Assembly: GCF_025144465.1 (NCBI RefSeq)
Contig: NZ_CP083553.1
Span: forward strand, 330,501-394,500
Length of the DNA: 64,000 nt
Source of the DNA: Leisingera sp. S132
Lineage (GTDB): Bacteria > Pseudomonadota > Alphaproteobacteria > Rhodobacterales > Rhodobacteraceae
Direction: 5' to 3'
Below, one piece after another: positions 1 to 64,000 of the stretch. The translations under genes and the position numbers were made by a program. Position 1 is the first letter of the stretch. Every line of letters begins with the position of its first letter. Under the pieces are notes generated by a model, which saw nothing but the letters and a program-made list of their open reading frames with translations, ran no database searches and had not been told where the DNA came from.

Positions 1-1
1 C

Positions 2-265
2 GATAAACCTGGCGCTGTGCGGAATGTTGCTTTCTCGCGGCGCCATCTCGACACATTCCTCGAAACGCTCAACGCGCTGCCGGTGGCATCGGAAACCGGA
101 AAGGAACTGCAAACAATCGCATATGCATGCCAGCGCGGTGCTGGGACAACGCTCAACTTGGTCTACGGCATACTGTCAGGTGAAATCCCAGCTTGGCGCC
201 GGGACACGCCACCAGGATTGTCGCAAGTTCTGGTATCTCTGACAGATGCTGTCGGTGCCGAATAG
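2..265 (+). CDS. C-terminal fragment of an unidentified protein (possibly TniQ-like)
   Basis: The reading frame is open from the window edge to a TAG at 263-265, so this is the last ~87 codons of a longer protein or a remnant. A GTG at 17 could also start a short protein. The end resembles the small C-terminal helical domain of TniQ-type transposition proteins: a helix-turn-helix-like stretch with SGEIPAWRR, then GLSQVLVS. This is only an impression of pattern. The direct repeats just downstream fit a transposon end. Family unproven. Confidence 0.35.
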   Translation, partial: DKPGAVRNVAFSRRHLDTFLETLNALPVASETGKELQTIAYACQRGAGTTLNLVYGILSGEIPAWRRDTPPGLSQVLVSLTDAVGAE

Positions 266-296
266 CAAATAGCGAAATCAGGATTTGCCGTTTCGA

Positions 297-324
297 GGGT
301 CCGCTTTGCGGGCCCTTTTCTTTT
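297..324 (+). terminator. Rho-independent terminator after the 5' fragment
   Basis: GGGTCCGC, a TTT loop and GCGGGCCC form an 8-bp stem with one G-U pair, followed by TTTTCTTTT. It lies 32 nt after the stop codon of the preceding frame and probably ends that transcript. Confidence 0.7.
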
Positions 325-342
325 GGCGGACGCAGTGGTTTC

Positions 343-453
343 GGTGGTAACTCGTGCCAATTCTGGTGGGAACTCGTGCCGGACGGAGAATGGGTGATCG
401 CATAAGCATTTGATTTTTAATCAGTAAATTTAGAGCCGGTGGGAACTTGATCA
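343..453. repeat. Three direct repeats, probable end of another transposon
   Basis: The motif GGTGG(T/G)AACTCGTGCC occurs at 343-358 and 365-380. A shorter relative beginning GGTGGGAACTTG lies at 438-453. Repeated 15-20 nt blocks near a boundary are typical of the ends of IS21-type and TniABQ-type elements, where transposase binds. The block lies between the preceding protein tail and the truncated IS. No gene is visible in 325-462. Confidence 0.45.
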
Positions 454-462
454 AGATTTACA

Positions 463-1441
463 ACCAACACCCCCGACCTACAAGATCAAGAACTGGCGGG
501 CCTATAACGAAGCGCTGAAGCGTCGTGGCTCTCTGACGATCTGGTTCGATCCCGAGATGACGTGGGAGGCCCGGCCGACCGGCAAGAGAGGCCGACAGCC
601 CATCTATAGCGACGCCGCGATCAAGACCTGCCTGACGATGAAGGTGCTGTTCCGTATGGCGCTCAGGCAGACGACCGGCTTCGTGGAAAGTCTCCTGCGA
701 TTGAGTGGATTGGACTGGTCGGTACCGGATTTTAGCACGCTTTCACGCCGCCAGAAGTCTCTCGCCGTGAACATCCCGTATCGTGGTTCTGAGGGGCCGC
801 TACACCTGCTGATCGACAGCACTGGGATAAAGGTAGAGGGCGAAGGCGAGTGGAATGCGCGCAAGCACGGTGGCTCGAAACGCCGCGTGTGGCGCAAGGT
901 TCACCTCGGTATCGACGAAAAGACACTGGAAATCCGGGCAGTCGAGTTCACCAGTAGCAACATTGGTGATGCGCCCATGCTGCCGGAACTGCTTAATCAG
1001 ATCCCGCCCGAGCAGGAGATCGGCAGTGTCACGGCAGATGGCGCCTACGATACGCGCAAGTGCCACGATGCCATCGCCAACCGAGGTGCCAATGCCGTCG
1101 TCCCGCCCCGCAAGAACGCCAAGCCCTGGAAACCCGACACCGCAGGCGCGATTGCGCGCAACGAAGCGCTGCGGGCGTCGAAATACCTTGGCCGAGCGCT
1201 TTGGCGGAAATGGAGTGGATACCACCGCCGAAGTCGTGCCGAAACCAAGATGCACTGCATGAAACTGCTGGGACAAAGACTGATGGCACGGGATCCTGGA
1301 CGTCAGGTTGCCGAGCTTCAGCTCCGTGTTGCGGTCATGAACGGATTCACCGCGCTTGGCATACCCGTCACAGAGGCAGTGGGATAAGTCCGTCTGGGGA
1401 AAGGGGAACCTTGGCCCTCAACCGATTTGCGCAACAGAGTC
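463..1441 (+). mobile_element. IS5-family (IS903-like) element, copy A, left end missing
   Basis: Sequence identity with the complete copy at 60225-61274 (opposite strand) begins abruptly at 463, inside codon 3 of the transposase. The left inverted repeat, promoter and start codon are absent. The right end is intact and finishes GCGCAACAGAGTC, the reverse complement of a GACTCTGTTGCGC terminus. Loss of exactly one end shows that a later deletion or another insertion removed the left side. No target duplication can be checked. Confidence 0.85.
464..1387 (+). pseudogene. IS5-family DDE transposase, 5'-truncated
   Basis: The frame matches the complete 310-residue transposase at 60279-61211 from its fourth codon to the stop, with a single noticed residue change (V for A after GANAV). 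The catalytic residues remain: D in LLIDSTGIK, D in DGAYD and E in SRAETKM. The first three codons, including ATG, are replaced by unrelated sequence and no start codon lies upstream in frame before a TAG at 431. An internal ATG at 557 would drop the first ~35 residues, so activity is unlikely. Confidence 0.8.
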
Positions 1442-2117
1442 GCTGCCGCCGCTAACCTTCCTGGAACGCGCCGCCAGCGTCTTTCCGGACCGCACGGCGA
1501 TCGTGCATGGGTCCTTGCGGCGCAGCTATGCAGAGTTTTATGCGCGCTCGCGGCGGCTGGCCTCTGCCCTGGCCAAGAACGGCATCACCCGCGGCGACAC
1601 CGTGTCGGCGCTGCTGCCCAACACGCCGGCAATGCTTGAGTGCCATTACGGCGTGCCGATGTGCGGCGCGGTGCTGCACTCGATCAACACAAGGCTGGAT
1701 GCAGCGGTCATTGCGTTCCAGCTCGACCACGCGATGTCGAAGCTGGTGATCGTCGACAGCGAATTCATGCCGCTGCTGCAGGAGGCGCTGGGGCTTGCCA
1801 CGGTCTCGCCGGTTCTGATCCAGTATGATGACCCAGAGTATGACGGTGTGTCGGCAGATGCAGAGGCCGCTGACTACGAGGTGTTTCTGACCCGCGGCAA
1901 CCCGGATTTCGCCTGGCTGATGCCGGAGGACGAATGGGATGCGATCTCGATCAACTACACCTCCGGCACCACCGGCGACCCCAAGGGCGTGGTCTCGCAC
2001 CACCGGGGCGCCTATCTGCTGGCGCAGGGCAATGCGCTGACCACCTCGATGCAGAAGCACGCGGTCTATCTTTGGACCCTGCCGATGTTCCACTGCAACG
2101 GCTGGTGCTTCCCATGG
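1442..2117 (+). pseudogene. Acyl-CoA synthetase (AMP-forming) fragment, truncated at both ends
   Basis: The fragment starts directly at the IS right end, in the N-terminal region of an acyl-CoA ligase (LTFLERAASVFPDRTAIVHG). It includes the ANL-family phosphate-binding loop (INYTSGTTGDPKGVV) and stops after FHCNGWCFPW, about 225 of an expected ~540 residues. Beyond 2117 the frame runs into unrelated DNA. The start, acyl-binding half and C-terminal domain are missing, so it should be inactive. It belongs to the medium/long-chain ligases that include DmdB-type enzymes; the substrate cannot be told. Confidence 0.8.
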
Positions 2118-2158
2118 AGGATCAGAATCACCATACTTTCGAATTCCGGGGCAGAGGG

Positions 2159-4567
2159 TTACTCCGCAGCCATCGCGTGAGGAGCTCCGGAGCGCTCGTT
2201 GAAGCCTGCCCACTTGAGGCCGGGGCGGTAGCGCCAGGCCAGCTTGCCTTCGCCGTCCATTGCGATCAGGTGCAGCCAGCCGTTGTCAAACAGCTCACGC
2301 ACTCCAGGGTGGCGTTTCAGGATCTCCGACATCGCCTCGCGCGGGGCTTCGATGATCACGGTCAGGCGCAGCGGGTCGTGCTGCAGACCGGTGCCGTCGT
2401 GAACGGATTGCCACGGCAGCCCCGGACGCGGCGCGCCGGTGTTGCCCTCGAGAACGCCGATCCCGCCGACCACGTTGTGAAGCAGCTTGTTGCCGCCGCC
2501 GAACAGGGATGGCGCCACGGTGGAACCGTAATACTGAAGGCTGATCCAGCTTGCGACGACCACCGGGGCCGTCATGATCAGCTCTAGCACGCCGAACCCT
2601 TCGTCCCGCTGCCAGTCGTAGTTGTGCAGGAAGGCCTGGCCGGACAGGTCCGCGCCGCCGGTCCGGTGGCGCGGCGCCGCGACAAAGGCGCGGCATCCTG
2701 CCAGGCCCCATTCAGGGCGTGTCTCAGCCCAATCCCGTGCCCGTAGGGCAATCGCAGCGGCGCAGTCCGCACGCGGCAGGCGCGCTGCGCGCTCGGCACG
2801 TGCCAGGCTCCCGGCGGCGGCGAGCCATGTTTTCAGCTGCTTCAGGTCTTGCTTCGGCTTCCCAACCGGCAGGTCCTGTTCAAACAGGATCAGATCGTCG
2901 GTCGTGGTATGGTGAAGCGCCGGCACGAAGACCGTATCGGAGGGGATGCTGATCCCCTTGTCCCGCAGGCCTGCCTGCACGCTTGGGTCGTTCAAGAGGC
3001 CGGCCAGCAGGCGGGCATTCACATCTCCAGCGTAACCGCCGCAGGCACCGCAGTGCAGCGCGCTTTCGTGCGGGTTGTTGGCCACCCGGGCGCCGTGGCC
3101 TGCCAGCAGCACGATCCGTGCGAAGTTTTTCGTCAGCGACATGGCTGTCAGCACCGACTTGGCCATGCCCACGCGGGTTTCCAGATCGATTGCCGGGTCC
3201 ATCACGGGCGCAGGATCTGCGGCTGGCTGGCGGTTCAGGCCCAGTGCTTCGCGGACCAGTTTGCCGACATAAATCGGGCCGGCGGCCTCTACAAAGGCAA
3301 AGGACGAGACGGCGGCGAGCTTGAACCGGCCCCAGGCGCGCTTGGCCCGCGCCGCGTAACGGCGGTTGAGATCGGCTTGCCCGGGTTCGCTTGCACTGGA
3401 GGCCAGGCCGGGCCGCAGCAGCACCGGGTTGCGCCTTTCGGTCACATCCGAGCCTGCGGCCTTATGGGCGCTGGCCAGGCCGAAGAAGCCGGCAAAACCA
3501 ATCGTTTGAATGCTGCTGTTTTGCGCCTCCAGCGCGCGGCGGAACACTTCGGAACGCACGTCGATGCAGAAGGCTGCCTGCAGCTCCGGGCGCCCTTCGG
3601 TTTGCAGCGGTTTGCCCTGCAGCAGCTTGGCCTCCAGGGCGCGTTGCCCGGCCCGTTCTGCGGCGTCCTGCAGAACAGCGTCGATGACCAGGTCCGCAGA
3701 CGGGGTGACCGGGGCCTGATGGGCCGCGATAACCTCCGTCCAGCGTGCCAGGATCTGGCTTTTGTAAAGTTCGAACAGGGCTTCATCGAAGACCATCCGG
3801 ATGGCCAGAAGCTCTGTCACCGTGCTGTCCTGCTTGCCCTCCAGTTCCGCTTGCCACAGGAGATAGCGGCTGTACTGGGCCCAGCCGCCCAGCGTCATCA
3901 GCCAGCGGTGGAATGCAGTTGCTGCGGCGCTGGAGGTCACGCCAAGGGTTTCCGACGCCCGGCCAATGGCCCGCCAATGCGACCGGTTGGTGTCCGCCAC
4001 AAAGGCGCAGAAACCCGTCAGGCCGTGGATTTCCGGCGTCAGGTCACGCGCGGCAAAGTCCCGCCAGGCACTGAAAGCGCCGCCGTTGCCGTCCTGCTGC
4101 CACAGGGCCTGCCCCTGGTCGAAATGGCTCGCGGCCCATACGCTGATGCGGTCCTCGATCAGTCCCGGCCAGTCGATGCCCGAAACGTCTGCCGCCAGTT
4201 CTGCCACGGTGGGAAGGGCTTGGGGGGCGGCCGCCTCAGTGGCCAGGGCGGCTTTTATGTCTTGCAGGTCCGGCGCATTGAACCGGCTTTCGGCCGCAGC
4301 CAGAGCATCTTGCAGGTCGGCTTCGGTGATGCTGCCTGCCTCCAGTTTCTGGGCCCAATGCGCGCGCGACGGTGTAATCCGGGCACCCCCTGCGCGCTCA
4401 AGACGCGCAGCGGTGACTGCCAGGGGCTCGCCAGTCTGACCGAGGAACGGGTTCACCGCAACATTGGCAGAGAGCGGGAAGAGCGGCGGGATCGCCTTGG
4501 CGGCAGTGTTGGCTTCGGCAACAAGTTCCAGCAGGGCGGCGGGGTAGGACTCGAGTTTCGCAAACAT
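2159..4567 (-). CDS. dabA: Inorganic carbon transporter subunit DabA (DUF2309)
   Basis: Predicted 802-residue protein of the DUF2309/UPF0753 family. DabA is the cytoplasmic, beta-carbonic-anhydrase-like subunit that hydrates CO2 to bicarbonate, coupled to ion flow through DabB. The expected zinc site is visible: C334 and D336 in FCIDVRSE, H491 in AGHGARV and C506 in ALHCGAC, with the H-to-C spacing of 15 seen in characterised DabA. The start at 4567 has AAGGAAA upstream; the longer frame toward 4765 overlaps dabB and is rejected. It is 14 nt downstream of dabB, hence one operon. Its stop lies ~40 bp from the truncated ligase. Confidence 0.9.
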
Positions 4568-4581
4568 GAGCGGGTTTCCTT

Positions 4582-6132
4582 TCAGGCAGCAGCGCGCTTG
4601 GACCAACCGTCCAGCAGCTTGTCGAAGATCGCATTGGCATAGAGGCCGTTTGTCAGATGGACGCGCAGTCCGGCAGCCGCTGGGTGAGATGCCCACAGCG
4701 GGAAGGTTGCCTGCGCCACGGCCACCAGGCCAAAGCTGGCGAGGGCGAGGAGGATGAGCGCCCATTCCAGCGGGCCGGGGCTTGGGGCCGGCGGCAGGCT
4801 GCCCGCGGTCAGATGCTGGGCGATGACTTGCAGGGCAAAGTAGCTGACCGAGGCTGCCAGGGCATAGGCCGCGGTCCGCTGCATCAGAGCCCGCGGCGCC
4901 GCATCGGCAAAGCCCTGCGCCAGCAGGTAGGCGACACCGAAGATCAGGATCACACCCAGGGCAATGGCCTGGACCGACTTGCCGTCAAATCCCAGAACCG
5001 TGCCCACGCTGCAGTAGATCACGATTGCAATGGCAAAGGCCTGCAGCACGTTGCGCGCGCTTGGCACTGCTACCGGGCCGGGGCGGCGGATCGCGGCGAC
5101 GTTGCGCACCGCCTCGCCCGAGCTGAGGAAGGCATGCGCCTTGTAGAGCGAGTGCGCCACGATGTGCAGCAGGGCAAGCGGGAACAGCGCCAGGCCGCAT
5201 TGCATGATCATGAAGGCCATCTGTGCGATGGTTGACCAGGCCAGCGACGTCTTGACCGCCGGCTGGGCCAGCATCACCAGTCCGCCGAACAGCGCCGTGA
5301 ACCCGCCGAGCATGACCAGAAGCGCCATCACACCCGGTGCCAGCAGCATCACGTCGGCAAAGCGGATCAGCAGGAACCCGCCTGCGTTGATCACACCTGC
5401 GTGCAGCAGAGCGGAGACCGGTGTGGGCGCTTCCATCACTTCGGTCAGCCAGCCGTGCAGCGGGAACTGCGCCGAGGCCAGAACCGCCGCCGCGGCGATC
5501 AGCAGGGCAGCCGCGGCCGTCAACCAGCCGGCTCCGGCCGTGGACAGGATCGTTTCGATATCCGTCGTTCCGGTTGCAGCGATCAGCAGAACAACCGCGC
5601 CGGCCAGGGCGCCCTCGCTCAGCCGCGCAACCACGGCCTTCTTGCGGGCAGCCCGCCGGGCTGTTGCGCGTTCGGGGTAAAACAGCAGCAGCTGGTTCAG
5701 CGCCAGACTGGTCAATGTCCAGGCCGCAATAAGCTGAACAAGGTTGCCGGACATCACCAGCAGCAAGACGGAGGCCAGTGCCGTGCTCACCCAGCCCGTG
5801 AAGGCGCCCTGCCGGTCTTCACCGTCCAGGTAGGTCTTGGAAAAGCGCAGGACGATCCAGCCGATGAAGCTGACCAGAACCAGCATGACCGCGCTCACCG
5901 CGTCCAGCCGCACCGAAAACCCGGCCCCGAAAAGCCCGATCAATGCCGAAGTTCCGGAACCGTTCAAAATCAGCAGCGCGGCAGCTGCCGCCGCGATGGC
6001 AAAGGCGGCAAAGGCAGCGGCCTCGGCCAGTTCGGGCACCCGTCCGGGGCGTTTGCCCGGATGGCGGAACGCAAAGAATGCCGCCGCCAGCAGGATCAGC
6101 GGGCTGAGGAGGGGCAGAAGAAGATAGGTCAT
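4582..6132 (-). CDS. dabB: DabB membrane subunit (NuoL/MrpA-like proton channel)
   Basis: A 516-residue polytopic membrane protein of the proton-conducting NADH dehydrogenase subunit 5 family, with about a dozen hydrophobic segments. Conserved features include the lysine-bearing stretch before [22 protein letters not shown] and the [13 protein letters not shown] helix. DabB supplies the ion pathway that powers DabA. Followed by dabA after 14 nt and divergent from a LysR gene, the usual arrangement for DAB carbon uptake rather than a respiratory complex; no nuo genes are nearby. Confidence 0.88.
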
Positions 6133-6234
6133 GATCGGAACCCTTCAGTTTTCTCGGTCAGAGACATCTGGAAATGCATAAGACAGAGCTTTCTGTGATA
6201 AAAATTCATTGTTTGATCATTTTCGTTCCATTAA
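6133..6234. promoter_or_regulatory. Divergent control region between dabB and the LysR gene
   Basis: This AT-rich 102-bp stretch separates dabBA (minus) from the regulator (plus). An imperfect palindrome, CGTTCCAT-TAA-ATGAAACG, runs across the regulator's start at about 6224-6242. LysR proteins typically bind such divergent regions and repress themselves, so this is a reasonable operator. No strong -35/-10 pair stands out. Confidence 0.5.
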
Positions 6235-7134
6235 ATGAAACGAATGCCTTTGAACTATCATCACCTCCGGTACTTTTGGGCGGTTGCGCATGACGGCAAC
6301 CTGACCCGCACCGCGCAACGGCTGAACCTGTCGCAGTCGGCGCTGTCGGTTCAGATCAAGCAATTGGAAGAGCGCCTGGGGCACGACCTGTTCGAGCGCC
6401 GCGGGCGGCAGCTGCATCTGACTGAGGCCGGGCGTATCGCGCTGGGCCACGCAGATGCGATATTTTCAACCGGGCAGGAGCTTGTTGCCACCCTGTCGGG
6501 GACGGTCCAAAGCCGGAAGGCCCTGCGTGTGGGGGCGCTCGCGACTCTGTCCCGTAACTTTCAGATCGGGTTTCTGAGGCCAATCCTTTCGCGCAGCGAC
6601 GTTGAAGTTGTCCTGCGCTCTGGCAGCCCTGCGGAGTTGCTCGAAGGCCTGGGGACGCTCAACGTTGATTTGGTGCTGATGAACCAGCCGCCGCCGGACG
6701 ACAGCCTGACCCCCTATGAGACGCATAAGATCGGTGAGCAGGACGTCAGCATTGTCGGCAGCCCCGCGCGGCTGGACCCGGACCGTCCGCTGCGGGAGCT
6801 TCTTCTGGAGCAGCCCTTCATCCTGCCAACTGCCGGCAGCAGCGTGCGCACGGCTTTTGATGCTCTGGCCAGCCGGTTGTCGGTCCGCCCGCAGATCGCT
6901 GCTGAGGTGGATGACATGGCCATGATGCGGCTTCTGGCACGGGAGGATATCGGGCTGGCCCTTGTTGCTCCCATTGTCGTGACGGATGAATTGAACTCCG
7001 GCAGGCTAAGGGAAGCCAGCGAGCATCCCCGGATCCAGGAAACATTCTATGCGGTGACGCTCCGCCGCCGGTTCCCGAACCCTTTGGTTCAGGACCTGCT
7101 CGAACGGCATGCCGCGTCGGCGTTCCTGTCCTGA
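6235..7134 (+). CDS. LysR-family regulator of the dabBA operon (NhaR-like)
   Basis: A 299-residue regulator. Its N-terminal winged helix-turn-helix (LNYHHLRYFWAVAHDGNLTRTAQRL, then LSQSALSVQIKQLEERLG) is typical of the NhaR-like LysR subgroup and is followed by a periplasmic-binding-protein-like effector domain. Divergent position suggests it controls dabBA, perhaps sensing carbon or ion status; that role is inferred. The start is uncertain: ATG 6235 and ATG 6244 both lack a good Shine-Dalgarno, and 6235 lies inside the palindrome. Confidence 0.85.
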   Translation: MKRMPLNYHHLRYFWAVAHDGNLTRTAQRLNLSQSALSVQIKQLEERLGHDLFERRGRQLHLTEAGRIALGHADAIFSTGQELVATLSGTVQSRKALRVGALATLSRNFQIGFLRPILSRSDVEVVLRSGSPAELLEGLGTLNVDLVLMNQPPPDDSLTPYETHKIGEQDVSIVGSPARLDPDRPLRELLLEQPFILPTAGSSVRTAFDALASRLSVRPQIAAEVDDMAMMRLLAREDIGLALVAPIVVTDELNSGRLREASEHPRIQETFYAVTLRRRFPNPLVQDLLERHAASAFLS

Positions 7135-7297
7135 GACACGCGGGCAGAGCTGATACTGCCAGGGTGGCACCTGCCAGCCGGATGGTCCAGAGTGAGGGGC
7201 GGGACAGTTATCCAGCGGCCTGACGGCAATCGCTGAAAAGCCGGAAGTCTGTCATTGCCACCTCCCGGCGACTCTGCTAAACGCCATCCATCCTGAA
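7135..7297. other. Intergenic stretch after the LysR gene
   Basis: No gene is supported here. It holds the LysR 3' flank and precedes a terminator. The usual neighbours rpsJ, rplC, rplD and rplW are absent upstream of rplB. Confidence 0.5.
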
Positions 7298-7330
7298 GAC
7301 CCCGGATTCGTTTCCGGGGTCGTTATGTTT
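7298..7330 (+). terminator. Terminator between the LysR gene and rplB
   Basis: GACCCCGG, an 8-nt loop and CCGGGGTC form a perfect 8-bp stem, followed by a short T-rich run (GTTATGTTTG). It separates the dab regulator from the ribosomal operon, so rplB needs its own promoter or the hairpin is leaky. Confidence 0.6.
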
Positions 7331-7454
7331 GTCAGGACACTCGAACTCGGGGACCTTCGGGGCCCTATAACTCAGGCACCTACGGGGGCCTTCAACATAG
7401 CTGGGCCAAAGACAAGAACCTAAGGCCTGGCACGCTAAACGGAAGACAGAAAGC
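7331..7454 (+). promoter_or_regulatory. rplB leader with a UUCG-type hairpin motif
   Basis: The leader carries GACCTTCGGGGCC (7352-7364), able to fold as a short stem closed by C-UUCG-G. The same 13 bases occur before rpmC (15447-15459). A second G/C-rich hairpin follows (about 7378-7392). Both copies sit where ribosomal genes resume after other genes. No convincing -35/-10 pair was found. Confidence 0.4.
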
Positions 7455-8297
7455 ATGGCACTCAAGTCGTATAAACCGACGACGCCGGGCCAGCGTGGGC
7501 TGGTTCTGATCGACCGTTCGGAGCTTTGGAAAGGGCGTCCGGTCAAGTCTCTCACTGAGGGTCTGACCAAATCGGGCGGCCGGAACAACACCGGACGGAT
7601 CACTGCACGCCGCCGTGGCGGCGGCGCAAAGCGCCTCTACCGGATCGTTGACTTCAAACGGAACAAATTTGATGTAGCGGCCACCGTTGAGCGGATCGAA
7701 TACGACCCGAACCGGACCGCATTCATCGCGCTGATCAAATACGAAGACGGCGAACAAGCCTACATCCTGGCGCCGCAGCGTCTGGCAGTTGGCGACAAGG
7801 TCATCGCTTCCGCGAAGGCCGACATCAAGCCGGGCAACGCAATGCCGTTCTCGGGCATGCCGATCGGTACCATCGTTCACAACATCGAAATGAAGCCCGG
7901 CAAAGGCGGCCAGATCGCCCGTGCAGCCGGTACTTACGCTCAGTTCGTTGGCCGTGACGGCGGTTACGCTCAGATCCGCCTGTCCTCGGGCGAACTGCGC
8001 CTGGTCCGTCAGGAATGCATGGCCACCGTCGGTGCCGTGTCGAACCCGGACAACTCGAACCAGAACTTCGGTAAAGCCGGCCGTATGCGCCACAAGGGCA
8101 AGCGTCCTTCCGTGCGTGGTGTCGTCATGAACCCGATCGACCACCCCCACGGCGGTGGTGAAGGCCGGACCTCCGGTGGCCGCCACCCGGTGACCCCCTG
8201 GGGTAAACCGACCAAGGGCAAACGGACCCGCAACAAAAACAAGGCGTCGCAGAAGCTCATCGTCCGCTCGCGCCACGCCAAGAAGAAAGGCCGCTAA
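7455..8297 (+). CDS. rplB: 50S ribosomal protein L2
   Basis: A 280-residue L2, near the usual bacterial length. It is a primary 23S rRNA-binding protein needed for subunit joining and peptidyl transferase centre assembly. The C-terminal block [26 protein letters not shown] holds the conserved histidine region near the active centre. It opens the ribosomal run here, rpsS follows after 3 nt, and rplW is not upstream, so the S10 operon is split at this point. Confidence 0.98.
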
Positions 8298-8300
8298 TCC

Positions 8301-8579
8301 ATGGCACGTTCCGTATGGAAGGGCCCCTTCGTTGATGCTTACGTCCTGAAGAAGGCCGAAGCAGCGCGTGAATCGGGCCGCAATGAAGTGATCAAGATCT
8401 GGTCGCGCCGTTCCACCATCCTGCCGCAGTTCGTCGGCCTGACCTTTGGTGTGTACAACGGCCAGAAGCATATCCCCGTCAACGTCTCGGAAGACATGAT
8501 CGGTCAGAAGTTCGGTGAATACTCTCCGACCCGCACCTATTATGGCCACGCCGCAGACAAAAAAGCGAAGCGGAAGTAA
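8301..8579 (+). CDS. rpsS: 30S ribosomal protein S19
   Basis: A 92-residue S19 ([18 protein letters not shown]) of standard length. It forms a complex with S13 in the 30S head and contacts the A-site region. The conserved block [19 protein letters not shown] is present, and the C-terminus is lysine-rich. It lies between rplB (3 nt) and rplV (3 nt), in canonical order and co-translated. Confidence 0.98.
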
Positions 8580-8582
8580 GTC

Positions 8583-8963
8583 ATGGGCAAGGAAAAGAAC
8601 CCCCGCCGCGTGGCAGACAACGAAGCAATGGCAAAACTGCGCATGCTCCGTACCTCCCCGCAGAAACTGAACCTGGTGGCTCAGATGATCCGCGGCAAGA
8701 AAGTTGAGAAGGCCCTGACCGACCTGACTTTCTCCAACAAGCGGATCGCGCAGGACGTGAAGAAATGCCTTCAGTCCGCCATCGCGAATGCTGAAAACAA
8801 CCACAACCTGGACGTCGATGAACTGATCGTCGCCGAGGCATGGGTTGGCAAGAACCTGACCATGAAGCGCGGCCGTCCGCGTGCCCGTGGCCGGTTCGGC
8901 AAAATCCTGAAGCCGTTCGCGGAGATCACCATCAAGGTGCGTCAAGTTGAGGAGCAAGCCTAA
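8583..8963 (+). CDS. rplV: 50S ribosomal protein L22
   Basis: A 126-residue L22. Its globular domain binds all domains of 23S rRNA, and the extended beta-hairpin near residues 80-105 ([23 protein letters not shown]) lines the exit tunnel, where macrolide resistance changes arise. The stop overlaps the first base of rpsC, implying translational coupling. Short N- and C-terminal extensions are normal for alphaproteobacteria. Confidence 0.98.
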
Positions 8964-9673
8964 TGGGTCAGAAAGTCAATCCGATCGGCATGCGCCTGCA
9001 GGTGAACCGCACCTGGGACAGCCGCTGGTACGCCGACACCAAAGACTACGGTGATCTGCTGCTCGAGGACCTGAAAATCCGCGAGTTCATCAAGGAAGAA
9101 TGCAAGCAGGCTGGCATTGCGCGCGTCATCATCGAGCGCCCGCACAAGAAATGCCGCGTGACCATTCACACCGCCCGTCCGGGCGTCATCATCGGCAAGA
9201 AAGGCGCGGACATCGAAGTCCTGCGCAAGAAGATTGCCAAGATGACCGACTCCGAGCTGCACCTCAACATCGTTGAAGTGCGCAAGCCGGAACTGGACGC
9301 TCAGCTGGTCGGCGAGTCCATCGCCCAGCAGCTGGAGCGCCGTGTGTCCTTCCGCCGTGCCATGAAACGGGCCGTGCAGAACGCCATGCGCATGGGCGCC
9401 CTGGGTATCCGGGTGAACGTCGCCGGTCGTCTGGGCGGTGCGGAAATCGCGCGTACCGAATGGTACCGTGAAGGCCGCGTGCCGCTGCACACCCTGCGTG
9501 CCGACATCGATTACGCACACTCCGAAGCGATGACCCCCTACGGGATCATCGGGATCAAGGTCTGGATCTTCAAAGGCGAGATCATGGAGCACGATCCTTC
9601 GGCGCGTGACCGTAAAGCACAAGAAATCCAAGACGGCCCTGCACCCCGTGGTGCTGGTGGCGGCCGTCGCTAA
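8963..9673 (+). CDS. rpsC: 30S ribosomal protein S3
   Basis: A 236-residue S3. It has the N-terminal KH domain with the RNA-binding [18 protein letters not shown] loop and a C-terminal domain with [23 protein letters not shown]. It forms part of the mRNA entry tunnel and helicase activity of the 30S subunit. The start overlaps the rplV stop (TAATG). The glycine/arginine-rich tail is typical. Confidence 0.98.
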
Positions 9674-9685
9674 GGAGGATTTGAG

Positions 9686-10099
9686 ATGCTTCAGCCAAAG
9701 CGCACTAAATTCCGCAAAATGCACAAGGGCCGGATCCACGGCCTGGCAAAAGGCGGTTCCGACCTGAACTTCGGCACCTATGGCCTGAAGGCGACCCAGC
9801 CTGAGCGTGTGACTGCACGCCAGATCGAAGCTGCCCGCCGTGCCATGACCCGCCACATGAAGCGTCAGGGCCGTGTCTGGATCCGTATCTTCCCGGACAC
9901 TCCGGTGACCTCGAAGCCGACCGAAGTCCGTATGGGTAAAGGTAAAGGCTCCGTGGACTACTGGGCAGCCAAGGTTAAGCCTGGCCGCGTGATGTTCGAG
10001 ATCGACGGCGTCAGCGATGAAATCGCACGCGAGGCCCTGCGCCTGGCCGCGATGAAGCTGCCGGTCAAGACCCGCGTCGTGGTCCGCGAAGACTGGTAA
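9686..10099 (+). CDS. rplP: 50S ribosomal protein L16
   Basis: A 137-residue L16 ([19 protein letters not shown]). It organises the A-site tRNA region of the 50S subunit. A GGAGG Shine-Dalgarno lies just upstream (AAGGAGGATTTGAGATG). Normally rpmC follows directly; here a strong terminator and about 5 kb of unrelated genes separate them. Confidence 0.98.
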
Positions 10100-10122
10100 A
10101 CTCTGCCGGTCATAGAGAATAA

Positions 10123-10165
10123 AAAGCCCCCCGCTGAGCAATCAGCGGGGGGCTTTCTTGTTTTT
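10123..10165. terminator. Strong bidirectional terminator after rplP
   Basis: A near-perfect 15-bp stem (AAAGCCCCCCGCTGA / TCAGCGGGGGGCTTT) has a 4-nt loop, a T-rich tail on the right and an A-run on the left. It can stop rplP transcripts and those of the convergent DUF2145 gene, ending the first ribosomal segment. Confidence 0.9.
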
Positions 10166-10178
10166 CGGCTGGGGCAGT

Positions 10179-10979
10179 TTATAGCCCCACCGCCCTGTCA
10201 GGCGTGAGCTGGTAGATCTCTGAGGCGAGGTTCCTGGCCCGCAAATAGCGTGCCAGAGAGCCAAAGGTCACGGTTGCAACACCCTTGCCATGATCGGATG
10301 TTGTCAGCGCAGCAGAGGCGGCAGGGGCCAGAAGCCGCTTCAGCCCGCTGATGCGGATCGGCTGGGGGTGAAATTCGGCGGCGACCCGGGCTTTGATCCG
10401 GGCTTTGTCCGTCGTGCCGTAGATGCTTGAGATCAGCAGGTCCAGGGTCAGCTCGTTGCAGTTCTGGAACTGCGTTGTGTTGGGGTTGGACAGCACCGAG
10501 TAATTGGGATTGTGCAGTGCGGGATAGACCGGGCTGGCGATGGCCTTCAGCAATTTGCGCTGCAGGTGCGGGGCGGGGATGATGATGCCCGTATCCAGCG
10601 TGTGGGCGCTTCTGAAGAAGTCTGCGGGCGCCTCTTGCACCAGAGAACTTCGGGTCAGGTCATTCTGGTCCTGATAGAGATTGTACACCCGGTAGCCTTT
10701 AGCGCTGCTGCCATCCGGAGCTTTGATCGTTGAGTACACCCACAGGGCGGTATGCGTGTAGTTCACCCCCTCCGGCAGCGTGTGCGGCGGCCGCCCGGTC
10801 CGGGCGACAATTGCGATACCGGCGCCGCGGGCCGCCAGATCCAGTTGCACCTGATTTGAGAAGGCGGCGGTATCAGAAATGGGCAAATGCGTCTTGCCGG
10901 TTTCGCTGCTGCCAGCCGCAGCAGGGGCGGCATGGAGGGCTGCCGCAGCAGCCATCGCAATGAATATCCGGCGGATCAT
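10179..10979 (-). CDS. DUF2145 family exported protein
   Basis: A 266-residue protein with an N-terminal signal peptide (MIRRIFIAMAAAAALHAAPAAAG). It matches the DUF2145 pattern: RTGRPPHTLPEGVNYTHTALWVY, GYRVYNLYQDQ, QEAPADFF and a conserved cysteine in FQNCNELTLDLL. Members are exported proteins of unknown activity; an H...C arrangement resembling NlpC/P60-like hydrolases is only a guess. The start at 10979 overlaps the stop of the preceding small membrane gene (ATGA), so the two form an operon. The longer frame to 11336 is rejected because it crosses the operator region. Confidence 0.8.
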   Translation of the reverse strand: MIRRIFIAMAAAAALHAAPAAAGSSETGKTHLPISDTAAFSNQVQLDLAARGAGIAIVARTGRPPHTLPEGVNYTHTALWVYSTIKAPDGSSAKGYRVYNLYQDQNDLTRSSLVQEAPADFFRSAHTLDTGIIIPAPHLQRKLLKAIASPVYPALHNPNYSVLSNPNTTQFQNCNELTLDLLISSIYGTTDKARIKARVAAEFHPQPIRISGLKRLLAPAASAALTTSDHGKGVATVTFGSLARYLRARNLASEIYQLTPDRAVGL

Positions 10980-11275
10980 CGGTTGCCCCCTTGTACCGGC
11001 TGCGGGGCTTGCCCCAGGGCAGGGTGGCTGTGGGCATGGCTGTGAGGATGGGGGGAGGCCAGCGCGCCTGCGGACACCACAAGCCCGGCGCCCACCGCCA
11101 GAACGGGAATGGCAACAATCGCCACAGCGGTAGCAGCCGCAGCTTCGCTGCTGGCGGCGGCACTGTATCCGGAATGCTGAAGGCTTTGTGCCGAATGCTG
11201 GGTGCTGGGGCCTGCTGCGGCTTGGGATGCTGCGCAAACCGCCACGGCCGCCAGCAGTTTCTTGGAAATAGGCAT
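10976..11275 (-). CDS. Small Ala/Ser/His-rich exported or membrane protein
   Basis: A 99-residue protein of no recognised family. It has an N-terminal signal-like helix (MPISKKLLAAVAVCAASQAAAG), a second hydrophobic helix at about residues 46-72 (AAAATAVAIVAIPVLAVGAG) and a histidine-rich tail (HPHSHAHSHP) that could bind metal. A GGAG at suitable spacing supports the start at 11275; ATG 11293 is an alternative. It is translationally coupled to the DUF2145 gene. Its promoter carries the GAAC-N3-GTTC repeats, so both should be controlled together. Confidence 0.6.
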   Translation of the reverse strand: MPISKKLLAAVAVCAASQAAAGPSTQHSAQSLQHSGYSAAASSEAAAATAVAIVAIPVLAVGAGLVVSAGALASPHPHSHAHSHPALGQAPQPVQGGNR

Positions 11276-11280
11276 ATTCT

Positions 11281-11356
11281 GAACTCCGTTCATGAACGAT
11301 GTTCAGTATGTTGCGCACCCTGGGTGGCTCTGTCAAATATTTTTTGAACGCCGTTC
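11281..11356 (-). promoter_or_regulatory. Promoter with three GAAC-N3-GTTC operators
   Basis: A consensus -35 TTGACA lies on the minus strand (11336-11331), with a weak -10 about 17 nt on (CAACAT). Inverted repeats GAACTCCGTTC (11281-11291), GAACGATGTTC (11294-11304) and GAACGCCGTTC (11346-11356, extended by A/T runs into a near-perfect 23-nt palindrome) flank it. Centres of the outer two sites are about 52 bp apart, roughly five helical turns. The layout suggests a TetR-type repressor; none is encoded in this window. Confidence 0.65.
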
Positions 11357-11391
11357 AAAAAACCGTCGGCTTCACCGCCGGCCCGATCCGG

Positions 11392-12165
11392 CTAGACGGC
11401 GCCCGTCAGGCCGGAGCCGCTGCCAAGGGCGGGCAGGGGCAGTCTGGCCGCATGCGGAACCAGATGGCCGGGAGCTGCCGCAGGGCTCAGCTTTTCGCTG
11501 GGCTGCGAGAAGCTGAGATTTGTGTCCCCGGCAAGGCTGGCTTGGATGCAGCTGTCCAGATCGCCCCGCTCCTTGAGGTCCGCCGCCAGCGAATGGACGG
11601 CGCCGGGGAAGAGCCAGTGGTGAATATTGCCGCCTTTGGGAAACAGCTGGGCGTGCTGGCCGTCCATGCCCGTGCCGCTGGAGAAGATGAAATACTCCGT
11701 CTCCGGCACGAAGTAGTGGCCCGCGGGCTTCATCGGAAAGCTCTTGATGCTCTTGGAGTACACCCGCCACCGCCTGTCGCCGGGCGCGGCCTCCGGATCG
11801 ACGCTGAACTGCGGCACAAAGGCAATTGACCGCTCAATTGGCAAGAAGGCGCTTGCAACGATGGCCAGGTAGCCGCCCATGCTGTTGCCGATCGAAAACA
11901 GGGTGCAGCCCCCTGCCGCCTCCAGAACGGTTCTGGTCAGCGCGTCCCAATCCAGACGGTTCCCCCAGGACCGGGTCTTGTCGTAGCAAAAGATGACATT
12001 GCTGCAATTGCGTCCGGAGCCGGCAAATTCGGGCTGCTGCACGTCGATCAGCTCCACCGCCTGTCCTATGCCGGGAAAAGACAACAGCACGGTGCCCCCT
12101 GCCGGAACGGGCCCTGGCTTCAGGGTTTCCAGCCGCAAAGTGTCGTCTTCGTAAATGATGTGCAT
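11392..12165 (-). CDS. Alpha/beta hydrolase
   Basis: A 257-residue protein with a nucleophile elbow GNSMGG at about residues 93-98 and a C-terminal histidine candidate in FPGAVHSLA, the serine-hydrolase pattern. An N-terminal strand precedes the LLSFPGIGQ oxyanion region. The substrate is unknown; small esterases and peptidases with this short fold occur near surface-polysaccharide or secretion genes, but nothing here fixes a role. The tail after residue ~235 is low-complexity. It is a single gene upstream of the operator region and separated from the DUF2145 operon. Confidence 0.7.
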   Translation of the reverse strand: MHIIYEDDTLRLETLKPGPVPAGGTVLLSFPGIGQAVELIDVQQPEFAGSGRNCSNVIFCYDKTRSWGNRLDWDALTRTVLEAAGGCTLFSIGNSMGGYLAIVASAFLPIERSIAFVPQFSVDPEAAPGDRRWRVYSKSIKSFPMKPAGHYFVPETEYFIFSSGTGMDGQHAQLFPKGGNIHHWLFPGAVHSLAADLKERGDLDSCIQASLAGDTNLSFSQPSEKLSPAAAPGHLVPHAARLPLPALGSGSGLTGAV

Positions 12166-12361
12166 GATCCAATGCCTTCGCTTCTGCGGTTCCCGATGGA
12201 TCTTGCACAGGGGTGGTTAAATTGCGGTAAGCCAGCAGGGGCAATGTGTCCCGCGCCACGGCGCCGATGCCGGTCCGGGGGTGGCAATGGCGGGTGGTAA
12301 ATGCCACTTCCGCCGGCAGCGCCGCGTCCCTGCGGTCATCGGCTGCAGTATCCCTTAGGGG
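12166..12361. other. Intergenic, promoter side of the hydrolase gene
   Basis: No coding signal was found. It presumably holds the minus-strand hydrolase promoter and the 3' end of the next minus-strand gene. Confidence 0.4.
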
Positions 12362-13057
12362 CTAACCTGACAGGCGTCCAATACCCCAGAAATCACAGGT
12401 GTCCTCCTCGGCATAAAACCCCTCAAAATATGCCTCTGGCCGTGCCTTTTGCAGGCTGCTGCTGGTCTGGCAGATCAGGTAGTAGTGATAGTCAGTGTAA
12501 ATCGTGCAGTAAAAGGACAAGTCTGCAGGCCAAAGCTCCACCCAGTCGCACTCTTGCGATTTGTCCAGCAGATCATGTGCCGGAAGCCTGGACTGCGATA
12601 CTCCCCAATGCCCTGCGGCAACAACCTCCTGATGCCCAAGCGCTTGGACGAACGCGCCCATCGACAGCTCCAGCAGCGGCGAGGCACGGCCTTCGTCCGG
12701 CGGATAGATGCTGCGGGCCGCGCAAGCCCTGAGCATATGCTCTGTCTCTTCCGGGCAGGCGAATTCAGGCGGCAGGCGCTTGGACCCTGTCAAACGGAGC
12801 GCGCGGTTGACCTGCCGGATGGAGGCAAAGCCGCACATGTCTGCGATTTCCTGCCAGGAGACGCCGCAGGATGGCCCTTGCGTCTTGGCAGTCTTCAGCA
12901 CGCTTTCCGGTATCCAGTCGCCGTTCTTCCACGGAGGGTGGCCCGGCAGCCTGAGAAACGGATTGAGGGCAACGAACACGGACTGGAAATCCCTTGCGAA
13001 CCATTGCCTGTAGGGCGTTTCGTCCTGACCAGGGTAAGAGAACGGAGCTGTTTCCAA
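12362..13057 (-). CDS. Hypothetical protein
   Basis: The frame codes for about 231 residues if started at a TTG (13057) preceded by AAAAGG; no ATG gives a full-length product, and the frame stays open to 13237, overlapping the divergent gene. No family is recognised. The protein is soluble, tryptophan-rich and has conserved-looking pieces WFARDFQSVFVALNPF and SWQEIADMCGFASIRQVNRAL, the latter resembling a helix-turn-helix. It could be a DNA-binding or sensor protein; function unknown. It stands alone between the hydrolase and a divergent oxygenase gene. Confidence 0.5.
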   Translation of the reverse strand: METAPFSYPGQDETPYRQWFARDFQSVFVALNPFLRLPGHPPWKNGDWIPESVLKTAKTQGPSCGVSWQEIADMCGFASIRQVNRALRLTGSKRLPPEFACPEETEHMLRACAARSIYPPDEGRASPLLELSMGAFVQALGHQEVVAAGHWGVSQSRLPAHDLLDKSQECDWVELWPADLSFYCTIYTDYHYYLICQTSSSLQKARPEAYFEGFYAEEDTCDFWGIGRLSG

Positions 13058-13170
13058 GTCAAATTGCCTTTTGCCAATATGGCCGGAGGTTAGGGCGCAG
13101 CAGCTATTGCCGCAAGCGGGCCTGCAATTGCTGCATTGGTTCCCGTGCAGAGCTGCGCTAAGACGGCGCC

Positions 13171-13791
13171 ATGGCTCAGATTGAATCGCTCTTCGTGACC
13201 CGTCTTTATCGCGCGCAGCTGTCCGAATACGGACCATCGGTTGACGCGCAGGAACTGGAAAACTCCTGCTTCGTGATCGCCGGCGACGACGATGCCGGCC
13301 AGGACTGGTGCGAGGAGAACGGCTACCCCGGTTATACCTCCTATGCCTCGCTGACCGATCTGCCCTGGCGGTTCCCGATCTTTGCCGATCTGGTGAAATC
13401 GCTGGACCAGCACGTCGCTGCCTTTGCCAAGGACCTGGAGTTCGACCTGGACGGGCGCGAACTGAAGCTGGAGGATCTCTGGATCAACATCCTGCCCGAG
13501 GGCGGCACCCATTCCAGCCATCTGCACCCGCATTCGGTGATTTCCGGCACCACCTATGTGTCGATGCCAGACGGCGCCTCGGCGCTCAAGCTGGAGGACC
13601 CGCGCTCCGCCCGGATGATGGCGGCGCCCACCCGTACCAAAGACGCCCGGCGCGAGCTGCAGCCCTTCATCTACATGAAGCCGGACGTGGGTGACGTGCT
13701 GTTGTGGGAAAGCTGGCTGCGCCACGAGGTGCCGATGAACATGGCCGAGGACGAGCGGATTTCGGTGAGCTTCAATTACAAGTGGGAGTGA
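13171..13791 (+). CDS. TIGR02466-type putative 2OG-Fe(II) oxygenase
   Basis: A 206-residue protein with the double-stranded beta-helix pattern of the TIGR02466 group. The iron-binding region THSSHLHPHSVISGTTYV is followed by WLRHEVPMNMAEDERISVSFNY, giving an H...H...R arrangement for Fe(II) and 2-oxoglutarate. These enzymes probably hydroxylate a protein or small molecule; the substrate is unknown. It is the first plus-strand gene of the block inserted between rplP and rpmC. Confidence 0.8.
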   Translation: MAQIESLFVTRLYRAQLSEYGPSVDAQELENSCFVIAGDDDAGQDWCEENGYPGYTSYASLTDLPWRFPIFADLVKSLDQHVAAFAKDLEFDLDGRELKLEDLWINILPEGGTHSSHLHPHSVISGTTYVSMPDGASALKLEDPRSARMMAAPTRTKDARRELQPFIYMKPDVGDVLLWESWLRHEVPMNMAEDERISVSFNYKWE

Positions 13792-13833
13792 TTTGCGCTC
13801 CCCTGCGATTCACATGCAAACCGGGCATTGCCA

Positions 13834-14196
13834 ATGTATGACCACGCGCCGGTCGTGCTCCGGGAGGGCGAGCAGATTGTTCATGCTGTCCATGCGCGCA
13901 TTGCGCCCACGCTGACCGAACTTCTGGTCATCGTCCTTTGCGCGCCGCTTGCCTTGGTGGTCTGGCTGTTCGTGCACCGCACATTTCGCTCAGCCACCTA
14001 TGTGATCACCACCCGGCGTGTGCTGGTGGTGGAAAAGCAGGGCGCTTGCAGTGAGGTCGCCATCAAGGACATCCAGCGTCTCAGGACCTTCCGCGGCGCC
14101 ATGATGATCCATGCGGCAGAGACCCGCCTCTGGCTTCCCCGGCTCCCGGACGGCTGGCAGTTCGAAACCATCCTCAACAGGGTGCGGGAATTGTAA
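13834..14196 (+). CDS. Small PH-domain (DUF304-like) membrane protein
   Basis: A 120-residue protein with one strong hydrophobic segment near residues 27-48 (TELLVIVLCAPLALVVWLFV). A bacterial PH-like part follows: YVITTRRVLVVEKQGACSEVAIKDIQRLR, the signature in which a strand 'Y.IT..R' leads into the beta-sandwich. Function unknown; relatives are membrane-associated. ATG 13834 is preferred over the in-frame TTG at 13828. Confidence 0.7.
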   Translation: MYDHAPVVLREGEQIVHAVHARIAPTLTELLVIVLCAPLALVVWLFVHRTFRSATYVITTRRVLVVEKQGACSEVAIKDIQRLRTFRGAMMIHAAETRLWLPRLPDGWQFETILNRVREL

Positions 14197-14246
14197 AAAC
14201 TCCGGGACTCGCCTAGCTTCCCGGAATGGCACTGCGGGAGGTATGG

Positions 14247-15290
14247 ATGGCGCGGCGTTCCCCTTTTGAAATCGGCGGCTTCCACATTCCGCCCGGCACC
14301 CGCCGCACGGTGGACCTGCCGGTCAGCGTGCTGTCGGACCACACGCCGGTCACCATGTCCGCCCATGTGATCCACGGCGCGGAGGAGGGGCCTGCGCTGT
14401 TCGTCTCCGCCGCCATCCACGGCGATGAGGTGATCGGGGTGGAAATCGCCCGCCGCCTGCTGCGCAGCCGCCAGTTCTCGCGGCTCAAGGGCACGCTCAT
14501 TGTGGTGCCGATCGTCAACACGTTCGGCTTCCTCAACCACTCCCGCTACCTGCCGGACAGGCGCGACCTGAACCGCTCCTTCCCGGGCAGCGAGGGCGGG
14601 TCGCTCGCCAGCCGCCTGGCGCATCTGTTTATGACCGAGGTGGTGGCGCGCTGCGATCTGGGCATCGACCTGCATTCCGCCGCCATCCACCGCACCAACA
14701 TGCCGCAGATCCGAGTGTCGCCCAAGTCGCCGGAGACGCTGGCGTATGCCGATGCCTTCGGCGCGCCGGTGGTAATCCGCTCCTCCCTGCGCGACGGCAG
14801 CTTGCGCAAGGAGGCACAGAAGGCGGGCGTCGATATCCTGCTTTATGAGGCGGGGGAGGGGCTGCGGTTCGATGAGCAATCCGCCCGCGTCGGCGTTGCC
14901 GGCATCCTGCGGGTGATGCACGCGCTCGGCATGATCCCCGACGACGGCGTGCCGCTGGCCGAGGCGGTGCCGGTCAAGGCCAGCGACAGCAGCTGGGAGC
15001 GTGCGCCTGCGGGCGGCCTGTTGCGCGCCTACAAGACCACCGGCGAGATGGTGGAGGAGGGCGACGTGCTGGGCATCGTCGCCGACCCTTTCGGCGAGGA
15101 GGAGATGGAGCTGACCGCCAGCCAGCCCGGCCTGATCATCGGCCGCGCCAACATGCCCATCGTCAACGAGGGCGACGCCCTGTTCCACATCGCCAAGGTG
15201 TCCGCGCCGGAAGAGGCCGAGGGCCGCATCGAAAGCTTGAGCGCGCAGCTGGACGGGGCGGCGATGTTTGATGAGGATGAGATCATCTGA
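14247..15290 (+). CDS. Succinylglutamate desuccinylase/aspartoacylase family protein
   Basis: A 347-residue zinc hydrolase of the AstE/AspA (M14-like) family. Zinc ligands are visible in HGDEVIGVE (H and E) and DLHSAA (H), with substrate-binding RDLNRSFPG. The C-terminal third has a biotinyl/lipoyl-like beta region seen in this subgroup. It probably removes an acyl group from an N-acylated amino acid or similar compound; exact substrate unknown. The start at 14247 has GGGAGG five to six nt upstream; ATG 14226 is longer but less supported. Confidence 0.82.
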   Translation: MARRSPFEIGGFHIPPGTRRTVDLPVSVLSDHTPVTMSAHVIHGAEEGPALFVSAAIHGDEVIGVEIARRLLRSRQFSRLKGTLIVVPIVNTFGFLNHSRYLPDRRDLNRSFPGSEGGSLASRLAHLFMTEVVARCDLGIDLHSAAIHRTNMPQIRVSPKSPETLAYADAFGAPVVIRSSLRDGSLRKEAQKAGVDILLYEAGEGLRFDEQSARVGVAGILRVMHALGMIPDDGVPLAEAVPVKASDSSWERAPAGGLLRAYKTTGEMVEEGDVLGIVADPFGEEEMELTASQPGLIIGRANMPIVNEGDALFHIAKVSAPEEAEGRIESLSAQLDGAAMFDEDEII

Positions 15291-15379
15291 CCGCTCCGGC
15301 GGCCCGCCAATCTTTCCCTTGCCCCTCCCCCGCGTCTCCTCTATAGGGACCCATCGCTTGCGCCCGGTCCGGCATGGAT

Positions 15380-15489
15380 CAGGGGCAGGTGATTCTTTTT
15401 TGCTGCCCGTTCCGGGCGGTTGACATAACCCACCAGGTAACAAGGTGACCTTCGGGGCCTTCTGGTGCTTTGGACAAGGAACAAAGGCG
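15380..15489 (+). promoter_or_regulatory. Hairpin, TTGACA box and leader before rpmC
   Basis: A GGGCAG/CTGCCC stem lies around 15383-15409. A consensus-like -35 TTGACA lies at 15420-15425, but no good -10 was seen at normal spacing. GACCTTCGGGGCC (15447-15459) is shared with the rplB leader. The second ribosomal segment probably restarts transcription here. Confidence 0.45.
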
Positions 15490-15690
15490 ATGAACGCCAA
15501 TGATCTGCGCGAGAAGACCGTGGATGAACTCCGCGATATGCTCGCATCCCTGAAAAAAGAGAGCTTCAACCTGCGCTTTCAGCAGGCAACCGGTCAGTTG
15601 GAATCGACCTCCGGCATCAAAGCGGCCCGCCGCAATGCTGCCCGCGTCAAGACCATCCTGAACGAAAAAGCCGCAGCAGCGGCCGAATAA
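15490..15690 (+). CDS. rpmC: 50S ribosomal protein L29
   Basis: A 66-residue L29 starting [18 protein letters not shown], a two-helix coiled protein at the exit tunnel near the trigger factor and SRP docking site. An AAGG-type ribosome site precedes ATG 15490; the in-frame upstream extension is untranslated leader. It is followed by rpsQ after 11 nt. It restarts the S10 cluster after the 5 kb interruption. Confidence 0.95.
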
Positions 15691-15701
15691 GGAGCGACAC
15701 A

Positions 15702-15932
15702 ATGCCCAAACGTATCCTGCAAGGCGTTGTGACCAGCGACGCAAACGCCCAGACCGTCACCGTCTCGGTTGAACGCCGCTTCACGCACCCGGTTCTGAAG
15801 AAAACCATCCGTAAGTCCAAGAAGTACCGGGCTCACGATGAAAAGAACGCTTTCAAGGTCGGCGATTCCGTACGCATCATCGAATGCGCGCCGAAATCGA
15901 AAACGAAACGCTGGGAAGTTCTGGAAGCCTAA
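15702..15932 (+). CDS. rpsQ: 30S ribosomal protein S17
   Basis: A 76-residue S17, an OB-fold primary binding protein of 16S rRNA. It begins [27 protein letters not shown] and keeps the [21 protein letters not shown] block. A GGAGCGACAC leader provides the ribosome site. A perfect hairpin starts immediately after its stop codon. Confidence 0.96.
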
Positions 15933-15950
15933 GAGTCTCATCCGAGACTC
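15933..15950 (+). other. Perfect hairpin immediately after rpsQ
   Basis: GAGTCTC-ATCC-GAGACTC begins on the base after the TAA. It has no T-run, so it is more likely an mRNA-stabilising or processing element in the 99-nt rpsQ-rplN gap than a terminator. Confidence 0.55.
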
Positions 15951-16031
15951 CTGGCGGCTAGACTTAACAGTCAGTCGAAACCCTGGGGGATACCAGCACG
16001 CATCGCTGCCCCATAGGTCGGGAGAAACCAC

Positions 16032-16400
16032 ATGATCCAGATGCAAACAAATCTGGATGTTGCTGACAACTCCGGCGCCCGCCGAGTTCAGTGCATCAAG
16101 GTTCTGGGTGGCTCCAAGCGTAAATACGCTTCCGTTGGCGACATCATTGTCGTCTCGGTTAAAGAAGCCATCCCGCGCGGCCGCGTGAAAAAAGGCGACG
16201 TCCGTAAGGCCGTTGTCGTGCGCACCGCCAAAGAAGTCCGCCGCGAAGACGGCACCGCGATCCGTTTTGACCGGAACGCAGCTGTCATCCTGAACAACAA
16301 CAACGAGCCGGTCGGTACCCGTATCTTTGGCCCGGTTGTTCGTGAACTGCGCGCGAAAAACTTCATGAAGATCATCTCGCTGGCTCCGGAGGTGCTGTAA
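16032..16400 (+). CDS. rplN: 50S ribosomal protein L14
   Basis: A 122-residue L14 ([18 protein letters not shown]) at the usual length. It forms an inter-subunit bridge and is the docking site for RsfS. The signature block from [18 protein letters not shown] is intact. It has a longer than usual 99-nt upstream spacer with a hairpin; rplX follows after 2 nt. Confidence 0.98.
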
Positions 16401-16402
16401 TC

Positions 16403-16708
16403 ATGGCTGCGAAACTCCGTAAAGGCGACAAGGTCGTCGTGCTGGCAGGCCGCGATAAGGGCAAGGAAGGCACCATTGCTTCCGTTGACCCGAAAGCCGG
16501 CAAAGCCATCGTCGAAGGCGTGAACATGGCCATCCGCCACACCCGCCAGACCCAAAACAGCCAGGGCGGCCGTCTGCCCAAGGCACTGCCGATCGACCTG
16601 TCGAACCTGGCACTGCTGGACAGCAACGGCAAAGCAACCCGCGTCGGCTTCCGCGAGGAAGACGGCAAGAAGGTGCGCTTCGCCAAGACCACCGGGGAGA
16701 CTGTCTGA
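16403..16708 (+). CDS. rplX: 50S ribosomal protein L24
   Basis: A 101-residue L24 with the N-terminal KOW motif ([19 protein letters not shown]). It is an assembly initiator for the 50S subunit and sits at the tunnel exit. Its stop overlaps the first base of rplE, so the genes are translationally coupled. Confidence 0.97.
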
Positions 16709-17271
16709 TGCTTGACGCTGCAACCTACACCCCGCGCCTGAAAACTCTTTACAAGGACACCATCCGTGGCGCCCTGAAAGAAGAGTTCGGCTACAAGAAC
16801 GACATGATGCTCCCCAAGCTGGAGAAAATCGTTCTGAACATCGGCTGCGGCCGTGCTGCTGTCAAAGACAGCAAGAAAGCCAAATCCGCCCAGGCCGACC
16901 TGACCGCGATTGCGGGCCAGAAGGCTCTGACCACCGTGGCAAAGAACTCCATCGCCGGCTTCCGCGTTCGCGAAGGCATGCCGATGGGCGCCAAGGTGAC
17001 CCTGCGCGGTGACCGGATGTACGAATTCCTCGACCGTCTGATCACCATCGCGATGCCCCGTATCCGCGACTTCCGCGGTGTTTCGGGCACCTCCTTCGAC
17101 GGCCGCGGCAACTATGCCATGGGCCTGAAAGAGCACATCGTGTTCCCGGAAATCGACTTCGACAAGATCGATGAAGCCTGGGGCATGGACATCGTGATCG
17201 CCACCACCGCGAAAACCGACGCGGAAGCAAAGGCGCTGTTGAAAGCTTTCAACATGCCCTTCAACAGCTAA
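16708..17271 (+). CDS. rplE: 50S ribosomal protein L5
   Basis: A 187-residue L5, which delivers 5S rRNA to the central protuberance. Conserved segments [33 protein letters not shown] and [18 protein letters not shown] are present. The start overlaps the rplX stop (TGATG). It is followed by rpsN after 20 nt. Confidence 0.98.
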
Positions 17272-17291
17272 GCGCGGGAAGGATAGAGACC

Positions 17292-17597
17292 ATGGCTAAG
17301 AAAAGCATGATCGAACGCGAGAAGAAGCGCGAGCGCCTGGTGGCAAAATACGCCGCAAAGCGTGCCGAGCTGAAAGAAATCGCAAACGACGAATCTCGCC
17401 CGATGGAAGAGCGCTTCAAGGCGCGTCTGAAACTGGCGAAACTGCCGCGCAACTCGTCGGCAACCCGTCTTCACAACCGTTGCCAGCTCACCGGCCGTCC
17501 GCACGCTTACTACCGTAAGCTGAAGGTCAGCCGTATTGCGCTGCGCGAGCTGGGTTCTGCTGGTCAGATCCCCGGCCTGGTGAAATCGAGCTGGTAA
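17292..17597 (+). CDS. rpsN: 30S ribosomal protein S14 (zinc-free type)
   Basis: A 101-residue S14 of the long form lacking CxxC zinc motifs ([17 protein letters not shown] ... [24 protein letters not shown]). It binds 16S rRNA in the 30S head. The zinc-independent form is the usual one in Rhodobacterales. It is followed by rpsH after 13 nt. Confidence 0.97.
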
Positions 17598-17610
17598 GGG
17601 AGAGACTGAT

Positions 17611-18003
17611 ATGAACGATCCTATCGGCGATATGCTCACCCGTATCCGTAACTCTCAGATGCGCGGCAAATCCACCGTCATGACCCCGGCTTCCAAGCTG
17701 CGGGCATGGGTGCTGGATGTGCTGGCAGACGAGGGCTACATCCGCGGTTATGAGAAGATGACTGGTGAAAATGGCCACCCGGCCATCGAAATCAGCCTCA
17801 AGTACTTCGACGGCGAACCTGTCATTCGCGAGCTCAAGCGGGTCTCCAAGCCCGGCCGCCGCGTTTACATGGGCGTCAATGACATCCCGTCGGTCCGCCA
17901 GGGCCTGGGCGTGTCGATTGTCTCCACCCCCAAGGGTGTGATGTCGGACGCAAACGCACGCGCAGCCAACGTTGGCGGCGAAGTGCTTTGCACCGTCTTC
18001 TAA
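17611..18003 (+). CDS. rpsH: 30S ribosomal protein S8
   Basis: A 130-residue S8 ([20 protein letters not shown]), a primary 16S rRNA-binding protein. In enterobacteria S8 also represses the spc operon by binding mRNA near rplE; whether that applies here is unknown. The C-terminal [22 protein letters not shown] is conserved. AGGAGG follows its stop and serves rplF. Confidence 0.98.
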
Positions 18004-18015
18004 GGAGGCCTCGCA

Positions 18016-18549
18016 ATGTCCCGTATTGGTAAGAAACCGGTCGAACTGCCCAGCGGCGTTTCCGCCTCTGTGTCCGGCCAGACCATCGAAGTGAAAGGCC
18101 CGAAAGGCGCCCGCAGCTTCACCGCAACCGACGACGTCACCCTGACCGTGAACGACAACGTTGTCACCATCGAGCCGCGCGGCAAGTCCAAGCGTGCCCG
18201 TCAGCAGTGGGGCATGTCCCGCACTCAGGTGGCCAACCTCGTGACCGGCGTGACCCAGGGCTTCAAGAAAGAGCTGGAGATCCAGGGTGTGGGTTACCGG
18301 GCTCAGATGCAGGGCAACACCCTGAAACTGAACCTGGGCTACAGCCACGACGTCGACTTCGTTGCACCCGATGGCATCACCATCACCGCACCGAAGCAGA
18401 CCGAAATCGTTGTGGAAGGTATCGACCAGCAGCAGGTGGGCGAAGTGGCGGCGAAAATCCGCGACTGGCGCCGTCCCGAGCCGTACAAAGGCAAGGGCAT
18501 CCGCTACAAGGGCGAATTCATCTTCCGCAAGGAAGGCAAGAAGAAGTAA
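18016..18549 (+). CDS. rplF: 50S ribosomal protein L6
   Basis: A 177-residue L6 ([21 protein letters not shown]), with two related RNA-binding domains, near the GTPase-associated centre. The C-terminal signature [24 protein letters not shown] lies at the end. A strong AAGGAGG ribosome site lies 8-10 nt upstream. It is followed by rplR after 11 nt. Confidence 0.98.
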
Positions 18550-18560
18550 GGACCAGCAAA

Positions 18561-18920
18561 ATGGCAAACAGCAAACGTACCCTGTTTCTGAAGCGCCGGC
18601 TGCGCGTCCGGAACAAGCTTCGCAAAGTGAACGCAGGCCGTCCGCGTCTGTCCGTGCACCGTTCGAACAAGAACATCTCTGTTCAGCTGATCGACGACCT
18701 GCGCGGCGTGACTCTGGCAGCGGCGTCGACCCTGGAAAAAGATCTCGGTGTTGTTGGCAAGAACAACATCGAAGCAGCGGCCAAAGTTGGCGCAGCAATC
18801 GCAGAGCGCGCGAAAGCGGCTGGCGTGAGCGAAGCTTACTTCGACCGCGGCGGCTTCCTGTTCCACGGCAAGGTGAAGGCTCTGGCCGACGCTGCGCGTG
18901 AAGGCGGCCTGAAGATCTAA
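18561..18920 (+). CDS. rplR: 50S ribosomal protein L18
   Basis: A 119-residue L18 ([20 protein letters not shown]), which binds 5S rRNA together with L5 and L25. The conserved end [27 protein letters not shown] is intact. The start follows the rplF stop by 11 nt with AAGGA upstream; longer in-frame starts lie inside rplF and are rejected. Confidence 0.96.
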
Positions 18921-18928
18921 TCCCATGC

Positions 18929-18986
18929 GGGCAGCCTCTTGGGGCTGCCCCGATGATCCGGGAGACCGGCCTCTGGGCCGGTTCTC
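18929..18986 (+). other. Two consecutive hairpins between rplR and rpsE
   Basis: GGGCAGCC/GGCTGCCC (18929-18950) and ACCGGCC/GGGCCGGT (18965-18982) lie in the 118-nt spacer. Neither has a T-run. They may act as mRNA processing, stability or partial attenuation elements within the spc operon. Confidence 0.55.
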
Positions 18987-19038
18987 ACCAAGGATCGGAT
19001 AAACAGGCGCCTGAGCGCCGCACTGAAAGGAATGCCTG

Positions 19039-19608
19039 ATGGCAGAACGTGAAAACCGCCGCGGCCCCCGCCGCGAGCGTGAAGAGGCACCGGAATTTGC
19101 AGATCGCCTGGTCGCGATCAACCGCGTGTCGAAAACCGTAAAAGGCGGTAAGCGCTTTGGCTTCGCAGCCCTGGTTGTCGTTGGCGACCAGAAAGGCCGC
19201 GTCGGCTTTGGCAAGGGCAAGGCGAAAGAAGTGCCCGAGGCGATCCGCAAGGCGACCGAGCAGGCGAAGCGCCAGATGATCCGCGTGCCGCTGAAAGAGG
19301 GCCGCACTCTGCACCACGACATGGCCGGCCGTCACGGCGCAGGCAAAGTTGTGATGCGGACCGCACCGGAAGGTACCGGTATCATCGCGGGCGGCCCGAT
19401 GCGTGCCGTGTTCGAGATGCTGGGCATCAAGGACGTGGTCTCCAAGTCGATCGGTTCGCAGAACCCCTACAACATGATCCGCGCCACCCTGAACGGCCTG
19501 CAGAAAGAGCAGAGCCCGCGTTCGGTGGCTCAGCGCCGTGGCAAAAAGGTCGCCGACATCCTGCCCAAGCGGGACGACGCACCGGCAGCTGCCGAAGCTG
19601 AAGCGTAA
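19039..19608 (+). CDS. rpsE: 30S ribosomal protein S5
   Basis: A 189-residue S5. It has the N-terminal dsRNA-binding-like domain ([19 protein letters not shown]) and central [21 protein letters not shown]. It helps translational accuracy and mRNA unwinding. An alanine/glutamate-rich tail is typical of alphaproteobacteria. It is followed by rpmD after 13 nt. Confidence 0.97.
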
Positions 19609-19621
19609 GGAGTAGAGAGAC

Positions 19622-19810
19622 ATGGCAAAAACCATCGTCGTCAAGCAGATCGGCTCGCCGATCCGCCGCCCCGCCAAACAGCGCGCAACCCTGGTTGGCC
19701 TGGGCCTGAACAAGATGCACAAGACCCGCGAGCTGGAGGATACTCCTTCGGTCCGCGGCATGGTCAACTCGATCCCGCACCTGGTTCAGATCATCGAAGA
19801 GCGCGGCTAA
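19622..19810 (+). CDS. rpmD: 50S ribosomal protein L30
   Basis: A 62-residue L30 ([20 protein letters not shown]) with the conserved [22 protein letters not shown] core. It is usually followed directly by rplO; here a terminator and two DUF1127 genes intervene. Confidence 0.96.
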
Positions 19811-19836
19811 GCCTCTTTTCGACACTGACTTTGGAA

Positions 19837-19866
19837 AACGCCTCCGGTCCGCCGGGGGCGTTTTTC
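19837..19866 (+). terminator. Terminator after rpmD
   Basis: AACGCC...GGCGTT stem extended by CC/GG, followed by TTTTT. It ends the rpmC-rpmD segment before the DUF1127 genes. Confidence 0.8.
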
Positions 19867-20059
19867 GCGTTAGGAGCGCAGCCTCGCAGGCCGGACGGGC
19901 CGGCTATCGGGCTGCAAGCCCCTTGCGGCGCGTGCATAGCGGCTTGCCGGTTGCGTCAGTTGTTCGACTCATTCCCCGGTCCTATCTCAGTGTCACATCG
20001 AAAGACTGAACAAAGACCGCCGGGAATAGGCCCGGCATCAGACACGAAGGACCTGAAAG

Positions 20060-20272
20060 ATGGCACATGTTATCTCCGCTGCACACACCGGCCACAGCCT
20101 GACCGCACGCATCCGCGCAACCGTCGAAGGCCTGGTCGACTCCTGGACCAAAGCCCGCGAATTCCAGCGCACCTACAATGAGCTGGACGCGCTGTCAGAC
20201 CACGAACTCTCGGACATCGGCGTCCGCCGCAGCGACATCGCCGACATCGCGCATCAGCACGTCTACGGCTAA
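20060..20272 (+). CDS. DUF1127 small protein, first of two
   Basis: A 70-residue protein ending in the DUF1127 motif: a basic amphipathic helix (SWTKAREFQRTYNELDALSDHELSDIGVRRSDI), then a short HVYG end. DUF1127 proteins in alphaproteobacteria include RNA-binding and growth/phosphate-related small proteins such as CcaF1; no function is assigned here. AGGACC-type signals precede the start. It has its own terminator and the same C-terminal HVYG as its neighbour, so the pair probably arose by duplication. Confidence 0.8.
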   Translation: MAHVISAAHTGHSLTARIRATVEGLVDSWTKAREFQRTYNELDALSDHELSDIGVRRSDIADIAHQHVYG

Positions 20273-20325
20273 GAATTCCCTTTTCCCGGGCGCTCCTCTC
20301 CTCCTCCTCTTCATGCCCGGGCCAA

Positions 20326-20359
20326 AGCGCCTCTGCCCTGTCCGGGCGGGGGCGTTTTC
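20326..20359 (+). terminator. Terminator after the first DUF1127 gene
   Basis: A GC stem (CGCC..CTGCCC / CGGGCGGGGGCG) followed by TTTTCTATT. It closely resembles the terminator after the second copy, which supports tandem duplication of gene plus terminator. Confidence 0.7.
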
Positions 20360-20536
20360 TATTGAGGGCTTTCAAGTCATCTCACGCATTTGTGCTATGC
20401 ATGTGCCGCATAGCCGCCAGACCGAAGCAGGCGTTGCGCTGGTTCGGGGCCATCCTTATCTCCCTTTCACTTCAGACGAACAGATCAAGCGACGCGCCGG
20501 AGGCACGCTCCGGCAGCGCAGCAAGGAACAAGAACA

Positions 20537-20752
20537 ATGGCCTTTACAACTCTTTCCGCACCGGCGTCTGCCGGTCTCTTCACCCGTTTCCTGAGCGTGG
20601 CCGCCGGCCTCTACCAGAACTGGCAGCTGCGCCGCGAATACCGCCAGACCGTCCACGCCCTTCGCGCGCTCTCGGCCCGCGACCTGGCCGACATCGGCCT
20701 CAGCCGCTGTGCCATCCCCGGCGCCGCCCGCGAGCACGTCTACGGCAAGTGA
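20537..20752 (+). CDS. DUF1127 small protein, second of two
   Basis: A 71-residue paralogue of the gene 265 bp upstream. Its N-terminal alanine-rich part is followed by LYQNWQLRREYRQTVHALRALSARDLADIGLSR, the DUF1127 core, and EHVYGK. A start with AAGGAACAAGAACA upstream is plausible. It has a separate terminator, so it is probably expressed as its own short transcript. Possible RNA- or protein-binding role; not known. Confidence 0.82.
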   Translation: MAFTTLSAPASAGLFTRFLSVAAGLYQNWQLRREYRQTVHALRALSARDLADIGLSRCAIPGAAREHVYGK

Positions 20753-20806
20753 TCTCCCTGGCCGGCTGACGGATCCTCCTCCCTCTCCGAATGCCTGGCC
20801 CAAATG

Positions 20807-20841
20807 CGCCCCTGCCATCCCGGCGGGGGCGTTTTTGTTTT
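20807..20841 (+). terminator. Strong terminator after the second DUF1127 gene
   Basis: CGCCCCTGCC / GGCGGGGGCG forms a 10-bp stem (one G-T pair) with a 5-nt loop and a TTTTTGTTTTT tail. Confidence 0.9.
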
Positions 20842-21209
20842 TCAGGTCCGGGTCTGCCTTCCGTGGTCTGCAAAACCGGGGGCGCCAGCCCGTTGCGCAC
20901 CCACCGTACGCACCGCCTACGGGGTTTTAACCCGTCTACGGCAATATCATCCCCGGTCATGATCACCCGCCGGGCCTGACACCCCCGGCACCTGGAATTG
21001 GGCTCCGGTCTGGCACCCGGAGCGCGCAAATCGCGTTTTCGCATGGGGACAACCCCATCCCATCTCCACCCCGGCGGCGCCGCCACCCTTTAACGGACGG
21101 CCAGCGACGGAACGGAAACAGAGAGACAGACGGCAGGACAAGCAACCGGCGGGGCAGGGGCCCTGGCGGTCCCTGCTGCTGTCCCATTGCCCGGTCTGCC
21201 CCGCGGGGC
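20842..21209. other. Gene-free stretch before the rplO promoter
   Basis: No convincing gene on either strand. Several short G/C-rich repeats are present, and the minus-strand frames here lack family features or ribosome sites. It precedes a good promoter for rplO. Confidence 0.4.
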
Positions 21210-21238
21210 TTGATCCTATCCCTCAACCCGTCTATACG
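21210..21238 (+). promoter_or_regulatory. Promoter of the rplO-secY-adk segment
   Basis: TTGATC (21210-21215), a 17-nt spacer and TATACG (21233-21238) give a sigma-70-like promoter about 90 nt upstream of rplO. It fits the need to restart transcription after the upstream terminator. Confidence 0.65.
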
Positions 21239-21334
21239 CCCCCGGTGGCGTTCTGCGCCACGGAATCACCAATCAAGAAACGCCGCGTTTGGCCCATCAC
21301 GCTTCGGGGGCCACATCCGGCAAGGAGAAGCGAC

Positions 21335-21805
21335 ATGAAACTTCACGAACTGCGCGACAATGCAGGCGCCGCCAAGAAACGCACCCGTGTGGCCCGTGGC
21401 CCGGGTTCCGGCAAAGGCAAAATGGGCGGCCGCGGCATCAAAGGCCAGAAATCCCGTTCGGGCGTCTCGATCAATGGCTACGAAGGCGGCCAGATGCCCT
21501 TGTACCAGCGTCTGCCCAAGCGCGGCTTCAACAAGCCGAACCGCAAGGCATACGCCGTTGTGAACCTGGGCCTGATCCAGAAGTTCATCGACGCAGGCAA
21601 GCTGGACGCGGCCTCCATCACCGAGGATTCGCTGGTTGCTTCCGGCCTGGTCCGCCGCAAACTGGACGGCGTCCGCATCCTGGCCAAAGGCGAAATCACC
21701 GCCAAAGCAACCATCGCAGTCACCGGCGCATCCGCTGCTGCTGTTGACGCCGTGGCAAAAGCTGGCGGCACTTTGACTGTGGCAGCCCCCGCCGCCGCAG
21801 AGTAA
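21335..21805 (+). CDS. rplO: 50S ribosomal protein L15
   Basis: A 156-residue L15 ([22 protein letters not shown]) with the glycine-rich [20 protein letters not shown] region that threads into 23S rRNA. AAGGAG precedes ATG 21335; the in-frame extension to 21245 is leader. The tail is alanine-rich. A terminator-like hairpin separates it from secY. Confidence 0.97.
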
Positions 21806-21856
21806 CGGCTTGTGAGCGGCGCCAATGCCGCTTACATAGTCTCCGAGTTTTCCTAG

Positions 21857-21895
21857 AACGCCGCCCGAGCCGGAAAACGGTTCCGGGCGGCGTTT
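21857..21895 (+). terminator. Hairpin between rplO and secY
   Basis: AACGCCGCCCG / CGGGCGGCGTT is a perfect 11-bp stem, followed only by TTTCG. It is probably a partial terminator lowering secY relative to rplO, because no separate secY promoter is evident. Confidence 0.65.
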
Positions 21896-21916
21896 CGCTA
21901 AAGAAGAGACCTTTTC

Positions 21917-23281
21917 ATGGTATCAGCAGCAGAACAAATGGCGGCAAACACCAGCTGGGCTGCCCTTGGCAAAGCTACGGATCTGCGCAACCGCATCCTG
22001 TTCACCATCGGCCTTTTGATCGTCTACCGCCTGGGCACCTTTATTCCGGTTCCCGGCATCGACGCAGCCGCCCTGCGCCAGTTCATGGAGCAGGCAGGCC
22101 AGGGCATCGGCGGCATGGTGTCGATGTTCACCGGCGGCGCGCTTGGCCGCATGGGGATCTTTGCCCTCGGCATCATGCCTTATATCTCCGCCTCCATTAT
22201 CGTTCAGCTTCTGACCTCGATGGTGCCTTCGCTTGAGCAGCTCAAGAAAGAGGGCGAGCAAGGCCGCAAGAAGATCAACCAGTACACCCGCTATGGCACC
22301 GTGGCGCTGGCGACCGCGCAGGCCTACGGCCTCGCCGTGTCGCTGGAGCAGGGCGATCTGGCCACCGATCCCGGCATGTATTTCCGCATGGCCTGCATGA
22401 TCACCCTGGTCGGCGGCACCATGTTCCTGATGTGGCTGGGCGAGCAGATCACCCAGCGCGGCATCGGCAACGGCATCTCGCTGATCATCTTTGTCGGCAT
22501 CATCGCCGAGGTTCCGGCAGCGATTGCCCAGTTCTTTGCCTCCGGCCGCTCCGGCGCGATCAGCCCGGCGGTGATCATCGGTGTGATCCTGATGGTTGTT
22601 GCGGTGATCATGTTCGTGGTGTTCATGGAACGCGCGCTGCGCAAGATCCACATCCAGTACCCGCGCCGCCAGGTCGGCATGAAGGTCTATGACGGCGGCT
22701 CCTCGCATCTGCCGGTCAAGGTGAACCCGGCGGGCGTGATCCCGGCGATCTTCGCCTCCTCGCTGCTGCTGCTGCCGACCACCATCTCGGCGTTCTCCTC
22801 AGGCGCGGCGACCGGTCCGGTGATGTCCTGGCTCTTGGCGAACTTCGGCCCCGGCCAGCCGCTGTATCTGCTGTTCTTTGTCGCGATGATCGTGTTCTTT
22901 GCCTATTTCTACACCTTCAACGTCTCCTTCAAACCGGATGACGTGGCGAACAACCTGAAGAACCAGAACGGCTTTGTCCCCGGCATCCGCCCCGGCAAGA
23001 AGACCGCCGAATACATCGAGTATGTGGTCAACCGCATCCTGGTTCTGGGCTCCGGCTACCTGGCCCTGGTCTGCCTCCTGCCGGAGGTCCTCCGCGGCCA
23101 ATTCGCCATCCCTGTATATTTTGGCGGCACGTCCGTTCTGATTGTGGTATCCGTCACCATGGACACAATCCAGCAGGTGCAAAGCCACCTCCTCGCGCAT
23201 CAGTATGAGGGCCTTATCGAGAAGAGCCAGCTGCGCGGGCGCAACAAGAAACGGACAAAACGGGGACCCTCTCGCCGATGA
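21917..23281 (+). CDS. secY: Preprotein translocase subunit SecY
   Basis: A 454-residue SecY with about ten membrane helices. It is the central channel for Sec-dependent export and membrane insertion. Signatures include [13 protein letters not shown] in the first helix region and [13 protein letters not shown] in the second, and the C-terminal HQYEGLIEK... cytoplasmic tail. An AAGAAGAGA ribosome site is present. The adk start overlaps its stop (ATGA). Confidence 0.98.
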
Positions 23282-23925
23282 CCAACATTATTCTCCTTGG
23301 CCCGCCTGGGGCGGGCAAAGGTACGCAAGCGCGTTACCTTGTGGAAAGCCGCCGCATGGTGCAGCTCAGCACCGGCGACATGCTGCGCGAGGCCCAGACC
23401 TCCGGCACCGAAATGGGCAAGAAGGTCGCCGCCATCATGGCCGAGGGCAAGCTGGTCACCGACCAGATCGTGATCGGCCTGATCCGCGAGAAGCTGCAGG
23501 ACACTTCCCATGGCGGTTTCATTTTCGACGGCTTTCCGCGCACCCTGGCCCAGGCCGACGCGCTGGAGCGCCTGCTGCGGGAGATGCACCTGAAGCTCGA
23601 TGCCGTGATCGAGATGCAGGTCGACGACGAGGCGCTGGTTGCCCGCATCACCGGCCGCTCCACCTGCGGCGGCTGCGGCGAGGTCTATCACGACCAGACC
23701 AAGCCCTGGCCGGAAGACGGAAAATGCGCCAACTGCGGCAGCAGTGACGTGACGCGCCGGGCAGACGATAATGAGGACAGCCTCAAGACCCGCCTGATGG
23801 AATACTACAAGAAGACCTCGCCGCTGATCGGCTACTACTACGCCAAGGGCAATCTCCAGCGCATCGACGGCCTCGCGTCGATCGGGGAAGTGCGCAAGAA
23901 CATGGCCTGGATCATGGGCGAATAA
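23278..23925 (+). CDS. adk: Adenylate kinase with zinc-binding LID
   Basis: A 215-residue enzyme that interconverts ATP, AMP and ADP. P-loop [10 protein letters not shown] at residues 8-17, AMP-binding DGFPRTLAQ near 84-92, and a long LID with four cysteines (C130, C133, C150, C153), the zinc-structured LID known from Gram-positives and many alphaproteobacteria. It overlaps secY by 4 nt and is followed by a terminator shared with the convergent BLUF gene. Confidence 0.98.
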
Positions 23926-23954
23926 GCTGCCCTGCGGAAGCGGGTTTCTGAACG

Positions 23955-23980
23955 GGCGGCCTTAGGGCCGCCTTTCGTGT
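23955..23980. terminator. adk terminator whose loop contains the BLUF stop codon
   Basis: GGCGGCC / GGCCGCC with the loop TTAG, then TTTCGTGT. On the minus strand the loop is the TAA stop of the BLUF gene (23962-23964), and the right arm codes its last residues (RRP). One hairpin therefore serves convergent genes. Confidence 0.7.
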
Positions 23981-24372
23981 GTCTGCGCAGCCAGGGCATA
24001 GGCCTGAACGAACTGCGACTTCAGCGCCTCACCGCTGTCGGGGGACAGCTCAGGGATATGTTCATTGATCCAGTTATCCTGGCCGGAAATGTCCATGTAC
24101 CCCATTGACCAGGTTTCAAACAAACGCCCGTCAGCGGAATCGTGCAGCACTTCGCAATAGTCATGGTGGCGGGGGTCGGTCTTGATACGGTCGCCAAGCG
24201 CTCTGATCTCGGCCTGCGGGCCCTCGATCACCTGCAGATAGCTGCTCCCGCTCCGGATCAGAAAGCCGGTCACGTCCACCAGGAAATTGAGCGCCCTGGC
24301 TTCTTCAAGGATTTTGACGTCACAGTAGGGCGGGTGCGCTGCTTTGGACTTGTAAAGTAGTCTCGACAACAT
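23962..24372 (-). CDS. BLUF-domain blue-light photoreceptor protein
   Basis: A 136-residue stand-alone BLUF protein, sensing blue light through FAD. The chromophore residues align with AppA: Y7 (LLYKS), N29 (ARALNF), Q47 (SYLQVIEGP), W88 and M90 (ETWSMGY), with matching spacing. No output domain is attached, so it probably works by binding a partner, as PixD and BlrB-like proteins do. It lies antisense between adk and rpsM. The start at 24372 is preferred; the frame is open to 24573 but lacks BLUF homology there. Confidence 0.92.
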   Translation of the reverse strand: MLSRLLYKSKAAHPPYCDVKILEEARALNFLVDVTGFLIRSGSSYLQVIEGPQAEIRALGDRIKTDPRHHDYCEVLHDSADGRLFETWSMGYMDISGQDNWINEHIPELSPDSGEALKSQFVQAYALAAQTHERRP

Positions 24373-24669
24373 GGCCGGACTCCGCTTTTTCTGAAATTGC
24401 ACGATACGGGTGGCGGAACCGGCTGGTGATTCCGTTTCCGGCGCAACCCGGTGCCTTTGCTTGTGCAGCAGCATACCGCTTAGCGGTTGACGCCACCTTA
24501 AAATCCACATAGGCAACCCCATCCCTTCTGGGAATGATTCCCGGCGGATGGATTCGTCTGTCTGCCTTACCACCTCGAAATGCTGGACCCTCTGGCCACA
24601 CTGCCACGGTCAAGTGTTGTGAAAAAAGGTTCCGGCGTTACGGAACCGCAACGAAAAGGAAAGTGACAC
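24373..24669. other. Divergent region between the BLUF gene and rpsM
   Basis: About 297 bp. It should contain the minus-strand BLUF promoter and a promoter or leader for the rpsM-rpoA segment. No gene or tight palindrome was seen. Confidence 0.4.
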
Positions 24670-25038
24670 GTGGCACGTATTGCCGGCGTTAACATCCCGA
24701 CTGCAAAGCGGGTTCCCATCGCCCTCACCTATATCACCGGTATCGGCAACACCTCGGCGAAAGCCATCTGTGAGGCTGTTGGCATCGACGCAACCCGTCG
24801 TGTGAACGAACTGTCCGACGCTGAAGTCCTGGCCGTGCGCGAGCACATCGACGCCAACTACACCGTCGAAGGCGACCTGCGCCGTGAAGTGACCATGAAC
24901 ATCAAGCGCCTGATGGACCTGGGCTGCTACCGTGGCCTGCGCCACCGCCGCAACCTGCCGGTCCGCGGTCAGCGTACCCACACCAACGCCCGCACCCGCA
25001 AGGGCCCGGCGAAGCCGATCGCCGGCAAGAAGAAGTAA
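24670..25038 (+). CDS. rpsM: 30S ribosomal protein S13
   Basis: A 122-residue S13 starting at GTG, with AAAGGAAAGTGACAC upstream. It contacts P-site tRNA and bridges to the 50S subunit. Conserved segments [27 protein letters not shown] and [17 protein letters not shown] are present. It starts the alpha-operon portion; rpsK follows after 14 nt. Confidence 0.98.
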
Positions 25039-25052
25039 GGGGGGCTTGATCA

Positions 25053-25442
25053 ATGGCACGCGATAAAACCCGCATTAAGCGTAAAGAGCGCAAGAACATC
25101 GCCACCGGCGTTGCTCACGTGAACTCTTCGTTCAACAACACCAAAATCCTGATCTCCGATGTGCAGGGCAACGCGATCTCCTGGTCGTCCGCCGGCACCA
25201 TGGGCTTCAAAGGCTCCCGGAAATCCACTCCTTACGCGGCTCAGATGGCTGCTGAGGACGCGGGCAAGAAAGCCCAGGAACACGGTGTGAAGTCGCTGGA
25301 AGTCGAAGTTCAGGGCCCCGGCTCTGGCCGTGAATCGGCTCTGCGCGCACTGGCTGCTGTCGGTTTCAACATCACCTCGATCCGTGATGTGACCCCGATC
25401 GCGCACAACGGCTGCCGCCCGCCGAAGCGCCGCCGCGTCTAA
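25053..25442 (+). CDS. rpsK: 30S ribosomal protein S11
   Basis: A 129-residue S11 with [20 protein letters not shown] and the C-terminal [18 protein letters not shown]. It forms the 30S platform and mRNA exit region next to S7 and S21. rpsD, found between S11 and alpha in enterobacteria, is absent here, as is usual in alphaproteobacteria. Confidence 0.98.
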
Positions 25443-25455
25443 TTAGAATTTTTTG

Positions 25456-25486
25456 CTGGGGCCCCGCTTGATTCGCAGGGCCCCAG
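25456..25486 (+). other. Hairpin between rpsK and rpoA
   Basis: CTGGGGCCC / GGGCCCCAG, a perfect 9-bp stem without a T-run, preceded by TTTTTT. It is a possible attenuator or processing site separating ribosomal and RNA polymerase gene expression. Confidence 0.55.
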
Positions 25487-25555
25487 TGCGTCATTTAAAC
25501 CTCGGGCGTCCTTGGCCTTCCGGACATGGGGCAGGGACAGGAATGGAGGGAACGC

Positions 25556-26572
25556 ATGATCCATAAGAACTGGGCAGAGCTGATCAAGCCGGCACAGCTG
25601 GAAGTGAAGCCGGGCAACGATCCTGCACGCCAGGCAACTGTCGTCGCAGAACCGCTGGAACGCGGTTTCGGCCTGACCCTGGGCAACGCGCTGCGCCGCG
25701 TCCTGATGAGCTCGCTGCAAGGCGCGGCCATCACCAGCGTGCAGATCGACAACGTCCTGCACGAGTTTTCGTCCGTGGCCGGTGTCCGTGAAGACGTCAC
25801 CGACATCATCCTGAACCTCAAGGGCGTGTCCCTGCGCATGGAAGTCGAAGGCCCCAAGCGCCTGTCGATCAATGCCAAGGGCCCGGCTGTTGTCACCGCT
25901 GGCGACATTGCTGAAACCGCAGGCATCGAGGTCTTGAACCGCGACCACGTGATCTGCCACCTGGACGACGGCGCCGACCTGTTCATGGAACTGACCGTGA
26001 ACACCGGCAAAGGCTATGTCTCGGCAGACAAGAACAAGCCGGAAGACGCACCGATCGGCCTGATCCCGATCGACGCGATCTACTCGCCGGTCAAGAAGGT
26101 CTCCTATGACGTTCAGCCGACCCGTGAGGGCCAGGTTCTGGACTATGACAAGCTGACCATGAAGGTGGAAACCGACGGCTCCATCTCCCCTGACGATGCC
26201 GTGGCTTATGCCGCCCGCATCCTGCAGGACCAGCTGGGCATCTTCGTCAACTTCGACGAGCCGGAATCGGCTGGCCGCCAGGACGAGGACGACGGCCTGG
26301 AGTTCAACCCGCTTCTGCTGAAGAAAGTGGACGAGCTGGAACTGTCTGTCCGTTCGGCAAACTGCCTGAAGAACGACAACATCGTCTACATCGGCGACCT
26401 GATCCAGAAGACCGAAGCCGAGATGCTGCGCACCCCGAACTTCGGCCGCAAGTCGCTGAACGAGATCAAAGAGGTTCTGTCGGGCATGGGCCTGCACCTC
26501 GGCATGGACGTCGAGGACTGGCCGCCGGACAACATCGAAGATCTGGCCAAGAAGTTCGAAGACAGCTTCTAA
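25556..26572 (+). CDS. rpoA: RNA polymerase alpha subunit
   Basis: A 338-residue alpha subunit. N-terminal domain (about 1-235) for dimerisation and core assembly with [21 protein letters not shown]; the C-terminal domain (about 255-325) contains [12 protein letters not shown], where the arginine equivalent to E. coli R265 contacts UP-element DNA. A GGAGGGAACGC ribosome site favours ATG 25556 over the upstream in-frame start at 25526. Confidence 0.98.
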
Positions 26573-26579
26573 AGGTTTT

Positions 26580-26603
26580 GAGGAGGGCTCCGGCCCTCCT
26601 CTT
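26580..26603 (+). other. Hairpin after rpoA
   Basis: GAGGAGGGC-TC-CGGCCCTCCTC forms a long GC-rich stem, followed only by TTC. It is probably a stability or partial termination element before rplQ. Confidence 0.55.
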
Positions 26604-26708
26604 CAATGCCCGGAACTGCCGGGGACGACACGGGCATCCGCCCCAAGGTGAGCGGCTGACACGCATCAGCCGCCTGACAAAGCAAAACGCAAGATAAGGA
26701 TTGAAACA

Positions 26709-27137
26709 ATGCGTCACGCACGTGGTTACCGCCGCCTGAACCGTACTCATGAGCACCGCAAGGCCCTGTTCTCCAACATGGCCGGCTCGCTGATCGAGCA
26801 CGAGCAGATCAAGACCACCCTGCCCAAAGCAAAAGAACTGCGCCCGATCATTGAAAAACTGATCACCCTGGCAAAGCGCGGCGACCTGCACGCCCGCCGT
26901 CAGGCCGCTTCCAAGCTGAAAGAGGACAAGGACGTCGCGAAACTGTTCGAGGTTCTGGGCCCGCGCTACAAGGACCGTCAGGGCGGCTATGTCCGTGTTC
27001 TGAAGGCCGGCTTCCGTTACGGCGACATGGCTCCGATGGCCATCATCGAGTTCGTCGACCGCGACGTTTCCGCCAAAGGCGCTGCTGACAAGGCCCGCCT
27101 GGAAGCAGAAGAAGCAGCTGCTGAAGCAGACGAATAA
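26709..27137 (+). CDS. rplQ: 50S ribosomal protein L17
   Basis: A 142-residue L17 ([21 protein letters not shown]), located at the tunnel exit. The conserved [32 protein letters not shown] region is present. Acidic/alanine extension at the end. It closes the ribosomal cluster and a strong terminator follows. Confidence 0.98.
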
Positions 27138-27169
27138 GACGCGCTGAACCTTCCGGGTTCACTGTCTGG

Positions 27170-27201
27170 CCCCCGCTCCGCCCGGAGCGGGGGTTTTTCT
27201 T
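27170..27201 (+). terminator. Terminator closing the ribosomal cluster
   Basis: CCCCCGCTCCG / CGGAGCGGGGG is a perfect 11-bp stem with a 2-nt loop and a TTTTTCTT tail. Confidence 0.92.
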
Positions 27202-27306
27202 ACGCCACGGCAGTTCGCGGCGCATCAGATTCACTTTCCATGTGAAAGGGAATCGTAATTTTCTTCTGCCTTAACGTTGTCATCCGAAATTTCCGGGACA
27301 GATGTG

Positions 27307-29727
27307 ATGGCAAAGAAGAAGACATCCGCGGCCAGGCGGTTCTCACTGGCAAACCTCAGCACCAAGGTGAAAATCGTTTCCGTCGCGGTGCTGCCGCTGC
27401 TCTTGGTGCTTGGGGTGGGGGTGCTTGCCGTCTTCAACCTGGGCCGGATGGACCAGTCGGCCAAGGCGGTGGATCACACCCAGGAGATCCTGACAGGCTC
27501 GCAGACCCTGGCGGAGGCCGCCTCGCAGATGGAGGCGGGCCTGCGCGGCTATCTCCTGGCGGGCCGTGAGGAGTACCTGGTCCCCTTTGAGGAGGGCAAG
27601 AGCCAGGTCGCAGAAACCCTCGCCAGCCTGCGCAATCTGGCGGCGGGCGATGCCGCGATGCTGGCCACTCTGGATGAGGCAGAGCAGACCCTGACCGGCT
27701 GGCAGGAAAACGTGGCCGCAGGCGCCATCGCGCTGCGCCAGGAAATCGGCGATGCCATGACCATGAACGACATGGCCGCCGAGGTGAAGAAATCCAAGGG
27801 CCGGGTCTATTTCGAGCAGTTCCGCACCGAGATGACGAACGTCATCGAGGAGGAGGAAGTCGAGCTCAACAACCGCCGCAACACCTTCATGTCGCTGGTC
27901 AATGCAGGCATTGCGGATCCGGACTACCTGAACACGTCGCTGCAGGCGGTGGAGCAGACCCACAAGGTGATCAGCCGCGCCAAGGACCTGCAAGCCGCCG
28001 CGGTGGACATGGAGACGGGCATGCGCGGCTTCCTTCTGGCAGGAGACCGGGAGTTTCTGGATCCCTACATGGAGGGCAACGGCCGCTTCAACGAAGTCAT
28101 GGCCGACCTCCGTCTGGCGCTGGCAGACAACCTGATGCAGTCAAACCGCCTGAACAAGGTGGCGGGGATCATTGACGAATGGCGCAATGAGGTGGTGGTG
28201 CCGATGCTGCAGCTGCGCCGGGTGATCGGCAGTGCCGCCACCATGGACAACATGGCCGATCTGGTGGCCGAGGGCCGCGGCAAGGAGTACTTCGACAGCT
28301 TCCGCGCCACCATGGAAACCCTGCAGGCCGCCGGCACCGCAGCCATGGCTGAACGCCGCGCCGCCAACGAGGAACTGGGCGCCCGGACCCGCACCATGAT
28401 TCCTGCGGCTATCGGCGGCGCCATCCTGATCGGCGGCATCCTGGCGCTGGTGATCGCCTCCGGCATCGCGTCGGGCATCCGCCGCGTCGTGATGTCGATG
28501 CGCGGCCTGGCAGAGGGCAACAACGCGGTGGAGATCCAGGGCCAGAACCGGGGCGATGAGGTCGGCGACATGGCCCGCGCGCTGGAGAAATTCCGCGACG
28601 AACTGGTGCGGATGCAGGAGGCGGAAGCACAGAAGGCAGAGAGCAAGGACGCCGAGCTGGCGGGCGTGGTGCGCGAGCTGAGCGAGCGTCTGTCGCGGCT
28701 GGCACATGGCGATCTGACCATCCGCATCGCTGAGCAATTCCCCGAGGAATACGAGCAGCTGCGCGCCGATTTCAACGGCTCGATCGACAATCTGAACGCC
28801 ACCGTCCAGCAGGTGATAGAGGCCACCACGAGCATCCGTAGCGGTGCCGCCGAGATCAGCCAGGCCTCTGACGACCTGTCGCACCGCACCGAAAGCCAGG
28901 CGGCAACGCTGGAACAGACCGCGGCCGCGATTGATGAGCTGACAGCATCGGTGAAATCCGCAGCCGAGGGCGCCCGCAACGTGGAAAACACCGTGCGTGA
29001 GGCCCGCCAGGAGGCCGAAACCAGCGGCGAGGTGGTGCAGGAGGCGGTTACCGCCATGGGCGGGATCGAGGACAGCTCAAAGAAGATCAGTCAGATCATC
29101 GGGGTGATCGATGACATCTCCTTCCAGACCAACCTTCTGGCGCTGAATGCCGGGGTGGAAGCCGCCCGCGCAGGCGAGGCGGGCCGCGGCTTTGCGGTGG
29201 TCGCCTCCGAGGTGCGGGCGCTGGCGCAGCGCTCTTCCGATGCGGCGATGGAGATCAAGGCGCTGATCTCCGACAGCTCCCGGCAGGTGGATCAGGGGGT
29301 TGATCTGGTCGGCCGGGCAGGGGCGGCGCTGCAGTCCATCGTGGGCCGCGTCAGCCATATCTCGCAGCTGGTCTCCGAAATCGCCGAAGGCGCAGAGGAA
29401 CAGTCCACCGGCCTGCATGAGATCAACACCGGCGTCACCCAGCTGGATCAGGTGACCCAGCAGAACGCCGCGATGGTCGAGGAGGCCACTGCGGCCGGCC
29501 ACATGCTGAACAGCGACGCGATGAAGCTTGCCGACCTGGTGACGCGGTTCCAGGTGGACGGCAGCAGCGCTGCGCTTGCGGCCCCGGCCGCGCCAGCAGC
29601 GCAGCCCACAGCCCATGGTGATGATGACTGGGGCACTGAGGACTGGGCGGCCGAGCCTGGCCCGGCCCCGGTTGCAGCCGCCGCCAATGACGGTAATGCC
29701 GCCCGCGACATGTGGCAGGACTTCTGA
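27307..29727 (+). CDS. Methyl-accepting chemotaxis protein with two CHASE3 modules
   Basis: An 806-residue chemoreceptor. TM1 lies near residues 20-44, two CHASE3-type sensory modules follow (MEAGLRGYLLAGREEYL near 75; [17 protein letters not shown] near 235), then TM2 near 363-388, HAMP and a methyl-accepting signalling domain. The hairpin tip ([38 protein letters not shown]) binds CheA/CheW. The C-terminal MWQDF resembles a CheR docking pentapeptide. A beheaded paralogue lies at 61275-63060. ATG 27307 is preferred over TTG 27277. Ligand unknown; no che genes are nearby. Confidence 0.9.
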   Translation: MAKKKTSAARRFSLANLSTKVKIVSVAVLPLLLVLGVGVLAVFNLGRMDQSAKAVDHTQEILTGSQTLAEAASQMEAGLRGYLLAGREEYLVPFEEGKSQVAETLASLRNLAAGDAAMLATLDEAEQTLTGWQENVAAGAIALRQEIGDAMTMNDMAAEVKKSKGRVYFEQFRTEMTNVIEEEEVELNNRRNTFMSLVNAGIADPDYLNTSLQAVEQTHKVISRAKDLQAAAVDMETGMRGFLLAGDREFLDPYMEGNGRFNEVMADLRLALADNLMQSNRLNKVAGIIDEWRNEVVVPMLQLRRVIGSAATMDNMADLVAEGRGKEYFDSFRATMETLQAAGTAAMAERRAANEELGARTRTMIPAAIGGAILIGGILALVIASGIASGIRRVVMSMRGLAEGNNAVEIQGQNRGDEVGDMARALEKFRDELVRMQEAEAQKAESKDAELAGVVRELSERLSRLAHGDLTIRIAEQFPEEYEQLRADFNGSIDNLNATVQQVIEATTSIRSGAAEISQASDDLSHRTESQAATLEQTAAAIDELTASVKSAAEGARNVENTVREARQEAETSGEVVQEAVTAMGGIEDSSKKISQIIGVIDDISFQTNLLALNAGVEAARAGEAGRGFAVVASEVRALAQRSSDAAMEIKALISDSSRQVDQGVDLVGRAGAALQSIVGRVSHISQLVSEIAEGAEEQSTGLHEINTGVTQLDQVTQQNAAMVEEATAAGHMLNSDAMKLADLVTRFQVDGSSAALAAPAAPAAQPTAHGDDDWGTEDWAAEPGPAPVAAAANDGNAARDMWQDF

Positions 29728-29749
29728 GGTCTGCGCGCAGGAAATTGCC

Positions 29750-29777
29750 AAGGTCCCTCCCGCCGGGGAGGGCCCTT
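29750..29777 (+). terminator. Terminator after the chemoreceptor gene
   Basis: AAGGTCCCTCC / GGAGGGCCCTT with a short loop and a weak T-rich continuation (GCGCTTTTGG). Confidence 0.6.
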
Positions 29778-29842
29778 GCGCTTTTGGGGGTGCGGGATTT
29801 TCAGGGGTGACAGCCCCGCGAATCTCCGCTAGCGTCCGGCCC

Positions 29843-29926
29843 ATGACCCGTACCTATGCCGCATTCTGGTATTTCTTTTATCCGCGCCACATGGCGGACG
29901 GAGGGGTCAGCGCATTCCCGGGTTAG
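29843..29926 (+). CDS. Aromatic-rich leader peptide of the DAHP synthase gene
   Basis: A 27-codon frame encodes MTRTYAAFWYFFYPRH..., with six consecutive aromatic codons (F-W-Y-F-F-Y, 29864-29881) covering all three aromatic amino acids. It ends at TAG 29924-29926, about 100 nt before the DAHP synthase start. This is the layout of an attenuation leader: shortage of charged tRNA-Phe, -Trp or -Tyr would stall a ribosome there. It is too short for ordinary gene finders. Confidence 0.8.
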   Translation: MTRTYAAFWYFFYPRHMADGGVSAFPG

Positions 29927-29984
29927 ACAGACCGGAACGCATCAGGATACCACCAACCGCCCGCAGCCCGCTGGCGGTTTTTTC
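29881..29984 (+). promoter_or_regulatory. Transcription attenuator upstream of DAHP synthase
   Basis: Three alternative pairings can be drawn. TCCGCGCCA (29881-29889) pairs with TGGCGGA (29892-29898) as a protector. GGCGG (29893-29897) can instead pair with CCGCC (29957-29961) as an antiterminator. The terminator is AACCGCC (29955-29961) with GGCGGTT (29973-29979) and a TTTTTT tail. A ribosome stalled on the aromatic codons would cover the protector arm and favour read-through. The folds were read by eye, not calculated. Confidence 0.75.
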
Positions 29985-30029
29985 GTATCCGCCGCAGCGC
30001 CAAGGGCCTCCCGCCAAGGAAGCTGACAC

Positions 30030-31109
30030 ATGACACCCCAAACAGAGAACCTCCGCATCACCGGCATGCAGGAACTGATCTCCCCCGAAGACCTCGCGTC
30101 GCAGATGCCCTCGACGGCGGCGGCCACCGATACCGTGCTGGCCAGCCGCACCGCCATTCAGGATGTGCTGCACGGCCGCGACGGCCGCGTGATTGCCGTG
30201 GTCGGCCCCTGTTCGATCCATGATCCCAAGGCGGCGATGGACTACGCCGAACGGCTGGCGCCGCTGCGCGCGCGGCTGGCCGGAGAGCTGGAAATCGTGA
30301 TGCGGGTCTACTTCGAGAAACCCCGCACCATCTCGGGCTGGAAAGGGCTGATCAACGATCCCGGCCTCGACGGCTCCTTCCGCATCAACGAGGGCCTGGG
30401 GCTGGCGCGCCGCCTGTGCCTGGACATCAACGCGCTCGGCCTGCCGGTCGGGACAGAGTTCCTGGATACGGCGGTGCCGCAGTACATCTCCGACCTGGTG
30501 GCCTGGGCCGCCATTGGCGCCCGCACCACCGAAAGCCAGATCCACCGCGAGATGGCCTCCGGCCTCAGCTGCCCGGTGGGCTTCAAGAACGGCACCCGCG
30601 GCAATGTGCAGATCGCGGTGGATGCGGTGCGCTCTGCCGCGCATCCGCATCATTTCATGGCGCTGGCCAAATCGGGCCGCGCGGCAATTGCGGCCACCAG
30701 CGGCAACCCGGACTGCCACCTGATCCTGCGTGGCGGCGGCGGTACCAACTTTGACGCGGCTTCCGTCGATGCGGCCTGCAAGCTGGCGGAAAAGGACGGC
30801 ATCCGCGGCCATGTGATGATCGACGCCAGCCACGCCAACAGCGGCAAGGATCCGATGCGGCAGCCCGCGGTGCTGCGCGACGTGGCGGCGCAGATCGCCG
30901 GCGGCGACAGCCGCATCACCGGCGTAATGGTGGAAAGCCAACTGGTGGCGGGCCGCCAGGACCTGGGCCAGGGGGAGCTGACCTACGGCCAGTCCATCAC
31001 CGATGGCTGCCTGGGCTGGGAGGACACCGTGGCCGAGCTGGAGCATCTGGCGGCAGCGGTTGCCAAACGCCGCATGGCGGCCCCGCAGGCGGAACTCGCG
31101 GAGGCCTGA
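30030..31109 (+). CDS. aroG: 3-deoxy-7-phosphoheptulonate synthase, class I
   Basis: A 359-residue DAHP synthase of the AroF/G/H type. It condenses phosphoenolpyruvate and erythrose 4-phosphate in the first step of the shikimate pathway. Motifs: AVVGPCSIHDPKAA, MRVYFEKPRTISGWKGLINDP, IGARTTESQIHREMASGLSCPVGFKNGT and the metal-site region MIDASHANSGKDP. The choice among aroF, aroG and aroH is by family only. It follows the aromatic leader/attenuator, so it should be controlled by aromatic amino acid supply. Confidence 0.93.
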   Translation: MTPQTENLRITGMQELISPEDLASQMPSTAAATDTVLASRTAIQDVLHGRDGRVIAVVGPCSIHDPKAAMDYAERLAPLRARLAGELEIVMRVYFEKPRTISGWKGLINDPGLDGSFRINEGLGLARRLCLDINALGLPVGTEFLDTAVPQYISDLVAWAAIGARTTESQIHREMASGLSCPVGFKNGTRGNVQIAVDAVRSAAHPHHFMALAKSGRAAIAATSGNPDCHLILRGGGGTNFDAASVDAACKLAEKDGIRGHVMIDASHANSGKDPMRQPAVLRDVAAQIAGGDSRITGVMVESQLVAGRQDLGQGELTYGQSITDGCLGWEDTVAELEHLAAAVAKRRMAAPQAELAEA

Positions 31110-31125
31110 GGCCCGCCAGCAGGGG

Positions 31126-31176
31126 ACGCGCCTTGCGGCGCGTGCCTCCGGCAGGGAGTATTTGGGGAAAGATGAA
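31126..31176. repeat. Hairpin plus dispersed intergenic repeat, copy 1
   Basis: ACGCGCC-TTGC-GGCGCGT (31126-31143) is followed at once by a 33-nt element starting GCCTCCGGC and containing GTATTTGGGGAAAGATGAA. An almost identical element follows rarA (34482-34513), again directly after a hairpin. Probable terminator-linked repeat found elsewhere in such genomes; function unknown. Confidence 0.7.
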
Positions 31177-31224
31177 TGCAGAGCGGCCTCTTGCCAGACG
31201 CCGGGTTTTGCGGATCATGGCACC

Positions 31225-31638
31225 ATGAGCACCGCAAACCCCGCCGGCTATTCCGGCAAACCACTGTTGCAGAAGCTGGGCTTCAAGCCCGGCTTCCGTG
31301 TCGCCGTGAGTGGTGCACCGGAGAACTACACTGCACTGATGGCGGGGGCCGGGGGCGTGGATTTCGACCGCCAGGGCGCAGCGGCCGCCTATGACGCCGC
31401 GCATGTTTTCCTGACCGCTGCCGGATCAGAACAGCAGGCCGCGGCCCAGGCCATCGCCGTGCTGCGCCCGGGCGGCATGCTGTGGCTGTCCTGGGCCAAG
31501 AAAAGCTCCAGGCTGCACAGCGGCATCACCGAGGACAGCCTGCGCGCTGCGGTGCTGCCGCTGGGCTGGGTGGACGTCAAGGTCTGCGCGGTCGATGCCG
31601 ACTGGTCCGGGCTGAAGTTCCTCAGGCGCCGGGGCTGA
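31225..31638 (+). CDS. DUF3052 family protein
   Basis: A 137-residue protein matching the DUF3052 pattern (AGYSGKPLLQKLGFKPG, then VSGAPENYTALM and LRPGGMLWLSWAKKSSRLHSGITED). It resembles a small Rossmann-like, methyltransferase-derived fold, but no catalytic activity is known. ATG 31225 is chosen because homology starts there; the upstream frame overlaps DAHP synthase. It lies alone between two hairpin/repeat elements. Confidence 0.7.
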   Translation: MSTANPAGYSGKPLLQKLGFKPGFRVAVSGAPENYTALMAGAGGVDFDRQGAAAAYDAAHVFLTAAGSEQQAAAQAIAVLRPGGMLWLSWAKKSSRLHSGITEDSLRAAVLPLGWVDVKVCAVDADWSGLKFLRRRG

Positions 31639-31728
31639 GAGGCGTGCCTTTGCCCGCAGGCCGCTGATGCCTTGCAATCCGGGTGCGCTCTCCGCATATC
31701 CTTCACGCAGCAACAAACGGGAGCCCCC

Positions 31729-33135
31729 ATGAACCGCCCAGCCCTGACCGCCCTTGCCCTGTGTCTTGCCCTGCCTGCGCTGGCCCTTCCGGCCGCCGCC
31801 GAAACCAGGGTGCCGCAGAGCCAGGCAGAGATCGCGCTGGGGTTTGCGCCGCTGGTCAGGGAAGCGTCTCCGGCGGTGGTGAACATCTATGCCAAGGTGG
31901 TGCGCCAGGTGCAGCAGCGCCGCCGCTCGCCGTTCATGAACGATCCGTTCTTCGATGATTTCTTCCGCGGTTTCGCCAAGCCGCAGCCGCGGGTGGAAAA
32001 CTCGCTGGGGTCGGGGGTGATCCTGTCAGCGGATGGTATCGTGGTCTCCAACTACCACGTTGTCGGCAGCGCCACCGAAATCCGCGTGGTGACCAATGAC
32101 CGGCGCGAATACAATGCGCGGGTGATCCTGGGCGACAAGGCCAGCGACCTGGCGATCCTGCAGCTGGATGAGGCCGCGGACCTGCCGCATCTGGATCTGC
32201 GCAACAGCGATGAGGTGCAGGTGGGCGAGCTGGCGCTGGCAATCGGCAACCCGTTCGGGGTTGGCCAGACCGTCAGCAGCGGCATCATCTCAGGGCTTGC
32301 GCGCACCGGCATGGGGGCGGGGGATGGCTTTGGCTACTACATTCAGACCGATGCGCCGATCAACCCGGGCAACTCCGGCGGCGCGCTGATCGACGTCAAT
32401 GGCGATCTGATTGGCATCAACACGCGCATCCTGTCCCGCTCCGGCGGCTCCAACGGCATCGGCTTTGCGATCCCTGCCAACCTGGTCAAACAATTCGTCG
32501 AACAGGCCAGGGACGGCGCCGAGGAATTCCAGCGCCCCTGGGCTGGCATGGCCGGGCAGCCGGTGGATGCTGATCTGGCTGCTTCGCTGGGTATGGAGGT
32601 GCCGGAGGGCATGGTGGTCTCCGACCTGCACCGGGAAAGCCCCTTTGCCAAGGCAGGGTTCAAGGTGGGCGATGTGATCACACATGTGGATGGCGAGGTG
32701 GTGAATTCCCCGTCCGAAATGGTGTTCCGCATGTCGGTCTCCGGCCTGGGCGGCACCGCTGAGATCACCCGCCTGCGCGGGGACGAGCGCGAGGCGGTTG
32801 CGGTGCCGATGATCACCGCGCCGGACCAGCCGCCCGCCAACCCGGTGCAGCTGGATGAGCGGACCGCGCTGCCCGGCCTGACCGTGGCGCAGATCAATCC
32901 GCAGGTGATTGCCCGGCTTGGCCTGCCGCTGTCGGCGGAGGGCGTGGTGGTCACCGATCCCGGCCCTTATGCGGGCCGCGGCGGGGTGCAGCCCGGCGAC
33001 GCGCTCTTGGCGGTGAACGGCCAGCCCGTCACCGGCACCGAGGACGTTTATGCCATCCTCGCAAACAGCGGCCGCTGGATTCAGCTGGATCTGAACCGCC
33101 GCGGCCAGCGCGTCACCCTGCGGTTCCGCACCTGA
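31729..33135 (+). CDS. Periplasmic serine protease/chaperone of the DegP/HtrA family
   Basis: A 468-residue protease with a signal peptide (cleavage near AAA-E, residue 24). The catalytic triad is H110 (VVSNYHVV), D140 (KASDLAIL) and S216 (NPGNSGGAL). Two PDZ domains follow from about residue 275 and 385. It degrades or refolds misfolded envelope proteins. The stop overlaps the first base of rarA by one nucleotide, starting a tight run of six genes. DegP versus DegQ type cannot be settled. Confidence 0.9.
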   Translation: MNRPALTALALCLALPALALPAAAETRVPQSQAEIALGFAPLVREASPAVVNIYAKVVRQVQQRRRSPFMNDPFFDDFFRGFAKPQPRVENSLGSGVILSADGIVVSNYHVVGSATEIRVVTNDRREYNARVILGDKASDLAILQLDEAADLPHLDLRNSDEVQVGELALAIGNPFGVGQTVSSGIISGLARTGMGAGDGFGYYIQTDAPINPGNSGGALIDVNGDLIGINTRILSRSGGSNGIGFAIPANLVKQFVEQARDGAEEFQRPWAGMAGQPVDADLAASLGMEVPEGMVVSDLHRESPFAKAGFKVGDVITHVDGEVVNSPSEMVFRMSVSGLGGTAEITRLRGDEREAVAVPMITAPDQPPANPVQLDERTALPGLTVAQINPQVIARLGLPLSAEGVVVTDPGPYAGRGGVQPGDALLAVNGQPVTGTEDVYAILANSGRWIQLDLNRRGQRVTLRFRT

Positions 33136-34457
33136 TGGCGGACCTGTTCGGCAGCCCGGAGCCCGCGGATGGCGGCGCACAGCAGGCCAGCAGGAACCGG
33201 CCGCTGGCCGACCGGCTGCGGCCGCAGTCGCTGGTGGATGTGATCGGCCAGGAACAGGTGCTGGGTCCTGAGGCGCCGCTGGGCGTGATGCTGGCCTCGG
33301 GGTCTTTGTCGTCGCTGATTTTCTGGGGGCCGCCGGGGGTGGGCAAGACCACCATCGCGCGGCTGCTGGCGCAGGAGACCGACCTGCATTTCGTGCAGAT
33401 ATCGGCGATCTTCACCGGCGTGCCGGAGCTGCGCAAAGTGTTCGAGGCCGCCAGGATCCGCCGCGAGAACGGGCAAGGGACGCTGCTGTTCGTGGATGAG
33501 ATCCACCGCTTCAACAAGGCCCAGCAGGACGGTTTCCTGCCGCATATGGAGGATGGCACCATCCTTCTGGTGGGGGCGACAACGGAGAACCCCTCGTTTG
33601 AGCTGAACGCCGCTGTGCTGAGCCGTTCGCAGGTGCTGGTGCTGGAGCGTCTGTCGCTGGCGGACCTGGAACGCCTGACCCAGCGCGCCGAGAGGGAGCT
33701 GGGCCGCGCCCTGCCGCTGAGCGGGGATGCCCGCGATGCGCTGCATGAGATGGCCGACGGTGACGGGCGGGCGCTTTTGAACCTCATTGAACAGGTTGCC
33801 GCCTGGAAGGTGGAGGCGCCCCTGGGGCGGGAGGCGCTGTCCAGCCGGCTGATGCGCCGGGCGGCCAAATTCGACAAGTCCGGCGACGAGCATTACAACC
33901 TGATTTCCGCGCTGCACAAATCGATCCGCGGCTCCGACCCGGATGCAGCACTCTACTGGCTGGCGCGGATGCTGGAGGGCGGCGAAGACCCGCGCTTCCT
34001 GGCCCGGCGCCTGACGATGATGTCGACCGAGGACATCGGCATGGCCGACCCGCAGGCCAATACGGTTTGCCTGAACGCCTGGCAGACTTACGAGCGGCTC
34101 GGCAGCCCGGAGGGCGAGCTGGCGCTGGCCAATGCCGCCGTCTATCTGGCGCTGGCGCCGAAATCCAACGCGGTCTATGTCGGTATCAAAGCGGCGCGGC
34201 GGCTGGCCAAGCAGACCGGCAGCGCGCCGCCGCCCAAGCATATCCTGAACGCGCCGACCAAGCTGATGGCGGAGCAGGGCTATGGCGACGGCTATGCCTA
34301 TGACCACGACGCCGAGGATGGTTTTTCCGGCCAGAATTACTTCCCCGACGGGGTGAAGCGGCCGGTGCTCTATCAGCCGGTGGAGCGCGGGTTCGAGCGC
34401 GAGTTGAAGCGGCGCACGGATTACTTTGCGAACCTTAGGGCAAAGCGGAACAAGTGA
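33135..34457 (+). CDS. rarA: Replication-associated recombination protein A (MgsA/RarA)
   Basis: A 440-residue AAA+ ATPase that acts at stalled replication forks. Walker A GPPGVGKTT, Walker B LLFVDEIHRFN and the arginine finger region near SRSQVLVLERLS are present, along with the C-terminal tetramerisation part (DPDAALYWLARMLEGGEDPRF). It overlaps the HtrA gene stop (TGATGG), so co-translation is likely. It is followed by a palindrome and repeat. Confidence 0.92.
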   Translation: MADLFGSPEPADGGAQQASRNRPLADRLRPQSLVDVIGQEQVLGPEAPLGVMLASGSLSSLIFWGPPGVGKTTIARLLAQETDLHFVQISAIFTGVPELRKVFEAARIRRENGQGTLLFVDEIHRFNKAQQDGFLPHMEDGTILLVGATTENPSFELNAAVLSRSQVLVLERLSLADLERLTQRAERELGRALPLSGDARDALHEMADGDGRALLNLIEQVAAWKVEAPLGREALSSRLMRRAAKFDKSGDEHYNLISALHKSIRGSDPDAALYWLARMLEGGEDPRFLARRLTMMSTEDIGMADPQANTVCLNAWQTYERLGSPEGELALANAAVYLALAPKSNAVYVGIKAARRLAKQTGSAPPPKHILNAPTKLMAEQGYGDGYAYDHDAEDGFSGQNYFPDGVKRPVLYQPVERGFERELKRRTDYFANLRAKRNK

Positions 34458-34513
34458 AGCGGCTTTGCCGGCAAAGCCGCTGCCTCCGGCGGGAGTATTT
34501 GGGGAAAGATGAA
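34458..34513. repeat. Perfect palindrome plus dispersed repeat, copy 2
   Basis: AGCGGCTTTGCC / GGCAAAGCCGCT is a perfect 24-nt palindrome directly after the rarA stop. It is followed at once by GCCTCCGGCGGGAGTATTTGG..., the 32-nt second copy of the element at 31144-31176. Probable terminator-repeat unit. Confidence 0.72.
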
Positions 34514-34602
34514 AGGGAAGAACCTGTACCCGCGTCAGCCCTGCGCGCCGTGCAATACGGGCAAAACTTGACATCCCTGCCTGTGCCGGCGACAGGACGG
34601 GG

Positions 34603-34983
34603 ATGATTTCTTCGGTTTCCATGGTGGCCCTTGGCGGCGCAATCGGGGCGGTGTGCCGCTACCTGGCCGGGCTGGGCATCATCCGGGTCCTGGGACATCA
34701 CGATTTCCCGGTGGCGGTGATCACCGTCAACGTGATCGGCTCCTTCCTGATGGGGGTGTTCGTGGTGGCCGCCGCAATGCGCGGGCTGACCCACCTCAGT
34801 CCGCTGGTGATGACCGGGCTGCTGGGCGGGTTCACCACGTTTTCGGCGTTCTCGCTGGAGACCGCCAACCTGATCGAGCGCGGTGCCTTCGGGCAGGCGG
34901 CGCTTTATGTAGCTTTGTCCGTGGGCCTGTCGGTCGGCGGATTGTTTCTGGGCCTGATGGCCGCAAGAGGAGTGTTCGCATGA
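34603..34983 (+). CDS. crcB: Fluoride ion exporter CrcB/Fluc
   Basis: A 126-residue membrane protein with four helices. It forms a dual-topology fluoride channel. Conserved GGFTTFSAFSLE (sodium/fluoride-site region) and NVIGSFLMG are present. No fluoride riboswitch pattern is visible upstream. Its stop overlaps the next gene's start (ATGA). Confidence 0.9.
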   Translation: MISSVSMVALGGAIGAVCRYLAGLGIIRVLGHHDFPVAVITVNVIGSFLMGVFVVAAAMRGLTHLSPLVMTGLLGGFTTFSAFSLETANLIERGAFGQAALYVALSVGLSVGGLFLGLMAARGVFA

Positions 34984-36026
34984 GCGGCGTTCAGATGATT
35001 ACCGTCAGCGAAGACGACAGCGGCCAGCGCATTGACCGCTGGCTGCGGCGGCTGTTTCCGCATGTGAACCAGGGCCGCATCGAGAAGATGTGCCGCAAGG
35101 GCGAGCTGCGGCTGGATGGCGCCCGGGTGAAGGCCAGTACCCGGGTGGACGCCGGCCAGGTGGTGCGGGTGCCGCCGCTGGCGGACAGCGACCTGAAACC
35201 TGCCGCGCCGCGCGAGATGAAGATCTCGGATGCGGATGCCAGGATGATCCAGTCCTGCGTGATCTACCGCGACGACGATGTGATCGTGCTGAACAAGCCT
35301 GCGGGCCTTGCGGTGCAAGGCGGCTCTGGCACCACCAAGCATGTGGATGGTTTGGCCGAGGCGCTGAAATTCGGGCTGGAGGATAAGCCCAAGCTGGTGC
35401 ACCGGATCGACAAGGACACCTCCGGCGTCTTGGTGCTGGCGCGCAACCGCAAGGCGGCACAGGCGCTGACCGCCGCCTTCCGCCACAAGAACACGCGCAA
35501 GATCTACTGGGCTTTGGTGGCGGGCGTGCCGACGCCGTACCTGGGCGAGATCAAGAATGGCTTGGTTAAGGCGCCGGGGCATGGCAAGTCCGGCGAAGGC
35601 GAGAAGATGATCAACGTGCATCCGCACGACATCGACGACACGCCCGGGGCCAAGCGCGCGCATACGCTTTATGCCACGCTCTACCGCGTCGCGAGCCGCG
35701 CCGCCTGGGTGGCGATGGAGCCAATTACGGGCCGCACTCACCAGCTGCGGGCGCATATGTCCGGCATGGGCCACCCTATTGCCGGCGACGGCAAATACGG
35801 CGGTTCAGGGCAGGAGAACCTGGGTGACGGCTGGGGCGCCTCGATCGGCGGGGTGATCTCCAAGAAGCTGCACCTGCACGCGCGCCGGATGGTGTTTGAG
35901 CACCCCGTCACCCGCAAGGAAATCGCCGTTGTTGCGCCGCTGCCGGATCACATGAAGGAAAGCTGGGACACCCTTGGCTGGAGTGAGGACCTGGCAGCGG
36001 ACGACCCGTTTGAGGATCTGAAGTGA
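34980..36026 (+). CDS. RluA-family 23S rRNA pseudouridine synthase (RluC/RluD-like)
   Basis: A 348-residue enzyme. An N-terminal S4 RNA-binding domain (about 15-65, RIDRWLRRLFPHVNQGRIEKMCRKGELRLDG) precedes the pseudouridine synthase domain. The catalytic aspartate lies in LVHRIDKDTSGVL. The RTHQLRAHM motif follows. It probably modifies 23S rRNA; which position is not decided. Overlaps with crcB and the HAD gene by 4 nt each. Confidence 0.9.
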   Translation: MSGVQMITVSEDDSGQRIDRWLRRLFPHVNQGRIEKMCRKGELRLDGARVKASTRVDAGQVVRVPPLADSDLKPAAPREMKISDADARMIQSCVIYRDDDVIVLNKPAGLAVQGGSGTTKHVDGLAEALKFGLEDKPKLVHRIDKDTSGVLVLARNRKAAQALTAAFRHKNTRKIYWALVAGVPTPYLGEIKNGLVKAPGHGKSGEGEKMINVHPHDIDDTPGAKRAHTLYATLYRVASRAAWVAMEPITGRTHQLRAHMSGMGHPIAGDGKYGGSGQENLGDGWGASIGGVISKKLHLHARRMVFEHPVTRKEIAVVAPLPDHMKESWDTLGWSEDLAADDPFEDLK

Positions 36027-36691
36027 GCGCTGACCTGCGGCTGATCCTGTTTGACGTCGATGGCACCCTGGTGGACAGCCAGGGGGCGATCACCGGCGCG
36101 ATGGCCGAGGCTTTTCAAGGGGTTGGGCTGGAAACGCCGCCGCGTGAGAGGATCCTGTCCATCGTCGGCCTGTCGCTGCCCCTGGCCATGGCGGAGCTGG
36201 CACCGGAGCAGGATGCGGCAACGCTGGAGGCGCTGGTGGAGGGCTACAAGTCTTCCTACATGCTGGCACGCGAGGCGGCGGGCGCTGCGCATTCGCCGCT
36301 CTATCCCGGCACGCGGGAGATGCTGGCACAGCTGAACGAGGTGCCGGAATACCTGCTGGGGGTCGCCACCGGCAAATCCCAGCGCGGCGTGGATGCGCTG
36401 ATCGCGGCGCATGAGCTGACTTGCTTTGTGACCCGGCAGGTGGCCGACCACCACCCGTCGAAACCGCATCCGTCGATGGTGCTGACGGCGATGGCTGAGA
36501 CCGGGGTTGAGCAGGCAAGCACTGTGATGATCGGCGATACGCGGTTTGACATTGAAATGGGGCGCGCAGCGGGGGTCACCACCATCGCCGTGCCCTGGGG
36601 CTATCACCCGGCAGAGACATTGGGCGCCGATTACCTGATCCGCGATTTCGCGGAGCTGCGCCCGCTGCTGGCAGAAATCTGGAAGGGCTAG
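36023..36691 (+). CDS. HAD-family phosphatase, phosphoglycolate-phosphatase-like
   Basis: A 222-residue HAD hydrolase. Motif I DVDGTLVDS holds the nucleophilic aspartate; motif II T in VATGKSQRG; motif III K with IGDTRFDIEMG. It starts at GTG overlapping the rluC-type stop (GTGA). The phosphatase could remove 2-phosphoglycolate, phosphosugars or damaged nucleotides; unknown. atp12 follows 3 nt later. Confidence 0.85.
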   Translation: MSADLRLILFDVDGTLVDSQGAITGAMAEAFQGVGLETPPRERILSIVGLSLPLAMAELAPEQDAATLEALVEGYKSSYMLAREAAGAAHSPLYPGTREMLAQLNEVPEYLLGVATGKSQRGVDALIAAHELTCFVTRQVADHHPSKPHPSMVLTAMAETGVEQASTVMIGDTRFDIEMGRAAGVTTIAVPWGYHPAETLGADYLIRDFAELRPLLAEIWKG

Positions 36692-36694
36692 GGT

Positions 36695-37399
36695 ATGAGC
36701 GGCTGGGCACAGAAACGGTTCTGGAAAGAGGTCACCGTGGCAGAGACCGCAGACGGTTTCGCGGTGGAGCTGGACGGGCGCCGGGTCAAGACTCCGGCGA
36801 AGGCGCCGCTGACGGTGCCGACGCGGGACATGTGCGAGGCAATTGCAGCGGAATGGGAGGCCCAGACCGAATCAGTTGATCCGAAAACCATGCCCTGCAC
36901 CCGCTCTGCCAACGCGGCAATTGACAAGGTGACACATCAGCACAGCGAAGTCGCCGCCATGCTGGCCGAATACGGCGACAGCGACCTCTTGTGCTACCGG
37001 GCGGACACTCCGGTTGAACTTGCGGCCCGGCAGGCTGCCGAATGGGACCCGGTTCTGGACTGGGCAGAGACGGAGCTGGGAGTGCGCCTGCAGCCCCGGA
37101 CCGGGGTTCTGCACCAGCCGCAGGAGGCTGCGGCCCTGGCGGTTCTGGCAGAGGAAACCCGTGCGATGACCGCCTTCCAGCTGGCGGCATTTCACGACCT
37201 GGTAGGCATCTCAGGCTCTTTGATCCTTGGGTTTGCGGCCGCTTCGGGCTGGCGCAGTGCCGATGAGATCTGGCAGCTGTCGCGCCTGGATGAACGCTGG
37301 CAGGAAGAGCAGTGGGGCGAGGACGAGGAAGCCCAGGCTGCAGCCGAGGTGAAACGGCAGGAATTCCTGCACGCCAAGCGATTCTTCGATTTTTCCTGA
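36695..37399 (+). CDS. ATP12 family F1-ATPase assembly chaperone
   Basis: A 234-residue protein of the ATP12 family (WAQKRFWKEVTVAE, VELDGRRVKTPAKAPL, WEAQTESVDPKTMPCTRSANAAID). In mitochondria Atp12 binds free F1 alpha subunit before assembly. The gene is widespread in alphaproteobacteria next to HAD and RluC genes, as here. It closes the run from htrA. Confidence 0.9.
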   Translation: MSGWAQKRFWKEVTVAETADGFAVELDGRRVKTPAKAPLTVPTRDMCEAIAAEWEAQTESVDPKTMPCTRSANAAIDKVTHQHSEVAAMLAEYGDSDLLCYRADTPVELAARQAAEWDPVLDWAETELGVRLQPRTGVLHQPQEAAALAVLAEETRAMTAFQLAAFHDLVGISGSLILGFAAASGWRSADEIWQLSRLDERWQEEQWGEDEEAQAAAEVKRQEFLHAKRFFDFS

Positions 37400-37630
37400 C
37401 CGGATAAGAAATTACTTATCCACAGCCGAACCGGAAATAATATTCCGCGCGGACCCCGTTCGTGCGGAATTCGTACATCGAAATTCCTGATACCGCCCTT
37501 GACGTTTGCTGATGAATGCGCCCAAACTCAGCCACGAATTAGGGGAGGACCCTTCTTCAGTCTCATATCCGGCGGGGGATCGCCGGAAAATAAGAACCGC
37601 CGAATGGCGGGCTATCAGGAAGAGGTAAAT
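37400..37630. promoter_or_regulatory. Intergenic region with bztA promoter, several inverted repeats
   Basis: ATTCCGC...GCGGAAT (37441-37470) is an imperfect inverted repeat, and CCGGCG-GGGGAT-CGCCGG (37569-37586) is a hairpin in the leader. A TTGACG box lies at about 37498-37503, but the -10 is unclear. AGGAAGAGG precedes the bztA start. Confidence 0.4.
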
Positions 37631-38647
37631 ATGAAAAAATCCGTTATTTTGGGCGCAATGACCTTTGCCGGTCTTGCGGCTGGCGCAGCATCTGCCGGCA
37701 CGCTGGACGACGTGAAGGCCCGCGGCAAGCTGAACTGCGGCGTCACCACCGGCCTGGTCGGTTTTGCGGCCCCGAATGCGAACGGTGAATGGGAAGGCTT
37801 TGACGTTGCCGTGTGCCGTGCTGTGGCTGCAGCCGTGCTGGGCGATTCCAACGCTGTCGAATTCGTGCCGACCACCGGCAAGACCCGCTTTACCGCGCTG
37901 GCGTCTGGCGAAATCGACCTGCTGGCCCGCAACACCACCTGGACCTTCAGCCGCGATGTTGACCTGAAGTTCGAATTCGTGGGCGTTAACTACTATGACG
38001 GCCAGGGCTTCATGGTCCCGAAAGAGCTGGGCGTGTCCTCGGCCAAGGAACTGGACGGCGCCACCGTCTGCATCCAGACCGGTACCACCACCGAGTTGAA
38101 CCTGGCGGACTTCTTCCGCTCCAACAACATCAGCTACGAGCCGGTTCCGATCGAAACCAACGCCGAAGCGCAGCAGCAGTATCTGGCAGGCGCCTGTGAC
38201 GTCTACACCACCGACGCCTCCGGCCTGGCCGCAACCCGTGCCACCTTCGACGACCCGTCGAGCCACGTGATCCTGCCGGAAATCATCTCCAAAGAGCCGC
38301 TGGGCCCGCTGGTCCGCCATGGCGACAACGAGTGGGGCGATGTGGCCCGCTGGACCCTGAACGCGCTGATCGCGGCAGAAGAGCTGGGCGTGACTTCGGC
38401 CAACCTGAGCGAAATGTCGGCCGGCACCGAGAACCCGGAAATCAACCGCCTGCTGGGTACCGAAGGCACCCTTGGCGAAATGCTGGGCCTGTCTGCTGAC
38501 TGGGCCAAGAACGCAATCGCGTCGCAGGGCAACTACGGCGAGATCTTTGCCAAGAACATCGGTGAAGACACTCCGGTCGGCCTGGCTCGCGGCCTGAACG
38601 CACAGTGGACCGAAGGCGGCCTGCTGTACGCTCCGCCGCTCCGCTAA
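37631..38647 (+). CDS. bztA: Amino acid ABC transporter substrate-binding protein BztA
   Basis: A 338-residue periplasmic binding protein with a signal peptide (MKKSVILGAMTFAGLAAGAASA). It matches BztA/AapJ of alphaproteobacteria, which bind glutamate, glutamine, aspartate and asparagine. Conserved: LDDVKARGKLNCGVTTGLVGFA, GFDVAVCRAVAAAV and LDGATVCIQTGTTTELNLADFF. It is first in bztABCD. A hairpin after its stop can lower downstream expression relative to this abundant component. Confidence 0.92.
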   Translation: MKKSVILGAMTFAGLAAGAASAGTLDDVKARGKLNCGVTTGLVGFAAPNANGEWEGFDVAVCRAVAAAVLGDSNAVEFVPTTGKTRFTALASGEIDLLARNTTWTFSRDVDLKFEFVGVNYYDGQGFMVPKELGVSSAKELDGATVCIQTGTTTELNLADFFRSNNISYEPVPIETNAEAQQQYLAGACDVYTTDASGLAATRATFDDPSSHVILPEIISKEPLGPLVRHGDNEWGDVARWTLNALIAAEELGVTSANLSEMSAGTENPEINRLLGTEGTLGEMLGLSADWAKNAIASQGNYGEIFAKNIGEDTPVGLARGLNAQWTEGGLLYAPPLR

Positions 38648-38662
38648 ACACACCATCGGATA

Positions 38663-38690
38663 GGGCGCAGGAATTTTCTGCGCCCTTTTC
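38663..38690 (+). terminator. Partial terminator between bztA and bztB
   Basis: GGGCGCAG / CTGCGCCC with a 7-nt loop and TTTTCC tail, 16 nt after the bztA stop. Such hairpins commonly keep binding-protein mRNA in excess of permease mRNA. Confidence 0.75.
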
Positions 38691-38773
38691 CTATCATGAA
38701 AAAGCTCTGGCAAGCTGCGGAGCGGGGACAACCCCGCCAGGATCAGGACGCCGGAGTCAGGGGATCACAATAC

Positions 38774-40006
38774 ATGTCAACGTTGACTGACCCGCCGAAC
38801 GAAGGTTTTCGGCTGTCTATGCTTATCAACGATACCCGCTACCGTTCACTGACGTTCCAGGTGATCGCGGCTATCGTCCTTGCCCTGTGCATCTGGTATC
38901 TTGGAAACAACCTGATCCAGAACCTTCGCGCTGCCGGGCTCAACATTTCCTATACCTTCCTCGGCGATCCGGCCGGCTATGACATCAACCAGCGCCTGGT
39001 TGAGTATGACAGCCAGTCGAGCCACGCCAAGGCCGCCCTGGTCGGGCTGCTGAACACGCTGCTGGTGGCCGTCCTGGCCTGTATCACCGCCACCGTGTTC
39101 GGCGTGGTCGCGGGTGTTCTGCGGCTGTCCAACAACTGGCTCGTCTCCAAGCTGATGGCGGTCTACGTCGAGATCTTCCGCAACATTCCGGTGCTGATCT
39201 GGATCATCATCATCTTCACCATCATGACAGCCGTGCTGCCGGGGCCGCGGGAATTCCGTGGCGACAACGCAACGGCGAGCATGGTGTTTGACTCATTTGC
39301 TTTCACCAACCGCGGCATCTATGTCCCGATGCCCTGGTTCGAAAACGGTATCTTTGCCAGCACCTCCATGAACTGGCTGCTGGTGCTGGCCGGGTTTGCA
39401 GGCTCCTGGCTGGCGGCGCATCAGATCAACGTCTGGGCCAACACCAAGCAGGAATCCACCGGTGTGCGGCCCAAGACCACGGCGCTGATCCTCGCCGCGT
39501 GGCTGGTGCCGTTCCTGGCGCTGATGCTGATCATGGGGCTGACCTGGGAATATCCTGAGCTGAAGGGCTTCAACTTCAGCGGTGGCATCAAGGTCGGCGG
39601 TCCGCTGATCGCGCTGTGGTTCGCGCTGTCGATCTACACCGGCGCCTTCATCGCGGAAAACGTCCGTGCCGGCATCCAGGCTGTGTCCAAGGGCCAGACC
39701 GAGGCCGCATCCGCGCTGGGTTTGCGTCCGCGCCGGGTGATGAACCTGGTGGTTCTGCCGCAGGCGCTGCGGGTGATCATCCCGCCGCTGATCTCCAACT
39801 TCCTCAACATCACCAAGAACTCCTCGCTGGCGATTGCCGTGGGCTATGCGGATATCACCGCAACTCTGGGCGGGATCACCCTGAACCAGACCGGCCGCGC
39901 CATTGAATGCGTTCTGCTTCTGATGCTGTTCTACCTGACCGCTTCGCTGACCATCTCGATGGTGATGAACGTCTACAACGCATCTGTTAAGCTGAAGGAG
40001 CGCTGA
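38774..40006 (+). CDS. bztB: Amino acid ABC transporter permease BztB
   Basis: A 410-residue membrane protein of the His/Glu/Gln/Arg permease (HisM) family with the long N-terminal extension typical of BztB/AapQ. The EAA-type loop (KGQTEAASALGLRPRRVMNLVVLPQALRVIIPP) near residue ~325 binds BztD. It has about eight helices. It starts at ATG 38774; upstream in-frame start is less likely. It is followed by bztC after 3 nt. Confidence 0.9.
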   Translation: MSTLTDPPNEGFRLSMLINDTRYRSLTFQVIAAIVLALCIWYLGNNLIQNLRAAGLNISYTFLGDPAGYDINQRLVEYDSQSSHAKAALVGLLNTLLVAVLACITATVFGVVAGVLRLSNNWLVSKLMAVYVEIFRNIPVLIWIIIIFTIMTAVLPGPREFRGDNATASMVFDSFAFTNRGIYVPMPWFENGIFASTSMNWLLVLAGFAGSWLAAHQINVWANTKQESTGVRPKTTALILAAWLVPFLALMLIMGLTWEYPELKGFNFSGGIKVGGPLIALWFALSIYTGAFIAENVRAGIQAVSKGQTEAASALGLRPRRVMNLVVLPQALRVIIPPLISNFLNITKNSSLAIAVGYADITATLGGITLNQTGRAIECVLLLMLFYLTASLTISMVMNVYNASVKLKER

Positions 40007-40009
40007 GAC

Positions 40010-41308
40010 ATGAGCGATACCCACGCACACTCCATCGCCTTTGTCCGCGATACCGAAATCCCGCCGTCACCGCCGCCAGCCGGGGAAACCGGCGCGGTCA
40101 AATGGCTGCGGGAAAACCTGTTTTCCAATGCGGTGAACTCTGCCCTGACCATTGCATCGCTGCTGGTCATCTACATTCTGCTCAGCAAGACCCTGCCGTG
40201 GCTGCTGAACGGCGTGTGGACCACCAGCTCGCTGGCGGAATGCCGAGAAGTGCTGCAGGGCAAGACCGGTGCCTGCTTCTCGGTTCTGACCGAACGCTGG
40301 AACCAGCTTCTGTATGGTTTCAAATACCCGTCGGACCAGTACTGGCGCCCGAACCTGGCCCTGGTGCTCTTGCTGTTTGCCATTGCGCCGGTTCTGTTCT
40401 TTGACCTGCCGCGCAAGCTCTTGGCCTTTACCGCGGTCTACCCGTTCCTGGCCTTCTGGCTGATTTGGGGCGGCACCATCCTGGCACCCATCGTGGCGCT
40501 GGTGGGCTTTGCTGCAGGCGCATTCGTGTTCCAGACCTATGGCAAGAGCAGCTTTGCGGTCGGCTTCTTCGGGGCGATTGCCGCAGCCTTTGCGGTGTGG
40601 ATCATCGGCGGAATTCTGATCCCGGAAGGGGCGTCAGACAACGCCATGCTGCAGGCCGTGCCTTCGCGCGATCTGGGCGGCTTCATGCTGAACCTGATGC
40701 TGGGCGTGACCTGTGTGTCGCTGTCGCTGCCCCTGGGCATCGCGCTGGCGCTGGGCCGCCAGTCGGACATGCCGCTGATCAAGTGGATGTGCGTCGTCTT
40801 CATCGAGTTCGTGCGCGGCGTGCCGCTGATCACCCTGCTGTTCGTGGCATCGGTGATGCTGGCCTACTTCTTCCCGCCGGAAAGCACCGTCGACCTGTTC
40901 CTGCGCGTGGTGATCATGATCACCATGTTCTCGGCAGCCTATATCGCCGAGGTGATCCGCGGCGGCCTGGCAGCCCTGCCGAAGGGACAGTACGAAGCGG
41001 CTGACAGCCTTGGCCTGGATTACCCCCAGGCGATGCGGCTGATCATCCTGCCGCAGGCGCTGAAGATCTCTATCCCGGGCATCGTGAACGTGGCCGTCGG
41101 CCTGTTCAAGGACACCACCCTGGTTTCGGTCATCTCGATGTTCGACCTGGTGGGCATGATCCGCGGCCCGATCCTCGCCTCCACCGAGTGGAACGGGGTC
41201 TATTGGGAGCTTCTGGGCTTTGCTGCGCTTCTGTTCTTCGTCGTCTGCTACGGCATTTCACAATACTCACAGTGGCTCGAGCGCCGTCTCGCCACCGACC
41301 ACCGTTAA
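40010..41308 (+). CDS. bztC: Amino acid ABC transporter permease BztC
   Basis: A 432-residue permease paralogous to BztB, with an N-terminal hydrophilic start, several helices and an EAA-like loop (KGQYEAADSLGLDYPQAMRLIILPQALKISIPG). Together the two make the membrane channel. It follows bztB after 3 nt and is followed by bztD after 12 nt with AAGGAG. Confidence 0.9.
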   Translation: MSDTHAHSIAFVRDTEIPPSPPPAGETGAVKWLRENLFSNAVNSALTIASLLVIYILLSKTLPWLLNGVWTTSSLAECREVLQGKTGACFSVLTERWNQLLYGFKYPSDQYWRPNLALVLLLFAIAPVLFFDLPRKLLAFTAVYPFLAFWLIWGGTILAPIVALVGFAAGAFVFQTYGKSSFAVGFFGAIAAAFAVWIIGGILIPEGASDNAMLQAVPSRDLGGFMLNLMLGVTCVSLSLPLGIALALGRQSDMPLIKWMCVVFIEFVRGVPLITLLFVASVMLAYFFPPESTVDLFLRVVIMITMFSAAYIAEVIRGGLAALPKGQYEAADSLGLDYPQAMRLIILPQALKISIPGIVNVAVGLFKDTTLVSVISMFDLVGMIRGPILASTEWNGVYWELLGFAALLFFVVCYGISQYSQWLERRLATDHR

Positions 41309-41320
41309 GGAGTTCAACAT

Positions 41321-42112
41321 ATGTCTGAACTTATGTCCGACCGCGCCATCGACCGCTCCAAAATGCAGGTGAGCGACGAGGTTGCCATTGAAATCACCAA
41401 CATGAACAAGTGGTACGGGTCCTTCCACGTGCTGCGCGACATCAATCTGACCGTCAACCAGGGCGAGCGGATCGTGATCGCGGGCCCGTCGGGCTCCGGC
41501 AAATCCACCCTGATCCGCTGCCTCAACGCGCTGGAAGAGCATCAGCAGGGCAAGATCGTGGTGGACGGCACCGAGCTGTCGAACGACCTCAAGAACATCG
41601 ACAAGATCCGGTCCGAAGTCGGGATGGTATTCCAGCACTTCAACCTGTTCCCGCATCTGACCATCCTGGAAAACTGCACCCTGGCGCCGATCTGGGTCCG
41701 CAAGACCCCCAAGAAGGAAGCCGAAGAGCGGGCGATGCACTTCCTGGAGAAGGTGAAGATCCCGGAGCAGGCCCACAAGTACCCGGGCATGCTGTCGGGC
41801 GGCCAGCAGCAGCGTGTGGCGATTGCGCGCAGCTTGTGCATGATGCCGCGCATCATGCTGTTCGATGAACCGACATCGGCGCTCGATCCGGAGATGATCA
41901 AGGAGGTCTTGGACACCATGATCGAACTGGCCGAGGAAGGCATGACCATGCTGTGTGTGACCCACGAAATGGGCTTTGCCCGTCAGGTGGCGAACCGGGT
42001 GATCTTCATGGATGCGGGCCAGATCGTGGAGCAGAACGAGCCGGAAGAGTTCTTCAACAACCCGCAGAGCGACCGTACCAAGCTGTTCCTCAGCCAGATC
42101 CTGGGCCACTGA
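41321..42112 (+). CDS. bztD: Amino acid ABC transporter ATP-binding protein BztD
   Basis: A 263-residue ATPase of the ABC transporter. Walker [10 protein letters not shown], signature [12 protein letters not shown], Walker [13 protein letters not shown] and H-loop VTHEMGFA are intact. It powers uptake of glutamate-type amino acids by BztBC with BztA. The frame begins at [16 protein letters not shown]. The operon ends in a terminator. Confidence 0.93.
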
Positions 42113-42134
42113 GGCAACCGCATCAGAAAACAGA

Positions 42135-42164
42135 AAGGCCGGGCGATGCGCTCGGCCTTTTTTG
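42135..42164 (+). terminator. Terminator of the bzt operon
   Basis: AAGGCCG / CGGCCTT stem with TTTTTTG tail, 22 nt after the bztD stop. Confidence 0.85.
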
Positions 42165-42194
42165 TTTCAGAAACCCAGATCAGGCCGGTTTGGC

Positions 42195-42647
42195 TCAGGA
42201 ATGGCTGGTAAAAACCTCAGTTGTGCCGTCCGCCAGGATCAGCAGGGTGTCAAACGCCTCGCGTTCGTCCCCCATTTCCATGCCTGGCGAGCCGATCGGC
42301 ATGCCCGGCACGCTCAGTCCCAGCGCCTTGGGCTGTTCGGCCAGCAGCCGCTGGATGTCTTCGGCCGGCACATGCCCCTCGATCACGTAAGGCCCGGCCA
42401 TCGCGGTGTGGCAGGCGGACAGATCACCGCTGACCCCCAGCCTCTCCTTCATTGCCCACAGGTCTTCGTCCGCCACATTGCGCACCTCGGTCTGGAACCC
42501 GGCGGCAGCAAGCCGGTCGGCCCAGGCTGTGCAGCAGCCGCAGCTGGGCGACTTCATGATGCGGATGGTTTCTGCCGCCGCGGCGAAACCGGGCAGGGCG
42601 GCAAAGGGCAGTGCGGCTGCGGCCAGCAGCAGGGAACGGCGGTGCAT
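42195..42647 (-). CDS. DUF411 metal-binding exported protein
   Basis: A 150-residue protein with a signal peptide (MHRRSLLLAAAALPFAALPGFAAAA). The DUF411 core has a CGCC cysteine motif (PSCGCCTAWAD) and LSVPGMPIGSPGMEMG, a methionine-rich likely copper-binding loop. Family members sit in copper and metal handling operons. It is convergent with the bzt operon. Metal not proven. Confidence 0.85.
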   Translation of the reverse strand: MHRRSLLLAAAALPFAALPGFAAAAETIRIMKSPSCGCCTAWADRLAAAGFQTEVRNVADEDLWAMKERLGVSGDLSACHTAMAGPYVIEGHVPAEDIQRLLAEQPKALGLSVPGMPIGSPGMEMGDEREAFDTLLILADGTTEVFTSHS

Positions 42648-42751
42648 GACAAGCTCCAGTCCGGCAAGTGAATGTCTGCCTGAAAACTAGGCGCGCTGCC
42701 GCGCCTTTGCCAGAGCCCTCCCGCGCGGGATGCGCCAGCGTGTCGCAGGGA

Positions 42752-43249
42752 TTATTCGCCCAAGAGCTCCCGCGGCACCGCAAAGTCGATCACCTTGCCG
42801 CTGCTCCAGCTCAGTTCCCGCCAGCTGCCGATATCGAACTCCGCCACCAGCGTCGCGCCGGTGGGATAGTCGTCAAACCGCGCATGGTCGGGCGGGCTGG
42901 AGACGATGGTGTGGGCAAAGGCGGCAATGCCGGGGTTGTGGCCGATCACCATGACCCGCTTCTGCTCGGCCTCGCTCAGTACCTTGAAGATCATGTCGGA
43001 GTTGGCGTGATACAGCCGCTCGGTGAACGTGGCAGGCACGCCAAGGCCCATCAGTTCGCAGGTCTCGCGGGTGCGCTGCGACGAGGAGGAGATTACCTGA
43101 TCCGGCAGATAGCCGCATTCGCGCATCCAGGCGGCAATGGCGGGCGCCGAGCGGCGGCCGCGCTTGTTCAGAGGGCGGGCATGGTCGCTGGGGACATTGG
43201 TGTCCCAGGCGGATTTGGCGTGGCGGGTCAGGATCAGGGTGCAGGTCAT
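42752..43249 (-). CDS. SixA-type histidine phosphatase
   Basis: A 165-residue phosphohistidine phosphatase/phosphoglycerate-mutase-like protein. The active-site histidine is in LTRHAKSAWD and a second in VIGHNPGIAAF. SixA dephosphorylates histidine phosphotransfer proteins in E. coli; other members act on small phosphates. The start overlaps the end of the Fe-S protein gene (ATGA), so they are co-translated. Confidence 0.85.
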   Translation of the reverse strand: MTCTLILTRHAKSAWDTNVPSDHARPLNKRGRRSAPAIAAWMRECGYLPDQVISSSSQRTRETCELMGLGVPATFTERLYHANSDMIFKVLSEAEQKRVMVIGHNPGIAAFAHTIVSSPPDHARFDDYPTGATLVAEFDIGSWRELSWSSGKVIDFAVPRELLGE

Positions 43250-43947
43250 TGCGGGTGAAAGTGCCTCATGTGATGTGCGGTTTGTTCTGGGTCGCGGCCG
43301 GCGCTGCGGCTCAGCGGGCAGGCCCGCCGGGCAAGGCAGCCGCCGGACATGCAGCCGGCGCCTGCGCTGGTGTCGAGATGCGCGTGGCAGGCCGCCAGAT
43401 CGTAGGGGCCTCCGTCAGCCAAGGCACTGACGGGGCAGGCGGCAAGGCAGGGACGCGAGGGGCAGCTGTCGCAGGGGGACTGTGCCAAAGGTGCAGGGGG
43501 GATGTCAAATTCCTGTTCGAAATGAATGGCCCCCCGCAAAGATATCATCATGCCGGCGCTATCATGCACCAGCATCTGTGACGGCGATGTGAAAAACCGG
43601 CCGGTCCCCAGTGCCCAGTTGATGAAGGGCGTGTAGGGCGGCCCGCCAAAGGGGTAATAGGCGGTGCCGCCCAGATCCTCTGCCAATGCGTCCACCACCC
43701 GTCCGGACCAGCGGTCGACCGGATCCGCTTTGCCATCAAGATACTCCGGGCTGGTTTGGAACAGCGGCCAGAAGGCGCTGCCGGTGCCCAGAAGCAGCAG
43801 CGTTCCGCTGTTCAGCGCCTGGACCGGCTGGCGGGCCGGGCGCAGCGCGCCTTGGATGGACAGGCCCGTTGCTGAGGCCGCGGTTTCTGCGCGGGCATAA
43901 GACGGAGCATGGCTGTATTGGGCGTCAGGCTTTGCGGTCTGGCTCAT
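43246..43947 (-). CDS. Ferredoxin-like Fe-S protein
   Basis: A 233-residue protein with one visible cysteine cluster, CDSCPSRPCLAACPVSAL, the beginning of a 4Fe-4S site like that in the C-terminal part of QueG, and further cysteines near the end (CMSGGC, RRACPL). The N-terminal two thirds (PFGGPPYTPFINWALGTGRFFTSPSQMLVHD) are shared with roseobacter proteins annotated as ferredoxin. No flavin or corrin site was recognised. Function unknown. ATG 43947 is preferred over the open frame to 44076. Confidence 0.7.
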   Translation of the reverse strand: MSQTAKPDAQYSHAPSYARAETAASATGLSIQGALRPARQPVQALNSGTLLLLGTGSAFWPLFQTSPEYLDGKADPVDRWSGRVVDALAEDLGGTAYYPFGGPPYTPFINWALGTGRFFTSPSQMLVHDSAGMMISLRGAIHFEQEFDIPPAPLAQSPCDSCPSRPCLAACPVSALADGGPYDLAACHAHLDTSAGAGCMSGGCLARRACPLSRSAGRDPEQTAHHMRHFHPQ

Positions 43948-44183
43948 CGGCGGCGTCCCTGGCAGGTGGCTTGGAGGCAGCCTAACAGCCGCATGCTGGG
44001 CAGCGGAGGCCAAAAGCGTCCCGCTCTGGCCTGCCGGCGTCTTCCTGCCAGCTCTCAGCTCCCATGTCTTCCTCATATGCTGGAAACGTGATCCGTGGTA
44101 TCATCCCGCCGGGGCATGCAGGCCGGATCATCCGGCATCGTGCCTGAAAACGGCCTGTATCTTCCGCCCCAGGGAGTGACAGA

Positions 44184-44516
44184 ATGCCAAGATTTATCGT
44201 GACCGGCAACTACACGTCTTCTGCGATGAAGGCGATGATCGAAAACCCCAGTGACCGCGAGGCTGCCGCCCGTGCTCTTGTCGAGGCGGCGGGCGGAAAG
44301 CTGGAGACCTTCTATCTGACCACCGGGGACCATGATTTTGCGATCAAGGTCACGATTGATGATGTGTCCAGCCTGCTGGCGGGCCTCTTGGCAACCGGTG
44401 CCAGCGGTGCGGTCAGCAACCTCAGGACCGTGCGCGCCTTCACCACGGATGAATTCACGGAAATCCAAAAGAAGGCAGGGGCCATTGCGGGGGCGTACAA
44501 GGCACCGGGGGGCTGA
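44184..44516 (+). CDS. GYD-domain small protein
   Basis: A 110-residue protein of the GYD-domain (dimeric alpha-beta barrel) group: MPRFIVTGNYTSSAMKAM, LETFYLTTGDHDFAIKV and RTVRAFTTDEF. In place of the GYD/GEYD signature it has TTGDHDF. The domain occurs as small stand-alone proteins of unknown function. It is a single gene on the plus strand. Confidence 0.8.
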   Translation: MPRFIVTGNYTSSAMKAMIENPSDREAAARALVEAAGGKLETFYLTTGDHDFAIKVTIDDVSSLLAGLLATGASGAVSNLRTVRAFTTDEFTEIQKKAGAIAGAYKAPGG

Positions 44517-44618
44517 TCCAGGCATCCCCTGTTCACCTGGCTGAAGATATCCCGGGGCGGATTGGCCCCGGAAGGCCAAGAGGGGCAGCGCCCCTCTTGA
44601 GTTCCGCGTGGTGCGCGG

Positions 44619-45479
44619 TCAGGCGCGGATCATCGAACCTGCGCCGTGGTCGGTGTAAAGCTCCAAGAGCACCGCGTTCTGCACCCGCCCGTCAACGATG
44701 ATGCAGGCGCGCACGCCGCCGCGGACCGCATCCAGCGCGGTTTCGGTCTTGGGGATCATGCCGCCGGCGATGACGCCGCTGGCGGTCATCTCCTCGACAT
44801 CCGCTGCCTTCAGCTCGGTCACCACTTCGCCTTCGGCGTTCTTGACGCCGGCCACATCGGTCAGCAGCAGCAGGCGGTCGGCCTGCAGCGCCTTGGCGAT
44901 GGCGCCCGCGGCAGTGTCGCCGTTGATGTTGTAGGTCTCGCCATTCCGGCCCGCGCCAATGGGGGCAATGACCGGGATCATGTTCTTCTCGAACAGCCCG
45001 TGCAGCACCTTGGGGTCCATTTCCGCCGGCGCGCCGACAAAGCCCAGGTCAGGGTCGGCCTGGTCGCAGACCATCAGGCTGGCGTCCTTGCCCGACAGGC
45101 CGACGGCGCGGCCGCCCTGGCTGTTGATCGCCTGCACGATGCGCTTGTTGACGACGCCGGACAGCACCATCTCCACCACTTCCATAGTGGCGGCATCGGT
45201 CACCCGCTTGCCGTTCACGAATTCGGACTTGATCTGCAGCTTTTCCAGCATGGCGTTGATCATCGGTCCGCCGCCATGCACGATCACCGGGTTTACGCCC
45301 ACCTGACGCATCAGAACGATGTCGCGGGCAAAGGTCTCCATCGCCTCGTCGCTGCCCATGGCGTGGCCGCCCAGCTTGATGACGACAATCGCCCCGGCAA
45401 AGCGCTGGAAATACGGCAGCGCGCTTGACAGGGTTTCGGCTGTGGCAATCCAATCGCGGTTCATATTCTGTTTCTTCAT
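44619..45479 (-). CDS. argB: Acetylglutamate kinase
   Basis: A 286-residue kinase of arginine biosynthesis that phosphorylates N-acetylglutamate. N-terminal [26 protein letters not shown] and C-terminal [18 protein letters not shown] are present. The long N-terminal helix fits the arginine-inhibitable hexameric type. It starts at 45479. It lies among genes of the engB/yidC region, as usual in alphaproteobacteria. Confidence 0.95.
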
Positions 45480-45613
45480 CGCTGGGGTCCCTCTAACGGG
45501 GTGTGTTACGCGTTTCGGGGCGCGCTGCCAAGCGGCTGCGCAAATGCGCCGTTGCAGCGGCCCGTGCGGGTGCTAGGCTGCAGCCCGGATACCACCTTAC
45601 ACGGAGCTGCGCC

Positions 45614-46342
45614 ATGCGCCAGAAAACCCTGCTGCTCACCGGTGCCAGCCGCGGCATCGGCCACGCCACAGTGCGCCGTTTCAACGCCGAGGGCTGGCGG
45701 GTCATCACCTGCTCGCGCCAGCCGTTCCCTGCCGAATGCCCCTGGGGCGGCGGCCAGGAGAACCATGTGCAGCTGGACCTGTCGGACCCGTCGGACACGA
45801 TCAATGCGGTGGGCCGGATCCAGGAGATGCTGGACGGGCAGCTGGATGCGCTGGTCAACAACGCGGGCATTTCGCCCAAGGGCCCGGAGGGAGAGCGGCT
45901 CAGCACGCTCAACACCGACCTGATGGACTGGGGCAAGGTGTTTCACGTGAATTTCTTTGCCTCGGTGGTTCTGGCCCGCGGCCTGAAGGACGAGCTGGCA
46001 GCGGCCAAGGGCTCGGTGGTCAACGTGACCTCGATCGCGGGCAGCCGGGTGCATCCCTTTGCCGGCGCGGCCTATGCCACGTCGAAGGCGGCACTGGCGG
46101 CGCTGACACGGGAAATGGCGCATGATTTCGGGCCGATGGGCGTGCGGGTCAACGCAATTGCGCCGGGAGAGGTGGAGACCTCGATCCTGTCGCCCGGCAC
46201 CGAAAAGATCGTCGAGAAACTGCCGATGCAGCGGCTGGGCCAGCCGGAGGAGGTGGCGGCGGCGATCTACTTCCTGTGCTCCAAGGAAAGCTCTTATATC
46301 TCCGGCACCGAGATCGAGGTGAACGGCGCACAGCACGTTTAA
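45614..46342 (+). CDS. Short-chain dehydrogenase/reductase
   Basis: A 242-residue SDR with cofactor motif TGASRGIG (residues 8-15), NNAGIS and catalytic Y and K in YATSKAAL, with upstream serine in TSIAGS. It probably reduces a ketone or oxidises an alcohol with NAD(P); substrate unknown. It is divergent from argB. The start at 45614 is preferred because the preceding in-frame sequence overlaps the argB promoter region. Confidence 0.85.
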   Translation: MRQKTLLLTGASRGIGHATVRRFNAEGWRVITCSRQPFPAECPWGGGQENHVQLDLSDPSDTINAVGRIQEMLDGQLDALVNNAGISPKGPEGERLSTLNTDLMDWGKVFHVNFFASVVLARGLKDELAAAKGSVVNVTSIAGSRVHPFAGAAYATSKAALAALTREMAHDFGPMGVRVNAIAPGEVETSILSPGTEKIVEKLPMQRLGQPEEVAAAIYFLCSKESSYISGTEIEVNGAQHV

Positions 46343-46368
46343 AGCCCGGGACAAGCGCGAAGCGCGCC

Positions 46369-46459
46369 GGGCAGCGCCCGACCCTCCCGTCACGCCAGAG
46401 GCGTGCTTGCAGCACGACGGGAGGGCGCTTTCGCACCCACCCAGGGTCGGGCGCTGCCC
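46369..46459. repeat. Nested inverted repeat after the SDR gene
   Basis: Outer perfect 17-bp arms (GGGCAGCGCCCGACCCT, 46369-46385; its reverse complement, 46443-46459) enclose inner arms CCCTCCCGTC (46382-46391) and GACGGGAGGG (46416-46425), and a small ACGCC/GGCGT stem. The DNA or RNA could make a branched structure between convergent genes (SDR plus, PepSY minus). It may be a bidirectional terminator or repeated element. Confidence 0.75.
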
Positions 46460-46485
46460 ATCATTGATGTTGCGCTCTGGCGCGG

Positions 46486-47883
46486 TCAGCTCACCGCACG
46501 CTTCAGCACCGGCAGGTTGCCGAGCAGCAGCACGTCAAACGCCAGCACCGCCAGCAGCGTCAGGCCGGTCAGCGGGAAGGCCAGCGAGACCAGAACGGCG
46601 ATCAGCGCAGCACCTTTCCAGAACGGCATCTCTGCCGGTTCCGGCGGTGCGGCCAGGCGGGCGGCACCGGCAGGGCGGCGCTTCAACCACATCACCAGGC
46701 CGGAGACGCAGACAAAGATCACCGCGATGCAGAACACCACGTTCAGCACGAAGCTCCAGGTGCCCATCAGCCCCATGTGGAAGGGGATGCTGACGGCCAT
46801 CGCCTTGCCCGCCCAGGAGTAGTCCTCGTATTCCACATCCGCCAGAATTTTGCCGCTGTACTGGTCCACATGCACGGTGCGGTCGATGAAGGGGCTGTCG
46901 CCGTCGCCGCTCATGCTGTCGCGGTTGAGGGTCCAGACGCCGGTCTCACCGCCCGGATAGGCGAGGCGGAAGCGGCCCTCCATCCCCAAGGCGCGGCCCA
47001 AGGCGATCAGGCTGGCGGCATCCACGGGCGCGCCTTCGGCGACGCCGGCGATGCCTGCGTCAGAGCCGGAGGCGGGCATCGGGGTTTGCTCCAGCGCCCA
47101 GGGCACATCGTTGGTATGCCCATGGTTCATGCTGGCGTGGATGTCGTCCGACAGGGGCACGTTGTCCCATTTTGCTGCCGGGAAGGTGCTCCAGGCCTGC
47201 ATCATCTGTCCGCCCCAGATGCCGGTCCACGACAAACCGGAGATCAGGAAAATCACCAAGAGCGCCGACATCCAGAAGCCGGTCACGGCGTGCAGGTTCT
47301 TCCACAAGGCGCGGCCACGGGCGCGGAGGTTGGGGACAAAGGCGCTGGCGGCGTTGCCGCGGGGCCACCACAGGTACAGCCCGGTCAGCACCAGCACGAG
47401 GCCCAAACCGGCGGCGATCTCGATCAGCCGGTCGCCGGTGTCGCCGATCAGCAGGGTGGAGTGGATGTTGTCGGCCAGGTCATACCAGCCGGCGCGGCGG
47501 TCCCAGACCTCGATCACCTCGCCGGTGTACTGGTTCAGGGCAACCAGGCGCTGGCCGTCATCTGTCTTCACCCGGAACACGGCGGCCAGATCGGGGGCCT
47601 TTGGGCCGATCCATTCGGCGATGGTGCCGGGCTGGGCGGCCAGAACAGCGGCCTCCTGGGCGGGGATACTCAGCTCAGCGGTGCCTTGGGCGACGGTTAT
47701 CTTTTCTCCGTCGCGGCCGTCGAATTGAGTGATGAACATCATCATCAGCCCGGTGACGGCCAGCATGATCAGGAAGGGGATCACAAAGAGGCCGGCATAG
47801 AAATGCCAGCGCCAGACGGCGGCGTAGAATTTTTGGGACAGCGGACGCGATGGGTCCGCGGATTGCGGTTGGCTGGTTGCCAT
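46486..47883 (-). CDS. PepSY-associated transmembrane protein
   Basis: A 465-residue inner membrane protein with an N-terminal helix (WRWHFYAGLFVIPFLIMLAVTGLMMMF), a large periplasmic portion with PepSY-like repeats, an internal LWWPR region and further C-terminal helices. Such PiuB-type proteins are linked to iron/siderophore or copper reduction; several histidines (HFYAG, NLHAV, FHMGLMG) could bind haem. The gene lies upstream of a DUF2946 gene on the same strand. Metal role is inferred. Confidence 0.8.
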   Translation of the reverse strand: MATSQPQSADPSRPLSQKFYAAVWRWHFYAGLFVIPFLIMLAVTGLMMMFITQFDGRDGEKITVAQGTAELSIPAQEAAVLAAQPGTIAEWIGPKAPDLAAVFRVKTDDGQRLVALNQYTGEVIEVWDRRAGWYDLADNIHSTLLIGDTGDRLIEIAAGLGLVLVLTGLYLWWPRGNAASAFVPNLRARGRALWKNLHAVTGFWMSALLVIFLISGLSWTGIWGGQMMQAWSTFPAAKWDNVPLSDDIHASMNHGHTNDVPWALEQTPMPASGSDAGIAGVAEGAPVDAASLIALGRALGMEGRFRLAYPGGETGVWTLNRDSMSGDGDSPFIDRTVHVDQYSGKILADVEYEDYSWAGKAMAVSIPFHMGLMGTWSFVLNVVFCIAVIFVCVSGLVMWLKRRPAGAARLAAPPEPAEMPFWKGAALIAVLVSLAFPLTGLTLLAVLAFDVLLLGNLPVLKRAVS

Positions 47884-47954
47884 TGGGTCTCTCCATATCG
47901 GAACGGGGCCGGACGCGCGGGGCGCCGGCGGGAATGTCAGGTGTGTTCAGAAAG

Positions 47955-48320
47955 TCAGGAGAGTGCGGGCGGGCCGCGGGCGTCATAGCGCCAGTGGAAA
48001 CCGGCGGTGTGATGGGTGAAAGCCTCGCGCGACCAGCGGCCGCTGAGAGGCGTGTCCAGATTCAGGCCGATCAGGCTGTCCGGCAGCAGAGCCACCGCGC
48101 CAAGCGCGGCAAACGGACAGCTGCGGTCCTCCATCTGATCAGCGGGCGCATGGGGTTCGCCGCTGTCCAGATCGACCCAGGTTTCCACCGGACCGTGGCC
48201 GGTGCAGATCACCAGGAGCACCTTGCCGTCCTGCGCCGAGGCCGGCATCCAGCCGGACGGGATCAGCCCGGCCACGGCCAGGGCGATCACAACCAGCAGG
48301 GAGGGCAGGCGGCGCAGCAC
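47955..48320 (-). CDS. DUF2946-like small exported protein
   Basis: A 121-residue protein with an N-terminal signal or anchor (MLRRLPSLLVVIALAVAGLIPSGWMPASA). It has VLLVICTGHG and SCPF, a variant of the cysteine pattern seen in DUF2946, lacking the final cysteine. It ends in RGPPALS. Family members sit beside TonB receptors or PepSY proteins for metals; here it precedes the PepSY gene. engB ends 6 nt upstream of the gene's stop-side neighbour, so the genes may be co-transcribed. Confidence 0.65.
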   Translation of the reverse strand: MLRRLPSLLVVIALAVAGLIPSGWMPASAQDGKVLLVICTGHGPVETWVDLDSGEPHAPADQMEDRSCPFAALGAVALLPDSLIGLNLDTPLSGRWSREAFTHHTAGFHWRYDARGPPALS

Positions 48321-48326
48321 GGGTGT

Positions 48327-48974
48327 TCAGAGCCCCGCGATGATGGAGCGCAGGGTGGCGATGCCGTCGCCCTTCTCCGAGGAGGTCAGCACGATCTCAG
48401 GATAGGCGGCAGGGTGTTTGGCCAGCGCGCCTTTGACCTGTTCCAGCACCTTGGCGCGGTCCTTTTCCTTGACCTTGTCGGCCTTGGTCATCACGCATTG
48501 GAAGGTAACGGCGGAGCTGTCCAAGAGCTTCATGATCTCGTCATCCACCGCTTTCACGCCGTGGCGGCTGTCGATCAGCACAAAGGCGCGGCGCAGGTTC
48601 TGGCGGCCGGACAGATAGCGTTTCAGCAGCTTCTGCCATTGCTCCACTACCTTCAGCGGGGCGTTGGCATAGCCATAGCCGGGCAGGTCGACCAGATACA
48701 GCTCTGGGCCTTGGGTGAAGAAGTTGATCTCCTGCGTCCGGCCCGGCGTGTTGGAGGCGCGGGCGATGCCCTTGGTGCCGGTCAGCGCGTTGATCAGGCT
48801 CGACTTGCCGACGTTGGAGCGGCCGGCAAAGCAGACCTCCACCCGGTCGGCGTCCGGCAGGCCGTTCATCGCCACCACGCCCTTGAGGAACTCGGTCTCG
48901 CCCGCAAACAGCTTGCGGCCCTTCTCGGCGGAGATCTCATCCGGCGCTTCGGCCAGGTTAAATTGCATCTGCAT
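48327..48974 (-). CDS. engB: Ribosome biogenesis GTPase EngB (YihA/YsxC)
   Basis: A 215-residue GTPase acting in 50S subunit assembly. P-loop GRSNVGKSSL, switch G2 TPGRTQEINFF, G3 DLPGYGYA and G4 TKAD are visible. The start at 48974 overlaps the MOSC gene's stop by one base. It is part of the yidC-MOSC-engB minus-strand operon. Confidence 0.94.
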   Translation of the reverse strand: MQMQFNLAEAPDEISAEKGRKLFAGETEFLKGVVAMNGLPDADRVEVCFAGRSNVGKSSLINALTGTKGIARASNTPGRTQEINFFTQGPELYLVDLPGYGYANAPLKVVEQWQKLLKRYLSGRQNLRRAFVLIDSRHGVKAVDDEIMKLLDSSAVTFQCVMTKADKVKEKDRAKVLEQVKGALAKHPAAYPEIVLTSSEKGDGIATLRSIIAGL

Positions 48975-49726
48975 CACAGCACCTTTACCGCGTCGCCCAG
49001 GCGGATTTCGCCGCCGCGCACCACCTCGGCATAGACCGAGAAATCCTGGTGGCCCCAATTGTCCTTGAGGGTCTTAAGCGTATCGGCGTCGCGTTCGCCG
49101 GTTTCGGGGTTGGCGGTGGTCGCCAGGCAGCGCACCACCCGCTCGCGCACCGCAAAGACGGCTGCGCCGATCTGCACCTCGCGGCCGAGCCAGTCGTTTT
49201 CGGCCCAGGCCTCGCCCGGGTCGAACCAGATGTTGCTGCGCCAGCGCAGGGGCGACAGTTTGTTGCCGATCGCCTGCTCCACCGCGCGGTGGGAAGACAA
49301 GTTGGCGAGTGACACCGAAGGGAACGGTGTGTCGGTCATGCCGCGGCCCGGCACCCTGACGATATGGGAAGACCCGGCGCGGTTTTCAGGCAGCAGCGGC
49401 TTTTCCCACTCCAGGAAGCGCTGCAGGTCGTCCGGGTTTTCCGGGTCGAATGTCAGATCAGGCCGGGCAGGGTGGGTCAGCGTCAGCTGGCCGCTGGCAT
49501 CGTCCAGCCGGGCGTTGATGGCCATCAGCCCCGGCGCCTTGGAGCCGCGGGTGAAATTGGCGCAGGGCACCCATTCGGAACCGTCCGCCTTGGAGGCCTC
49601 ATGCGCAACCGCCCAAACACGGTCGCCGGGCATGGTCTGCCCGGCGGTCATGGTGACGCTTTCCAGTGCCTCCCGCCCATGGGATTTGAGCGGGTGGCGC
49701 CAGATGTCTGTGACCTTTGCGGTCAT
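48974..49726 (-). CDS. MOSC-domain protein
   Basis: A 250-residue protein of the MOSC family, related to molybdenum cofactor sulfurases. The conserved cysteine is in RCLATTANPETGERD. The N-terminal beta-barrel region (WRHPLKSHGREAL) precedes it. MOSC proteins bind molybdenum cofactor-linked sulfur; the target is unknown. The start overlaps the yidC stop (ATGA) and the end overlaps engB. Confidence 0.88.
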   Translation of the reverse strand: MTAKVTDIWRHPLKSHGREALESVTMTAGQTMPGDRVWAVAHEASKADGSEWVPCANFTRGSKAPGLMAINARLDDASGQLTLTHPARPDLTFDPENPDDLQRFLEWEKPLLPENRAGSSHIVRVPGRGMTDTPFPSVSLANLSSHRAVEQAIGNKLSPLRWRSNIWFDPGEAWAENDWLGREVQIGAAVFAVRERVVRCLATTANPETGERDADTLKTLKDNWGHQDFSVYAEVVRGGEIRLGDAVKVL

Positions 49727-51531
49727 TCCTTTTCAGCCTTCGGCTTCTTCTTGAAGCTCGACTTGATGTTGCCGAACACGTCCGGCTTGTAGCCATGGCT
49801 GCGCATGATCAGGTACTGCTGGGTGAAGGTGATCGTGTTGTTGGCGATCCAGTAAACCACCAGGCCGGAGGCGAAGCCGCCGAGCATGAACATGAACACC
49901 CAGGGCATCCAGGCAAAGATCATCTGCTGGGTCGGGTCGGTGGGTGCCGGATTCAGCTTTTGCTGCAGCCACATCGAGATGCCGAGCAGGATCGGCAGGA
50001 TGCCGATGAAGACCAGGGCCAGGATGCTCTCAGGTGCCGGGGAGGCAAAGGGCAGCAGGCCAAAGAGGTTCATGATCGAGGTCGGATCCGGCGCGCTGAG
50101 GTCCTGGAACGGGCCAAAGAACGGGGCGTGGCGCAGTTCCAGGGTGACGAAGATCACCTTGTAGAGCGAGAAGAAGATCGGGATCTGGATCAGGATCGGC
50201 AGACAGCCCGCGGCGGGGTTCACCTTCTCCTTCTTATACAGCTCCATCATCTCCTTCTGCATCTTCTGGCGGTCGTCGCCGGCGCGCTCCTTGAGCTTCT
50301 CCATTTCCGGCTGAAGCTCTTTCATCTTCGCCATGGAGGCGTAGGATTTATAGGCCAGCGGGAACACCAGGATCTTGATCACCACGGTCAGGCCGATGAT
50401 CGCCCAGCCCATGTTGCCGATCAGGACGTTCAGATTGTGCAAGAGCCAGAACATCGGCTTGGTCAGGAAGAAGAACCAGCCCCAGTCGATCACGTCCAGG
50501 AAGCCCTCGATGCCCGCTTTCTCATAGCCGCGGATGGCTTCCCATTCCTTGGCGCCGGCAAACAGCTGGGTGGTGACTTCAGTGGACTGGCCCTCTGCCA
50601 CGGTCACGGTCGGCAGCACGATGTCGGTCTGATAGATGTCGCGGCGCTCATCGAACTTGGCGATCGAGCGGAAGCTCTGGCCCGGTGCAGGCACCAGAGT
50701 GGACATCCAGTAGTGGTCGGTAAAGCCGATCCAGCCGTTTGCGTCGACCTGCTTGACGCTGGACTTGGAACCGTCGCGCGGATCGGGCTCGAAATCGGCC
50801 ATGTCGTCATAGTCTGTCTCGGCCAGCTCGCCGTCGGTCATGCCGACCAGGCCCTCGTGCAGGATGAAGAAGTTCTTCAGCCCCTCGGGCTGGCCGTGGC
50901 GGGCCAGGGTGCCGTAGGGCGCCAGCGACACGGTGCTGCCGGAGGCGTTGGCAACCGACTGGGTGACCGAGAACATGTAGTCCTCATCCACCGCGATGGT
51001 GCGCGAGAAGGTCAGGCCCTTGCCGTTGTCCCAGGTCAGGGTGACGGGGTTGCCGGGGGACAGGGTGGCGCCCTCAGATGCGGACCAGATGGTGTTGGCG
51101 CCCGGCACGTCGCTCAGCGTGAGGCCTGCGCCCGGTGCCCAGCCGTAGAGCGCGTAATAGGCGCCGGTCTCGCCCACCGGTTTCAGCAGTTTGACGATCG
51201 GAGAGCCTTCGTCCAGCGTCTCGCGGTAGTCCTTCAGCGACAGATCGTCGATCCGGCCGCCCTGCAGCGAGATGCTGCCGGTGACGCGGGGCGTGTCGAT
51301 GGCAACGCGCGGCGCATCCGGCGCGGCGGCCTGTTCGGCGGCGGTGTCTGCCACCGCATCGGCGCCCGCTGCGCTGGGCGCGGCGGCGGTGTCGCCGGCA
51401 GGCGCGGTTTCAGTGACCGCGGTTTGCGGCACCTGTTCCGGTTCCGGCGGCGGGAAGAAGGTGTACCACCCGAGGATCACCAGAAAGCTGAGTACGGTTG
51501 CGAGAATAAGATTTTTGTTCTGATCGTCCAT
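49723..51531 (-). CDS. yidC: Membrane protein insertase YidC
   Basis: A 602-residue insertase: N-terminal helix (LILATVLSFLVILGWYTFFPP), a large periplasmic P1 domain, and five conserved C-terminal helices with the hydrophilic groove arginine region (LAYKSYASMAKMKELQPEMEKLKER). It inserts and folds inner membrane proteins with or without SecYEG. The order rpmH-rnpA-yidD-...-yidC is the known chromosomal arrangement, though several genes intervene here. Confidence 0.96.
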   Translation of the reverse strand: MDDQNKNLILATVLSFLVILGWYTFFPPPEPEQVPQTAVTETAPAGDTAAAPSAAGADAVADTAAEQAAAPDAPRVAIDTPRVTGSISLQGGRIDDLSLKDYRETLDEGSPIVKLLKPVGETGAYYALYGWAPGAGLTLSDVPGANTIWSASEGATLSPGNPVTLTWDNGKGLTFSRTIAVDEDYMFSVTQSVANASGSTVSLAPYGTLARHGQPEGLKNFFILHEGLVGMTDGELAETDYDDMADFEPDPRDGSKSSVKQVDANGWIGFTDHYWMSTLVPAPGQSFRSIAKFDERRDIYQTDIVLPTVTVAEGQSTEVTTQLFAGAKEWEAIRGYEKAGIEGFLDVIDWGWFFFLTKPMFWLLHNLNVLIGNMGWAIIGLTVVIKILVFPLAYKSYASMAKMKELQPEMEKLKERAGDDRQKMQKEMMELYKKEKVNPAAGCLPILIQIPIFFSLYKVIFVTLELRHAPFFGPFQDLSAPDPTSIMNLFGLLPFASPAPESILALVFIGILPILLGISMWLQQKLNPAPTDPTQQMIFAWMPWVFMFMLGGFASGLVVYWIANNTITFTQQYLIMRSHGYKPDVFGNIKSSFKKKPKAEKE

Positions 51532-51664
51532 TGGGGACTGCCACCTCGTGTAGGGAAGGACACGAGGGGTTCAACAGAGGTGGGCCGCAAAGGTCAAGCA
51601 GAATCGCGGCGCAGCGGGGCGTCAAGCGGTCCCGGTGCGGCAGAAAATCAAAGGAATTGAGCGT

Positions 51665-53209
51665 TCAGGGTGTCTGGCGGCCGATCACCGGCGCATCCTG
51701 CAGCTTGGCCTCATGCGCGGTGATCCAGTCCAGGGTCTGGTCAAAGGGCATCGGGCGGCCGATGCCGAAGCCCTGCACGTGGCCGCAGCCAAGCTGTGCC
51801 AGCAGCGCATGCTCGCCGGCGGTTTCGACCCCTTCAGCCAGGGTTTCCAGCTCCAGCCGCTCGGCCATGGTCAGTATGGCAGAGATCAGTTTTTGCTGCT
51901 CAGGGTCCTGATCCGCCTTCATCACGAAGGTGCGGTCGATCTTGATGCGGGAGATGTTGAAACGGCGCACGGCGGAGATCGAGGCATGGCCGGTGCCGAA
52001 ATCATCAAGGTCAATCGGACAGCCCAGTTCGCTGAGGGCAAGGATGTTGCGGGTGACCACATCATCGGGCTGGTCGGTCATCACGGTTTCCAGGATTTCC
52101 ACGCAAAGGCGCTCCGCGGGCAGGCCGAAGCGTTCCAGCTCCCATTTGATGCGGCCCGCCAGTCCGGGGTTGCGCAGCTCCTGGGTGGCGAAGTTGACCC
52201 CGACGCACGGCACCGTCACCCCGGCGTCATCCCAGGCCTTGATGGCGACCAGCGCGTTATAGAGCATCACCTGGCTCAGCCGTTCCATCAGACCGGCCTC
52301 TTCCAGTGCGGGCAGGAAGGTGGAGGGCGGGATCAGCCCCTGCACCGGGTGCTGCCAGCGTGCCAGCGCCTCAAACCCGGAGACCCGGCCGGTGTCGGTG
52401 CAGATCTGCGGCTGGAACCAGGCCTGGATCTGGCCGCTTTCCAGTGCTGCCGCGGCTTCCTCGCGCAGGGTGGAGCGGCTGCCGGTGCGGCCCGGCATGT
52501 CGGTGGAATAGGCCCGGATGCCGCCAGGCCCGTTGCCCTGCGCCTCAGACAGGGCGGCGGCCGCGGCGCTGATCCACTCGGCGCTTTCGCTGCCGGGGAT
52601 GCGGCTGTGCTGGCAGAAACCCATCGAGGACGTCATGTAAATGGTGGTGCCGTCCAGCGGCAGGGGTTCTTCGGTGGCGGCCTGCATGCGGCCGGCCAGC
52701 TGAATGCACAGTTCCAGATCCAGTTGCAGGGTTGGCGCCAGGCAGACTGCAAAACGGCTGTCGCTGATCCGGGCGACGATGTCGTCCTGACGCAGCGCCG
52801 AAACGATTTGCGCACCGCAATGCTGCATGAAACGGTCGCCGGCCTCCTGCCCGTGGCGGTCCGTCAGTTCGCGATGGTCGTCCAGTTCCACAATGAAAAT
52901 GGCAGACCGCAGCCCGCCTTCGCTGCATTCGGCGTGAATCCGGGCGGCCTCCTGCTCGAACCCGCCGCGCAGCATCATGCCGGTGACCGGGTCGCGCGGC
53001 TGAGAGCTGCCGCCCAGCCTGCTGAAGCTGCCGGCGGCGGCCATCAGGACCGGCAGGCCCAGGGCAACGGCCAGCAGCGCCGTTTCGCCGCCAATCCAAA
53101 AGGTGGCCAGGGTCAGGGCTGGCAGAAAGGCGAGCATCGCCGGCCCGGAAACTGCGGGGGCGAGGATGTGCCGGAGGCGTGCCAGGAAGCCTGAACCCGT
53201 ATGTGTCAT
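51665..53209 (-). CDS. EAL-domain c-di-GMP phosphodiesterase with degenerate GGDEF
   Basis: A 514-residue protein with two N-terminal hydrophobic helices (about 22-60). The GGDEF-like domain has SDSRF at residues 149-153 instead of the active motif, so it probably cannot make c-di-GMP. The EAL domain is intact: EALARW (280-285), NFATQELRN, VEILET, DLDDFGTG and ETLAEGVET. It should hydrolyse c-di-GMP, possibly tuned by the degenerate domain. It is inserted between ttcA and yidC on the same strand. Confidence 0.88.
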   Translation of the reverse strand: MTHTGSGFLARLRHILAPAVSGPAMLAFLPALTLATFWIGGETALLAVALGLPVLMAAAGSFSRLGGSSQPRDPVTGMMLRGGFEQEAARIHAECSEGGLRSAIFIVELDDHRELTDRHGQEAGDRFMQHCGAQIVSALRQDDIVARISDSRFAVCLAPTLQLDLELCIQLAGRMQAATEEPLPLDGTTIYMTSSMGFCQHSRIPGSESAEWISAAAAALSEAQGNGPGGIRAYSTDMPGRTGSRSTLREEAAAALESGQIQAWFQPQICTDTGRVSGFEALARWQHPVQGLIPPSTFLPALEEAGLMERLSQVMLYNALVAIKAWDDAGVTVPCVGVNFATQELRNPGLAGRIKWELERFGLPAERLCVEILETVMTDQPDDVVTRNILALSELGCPIDLDDFGTGHASISAVRRFNISRIKIDRTFVMKADQDPEQQKLISAILTMAERLELETLAEGVETAGEHALLAQLGCGHVQGFGIGRPMPFDQTLDWITAHEAKLQDAPVIGRQTP

Positions 53210-53275
53210 TCCCAGACCTTTCGTCTGCAGCCGTTCGTTCGGTCCTGAGACTAAGATGCTGATATAACCCGGGAG

Positions 53276-54163
53276 TTAACGCAGCTGGGGAATTTCCGGA
53301 TTTTCGTCCCCAGAATCGGCAATCTTCAGCTCAAGTCCCGCGAAATCGAACAGTTTCGGGTCCAGAAGATGCGAAGGGCGCGCATTCATCAGCGCCCTGA
53401 ACATCACCTGACGGCGGCCCGGGGAGTTTGATTCCCACTGGTCCAGGATCTGTTTCACCTGCTGGCGCTGCAGCCCGTCCTGGCTGCCGCAGAGGTCGCA
53501 GGGAATGATCGGATAGTTCATGGCGCGGGCAAATTTTTCGCAGTCGGCCTCTGCCACATGGGCAAGGGGGCGGAACACGAACAGATCGCCCTCCTCGTTG
53601 ACCAGTTTTGGCGGCATGGTCGCCAGGCGGCCGCCGTGAAACAGGTTCATGAAGAAGGTTTCCAGAATGTCGTCGCGGTGGTGGCCCAGAACCACGGCGG
53701 AGCAGCCTTCCTCCCGCGCGATGCGGTAGAGGTTGCCGCGGCGCAGACGCGAGCACAGCGCGCAGTAGGTGCGCCCCTGCGGCACCTTGTCGACGACAAT
53801 ACTGTAGGTGTCCTGGTATTCGATCCGGTGCGGCACGCCCATTTTTTCGAGGAACTCCGGCAGCACTGTCGCCGGGAAGCCGGGCTGGCCCTGGTCCAGG
53901 TTGCATGCGAGCAAGTCCACCGGCAGCAGGCCGCGCCACTTCAGCTCATAAAGCACCGCCAGCAGGGTATAGCTGTCCTTGCCGCCCGACAGGCAGACCA
54001 GCCACTTGGGCGTGCTGCCGTCTTCGCGGCGCTCCACCATGCCGTACTGCTCGATCGCCTCGCGCGCGTAGCGCACGATGCGTTTCCTGAGCTTCTTGAA
54101 CTCAGTGGTCGAGGGAGCGCCGGCAAACAGCGGGTGGATTTCGTCCAGATCATCATCAAGCAT
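53276..54163 (-). CDS. ttcA: tRNA 2-thiocytidine biosynthesis protein TtcA
   Basis: A 295-residue thiolase enzyme that makes 2-thiocytidine at position 32 of tRNA. PP-loop SGGKDS, and CxxC motifs CALC and CDLC that hold an Fe-S cluster, plus the [21 protein letters not shown] block. ATP activates the cytosine, and sulfur comes from IscS. It is a stand-alone minus-strand gene upstream of the EAL gene. Confidence 0.95.
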
Positions 54164-54255
54164 GGCCGCGCCCTAGCCGAGGATGCGGGTTTTGCCAAGG
54201 AAAAAAGGCAGCAGAGGCCGGAGTGACCGGTCTCTGCTGCGGTCTGCGGCCCTGC

Positions 54256-54489
54256 TTAAAGGTAGCCGCGGGACGAGGGCAGTTCTTCTGGCAACGGCGG
54301 CAGACCGATGTCCCGGCGCATATGGTTGCTGAGCGGCGGCGTGCGGTCCGGCCTGCGTGGAGGGCTTTGTGCGGCGAACATTTGGCGCAGGAGTGCAATC
54401 AGCGTCCGGCGCAGGCCGAGGTCGGCGAGGATCTGAGCCAGAACGGCCTGATGGTCGTGAACGGGGGAACGGAAATCTGTGCGTGTCAT
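54256..54489 (-). CDS. Small DUF1127-like protein
   Basis: A 77-residue protein with a hydrophobic/basic helix (LRRTLIALLRQMFA) and an end resembling DUF1127 (LSNHMRRDIGLPPLPEE). It differs from the two genes in the spc region and lacks their HVYG end. Function unknown. A GGGAAAACCC region lies upstream of ATG 54489; start fairly sure. Confidence 0.6.
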   Translation of the reverse strand: MTRTDFRSPVHDHQAVLAQILADLGLRRTLIALLRQMFAAQSPPRRPDRTPPLSNHMRRDIGLPPLPEELPSSRGYL

Positions 54490-54627
54490 GGGTTTTCCCG
54501 GCTGCGGCCAGCCGGTTCCTGTTGCGTGAAGGTGAAAGGGCGCGGCAAGGCAGGGCGCGCATTAATACGCGCGGTCAGAGCCGTGGGTGCCGCAGGTTTG
54601 GGAAGTGACGATCAGTCCGGGCGCAGA

Positions 54628-54723
54628 TCAGCGCAGGCCGGCGGGCCGGCGCAAGCCTGGCCAGGAAGCGGCAATAGCCGTATTTTCTGCGGGAGATCGC
54701 AAGGTCTGAAACAGAGTGTTCAT
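54628..54723 (-). CDS. Possible small protein with a strong ribosome site
   Basis: A 31-codon frame (MNTLFQTLRSPAENTAIAAS...) preceded by CAGGAGGCGCGA, a near-perfect Shine-Dalgarno at good distance. It lies in the ~340-bp gap between the DUF1127-like gene and yidD. No family match. The surrounding stretch 54490-54830 shows no other gene. Confidence 0.35.
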   Translation of the reverse strand: MNTLFQTLRSPAENTAIAASWPGLRRPAGLR

Positions 54724-54830
54724 TCGCGCCTCCTGCAGCTTTGGGTTGATCGCGGAGATCGGATAGCACGCGCAGGCACGGGCTCTTATTCCGGTTTTCC
54801 CTACTGTGACTGAAATGCCGAAAGGCTGGA

Positions 54831-55076
54831 TCAATTGCCGGGGGGGCAGTCCTTCCGGTCCGGCACGGGATCATAGCCGTCGCCGCCAAAGGGGTGGCAG
54901 CGTCCGATCCGCCGGGCGGTCAGCCAGGCGCCCTTGAAAGCGCCGTGTTTCTCCAGCGCTTCCAAAGCGTAGGCGGAGCAGGTGGGTTGGTAGCGGCAGT
55001 TGAAGCCGACCCACGGGCTGAACAGCAGCCGGTAGGCGCGCACAGGCAGGGCAAAGAGACGGGCCAGCGGGGTCAT
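54831..55076 (-). CDS. yidD: Membrane protein insertion efficiency factor YidD
   Basis: An 81-residue protein (MTPLARLFALPVRAYRLLFS) with the family signature NCRYQPTCSAYALEALEKHG and GRCHPFGGDGYDPVP. It assists YidC-dependent insertion. A longer start at GTG 55136 overlaps the rnpA stop (GTGA) and is possible; the family starts near 55076. Confidence 0.9.
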   Translation of the reverse strand: MTPLARLFALPVRAYRLLFSPWVGFNCRYQPTCSAYALEALEKHGAFKGAWLTARRIGRCHPFGGDGYDPVPDRKDCPPGN

Positions 55077-55132
55077 GGCGGATAGATAGGGGCAGGGCGG
55101 CCCGGTGGCAATGCGGCCAAAGGCCGGAACGG

Positions 55133-55558
55133 TCACTGGCCGTGGATCTTCTTGAGCGCGTAGATCAGGTCGCGCTTCAGTTCCTCGAACGGGCGCTGGG
55201 CGGTTTCCACAGCGCGGCCGATCAGCACGTAATCCCAGCCGGGGCGGCCATGGGCGGGCAGAATCATCCGTGCCGCCTCGCGCAATCTGCGTTTGGCGCG
55301 GTTGCGGGCGACAGCGTTGCCGACTTTCTTGGAGCAGGTGAAGCCCATGCGGATGCCGCCGTCATCGCGGCGGTTCCGGCCCTGCACCATCATCGCCTTG
55401 GTGCCCTGCTTGCGGGCAGGCGGGCGGGCGCAGGCGAGAAAATCACGGCGCTTGGCCATGACCTCGATTTTCTGGGTGTCAGGCGGACAAACGGACACCG
55501 CCGGAGGCGTGTCCCCGCGGGCAGCGTTGCCGTCCTTGGGGGCCTCCGGCGGTGTCAT
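55133..55558 (-). CDS. rnpA: Ribonuclease P protein component
   Basis: A 141-residue RnpA, longer than the ~120-residue norm because of its N-terminal extension. The RNA-binding core MGFTCSKKVGNAVARNRAKRRLREAAR is intact. It matures tRNA 5' ends with the RNase P RNA. ATG 55459 would give the usual length (MAKRRDFLACARP...). It is 23 nt downstream of rpmH, one operon. Confidence 0.92.
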   Translation of the reverse strand: MTPPEAPKDGNAARGDTPPAVSVCPPDTQKIEVMAKRRDFLACARPPARKQGTKAMMVQGRNRRDDGGIRMGFTCSKKVGNAVARNRAKRRLREAARMILPAHGRPGWDYVLIGRAVETAQRPFEELKRDLIYALKKIHGQ

Positions 55559-55581
55559 GTCCGTCAGAACGGGAACTGAGC

Positions 55582-55716
55582 TTATGCGCTCAGTTCTTTG
55601 CGGCCGCGGGCGCGGCGTGCGTTCAGGATCTTGCGGCCTGCCTTGGTGGCCATGCGCGCACGGAAGCCGTGGCGGCGTTTGCGAACCAGGTTCGAAGGCT
55701 GATAGGTGCGTTTCAT
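55582..55716 (-). CDS. rpmH: 50S ribosomal protein L34
   Basis: A 44-residue L34 read directly on the minus strand: [18 protein letters not shown]... ending ...GRKELSA. It is highly basic and has the standard length, too short for ordinary gene finders. It is first in the rpmH-rnpA-yidD operon, with a promoter at 55786-55814. Confidence 0.96.
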
Positions 55717-55785
55717 CGCTCCGGTCTCCACATTTTGTCATCGGGTGCGCGGAATCGCCCGCCCGGGGTCTATCTCGAAGCCCGG

Positions 55786-55814
55786 TCTTTAGGAGGGAAT
55801 GGCGGGTAAGTCAA
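55786..55814 (-). promoter_or_regulatory. rpmH operon promoter
   Basis: On the minus strand, TTGACT (55814-55809), a 17-nt spacer and TAAAGA (55791-55786) form a good sigma-70-like promoter, leaving a leader of about 60 nt. The remaining divergent gap to 56038 shows no gene. Confidence 0.7.
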
Positions 55815-56038
55815 ACCCTGCAAGCCGCCTTTTCCGGGCAAAGTGCAACATTTCTGCCAAAAACTGCCCCGCAGCGGCCTGTCCGGACAGGGTGGCGGTA
55901 ACACAGGGGCGGTGATTCTGCCATAAAGCTCACGGAATCCGGAGTTGTGATCAAGCGCCTGTGAGGCAGGGGGAACCACTCTCGCGGAACAGCCATTTAA
56001 GACGTAGCAACAGCAAGAGCGCAAGTGAAACGGATCAG

Positions 56039-56809
56039 ATGAGCGGCATGACAGAGACACCGGAGACAGAATCCCGACCCAAGAAACAGGACGGCGCCAA
56101 GCCGGGGCTGGCGCGGCATCTGCCGCTGATTGCGGTGGTGGCGGTGGCGCTGGCCGGAGCGGTGGTGCTGAAGGATTACCTGACCTTTGACACGCTGCGC
56201 GACAACCGCGAGGCGCTGATAGCGTTCCGGGATCAGAACTATCTTGGGCTGGTGGCGCTGTTCATGGGGATCTACATCGTGATCGTGGTGTTCTCGCTGC
56301 CGGGTGCAGCGGTGGCGTCGGTTACCGGCGGTTTCCTGTTCGGGCTGGCGGCCGGCACCGCTTTCAATGTGGTCTCTGCCACCATCGGCGCGGCGGGCAT
56401 CTTTCTGGCTGCGCGCATAGGGCTGGGGGCGGTTCTGACCGCCAAGATCGAAGCGGCAGAGGGCCGGGTGCAGATGCTGAAACAGGCACTTCGGGAAAAT
56501 GAGGTCGAGGTGCTGCTGCTGCTGCGGCTGGTGCCGGCGGTGCCGTTTTTCGTGGCGAATCTGCTGCCGGCGCTGGTCGGGGTGAAGTTCCGCAACTTCC
56601 TGTGGACCACTGCGGCGGGTATCATTCCCGGCGCCATCGTCTTTACCTGGATCGGCGTGGGCGTCGGGTCTGTCTTTGACCGGGGTGAGGATCCGGACCT
56701 GAGCCTGCTGTGGGAGCCGCATGTGATCGGGCCGATCCTGGGGCTGTGTGTGCTGGCAGCGATGCCGATCATCGTGAAATCCATCCGCGGCAAGAAGAAG
56801 GGGCGCTGA
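56039..56809 (+). CDS. TVP38/TMEM64 family membrane protein
   Basis: A 256-residue membrane protein of the VTT/SNARE-associated family (DedA-like). It has FSLPGAAVASVTGGFLFGLAAGTAFNVVSATIG, the typical glycine-rich helix pair, and LRLVPAVPFFVANLLPALVGV, where an R/P pair is conserved. It is probably involved in lipid scrambling or membrane transport, undefined. The next gene starts 2 nt after it. Start ATG 56039; ATG 56048 is an alternative. Confidence 0.85.
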   Translation: MSGMTETPETESRPKKQDGAKPGLARHLPLIAVVAVALAGAVVLKDYLTFDTLRDNREALIAFRDQNYLGLVALFMGIYIVIVVFSLPGAAVASVTGGFLFGLAAGTAFNVVSATIGAAGIFLAARIGLGAVLTAKIEAAEGRVQMLKQALRENEVEVLLLLRLVPAVPFFVANLLPALVGVKFRNFLWTTAAGIIPGAIVFTWIGVGVGSVFDRGEDPDLSLLWEPHVIGPILGLCVLAAMPIIVKSIRGKKKGR

Positions 56810-56811
56810 AC

Positions 56812-58230
56812 ATGACCCGTATCACATGCGATCTTCTGGTTATCGGGGCCGGCTCCGGCGGTCTGTCGGTGGCCGCGGGCGCCAGTCAGATGGGGGCGGA
56901 CGTGGTGCTGCTGGAAGGCCACAAGATGGGCGGCGACTGCCTGAACTACGGCTGTGTGCCCTCCAAGGCGCTGCTGGCAAGCGCCAAGGCGGCCCATGGC
57001 CAGGCGCATACTGCGGATTTTGGCGTGGCGGATCAGGTGCCGCAGGCAGATTACGCGGCGGCCAAGGATCATGTGCATCAGGTCATCGAAACCATCGCCC
57101 CGGTGGACAGCCAGGAGCGGTTCGAAGGTTTCGGCGTGCGGGTAATACGCGAGTTCGGGCATTTCGTTTCAAAGACCGAAGTTGCAGCCGGAGACTTTCG
57201 CATCACCGCGCGGCGGGTGGTGATCGCCACAGGCTCAGCGCCGCTGGTGCCGCCTATTCCGGGGTTGGGCAAGGTTCCCTATGAGACGAACGAGACGCTG
57301 TTCGACCTGCGCGGGAAGCCGGAGCATCTGCTGATCATCGGCGGCGGCCCGATTGGCATGGAAATGGCGCAGGCGCATGTCAGGCTGGGCTGCAAGGTCA
57401 CGGTGATCGAAGGCCAGCGGGCGCTGGGCAAAGAGGACCCGGAAGCCGCCGCGCTGGTGCTGGATGCGTTGCGTGCCGAGGGCGTGGAGATCGCCGAGGG
57501 CGCCATGGTCTCCCGCATCACCGGCCGGGCTGGGGCGATCGGGGTCGAGACCAGGGACGGCAGCACCTTCAAGGGCAGTCACCTGCTGATGGCGGTAGGG
57601 CGCAAGGCCAACATGGAGCGGCTGAACCTTGCTGCTGCCGGGATTGAGACGCAAGGCAATGGCATCAAGGTGGATGAGAGCCTGCTGACCACCAACAGGC
57701 GTGTCTATGCCATCGGTGATGTGGCGGGGGGAATGCAGTTCACCCATGCGGCGGGCTACCATGCCAGCGTCATCATCCGCTCTGCCCTGTTCGGCCTGCC
57801 GTCCAAGGCGATGACCAGCCATATCCCCTGGGCCACCTATACCGACCCGGAGCTGGCGCAGGTCGGGCTCACCGAAATGCAGGCGCGTGACCGCTTTGGC
57901 GTCAAGCTGGAGGTGGCGCGGTTCGGCTACAACCACAACGACCGCGCCATAGCAGAACGCAAGACCAGGGGCTTCATCAAGGTGATGGTGGTCAAGGGCC
58001 GCCCCGTGGGCGTCACCATCGCAGGCCACCAGGCCGGGGAGCACATCGCCTTGTGGTCGATGGCCATCGCCAACGGCCTGAAAATGAGCCAAGTGGCGGC
58101 AATGGTTGCACCTTATCCCAGCATGAGCGAGATTAACAAACGGGCGGCAGGGGCCTATTTCTCCCCGCGGCTGTTTGAGAGTAAATTTGTTAAACGCGCC
58201 GTGCGCTTTGTTCAGCGCTGGATTTCATGA
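56812..58230 (+). CDS. FAD-dependent pyridine nucleotide-disulphide oxidoreductase
   Basis: A 472-residue flavoprotein of the mercuric reductase/dihydrolipoamide dehydrogenase type. FAD motif GAGSGGLS, redox disulfide C43/C48 in GGDCLNYGCVPSKA, NAD(P) motif GGGPIGMEMA, and the C-terminal FAD/dimer region. The C-terminal vicinal cysteines of true mercuric reductases are absent, so substrate unknown. It is directly downstream of the TVP38 gene, an arrangement common in alphaproteobacteria. Confidence 0.9.
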   Translation: MTRITCDLLVIGAGSGGLSVAAGASQMGADVVLLEGHKMGGDCLNYGCVPSKALLASAKAAHGQAHTADFGVADQVPQADYAAAKDHVHQVIETIAPVDSQERFEGFGVRVIREFGHFVSKTEVAAGDFRITARRVVIATGSAPLVPPIPGLGKVPYETNETLFDLRGKPEHLLIIGGGPIGMEMAQAHVRLGCKVTVIEGQRALGKEDPEAAALVLDALRAEGVEIAEGAMVSRITGRAGAIGVETRDGSTFKGSHLLMAVGRKANMERLNLAAAGIETQGNGIKVDESLLTTNRRVYAIGDVAGGMQFTHAAGYHASVIIRSALFGLPSKAMTSHIPWATYTDPELAQVGLTEMQARDRFGVKLEVARFGYNHNDRAIAERKTRGFIKVMVVKGRPVGVTIAGHQAGEHIALWSMAIANGLKMSQVAAMVAPYPSMSEINKRAAGAYFSPRLFESKFVKRAVRFVQRWIS

Positions 58231-58245
58231 ACTGAAGGCCGCTTC

Positions 58246-59631
58246 ATGCTCAACACGCTCTCGGGCAGATTCCTGATCCTGACCACGGTCTTCGTGATGC
58301 TGGCCGAGGTGCTGATCTTTGTGCCGTCGATTGCGCGGTTCCGCGAGGATTACCTGGCCGACCGGCTGGAACGGGCGCAGATCGCCTCGCTGGCGCTCTT
58401 GGCGGACGACATGCTGGAGACCGAGCTGGAAGCGGAGCTCCTGGAAAACGCGGGCGTCTATAACGTGGTGCTGCGCCGCGACGAGATCCGCCAGCTGATG
58501 CTGGCGTCGCCGATCCCGCAGGAAATCACTGCCACCTATGATTTGCGTATGGCCGGCGCCCTGACCCTGATCCGCGATGCAATGATGCGGCTGCTCCGCC
58601 CGGAGAATGAGATCATCCGGGTGATTGGCGCGCCGGTGCGCGAGGCGGGCCTCCTGATCGAAGTGACTATGGAAACCGCCCCCTTGCGCGCGGCGATGAT
58701 CGACTACGGCGTGCGCATTCTGATCCTGTCTGCTGTGATCTCCGTCTTTACCGCGGTGCTGCTGTTCGGGGCGGTGCGGATCGTGCTGGTCAAGCCGATC
58801 AAGGGCGTGGTCGGCTATATGCAGCGCTATGCGGCGGCGCCGGAGGATGCGCGCGGCATCATCCATCCCAGTTCCAGCGTGGTGGAGCTGCGCGAGGCGG
58901 AAGAGGCGCTGATGCAGCTGCAGACCGAGCTGACACATGCCCTGAAACAGCGCGAGCGGCTGGCCCAGCTGGGCGGCGCGGTGGCCAAGGTGAGCCACGA
59001 TTTGCGCAACATCCTGACTTCGGCGCAGCTGTTCACGGACCGTATCGAGATGAGCGAGGATCCCCTGGTGCGCCGCCTGGCACCGAAGCTGGTCAACTCG
59101 ATCACCCGGGCGGTGTCGCTGTGCGAAGGCACATTGGCCTTTGGCAAGGCGGAGGAGCCATCGCCCACCTTCGGCGTGGTCTGCCTGCATGAGATCACCG
59201 CCGACATCGCCGAAAGCGAACTGCTGGCGGCGGACAGCGACAGGGTGGAAATCCTCAACGCCGTGCCCAAGCCGATGATGCTGCGTGCCGATCCGGAGCA
59301 GCTGTTCCGCATCGTGATGAACCTGGTGCGCAATGCCCGCCAGGCGATAGCCGCCACCGGCAGGCCGGGACAGGTCACGGTTGAAGCCCGCGAGGAGGCG
59401 GACGCCTGGTACATCACCGTTTCGGATACCGGACCGGGCCTGCCCAAGAGGGCGCAGGACAACCTGTTCACCCCGTTCCAGGGCGGCGCCCGCAAGGGGG
59501 GCACGGGCCTGGGGCTGGCGATTGCAGGCGAACTGGCCCGCGGCCACGGCGGCAGCGTCAGGCTGAACAAGACCGGTGCCGAGGGCACCGTGTTCGAGAT
59601 CTGCCTGCCTAAGGGTGACGGCACGCTCTGA
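58246..59631 (+). CDS. Sensor histidine kinase
   Basis: A 461-residue kinase with TM helices near residues 8-28 and 155-180 and a short extracytoplasmic sensor between them. H251 in KVSHDLRN is the phosphorylation site. ATPase motifs: NLVRNARQA, DTGPGLP and GGTGLGLAI. No response regulator lies next to it, so it is an orphan; partner and signal unknown. It follows the flavoprotein gene by 15 nt and may be co-expressed. Confidence 0.88.
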   Translation: MLNTLSGRFLILTTVFVMLAEVLIFVPSIARFREDYLADRLERAQIASLALLADDMLETELEAELLENAGVYNVVLRRDEIRQLMLASPIPQEITATYDLRMAGALTLIRDAMMRLLRPENEIIRVIGAPVREAGLLIEVTMETAPLRAAMIDYGVRILILSAVISVFTAVLLFGAVRIVLVKPIKGVVGYMQRYAAAPEDARGIIHPSSSVVELREAEEALMQLQTELTHALKQRERLAQLGGAVAKVSHDLRNILTSAQLFTDRIEMSEDPLVRRLAPKLVNSITRAVSLCEGTLAFGKAEEPSPTFGVVCLHEITADIAESELLAADSDRVEILNAVPKPMMLRADPEQLFRIVMNLVRNARQAIAATGRPGQVTVEAREEADAWYITVSDTGPGLPKRAQDNLFTPFQGGARKGGTGLGLAIAGELARGHGGSVRLNKTGAEGTVFEICLPKGDGTL

Positions 59632-59656
59632 CACCTTCGGAAAGCACAGCTGGAAA

Positions 59657-59695
59657 ATGGCCGCGGCCGGAACTATTTTTGTTTTTGGGGTTGCG
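59657..59695 (+). terminator. Possible terminator after the kinase gene
   Basis: The palindrome GGCCGCGGCC is followed by a T-rich run (TATTTTTGTTTTT). The stem is short, so support is moderate. Confidence 0.4.
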
Positions 59696-59729
59696 CCCGT
59701 TCGATGCTATGAGTAAACCCCGCCGCAGT

Positions 59730-59806
59730 GGACCGATAGCTCAGCTGGATAGAGTACTTGACTACGAATCAAGGGGTCGGGGGTTCGAATCCTCCTCGGT
59801 CCGCCA
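59730..59806 (+). tRNA. tRNA-Arg (anticodon ACG)
   Basis: A 77-nt cloverleaf with encoded CCA. Acceptor GGACCGA / TCGGTCC, anticodon stem CTTGA / TCAAG with loop CTACGAA (anticodon ACG at loop positions 3-5), T-loop GGTTCGAATCC. It reads CGN arginine codons, with A34 normally edited to inosine. The IS region starts ~420 bp downstream. Confidence 0.96.
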
Positions 59807-60224
59807 CTTCCTGAATTGTCGGGCGACACATAGTTTTGCCATTTGCGACAGAACCTTTCCTTTTTCGTGTCTCCAACATTCCAGCTCGCGCCTCCTGTTC
59901 CGCCAGTGGCGAAGCCTTCCCTGATTTTCACTTCGGAAGACCTCGTGTCTTCCGGAGGGCAAAGCAGGGTGGGCGCAGCCCGGACTGCGGCCGGACGGTG
60001 ATCTGACACACGGGGCCGGAGCGGTGAAATTGGGAGGGGCCCGCGCCTGGCGCGGGAGGAACCGGATTTCTCCGTGGAGGCTGACGCGCAGCGGCATCAG
60101 AACCCGTGTTCAGATTGCCGGCCGGATGGCAGGCGGACCAATCAAACGGAAAATGCCAGGCGCGCTAGAGCGGAGCGGAGGCGCGGCTGACTTCTGTGCA
60201 AGCGATCGCGGTCTCTCCGCGATC
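59807..60224. other. Gap between tRNA-Arg and the IS
   Basis: No supported gene. A GGAAGAC...GTCTTCC hairpin lies near 59935-59955 and a GCGCGGG/CCCGCGC stem near 60040-60055. No repeat of the tRNA 3' end was found, so no attachment-site duplication. CGATCGCGGTCTCTCCGCGATCG forms an inverted repeat right at the IS junction. Confidence 0.5.
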
Positions 60225-61274
60225 GACTCTGTTGCGCAAATCGGTTGAGGGCCAAGGTTCCCCTTTCCCCAGACGGACTTATCCCACTGCCTCTGTGACG
60301 GGTATGCCAAGCGCGGTGAATCCGTTCATGACCGCAACACGGAGCTGAAGCTCGGCAACCTGACGTCCAGGATCCCGTGCCATCAGTCTTTGTCCCAGCA
60401 GTTTCATGCAGTGCATCTTGGTTTCGGCACGACTTCGGCGGTGGTATCCACTCCATTTCCGCCAAAGCGCTCGGCCAAGGTATTTCGACGCCCGCAGCGC
60501 TTCGTTGCGCGCAATCGCGCCTGCGGTGTCGGGTTTCCAGGGCTTGGCGTTCTTGCGGGGCGGGGCGACGGCATTGGCACCTCGGTTGGCGATGGCATCG
60601 TGGCACTTGCGCGTATCGTAGGCGCCATCTGCCGTGACACTGCCGATCTCCTGCTCGGGCGGGATCTGATTAAGCAGTTCCGGCAGCATGGGCGCATCAC
60701 CAATGTTGCTACTGGTGAACTCGACTGCCCGGATTTCCAGTGTCTTTTCGTCGATACCGAGGTGAACCTTGCGCCACACGCGGCGTTTCGAGCCACCGTG
60801 CTTGCGCGCATTCCACTCGCCTTCGCCCTCTACCTTTATCCCAGTGCTGTCGATCAGCAGGTGTAGCGGCCCCTCAGAACCACGATACGGGATGTTCACG
60901 GCGAGAGACTTCTGGCGGCGTGAAAGCGTGCTAAAATCCGGTACCGACCAGTCCAATCCACTCAATCGCAGGAGACTTTCCACGAAGCCGGTCGTCTGCC
61001 TGAGCGCCATACGGAACAGCACCTTCATCGTCAGGCAGGTCTTGATCGCGGCGTCGCTATAGATGGGCTGTCGGCCTCTCTTGCCGGTCGGCCGGGCCTC
61101 CCACGTCATCTCGGGATCGAACCAGATCGTCAGAGAGCCACGACGCTTCAGCGCTTCGTTATAGGCCCGCCAGTTCTTGATCTTGTAGGTCGGGGGTGTT
61201 GGTCTGCTCATGCCCTCCAGCTATCACGCTGGATTCATGAGATGAATCCCTCACCCGATTTGCGCAACAGAGCC
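60225..61274 (-). mobile_element. IS5-family (IS903-like) element, copy B, complete, 1050 bp
   Basis: Terminal inverted repeats: GACTCTGTTGCGCAAATCGG at 60225 and, inverted, GGCTCTGTTGCGCAAATCGG ending at 61274. One transposase gene fills it. The flanking 9-mers (TCCGCGATC left, GCTGGTAGA right) do not match, although this group makes 9-bp target duplications, so the flanks have been rearranged. It is nearly identical to copy A in inverted orientation. Confidence 0.9.
60279..61211 (-). CDS. IS5-family transposase (complete)
   Basis: A 310-residue DDE transposase: D121 (LLIDSTGIK), D195 (DGAYD), E263 (SRAETKM), with YGEGEW-like KVEGEGEW typical of the IS903 group. It starts MSRPTPPTYKIKNWRAYNEALKRRG. 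Full-length, so potentially active. Relative to copy A, one amino-acid difference (A vs V in GANAV) was noted. Confidence 0.92.
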   Translation of the reverse strand: MSRPTPPTYKIKNWRAYNEALKRRGSLTIWFDPEMTWEARPTGKRGRQPIYSDAAIKTCLTMKVLFRMALRQTTGFVESLLRLSGLDWSVPDFSTLSRRQKSLAVNIPYRGSEGPLHLLIDSTGIKVEGEGEWNARKHGGSKRRVWRKVHLGIDEKTLEIRAVEFTSSNIGDAPMLPELLNQIPPEQEIGSVTADGAYDTRKCHDAIANRGANAVAPPRKNAKPWKPDTAGAIARNEALRASKYLGRALWRKWSGYHRRSRAETKMHCMKLLGQRLMARDPGRQVAELQLRVAVMNGFTALGIPVTEAVG

Positions 61275-63060
61275 GCTGGTAGATAATCGTGACTCTCTAA
61301 CATCACGGATCACCGCGGGCTTGTCAGATCCAGGTTTACTCCAAGAGCCATTCCAAGATGTTGAGAGAAACTATCTTGTACTTGGCATGGCAAAAAACCT
61401 ACTCGCCGCAGCTGTAGACATGGAGACTGGCATGCGCGGGTTTCTTTTGGCGGGAGAAGAGTCTTTCCTCACGCCCTTTGTGCAGGGAACCCAGCGGTTC
61501 GATGCTGGTATGGATGCTTTCCGGACCGCGATGCAGGAAGACATTCTAGTTTTGGATCAGTTGAATGGCATTTCCGAAGTAATTGAAAAATGGCGCGGTG
61601 AGGTTGCGGCGCCAATGCTGGACTTGCGTCGAGAAATTGGTGACGCGGCCACTATGGATGACATGGCGGATTTTGTGGCAGAGGGGCGCGGCAAGGCCTT
61701 TTTTGATAGTTTCCAATCCACTATGGCGGAACTTCGAAATGAAGTTTCTGCGGCGATGGCTGCCAACCAAGCTGCCAACGAAGAGATAGCAGCTCAGACG
61801 CGCAAAATGATCCCTGCCGCCATTGTTGCTGCGATAATAATCGGTGCTGCAATGGCGCTGGTGACAGGATCCGGCATCGCTTCGGGCATTCAACGGATTG
61901 TAGTATCCATGCGTGGCCTGGCTGAAGGCAACAACACAGTGGAAATCCGCGGCCAGAAGCGCGGCGACGAAGTTGGAGATATGGCCCGGGCGCTGGAGAC
62001 GTTTCGCGCCGAATTGGTTCGTATGCAGGAGGTCGAACAGCAGAAGGCCCTAAGCAAAGACGCCGAATTGGCATATGTGGTGCAGCAGCTAAGCGAGCGC
62101 CTATCACGTATGGCAAATGGCGATCTAACCATACGCATCACCGAGGCTTTCCCGGCGGAATATGAAAATCTGCGCGACGATTTTAACGGCTCGATCGACA
62201 ACCTGAACGCCACAGTGCAGCAAGTGATCGAGGCTTCTTCGAGTATCCGTAACGGGGCGGCAGAAATCAGCCAAGCCTCGGATGATCTGTCGCACCGTAC
62301 CGAAAGCCAGGCTGCTACCCTGGAGCAGACAGCGGCGGCGATTGATGAGCTTACAGCCAGCGTGAAATCCGCGGCCGAGGGTGCGCGCCGTGTAGAAGAT
62401 ACCGTCCGAGAGGCCCGCCAAGAGGCTGAAAGCAGCGGCGAAGTGGTGCGGAACGCAGTCGCCGCAATGGGAGTAATCGCGGAAAGTTCCAGCAAAATCG
62501 ACCAGATCATTGAGGTGATCGACGATATTTCCTTCCAGACTAACCTTCTGGCACTCAACGCTGGTGTAGAGGCATCCCGTGCTGGTGAGGCCGGCCGCGG
62601 CTTCGCGGTGGTAGCCTCAGAGGTGCGGGCACTGGCGCAGCGTTCCTCGGATGCAGCAATGGAGATCAAGACGCTGATTTCCGACAGCTCCCGCCAAGTA
62701 GATCAGGGTGTCGATCTGGTAGGTCGGGCAGGCGAGGCTCTGCAGTCAATTTCCACCCGTGTCAGCCATATCTCGAAGCTGGTCACCGAAATCGCTGAAG
62801 GCGCAGAGGAGCAATCTACCGGCCTGCACGAGATCAACACCGGCGTGACCCAGCTCGATCAGGTGACCCAAAAGAATGCCGCGATGGTGGAAGAAGCCAC
62901 GGCCGCAGGCTATATGCTGAATGCCAACGCCATCAAATTGGCAAAACTGGTGGGCCGGTTCAAGGTCGATGGCAATGGTGCTGAGCCCGTGGCCCCGGCA
63001 GTGACGGAAGCGGTTGAGACACACTCCTCAGTACATGCTAGTAAGCACTGGGAAATCTAG
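61275..63060 (+). pseudogene. Chemoreceptor gene beheaded at the IS boundary (MCP C-terminal part)
   Basis: The frame runs straight out of the IS end and matches the second half of the chemoreceptor at 27307-29727 from its LVNAGIADP region on: second CHASE3 module ([17 protein letters not shown]), TM2, HAMP and the signalling domain with the tip [29 protein letters not shown]1 and the first CHASE3 module are missing. A TTG at 61321 could start a 579-residue remnant, probably not inserted normally. Codon use is visibly less GC-rich than in the paralogue, suggesting a separate origin. The end KHWEI replaces MWQDF. Confidence 0.82.
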
Positions 63061-63314
63061 ATTAACCTGTAGGACACGGGACTTGATCTGACATTTCTGC
63101 TCTTCTGGAGCGCAAGCATGAAGGACCGCTCCTTCCGCTGCTCTGCGGCGCTGAAATCTGAGCGCTTGTAGCATTTCTGATCTTGCGTGTGCATGCAGCG
63201 CGAAATTCGAATTCACAGGTTGGGCTCTTCGTTAGCTTTCGCCGCGCCAGGCGTGAATGGCCGATCCCCGAGCACAAGTCCTGCTCCCGCAAAAGGGATC
63301 GTTACCTTCTGAGG
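63061..63314. other. Gap between the MCP fragment and the third IS
   Basis: About 250 bp, no gene supported. The minus-strand frames are short, without ribosome sites. It may be debris of earlier insertions. Confidence 0.4.
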
Positions 63315-64000
63315 GGCGTTGTTGCACAAATCGGGTGAGGGATTCACTGCGTGAATCCAGCATGATAGCTGGTAGGCATGAGCAGTTGGGCCCCTACTAA
63401 ATACAAGACCACGAACTGGTCGGCTTACAATGACGCGTTGAAGCGGCGCGGCTCGCTGACAATCTGGTTTGATCCAGAAATGATCTGGACGCCGCCGCCG
63501 ACCGGCACGCGTGGCAGACAACCGATCTTCAGCGATGCGGCGATCCAGACCTGTCTGACTTTGAAGGTGCTCTTTGGCCTGCCCTTGCGACAAACGACTG
63601 GGTTCGTGCAAAGCCTGCTGAAGCTTGTCGGCCTGGACTGGGTGGTGCCGGACTTCAGCACCCTGTGCCGCCGCCAACGAACTCTGAACGTGAGCATCCC
63701 CTATCGAGGCAGCAAGGGCCCGCAGAATCTGCTGATCCCCTCTCGTGACATCACTGCGTGATGCACTGCCGGGCAGCGGACAGCACCGGTATCAAGGCCG
63801 AGGGTGAAGGCGAGTGGAACGCCCGCAAGCACGGTGGCCCCAAGCGGCGCATCTGGCGCAAGATACACATCGGCATCGATGAGGAAACACTGGAAGTTCG
63901 GGCCGTCGAAGTCACCGGAAGCAACATCGGTGATGCGCCCATTCTGCCTGATCTCCTTGACCAAATCCCGGCAGACGAAGAGATCGGTTCCGTGACCGCC
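63315..64000 (+). mobile_element. IS5-family element, copy C, divergent, cut by window end
   Basis: The left end GGCGTTGTTGCACAAATCGG is related to, but not the same as, the ends of copies A and B. A subterminal palindrome GATTCACTGCGTGAATC corresponds to GATTCATCTCATGAATC in copy B. The transposase is interrupted; the right end is outside the window. It is a relative of A and B, not a recent copy. Confidence 0.8.
63378..64000 (+). pseudogene. IS5-family transposase, disrupted by an extra 41 bp, partial
   Basis: It begins MSSWAPTKYKTTNWSAYND and aligns with copy B up to ...NLLI just before the first catalytic D. Then a 41-bp stretch (about 63739-63779) with a stop codon intervenes, and homology resumes at DSTGIKAEGEGEWNARKHGG in another frame, continuing to the window end (DEEIGSVTA). 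41 is not a multiple of three, so frame is lost. The element cannot make full transposase. Confidence 0.85.

Follow-up and report, generated by a model that had tools for sequence, protein, structure and literature searches.

An aromatic leader peptide and a probable transcription attenuator upstream of aroG in Leisingera and other proteobacteria

In Leisingera sp. S132, the class I DAHP synthase gene aroG is preceded by a short reading frame with a run of aromatic codons and by RNA strands that can pair in alternative ways. Reading this anatomy together with its comparative record, we are highly confident that the element would act as a ribosome-mediated transcription attenuator, probably on a leaderless mRNA, sensing phenylalanine, tyrosine and, in most leaders, tryptophan. 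The underlying observation, a leader frame with stems ahead of aroG, had been made in a preliminary description of this DNA and is confirmed as real. Of the attenuator proposed there, the anatomy stands and is conserved in relatives; it is not, however, the sole control of the first shikimate step, the contrast with Trp-only trpE leaders does not apply in this genome, and the three amino acids may not carry equal weight. What is established here comprises the sequence parts, their conservation, a codon-level constraint, compensating changes in the stems, and spacing. The window, by which we mean the whole stretch of 64,000 nucleotides that was analyzed (G000:C1:330501-394500 of a genome of 4.69 Mb), provides the coordinates used below, and all features lie on its forward (+) strand.

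The leader peptide frame runs from an ATG at 29843 to a TAG stop at 29924-29926 (29843-29926) and encodes the 27 residues MTRTYAAFWYFFYPRHMADGGVSAFPG; relatives hold matching frames. Its sensing stretch, Phe-Trp-Tyr-Phe-Phe-Tyr (29864-29881; codons TTC TGG TAT TTC TTT TAT), is supported by the codon-level constraint and the stall model discussed below. Six consecutive aromatic codons in so short a frame, the feature to which the preliminary description had drawn attention, are indeed present: of 494 frame ends in the real window, each opened by an ATG and counted over at most 45 aa upstream of the stop, the leader is the only one with an aromatic run of at least five, and of 45,020 such ends in 60 windows simulated with a first-order Markov chain derived from the window, none reached five and 4 had a run of four. 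The stop codon is separated by 28 nt from the terminator hairpin, beyond which lies aroG (30030-31109; TIGR00034, 502.8 bits against a cut-off of 173.2; PF00793, 303.8 bits). The upstream neighbor of the leader is a chemotaxis receptor gene with CHASE3, HAMP and MCP domains that ends at 29727. Elsewhere in the window, Rfam recognizes an L2-Alphaproteobacteria ribosomal protein leader (7374-7452, 62.1 bits) and a tRNA gene (59730-59803, 64.2 bits).

Transcription probably starts at or next to the leader ATG, which would make the leader mRNA leaderless. A -35-like hexamer, GTGACA (29807-29812), is followed after 17 nt by a -10-like hexamer, TAGCGT (29830-29835), itself 7 nt before the ATG, the two forming a putative promoter by resemblance to a consensus only. 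Among 115 leaders, many of them from close relatives and one of them (L076) later dropped, the spacer between the motif TANNNT and the start codon measures exactly 7 nt in 54 and falls within 5-9 nt in 67, and a Shine-Dalgarno-like sequence occurs in 1; L076 had passed the frame filter and was discarded as spurious for want of a terminator, which brings the leader counts from 115 to 114. Leaderless transcription has been described in this class of bacteria, both for trpL of Sinorhizobium meliloti, where the RNA begins with the ATG of the leader frame (PMC7298713), and for Caulobacter, where leaderless mRNAs are reported as frequent, numbering 375 (PMC4117421).

The RNA comprises four strands. 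Strand 1, the 5' arm of an early hairpin (29881-29885), pairs with 29894-29898 in the minimum-energy fold; the preliminary description placed this stem correctly and drew it too long, at 29881-29889/29892-29898. Strand 2, the antiterminator 5' arm (29893-29908), holds a GGCGG core (29893-29897) that pairs with CCGCC (29957-29961), as had been proposed, and contributes further pairs, so that in RNA ending at 29965 the antiterminator is longer than the core first described, extending to about 29893-29908/29946-29961. The end of strand 3, the antiterminator 3' arm (29946-29961), doubles at 29955-29961 as the 5' arm of an intrinsic terminator, AACCGCC/GGCGGTT with a T run (29955-29983; arms 29955-29961 and 29973-29979, the latter strand 4), as the earlier proposal had placed it. 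Folding, which that description offered as a check, recovers both the early hairpin and the longer antiterminator; the stability of this one leader's fold departs only moderately from that of shuffled sequences (z -2.39; equally stable in 4 of 200 shuffles), and the strong evidence for a switch is comparative and does not come from this fold.

From this arrangement we infer a start site, translation, stalling, termination and a response to each amino acid along the following lines. RNA polymerase would start at or beside the leader ATG, and a ribosome would translate the leader behind it. When tRNA charged with Phe or Tyr runs short, and probably to a lesser degree when Trp is the one lacking, the ribosome would stall on codons 8-13 and hide strand 1 wholly or partly, leaving the GGCGG of strand 2 free to pair with nascent strand 3, in which case no terminator would form and aroG would be transcribed. 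With all three aromatic amino acids plentiful, the ribosome would pass over strand 2 to the stop codon, and while strand 2 is covered, strand 3 would pair with strand 4 and transcription would end before aroG.

The energetics bear on how such a choice could be made. Once strand 4 has been made, and as long as strand 2 is free, the antiterminator and terminator folds of the window are nearly equal in energy, and only 6 of 43 minimum-energy folds keep the antiterminator; therefore, the choice must be kinetic and fall during transcription. In RNA ending at strand 3, the antiterminator forms in 42 of 43, a count that alone is weak because leaders with a shuffled middle part still reach a mean of 0.81. 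The early 1:2 hairpin has about 5 pairs in the window. Given the usual ribosome footprint, the GGCGG should lie just behind a ribosome standing at the window's stop codon, so that termination would lean on this weak hairpin or on timing.

Judged from the aligned leaders, both codons and stems are constrained. Counted over the 65 unique leaders that share the same spacing, aromatic codons stand at positions -6 to -1 in 56, 62, 65, 63, 32 and 65, respectively, position -1 being aromatic by definition and the leaders having been found by aromatic density, which favors such codons. The third base of the TTN and TAN codons in the run is T in 199 cases, C in 84 and a purine in 0, with both T and C at each position. 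The distance from the last aromatic codon to GGCGG is 11 nt in 86 of the 114 leaders (65 of them unique), and the rest of the peptide, beyond the aromatic run, differs strongly from lineage to lineage. The constraint at the level of codons suggests that the leader is translated.

On the side of the stems, the terminator is paired in 99.0% of cells over 43 representatives, its second pair being A-U in 23, G-C in the other 20 and never broken, and its covariation score exceeds those of all 500 shuffles; 4 of its 7 pairs are invariant, and 1 pair shows a change on both sides, a count matched by 340 of the 500. In the 3 rows that have changed to U at the final base of the terminator arm, the antiterminator partner of this base is A in 2 and G, giving a G-U pair, in 1. 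In the alignment of representatives, the antiterminator core pairs in 98.6% of cells, its covariation score is reached by 3 of 500 shuffles and its count of pairs changed on both sides by 77 of 500. The two stems share a near-invariant GC core, and a slide of +3 columns yields a like covariation score for each, with fewer paired cells.

Swapping strands between leaders, in permutations that treat related rows as exchangeable and ignore relatedness, gave for the 2:3 pairing of 26 lineage representatives a native value of -23.65 vs a permuted -20.73 +/- 0.55, reached in 0 of 5000 permutations (1/5000 with 10 representatives, 0/5000 with 43); outside the core the counts were 1/5000 with 26, 175/5000 with 10 and 37/5000 with 43. 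The native 2:3 combination beats the row median in 21/26, 7/10 and 30/43 rows. For the 1:2 pairing, the native value of -9.48 vs a permuted -8.39 +/- 0.30 was reached in 1 of 5000 permutations with 26 representatives, 11 of 5000 with 10 and 2 of 5000 with 43. The comparison of relatives thus upheld what the preliminary description had expected of them, namely, conserved aromatic codons and compensating stem changes.

How the amino acids might be weighed was addressed with a stall model that sets the first free base at a distance of 16 nt from the first base in the P site and lets the RNA extend up to strand 3. In the window, stalls with codons 2-5 in the A site give antiterminator probabilities of 0.04-0.11, a stall at Phe8 gives 0.68, at Trp9 0.70, and at Tyr10 to Tyr13 (codons 10-13) 0.98-1.0; from Pro14 onward, the ribosome starts covering strand 2. 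The aromatic run of the window is thus predicted to sit where a stalled ribosome would favor the antiterminator, with Trp near the weak end, and it is by computation only that a stall on the aromatic codons frees the antiterminator 5' arm. The sharp dependence on stall position is not general: with the ribosome at codon 2, the early hairpin still leaves the antiterminator unblocked, at a probability of at least 0.5, in 30 of 43 representatives, and at the last aromatic codon the ribosome would already touch the core in 7 of 43.

Phe and Tyr occur in all 115 leaders, and all three aromatic amino acids in 106 (105 of 114 without L076); the 9 that lack Trp belong to several lineages (L096-L099, L102, L104, L214, L216, L218). 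Because all leaders hold both and Trp is absent in several lineages, sensing of Phe and Tyr appears to be the common core, with Trp frequent but evolutionarily dispensable. At L095 (1059-1191, upstream of aroG), the promoter spacing, frame and terminator are kept with only Phe-Tyr, two aromatic codons, and this leader may be a weakened or a Phe/Tyr-only sensor. One could go further and suppose that leaders in general sense Phe and Tyr only, the Trp codon being carried along for structural or historical reasons because it sits at too great a distance from strand 1 on the upstream side, a tentative alternative that the Trp-less leaders and the lower value at Trp9 in the window make a real possibility, though not the leading one. 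It gains from Corynebacterium glutamicum, where the leader aroR, with Phe-Tyr-Phe, is reported to respond to limitation of Phe and not of Tyr (PMC11802643), so that not every codon present need count. It loses from the TGG that 49 of the 65 unique leaders with the same spacing share at a single codon position, from the sheer frequency of Trp, and from the stall model, in which a stall at the Trp codon keeps the antiterminator probability at 0.5 or more in 29 of the 36 representatives with Trp. We prefer the reading in which Trp is sensed as well, a stall at its single codon being predicted to act less fully. The combined supply of all three amino acids, claimed for this leader in the preliminary description, is therefore upheld as to the codons and qualified as to their weight.

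The distribution of the element follows that of aroG in alphaproteobacteria. In the scan of named genomes, among the best 80 of 587 confirmed stretches, the leader is present in 68 of the 79 that could be judged, recognized in 67 from the frame and in L051 from the covariance model, and the 11 without it (L047, L050, L058, L060, L065, L069, L070, L073, L075, L076, L081) are beta, methylotroph, Thiomargarita and Anaeromyxobacter records plus unplaced ones. L024, with 46 nt upstream, and L094, at a contig edge, fell outside the judgement by frame, the first 20 bases of L094 matching the 3' end of the model at 17.9 bits; L085-L089 and L105, duplicates of other loci, and L092, which is not aroG, were excluded. 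Within the genus, 21 of 21 genomes carry the leader, and in the family, 11 of 198 genomes hold class I aroG, with the leader at 11 of 11 loci (a twelfth match, in G163, was left out of the count as a 38% fragment).

The covariance model, R1, was built on 43 rows and run with stricter filters on a class sample of 385 alphaproteobacteria. There, aroG scored above cut-off in 14 genomes, and R1 matched exactly those 14, at 58.6-107.6 bits, against a best of 33.5 bits in the remainder; 6 of the 14 (G530, G383, G292, G556, G226, G473) lie outside the R1 alignment, relatives of some of them being inside. In 13 of the 14 the match adjoins aroG on the same contig, and in G383 the two are split between contig ends, the leader on one contig and aroG on a second that begins with 20 bases matching the 3' end of the model. 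Matches of up to 33.5 bits in this sample, and one of 11.1 bits at 51413-51519 of the window, were taken as generic terminators. In a phylum sample of 398 genomes, 225 had aroG above cut-off, 23 of them alphaproteobacteria, and the leader was found at E 1e-6 or better in 51, namely, all 23 aroG-bearing alphaproteobacteria (adjacency being checked singly for 3 of them, G000, G076 and G556) and 28 others, of which 18 lie beside aroG by coordinates, 8 by DNA, and 2 before pheA. By R1, then, 26 of 202 non-alpha genomes with aroG have the element before it, in five families (f193, f196, f216, f221, f227), and most are without.

Terminator and aromatic leader occur together. Under a lax rule, a terminator lies between leader and gene in 114 of 114 leaders, whereas 20 of 23 re-examined aroG loci without a leader by the frame filter have none; L051 and L095, missed by that filter, have a terminator and R1 scores of 79 and 58.6 bits, and L058 has a weak hairpin of another sequence. 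Among the top aroG copies of phylum families without the element (L153-L182), a terminator with the CCGCC core was found in 0 of 29 and a terminator-like hairpin in 1 of 29; loose aromatic ORFs occurred in 7 of the 29 scanned (all but L159, which lacks the gene motif), and the best R1 match was 21 bits (L177). In an AroG tree of 130 rows, 87 of them with the leader, the leader state changes 3 times vs 36.4 for shuffled labels, in a quick search, run after removal of rows more than 93% alike, that left open 37 of the 127 inner branches. A single group of 76 rows, comprising alphaproteobacteria, Lysobacteraceae, Rhodanobacteraceae and the records L006 and L030, carries the leader throughout. The last two are titled Nocardioides marinus and Mycobacterium sp. 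KBS0706, respectively, yet their aroG and leader fall among alphaproteobacteria, the AroG of L006 being 93% identical to that of the window; these records are probably mislabelled or mixed assemblies.

This association with aroG also bears on whether the element serves mainly as the source of a small RNA or of a functional small peptide, with regulation of aroG secondary. Such a role has a model in S. meliloti trpL, described as yielding both an sRNA and a peptide that act in trans (PMC7298713), but we consider it improbable for an element that, across the 385 genomes, occurs only with aroG, adjoins it in nearly every case, and encodes a peptide so variable outside the aromatic run. Least probable is a metabolite riboswitch or T-box-like RNA with an incidental reading frame: riboswitches, too, show a conserved terminator that competes with another pairing, but in the window no Rfam 15 family scored above its gathering score at the element, a permissive search of 29780-30040 gave only isrK at 12.7 bits, the putative start at the ATG would leave no room for an aptamer before the frame, and the aromatic run is constrained as codons.

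The place of the attenuator in the aromatic pathway is narrower than had been thought. The genome also encodes a type II DAHP synthase (L141, G000:C1:1690336-1691646) with no aromatic ORF within 500 nt, and no such leader, so that the first shikimate step is not under this leader alone, which corrects the preliminary description. Type II matches are present in 52 of 61 relatives, against the class I aroG of only 11 of 198 family genomes, and a terminator of the aroG type was found upstream of type II genes at 0 of 30 loci; at two of these loci, L129 and L145, ORFs passed a loose aromatic filter and were rejected, no terminator being found. It is plausible that the leader makes only one of the two DAHP synthases dependent on aromatic amino acids, with aroG as a demand-driven second enzyme. 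The contrast with Trp-only trpE leaders is likewise inapplicable in this genome: the gene for anthranilate synthase I, which we take to be trpE (L203), starts 16 nt after the preceding gene, and there is no aromatic ORF within 500 nt of it. The genome's own pheA (L254) has one loose ORF upstream, with three aromatics in eight, and two weak R1 matches of 17-18 bits, which we did not accept as a leader.

Taken together, these findings could describe an old, largely vertically inherited attenuator of about 140 nt with three inputs, the charging of tRNA-Phe, tRNA-Tyr and tRNA-Trp, whose strength would be set by codon position, retained at the entry of the aromatic pathway in alphaproteobacteria and several non-alpha proteobacterial families and leaving the second DAHP synthase free; for this fuller proposal we see the case as evenly balanced. 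The element provides a simple RNA rule by which many bacteria, including relatives of Leisingera, Caulobacter, Bradyrhizobium, Devosia and Pseudoxanthomonas, may set the flow into the shikimate pathway, and a natural experiment in how codon position sets the weight that a single leader gives to each of three amino acids. It could also enter Rfam and serve the annotation of aroG.

No description of the element in Proteobacteria was found in searches of open-access literature, where phenylalanine attenuators are named in other taxa (PMC1262725); the surveys of Panina 2001 and Vitreschak 2004, cited in the same source, may mention it. The pheL-pheA system of gammaproteobacteria is alike in its Phe-rich leader and its terminator with a T run, and R1 reaches Phe-rich leaders before pheA at two loci, L252 (G941:C1:3143300-3145100) and L253 (G919:C1:970100-972000), with 43.4 and 43.2 bits; these differ in holding Phe and neither Tyr nor Trp, and in terminators of the GCCTCC/GGAGGC kind. 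The permissive Rfam search of 29780-30040 gave no match of the Phe leader to the window's element. At L252, the pheA frame continues into the beginning of a DAHP synthase domain (NF006421, TIGR01361), possibly a fusion enzyme behind a Phe leader.

Leaders that read several amino acids of a branched pathway are familiar from thrL (Thr, Ile) and the ilv leaders (Ile, Val, Leu), which resemble the present element in that respect and differ in belonging to other pathways, with no aromatic amino acids involved; the Caulobacter ilv leader, for one, is described with Ile and Val codons (PMC4117421). Closer in lineage is S. meliloti trpL-trpE(G), alphaproteobacterial, with RNA starting at the leader ATG and ribosome-dependent (PMC7298713), although it senses Trp only and precedes trpE(G), not aroG. 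Closer in target is uORFC-13-1 before aroF of Acholeplasma, a predicted uORF with a terminator before a DAHP synthase gene, known from 24 representatives in Acholeplasma and environmental DNA; it differs in having an RBS and, as described, only at least one Phe codon (PMC8632094). The closest functional precedent is aroR-aroF of C. glutamicum, alike by anatomy only: there, too, a DAHP synthase gene follows a short leader containing aromatic codons, and ribosome stalling is said to raise transcription (PMC11802643, PMC4046766). It differs in being actinobacterial, in its Phe-Tyr-Phe stretch, with no Trp mentioned in these sources, and in its response to Phe and not Tyr. Because that system has already been reported, the control of a DAHP synthase gene by aromatic-codon attenuation has a precedent, and the proteobacterial element is, very likely, a real case of ribosome-mediated attenuation, of middling surprise.
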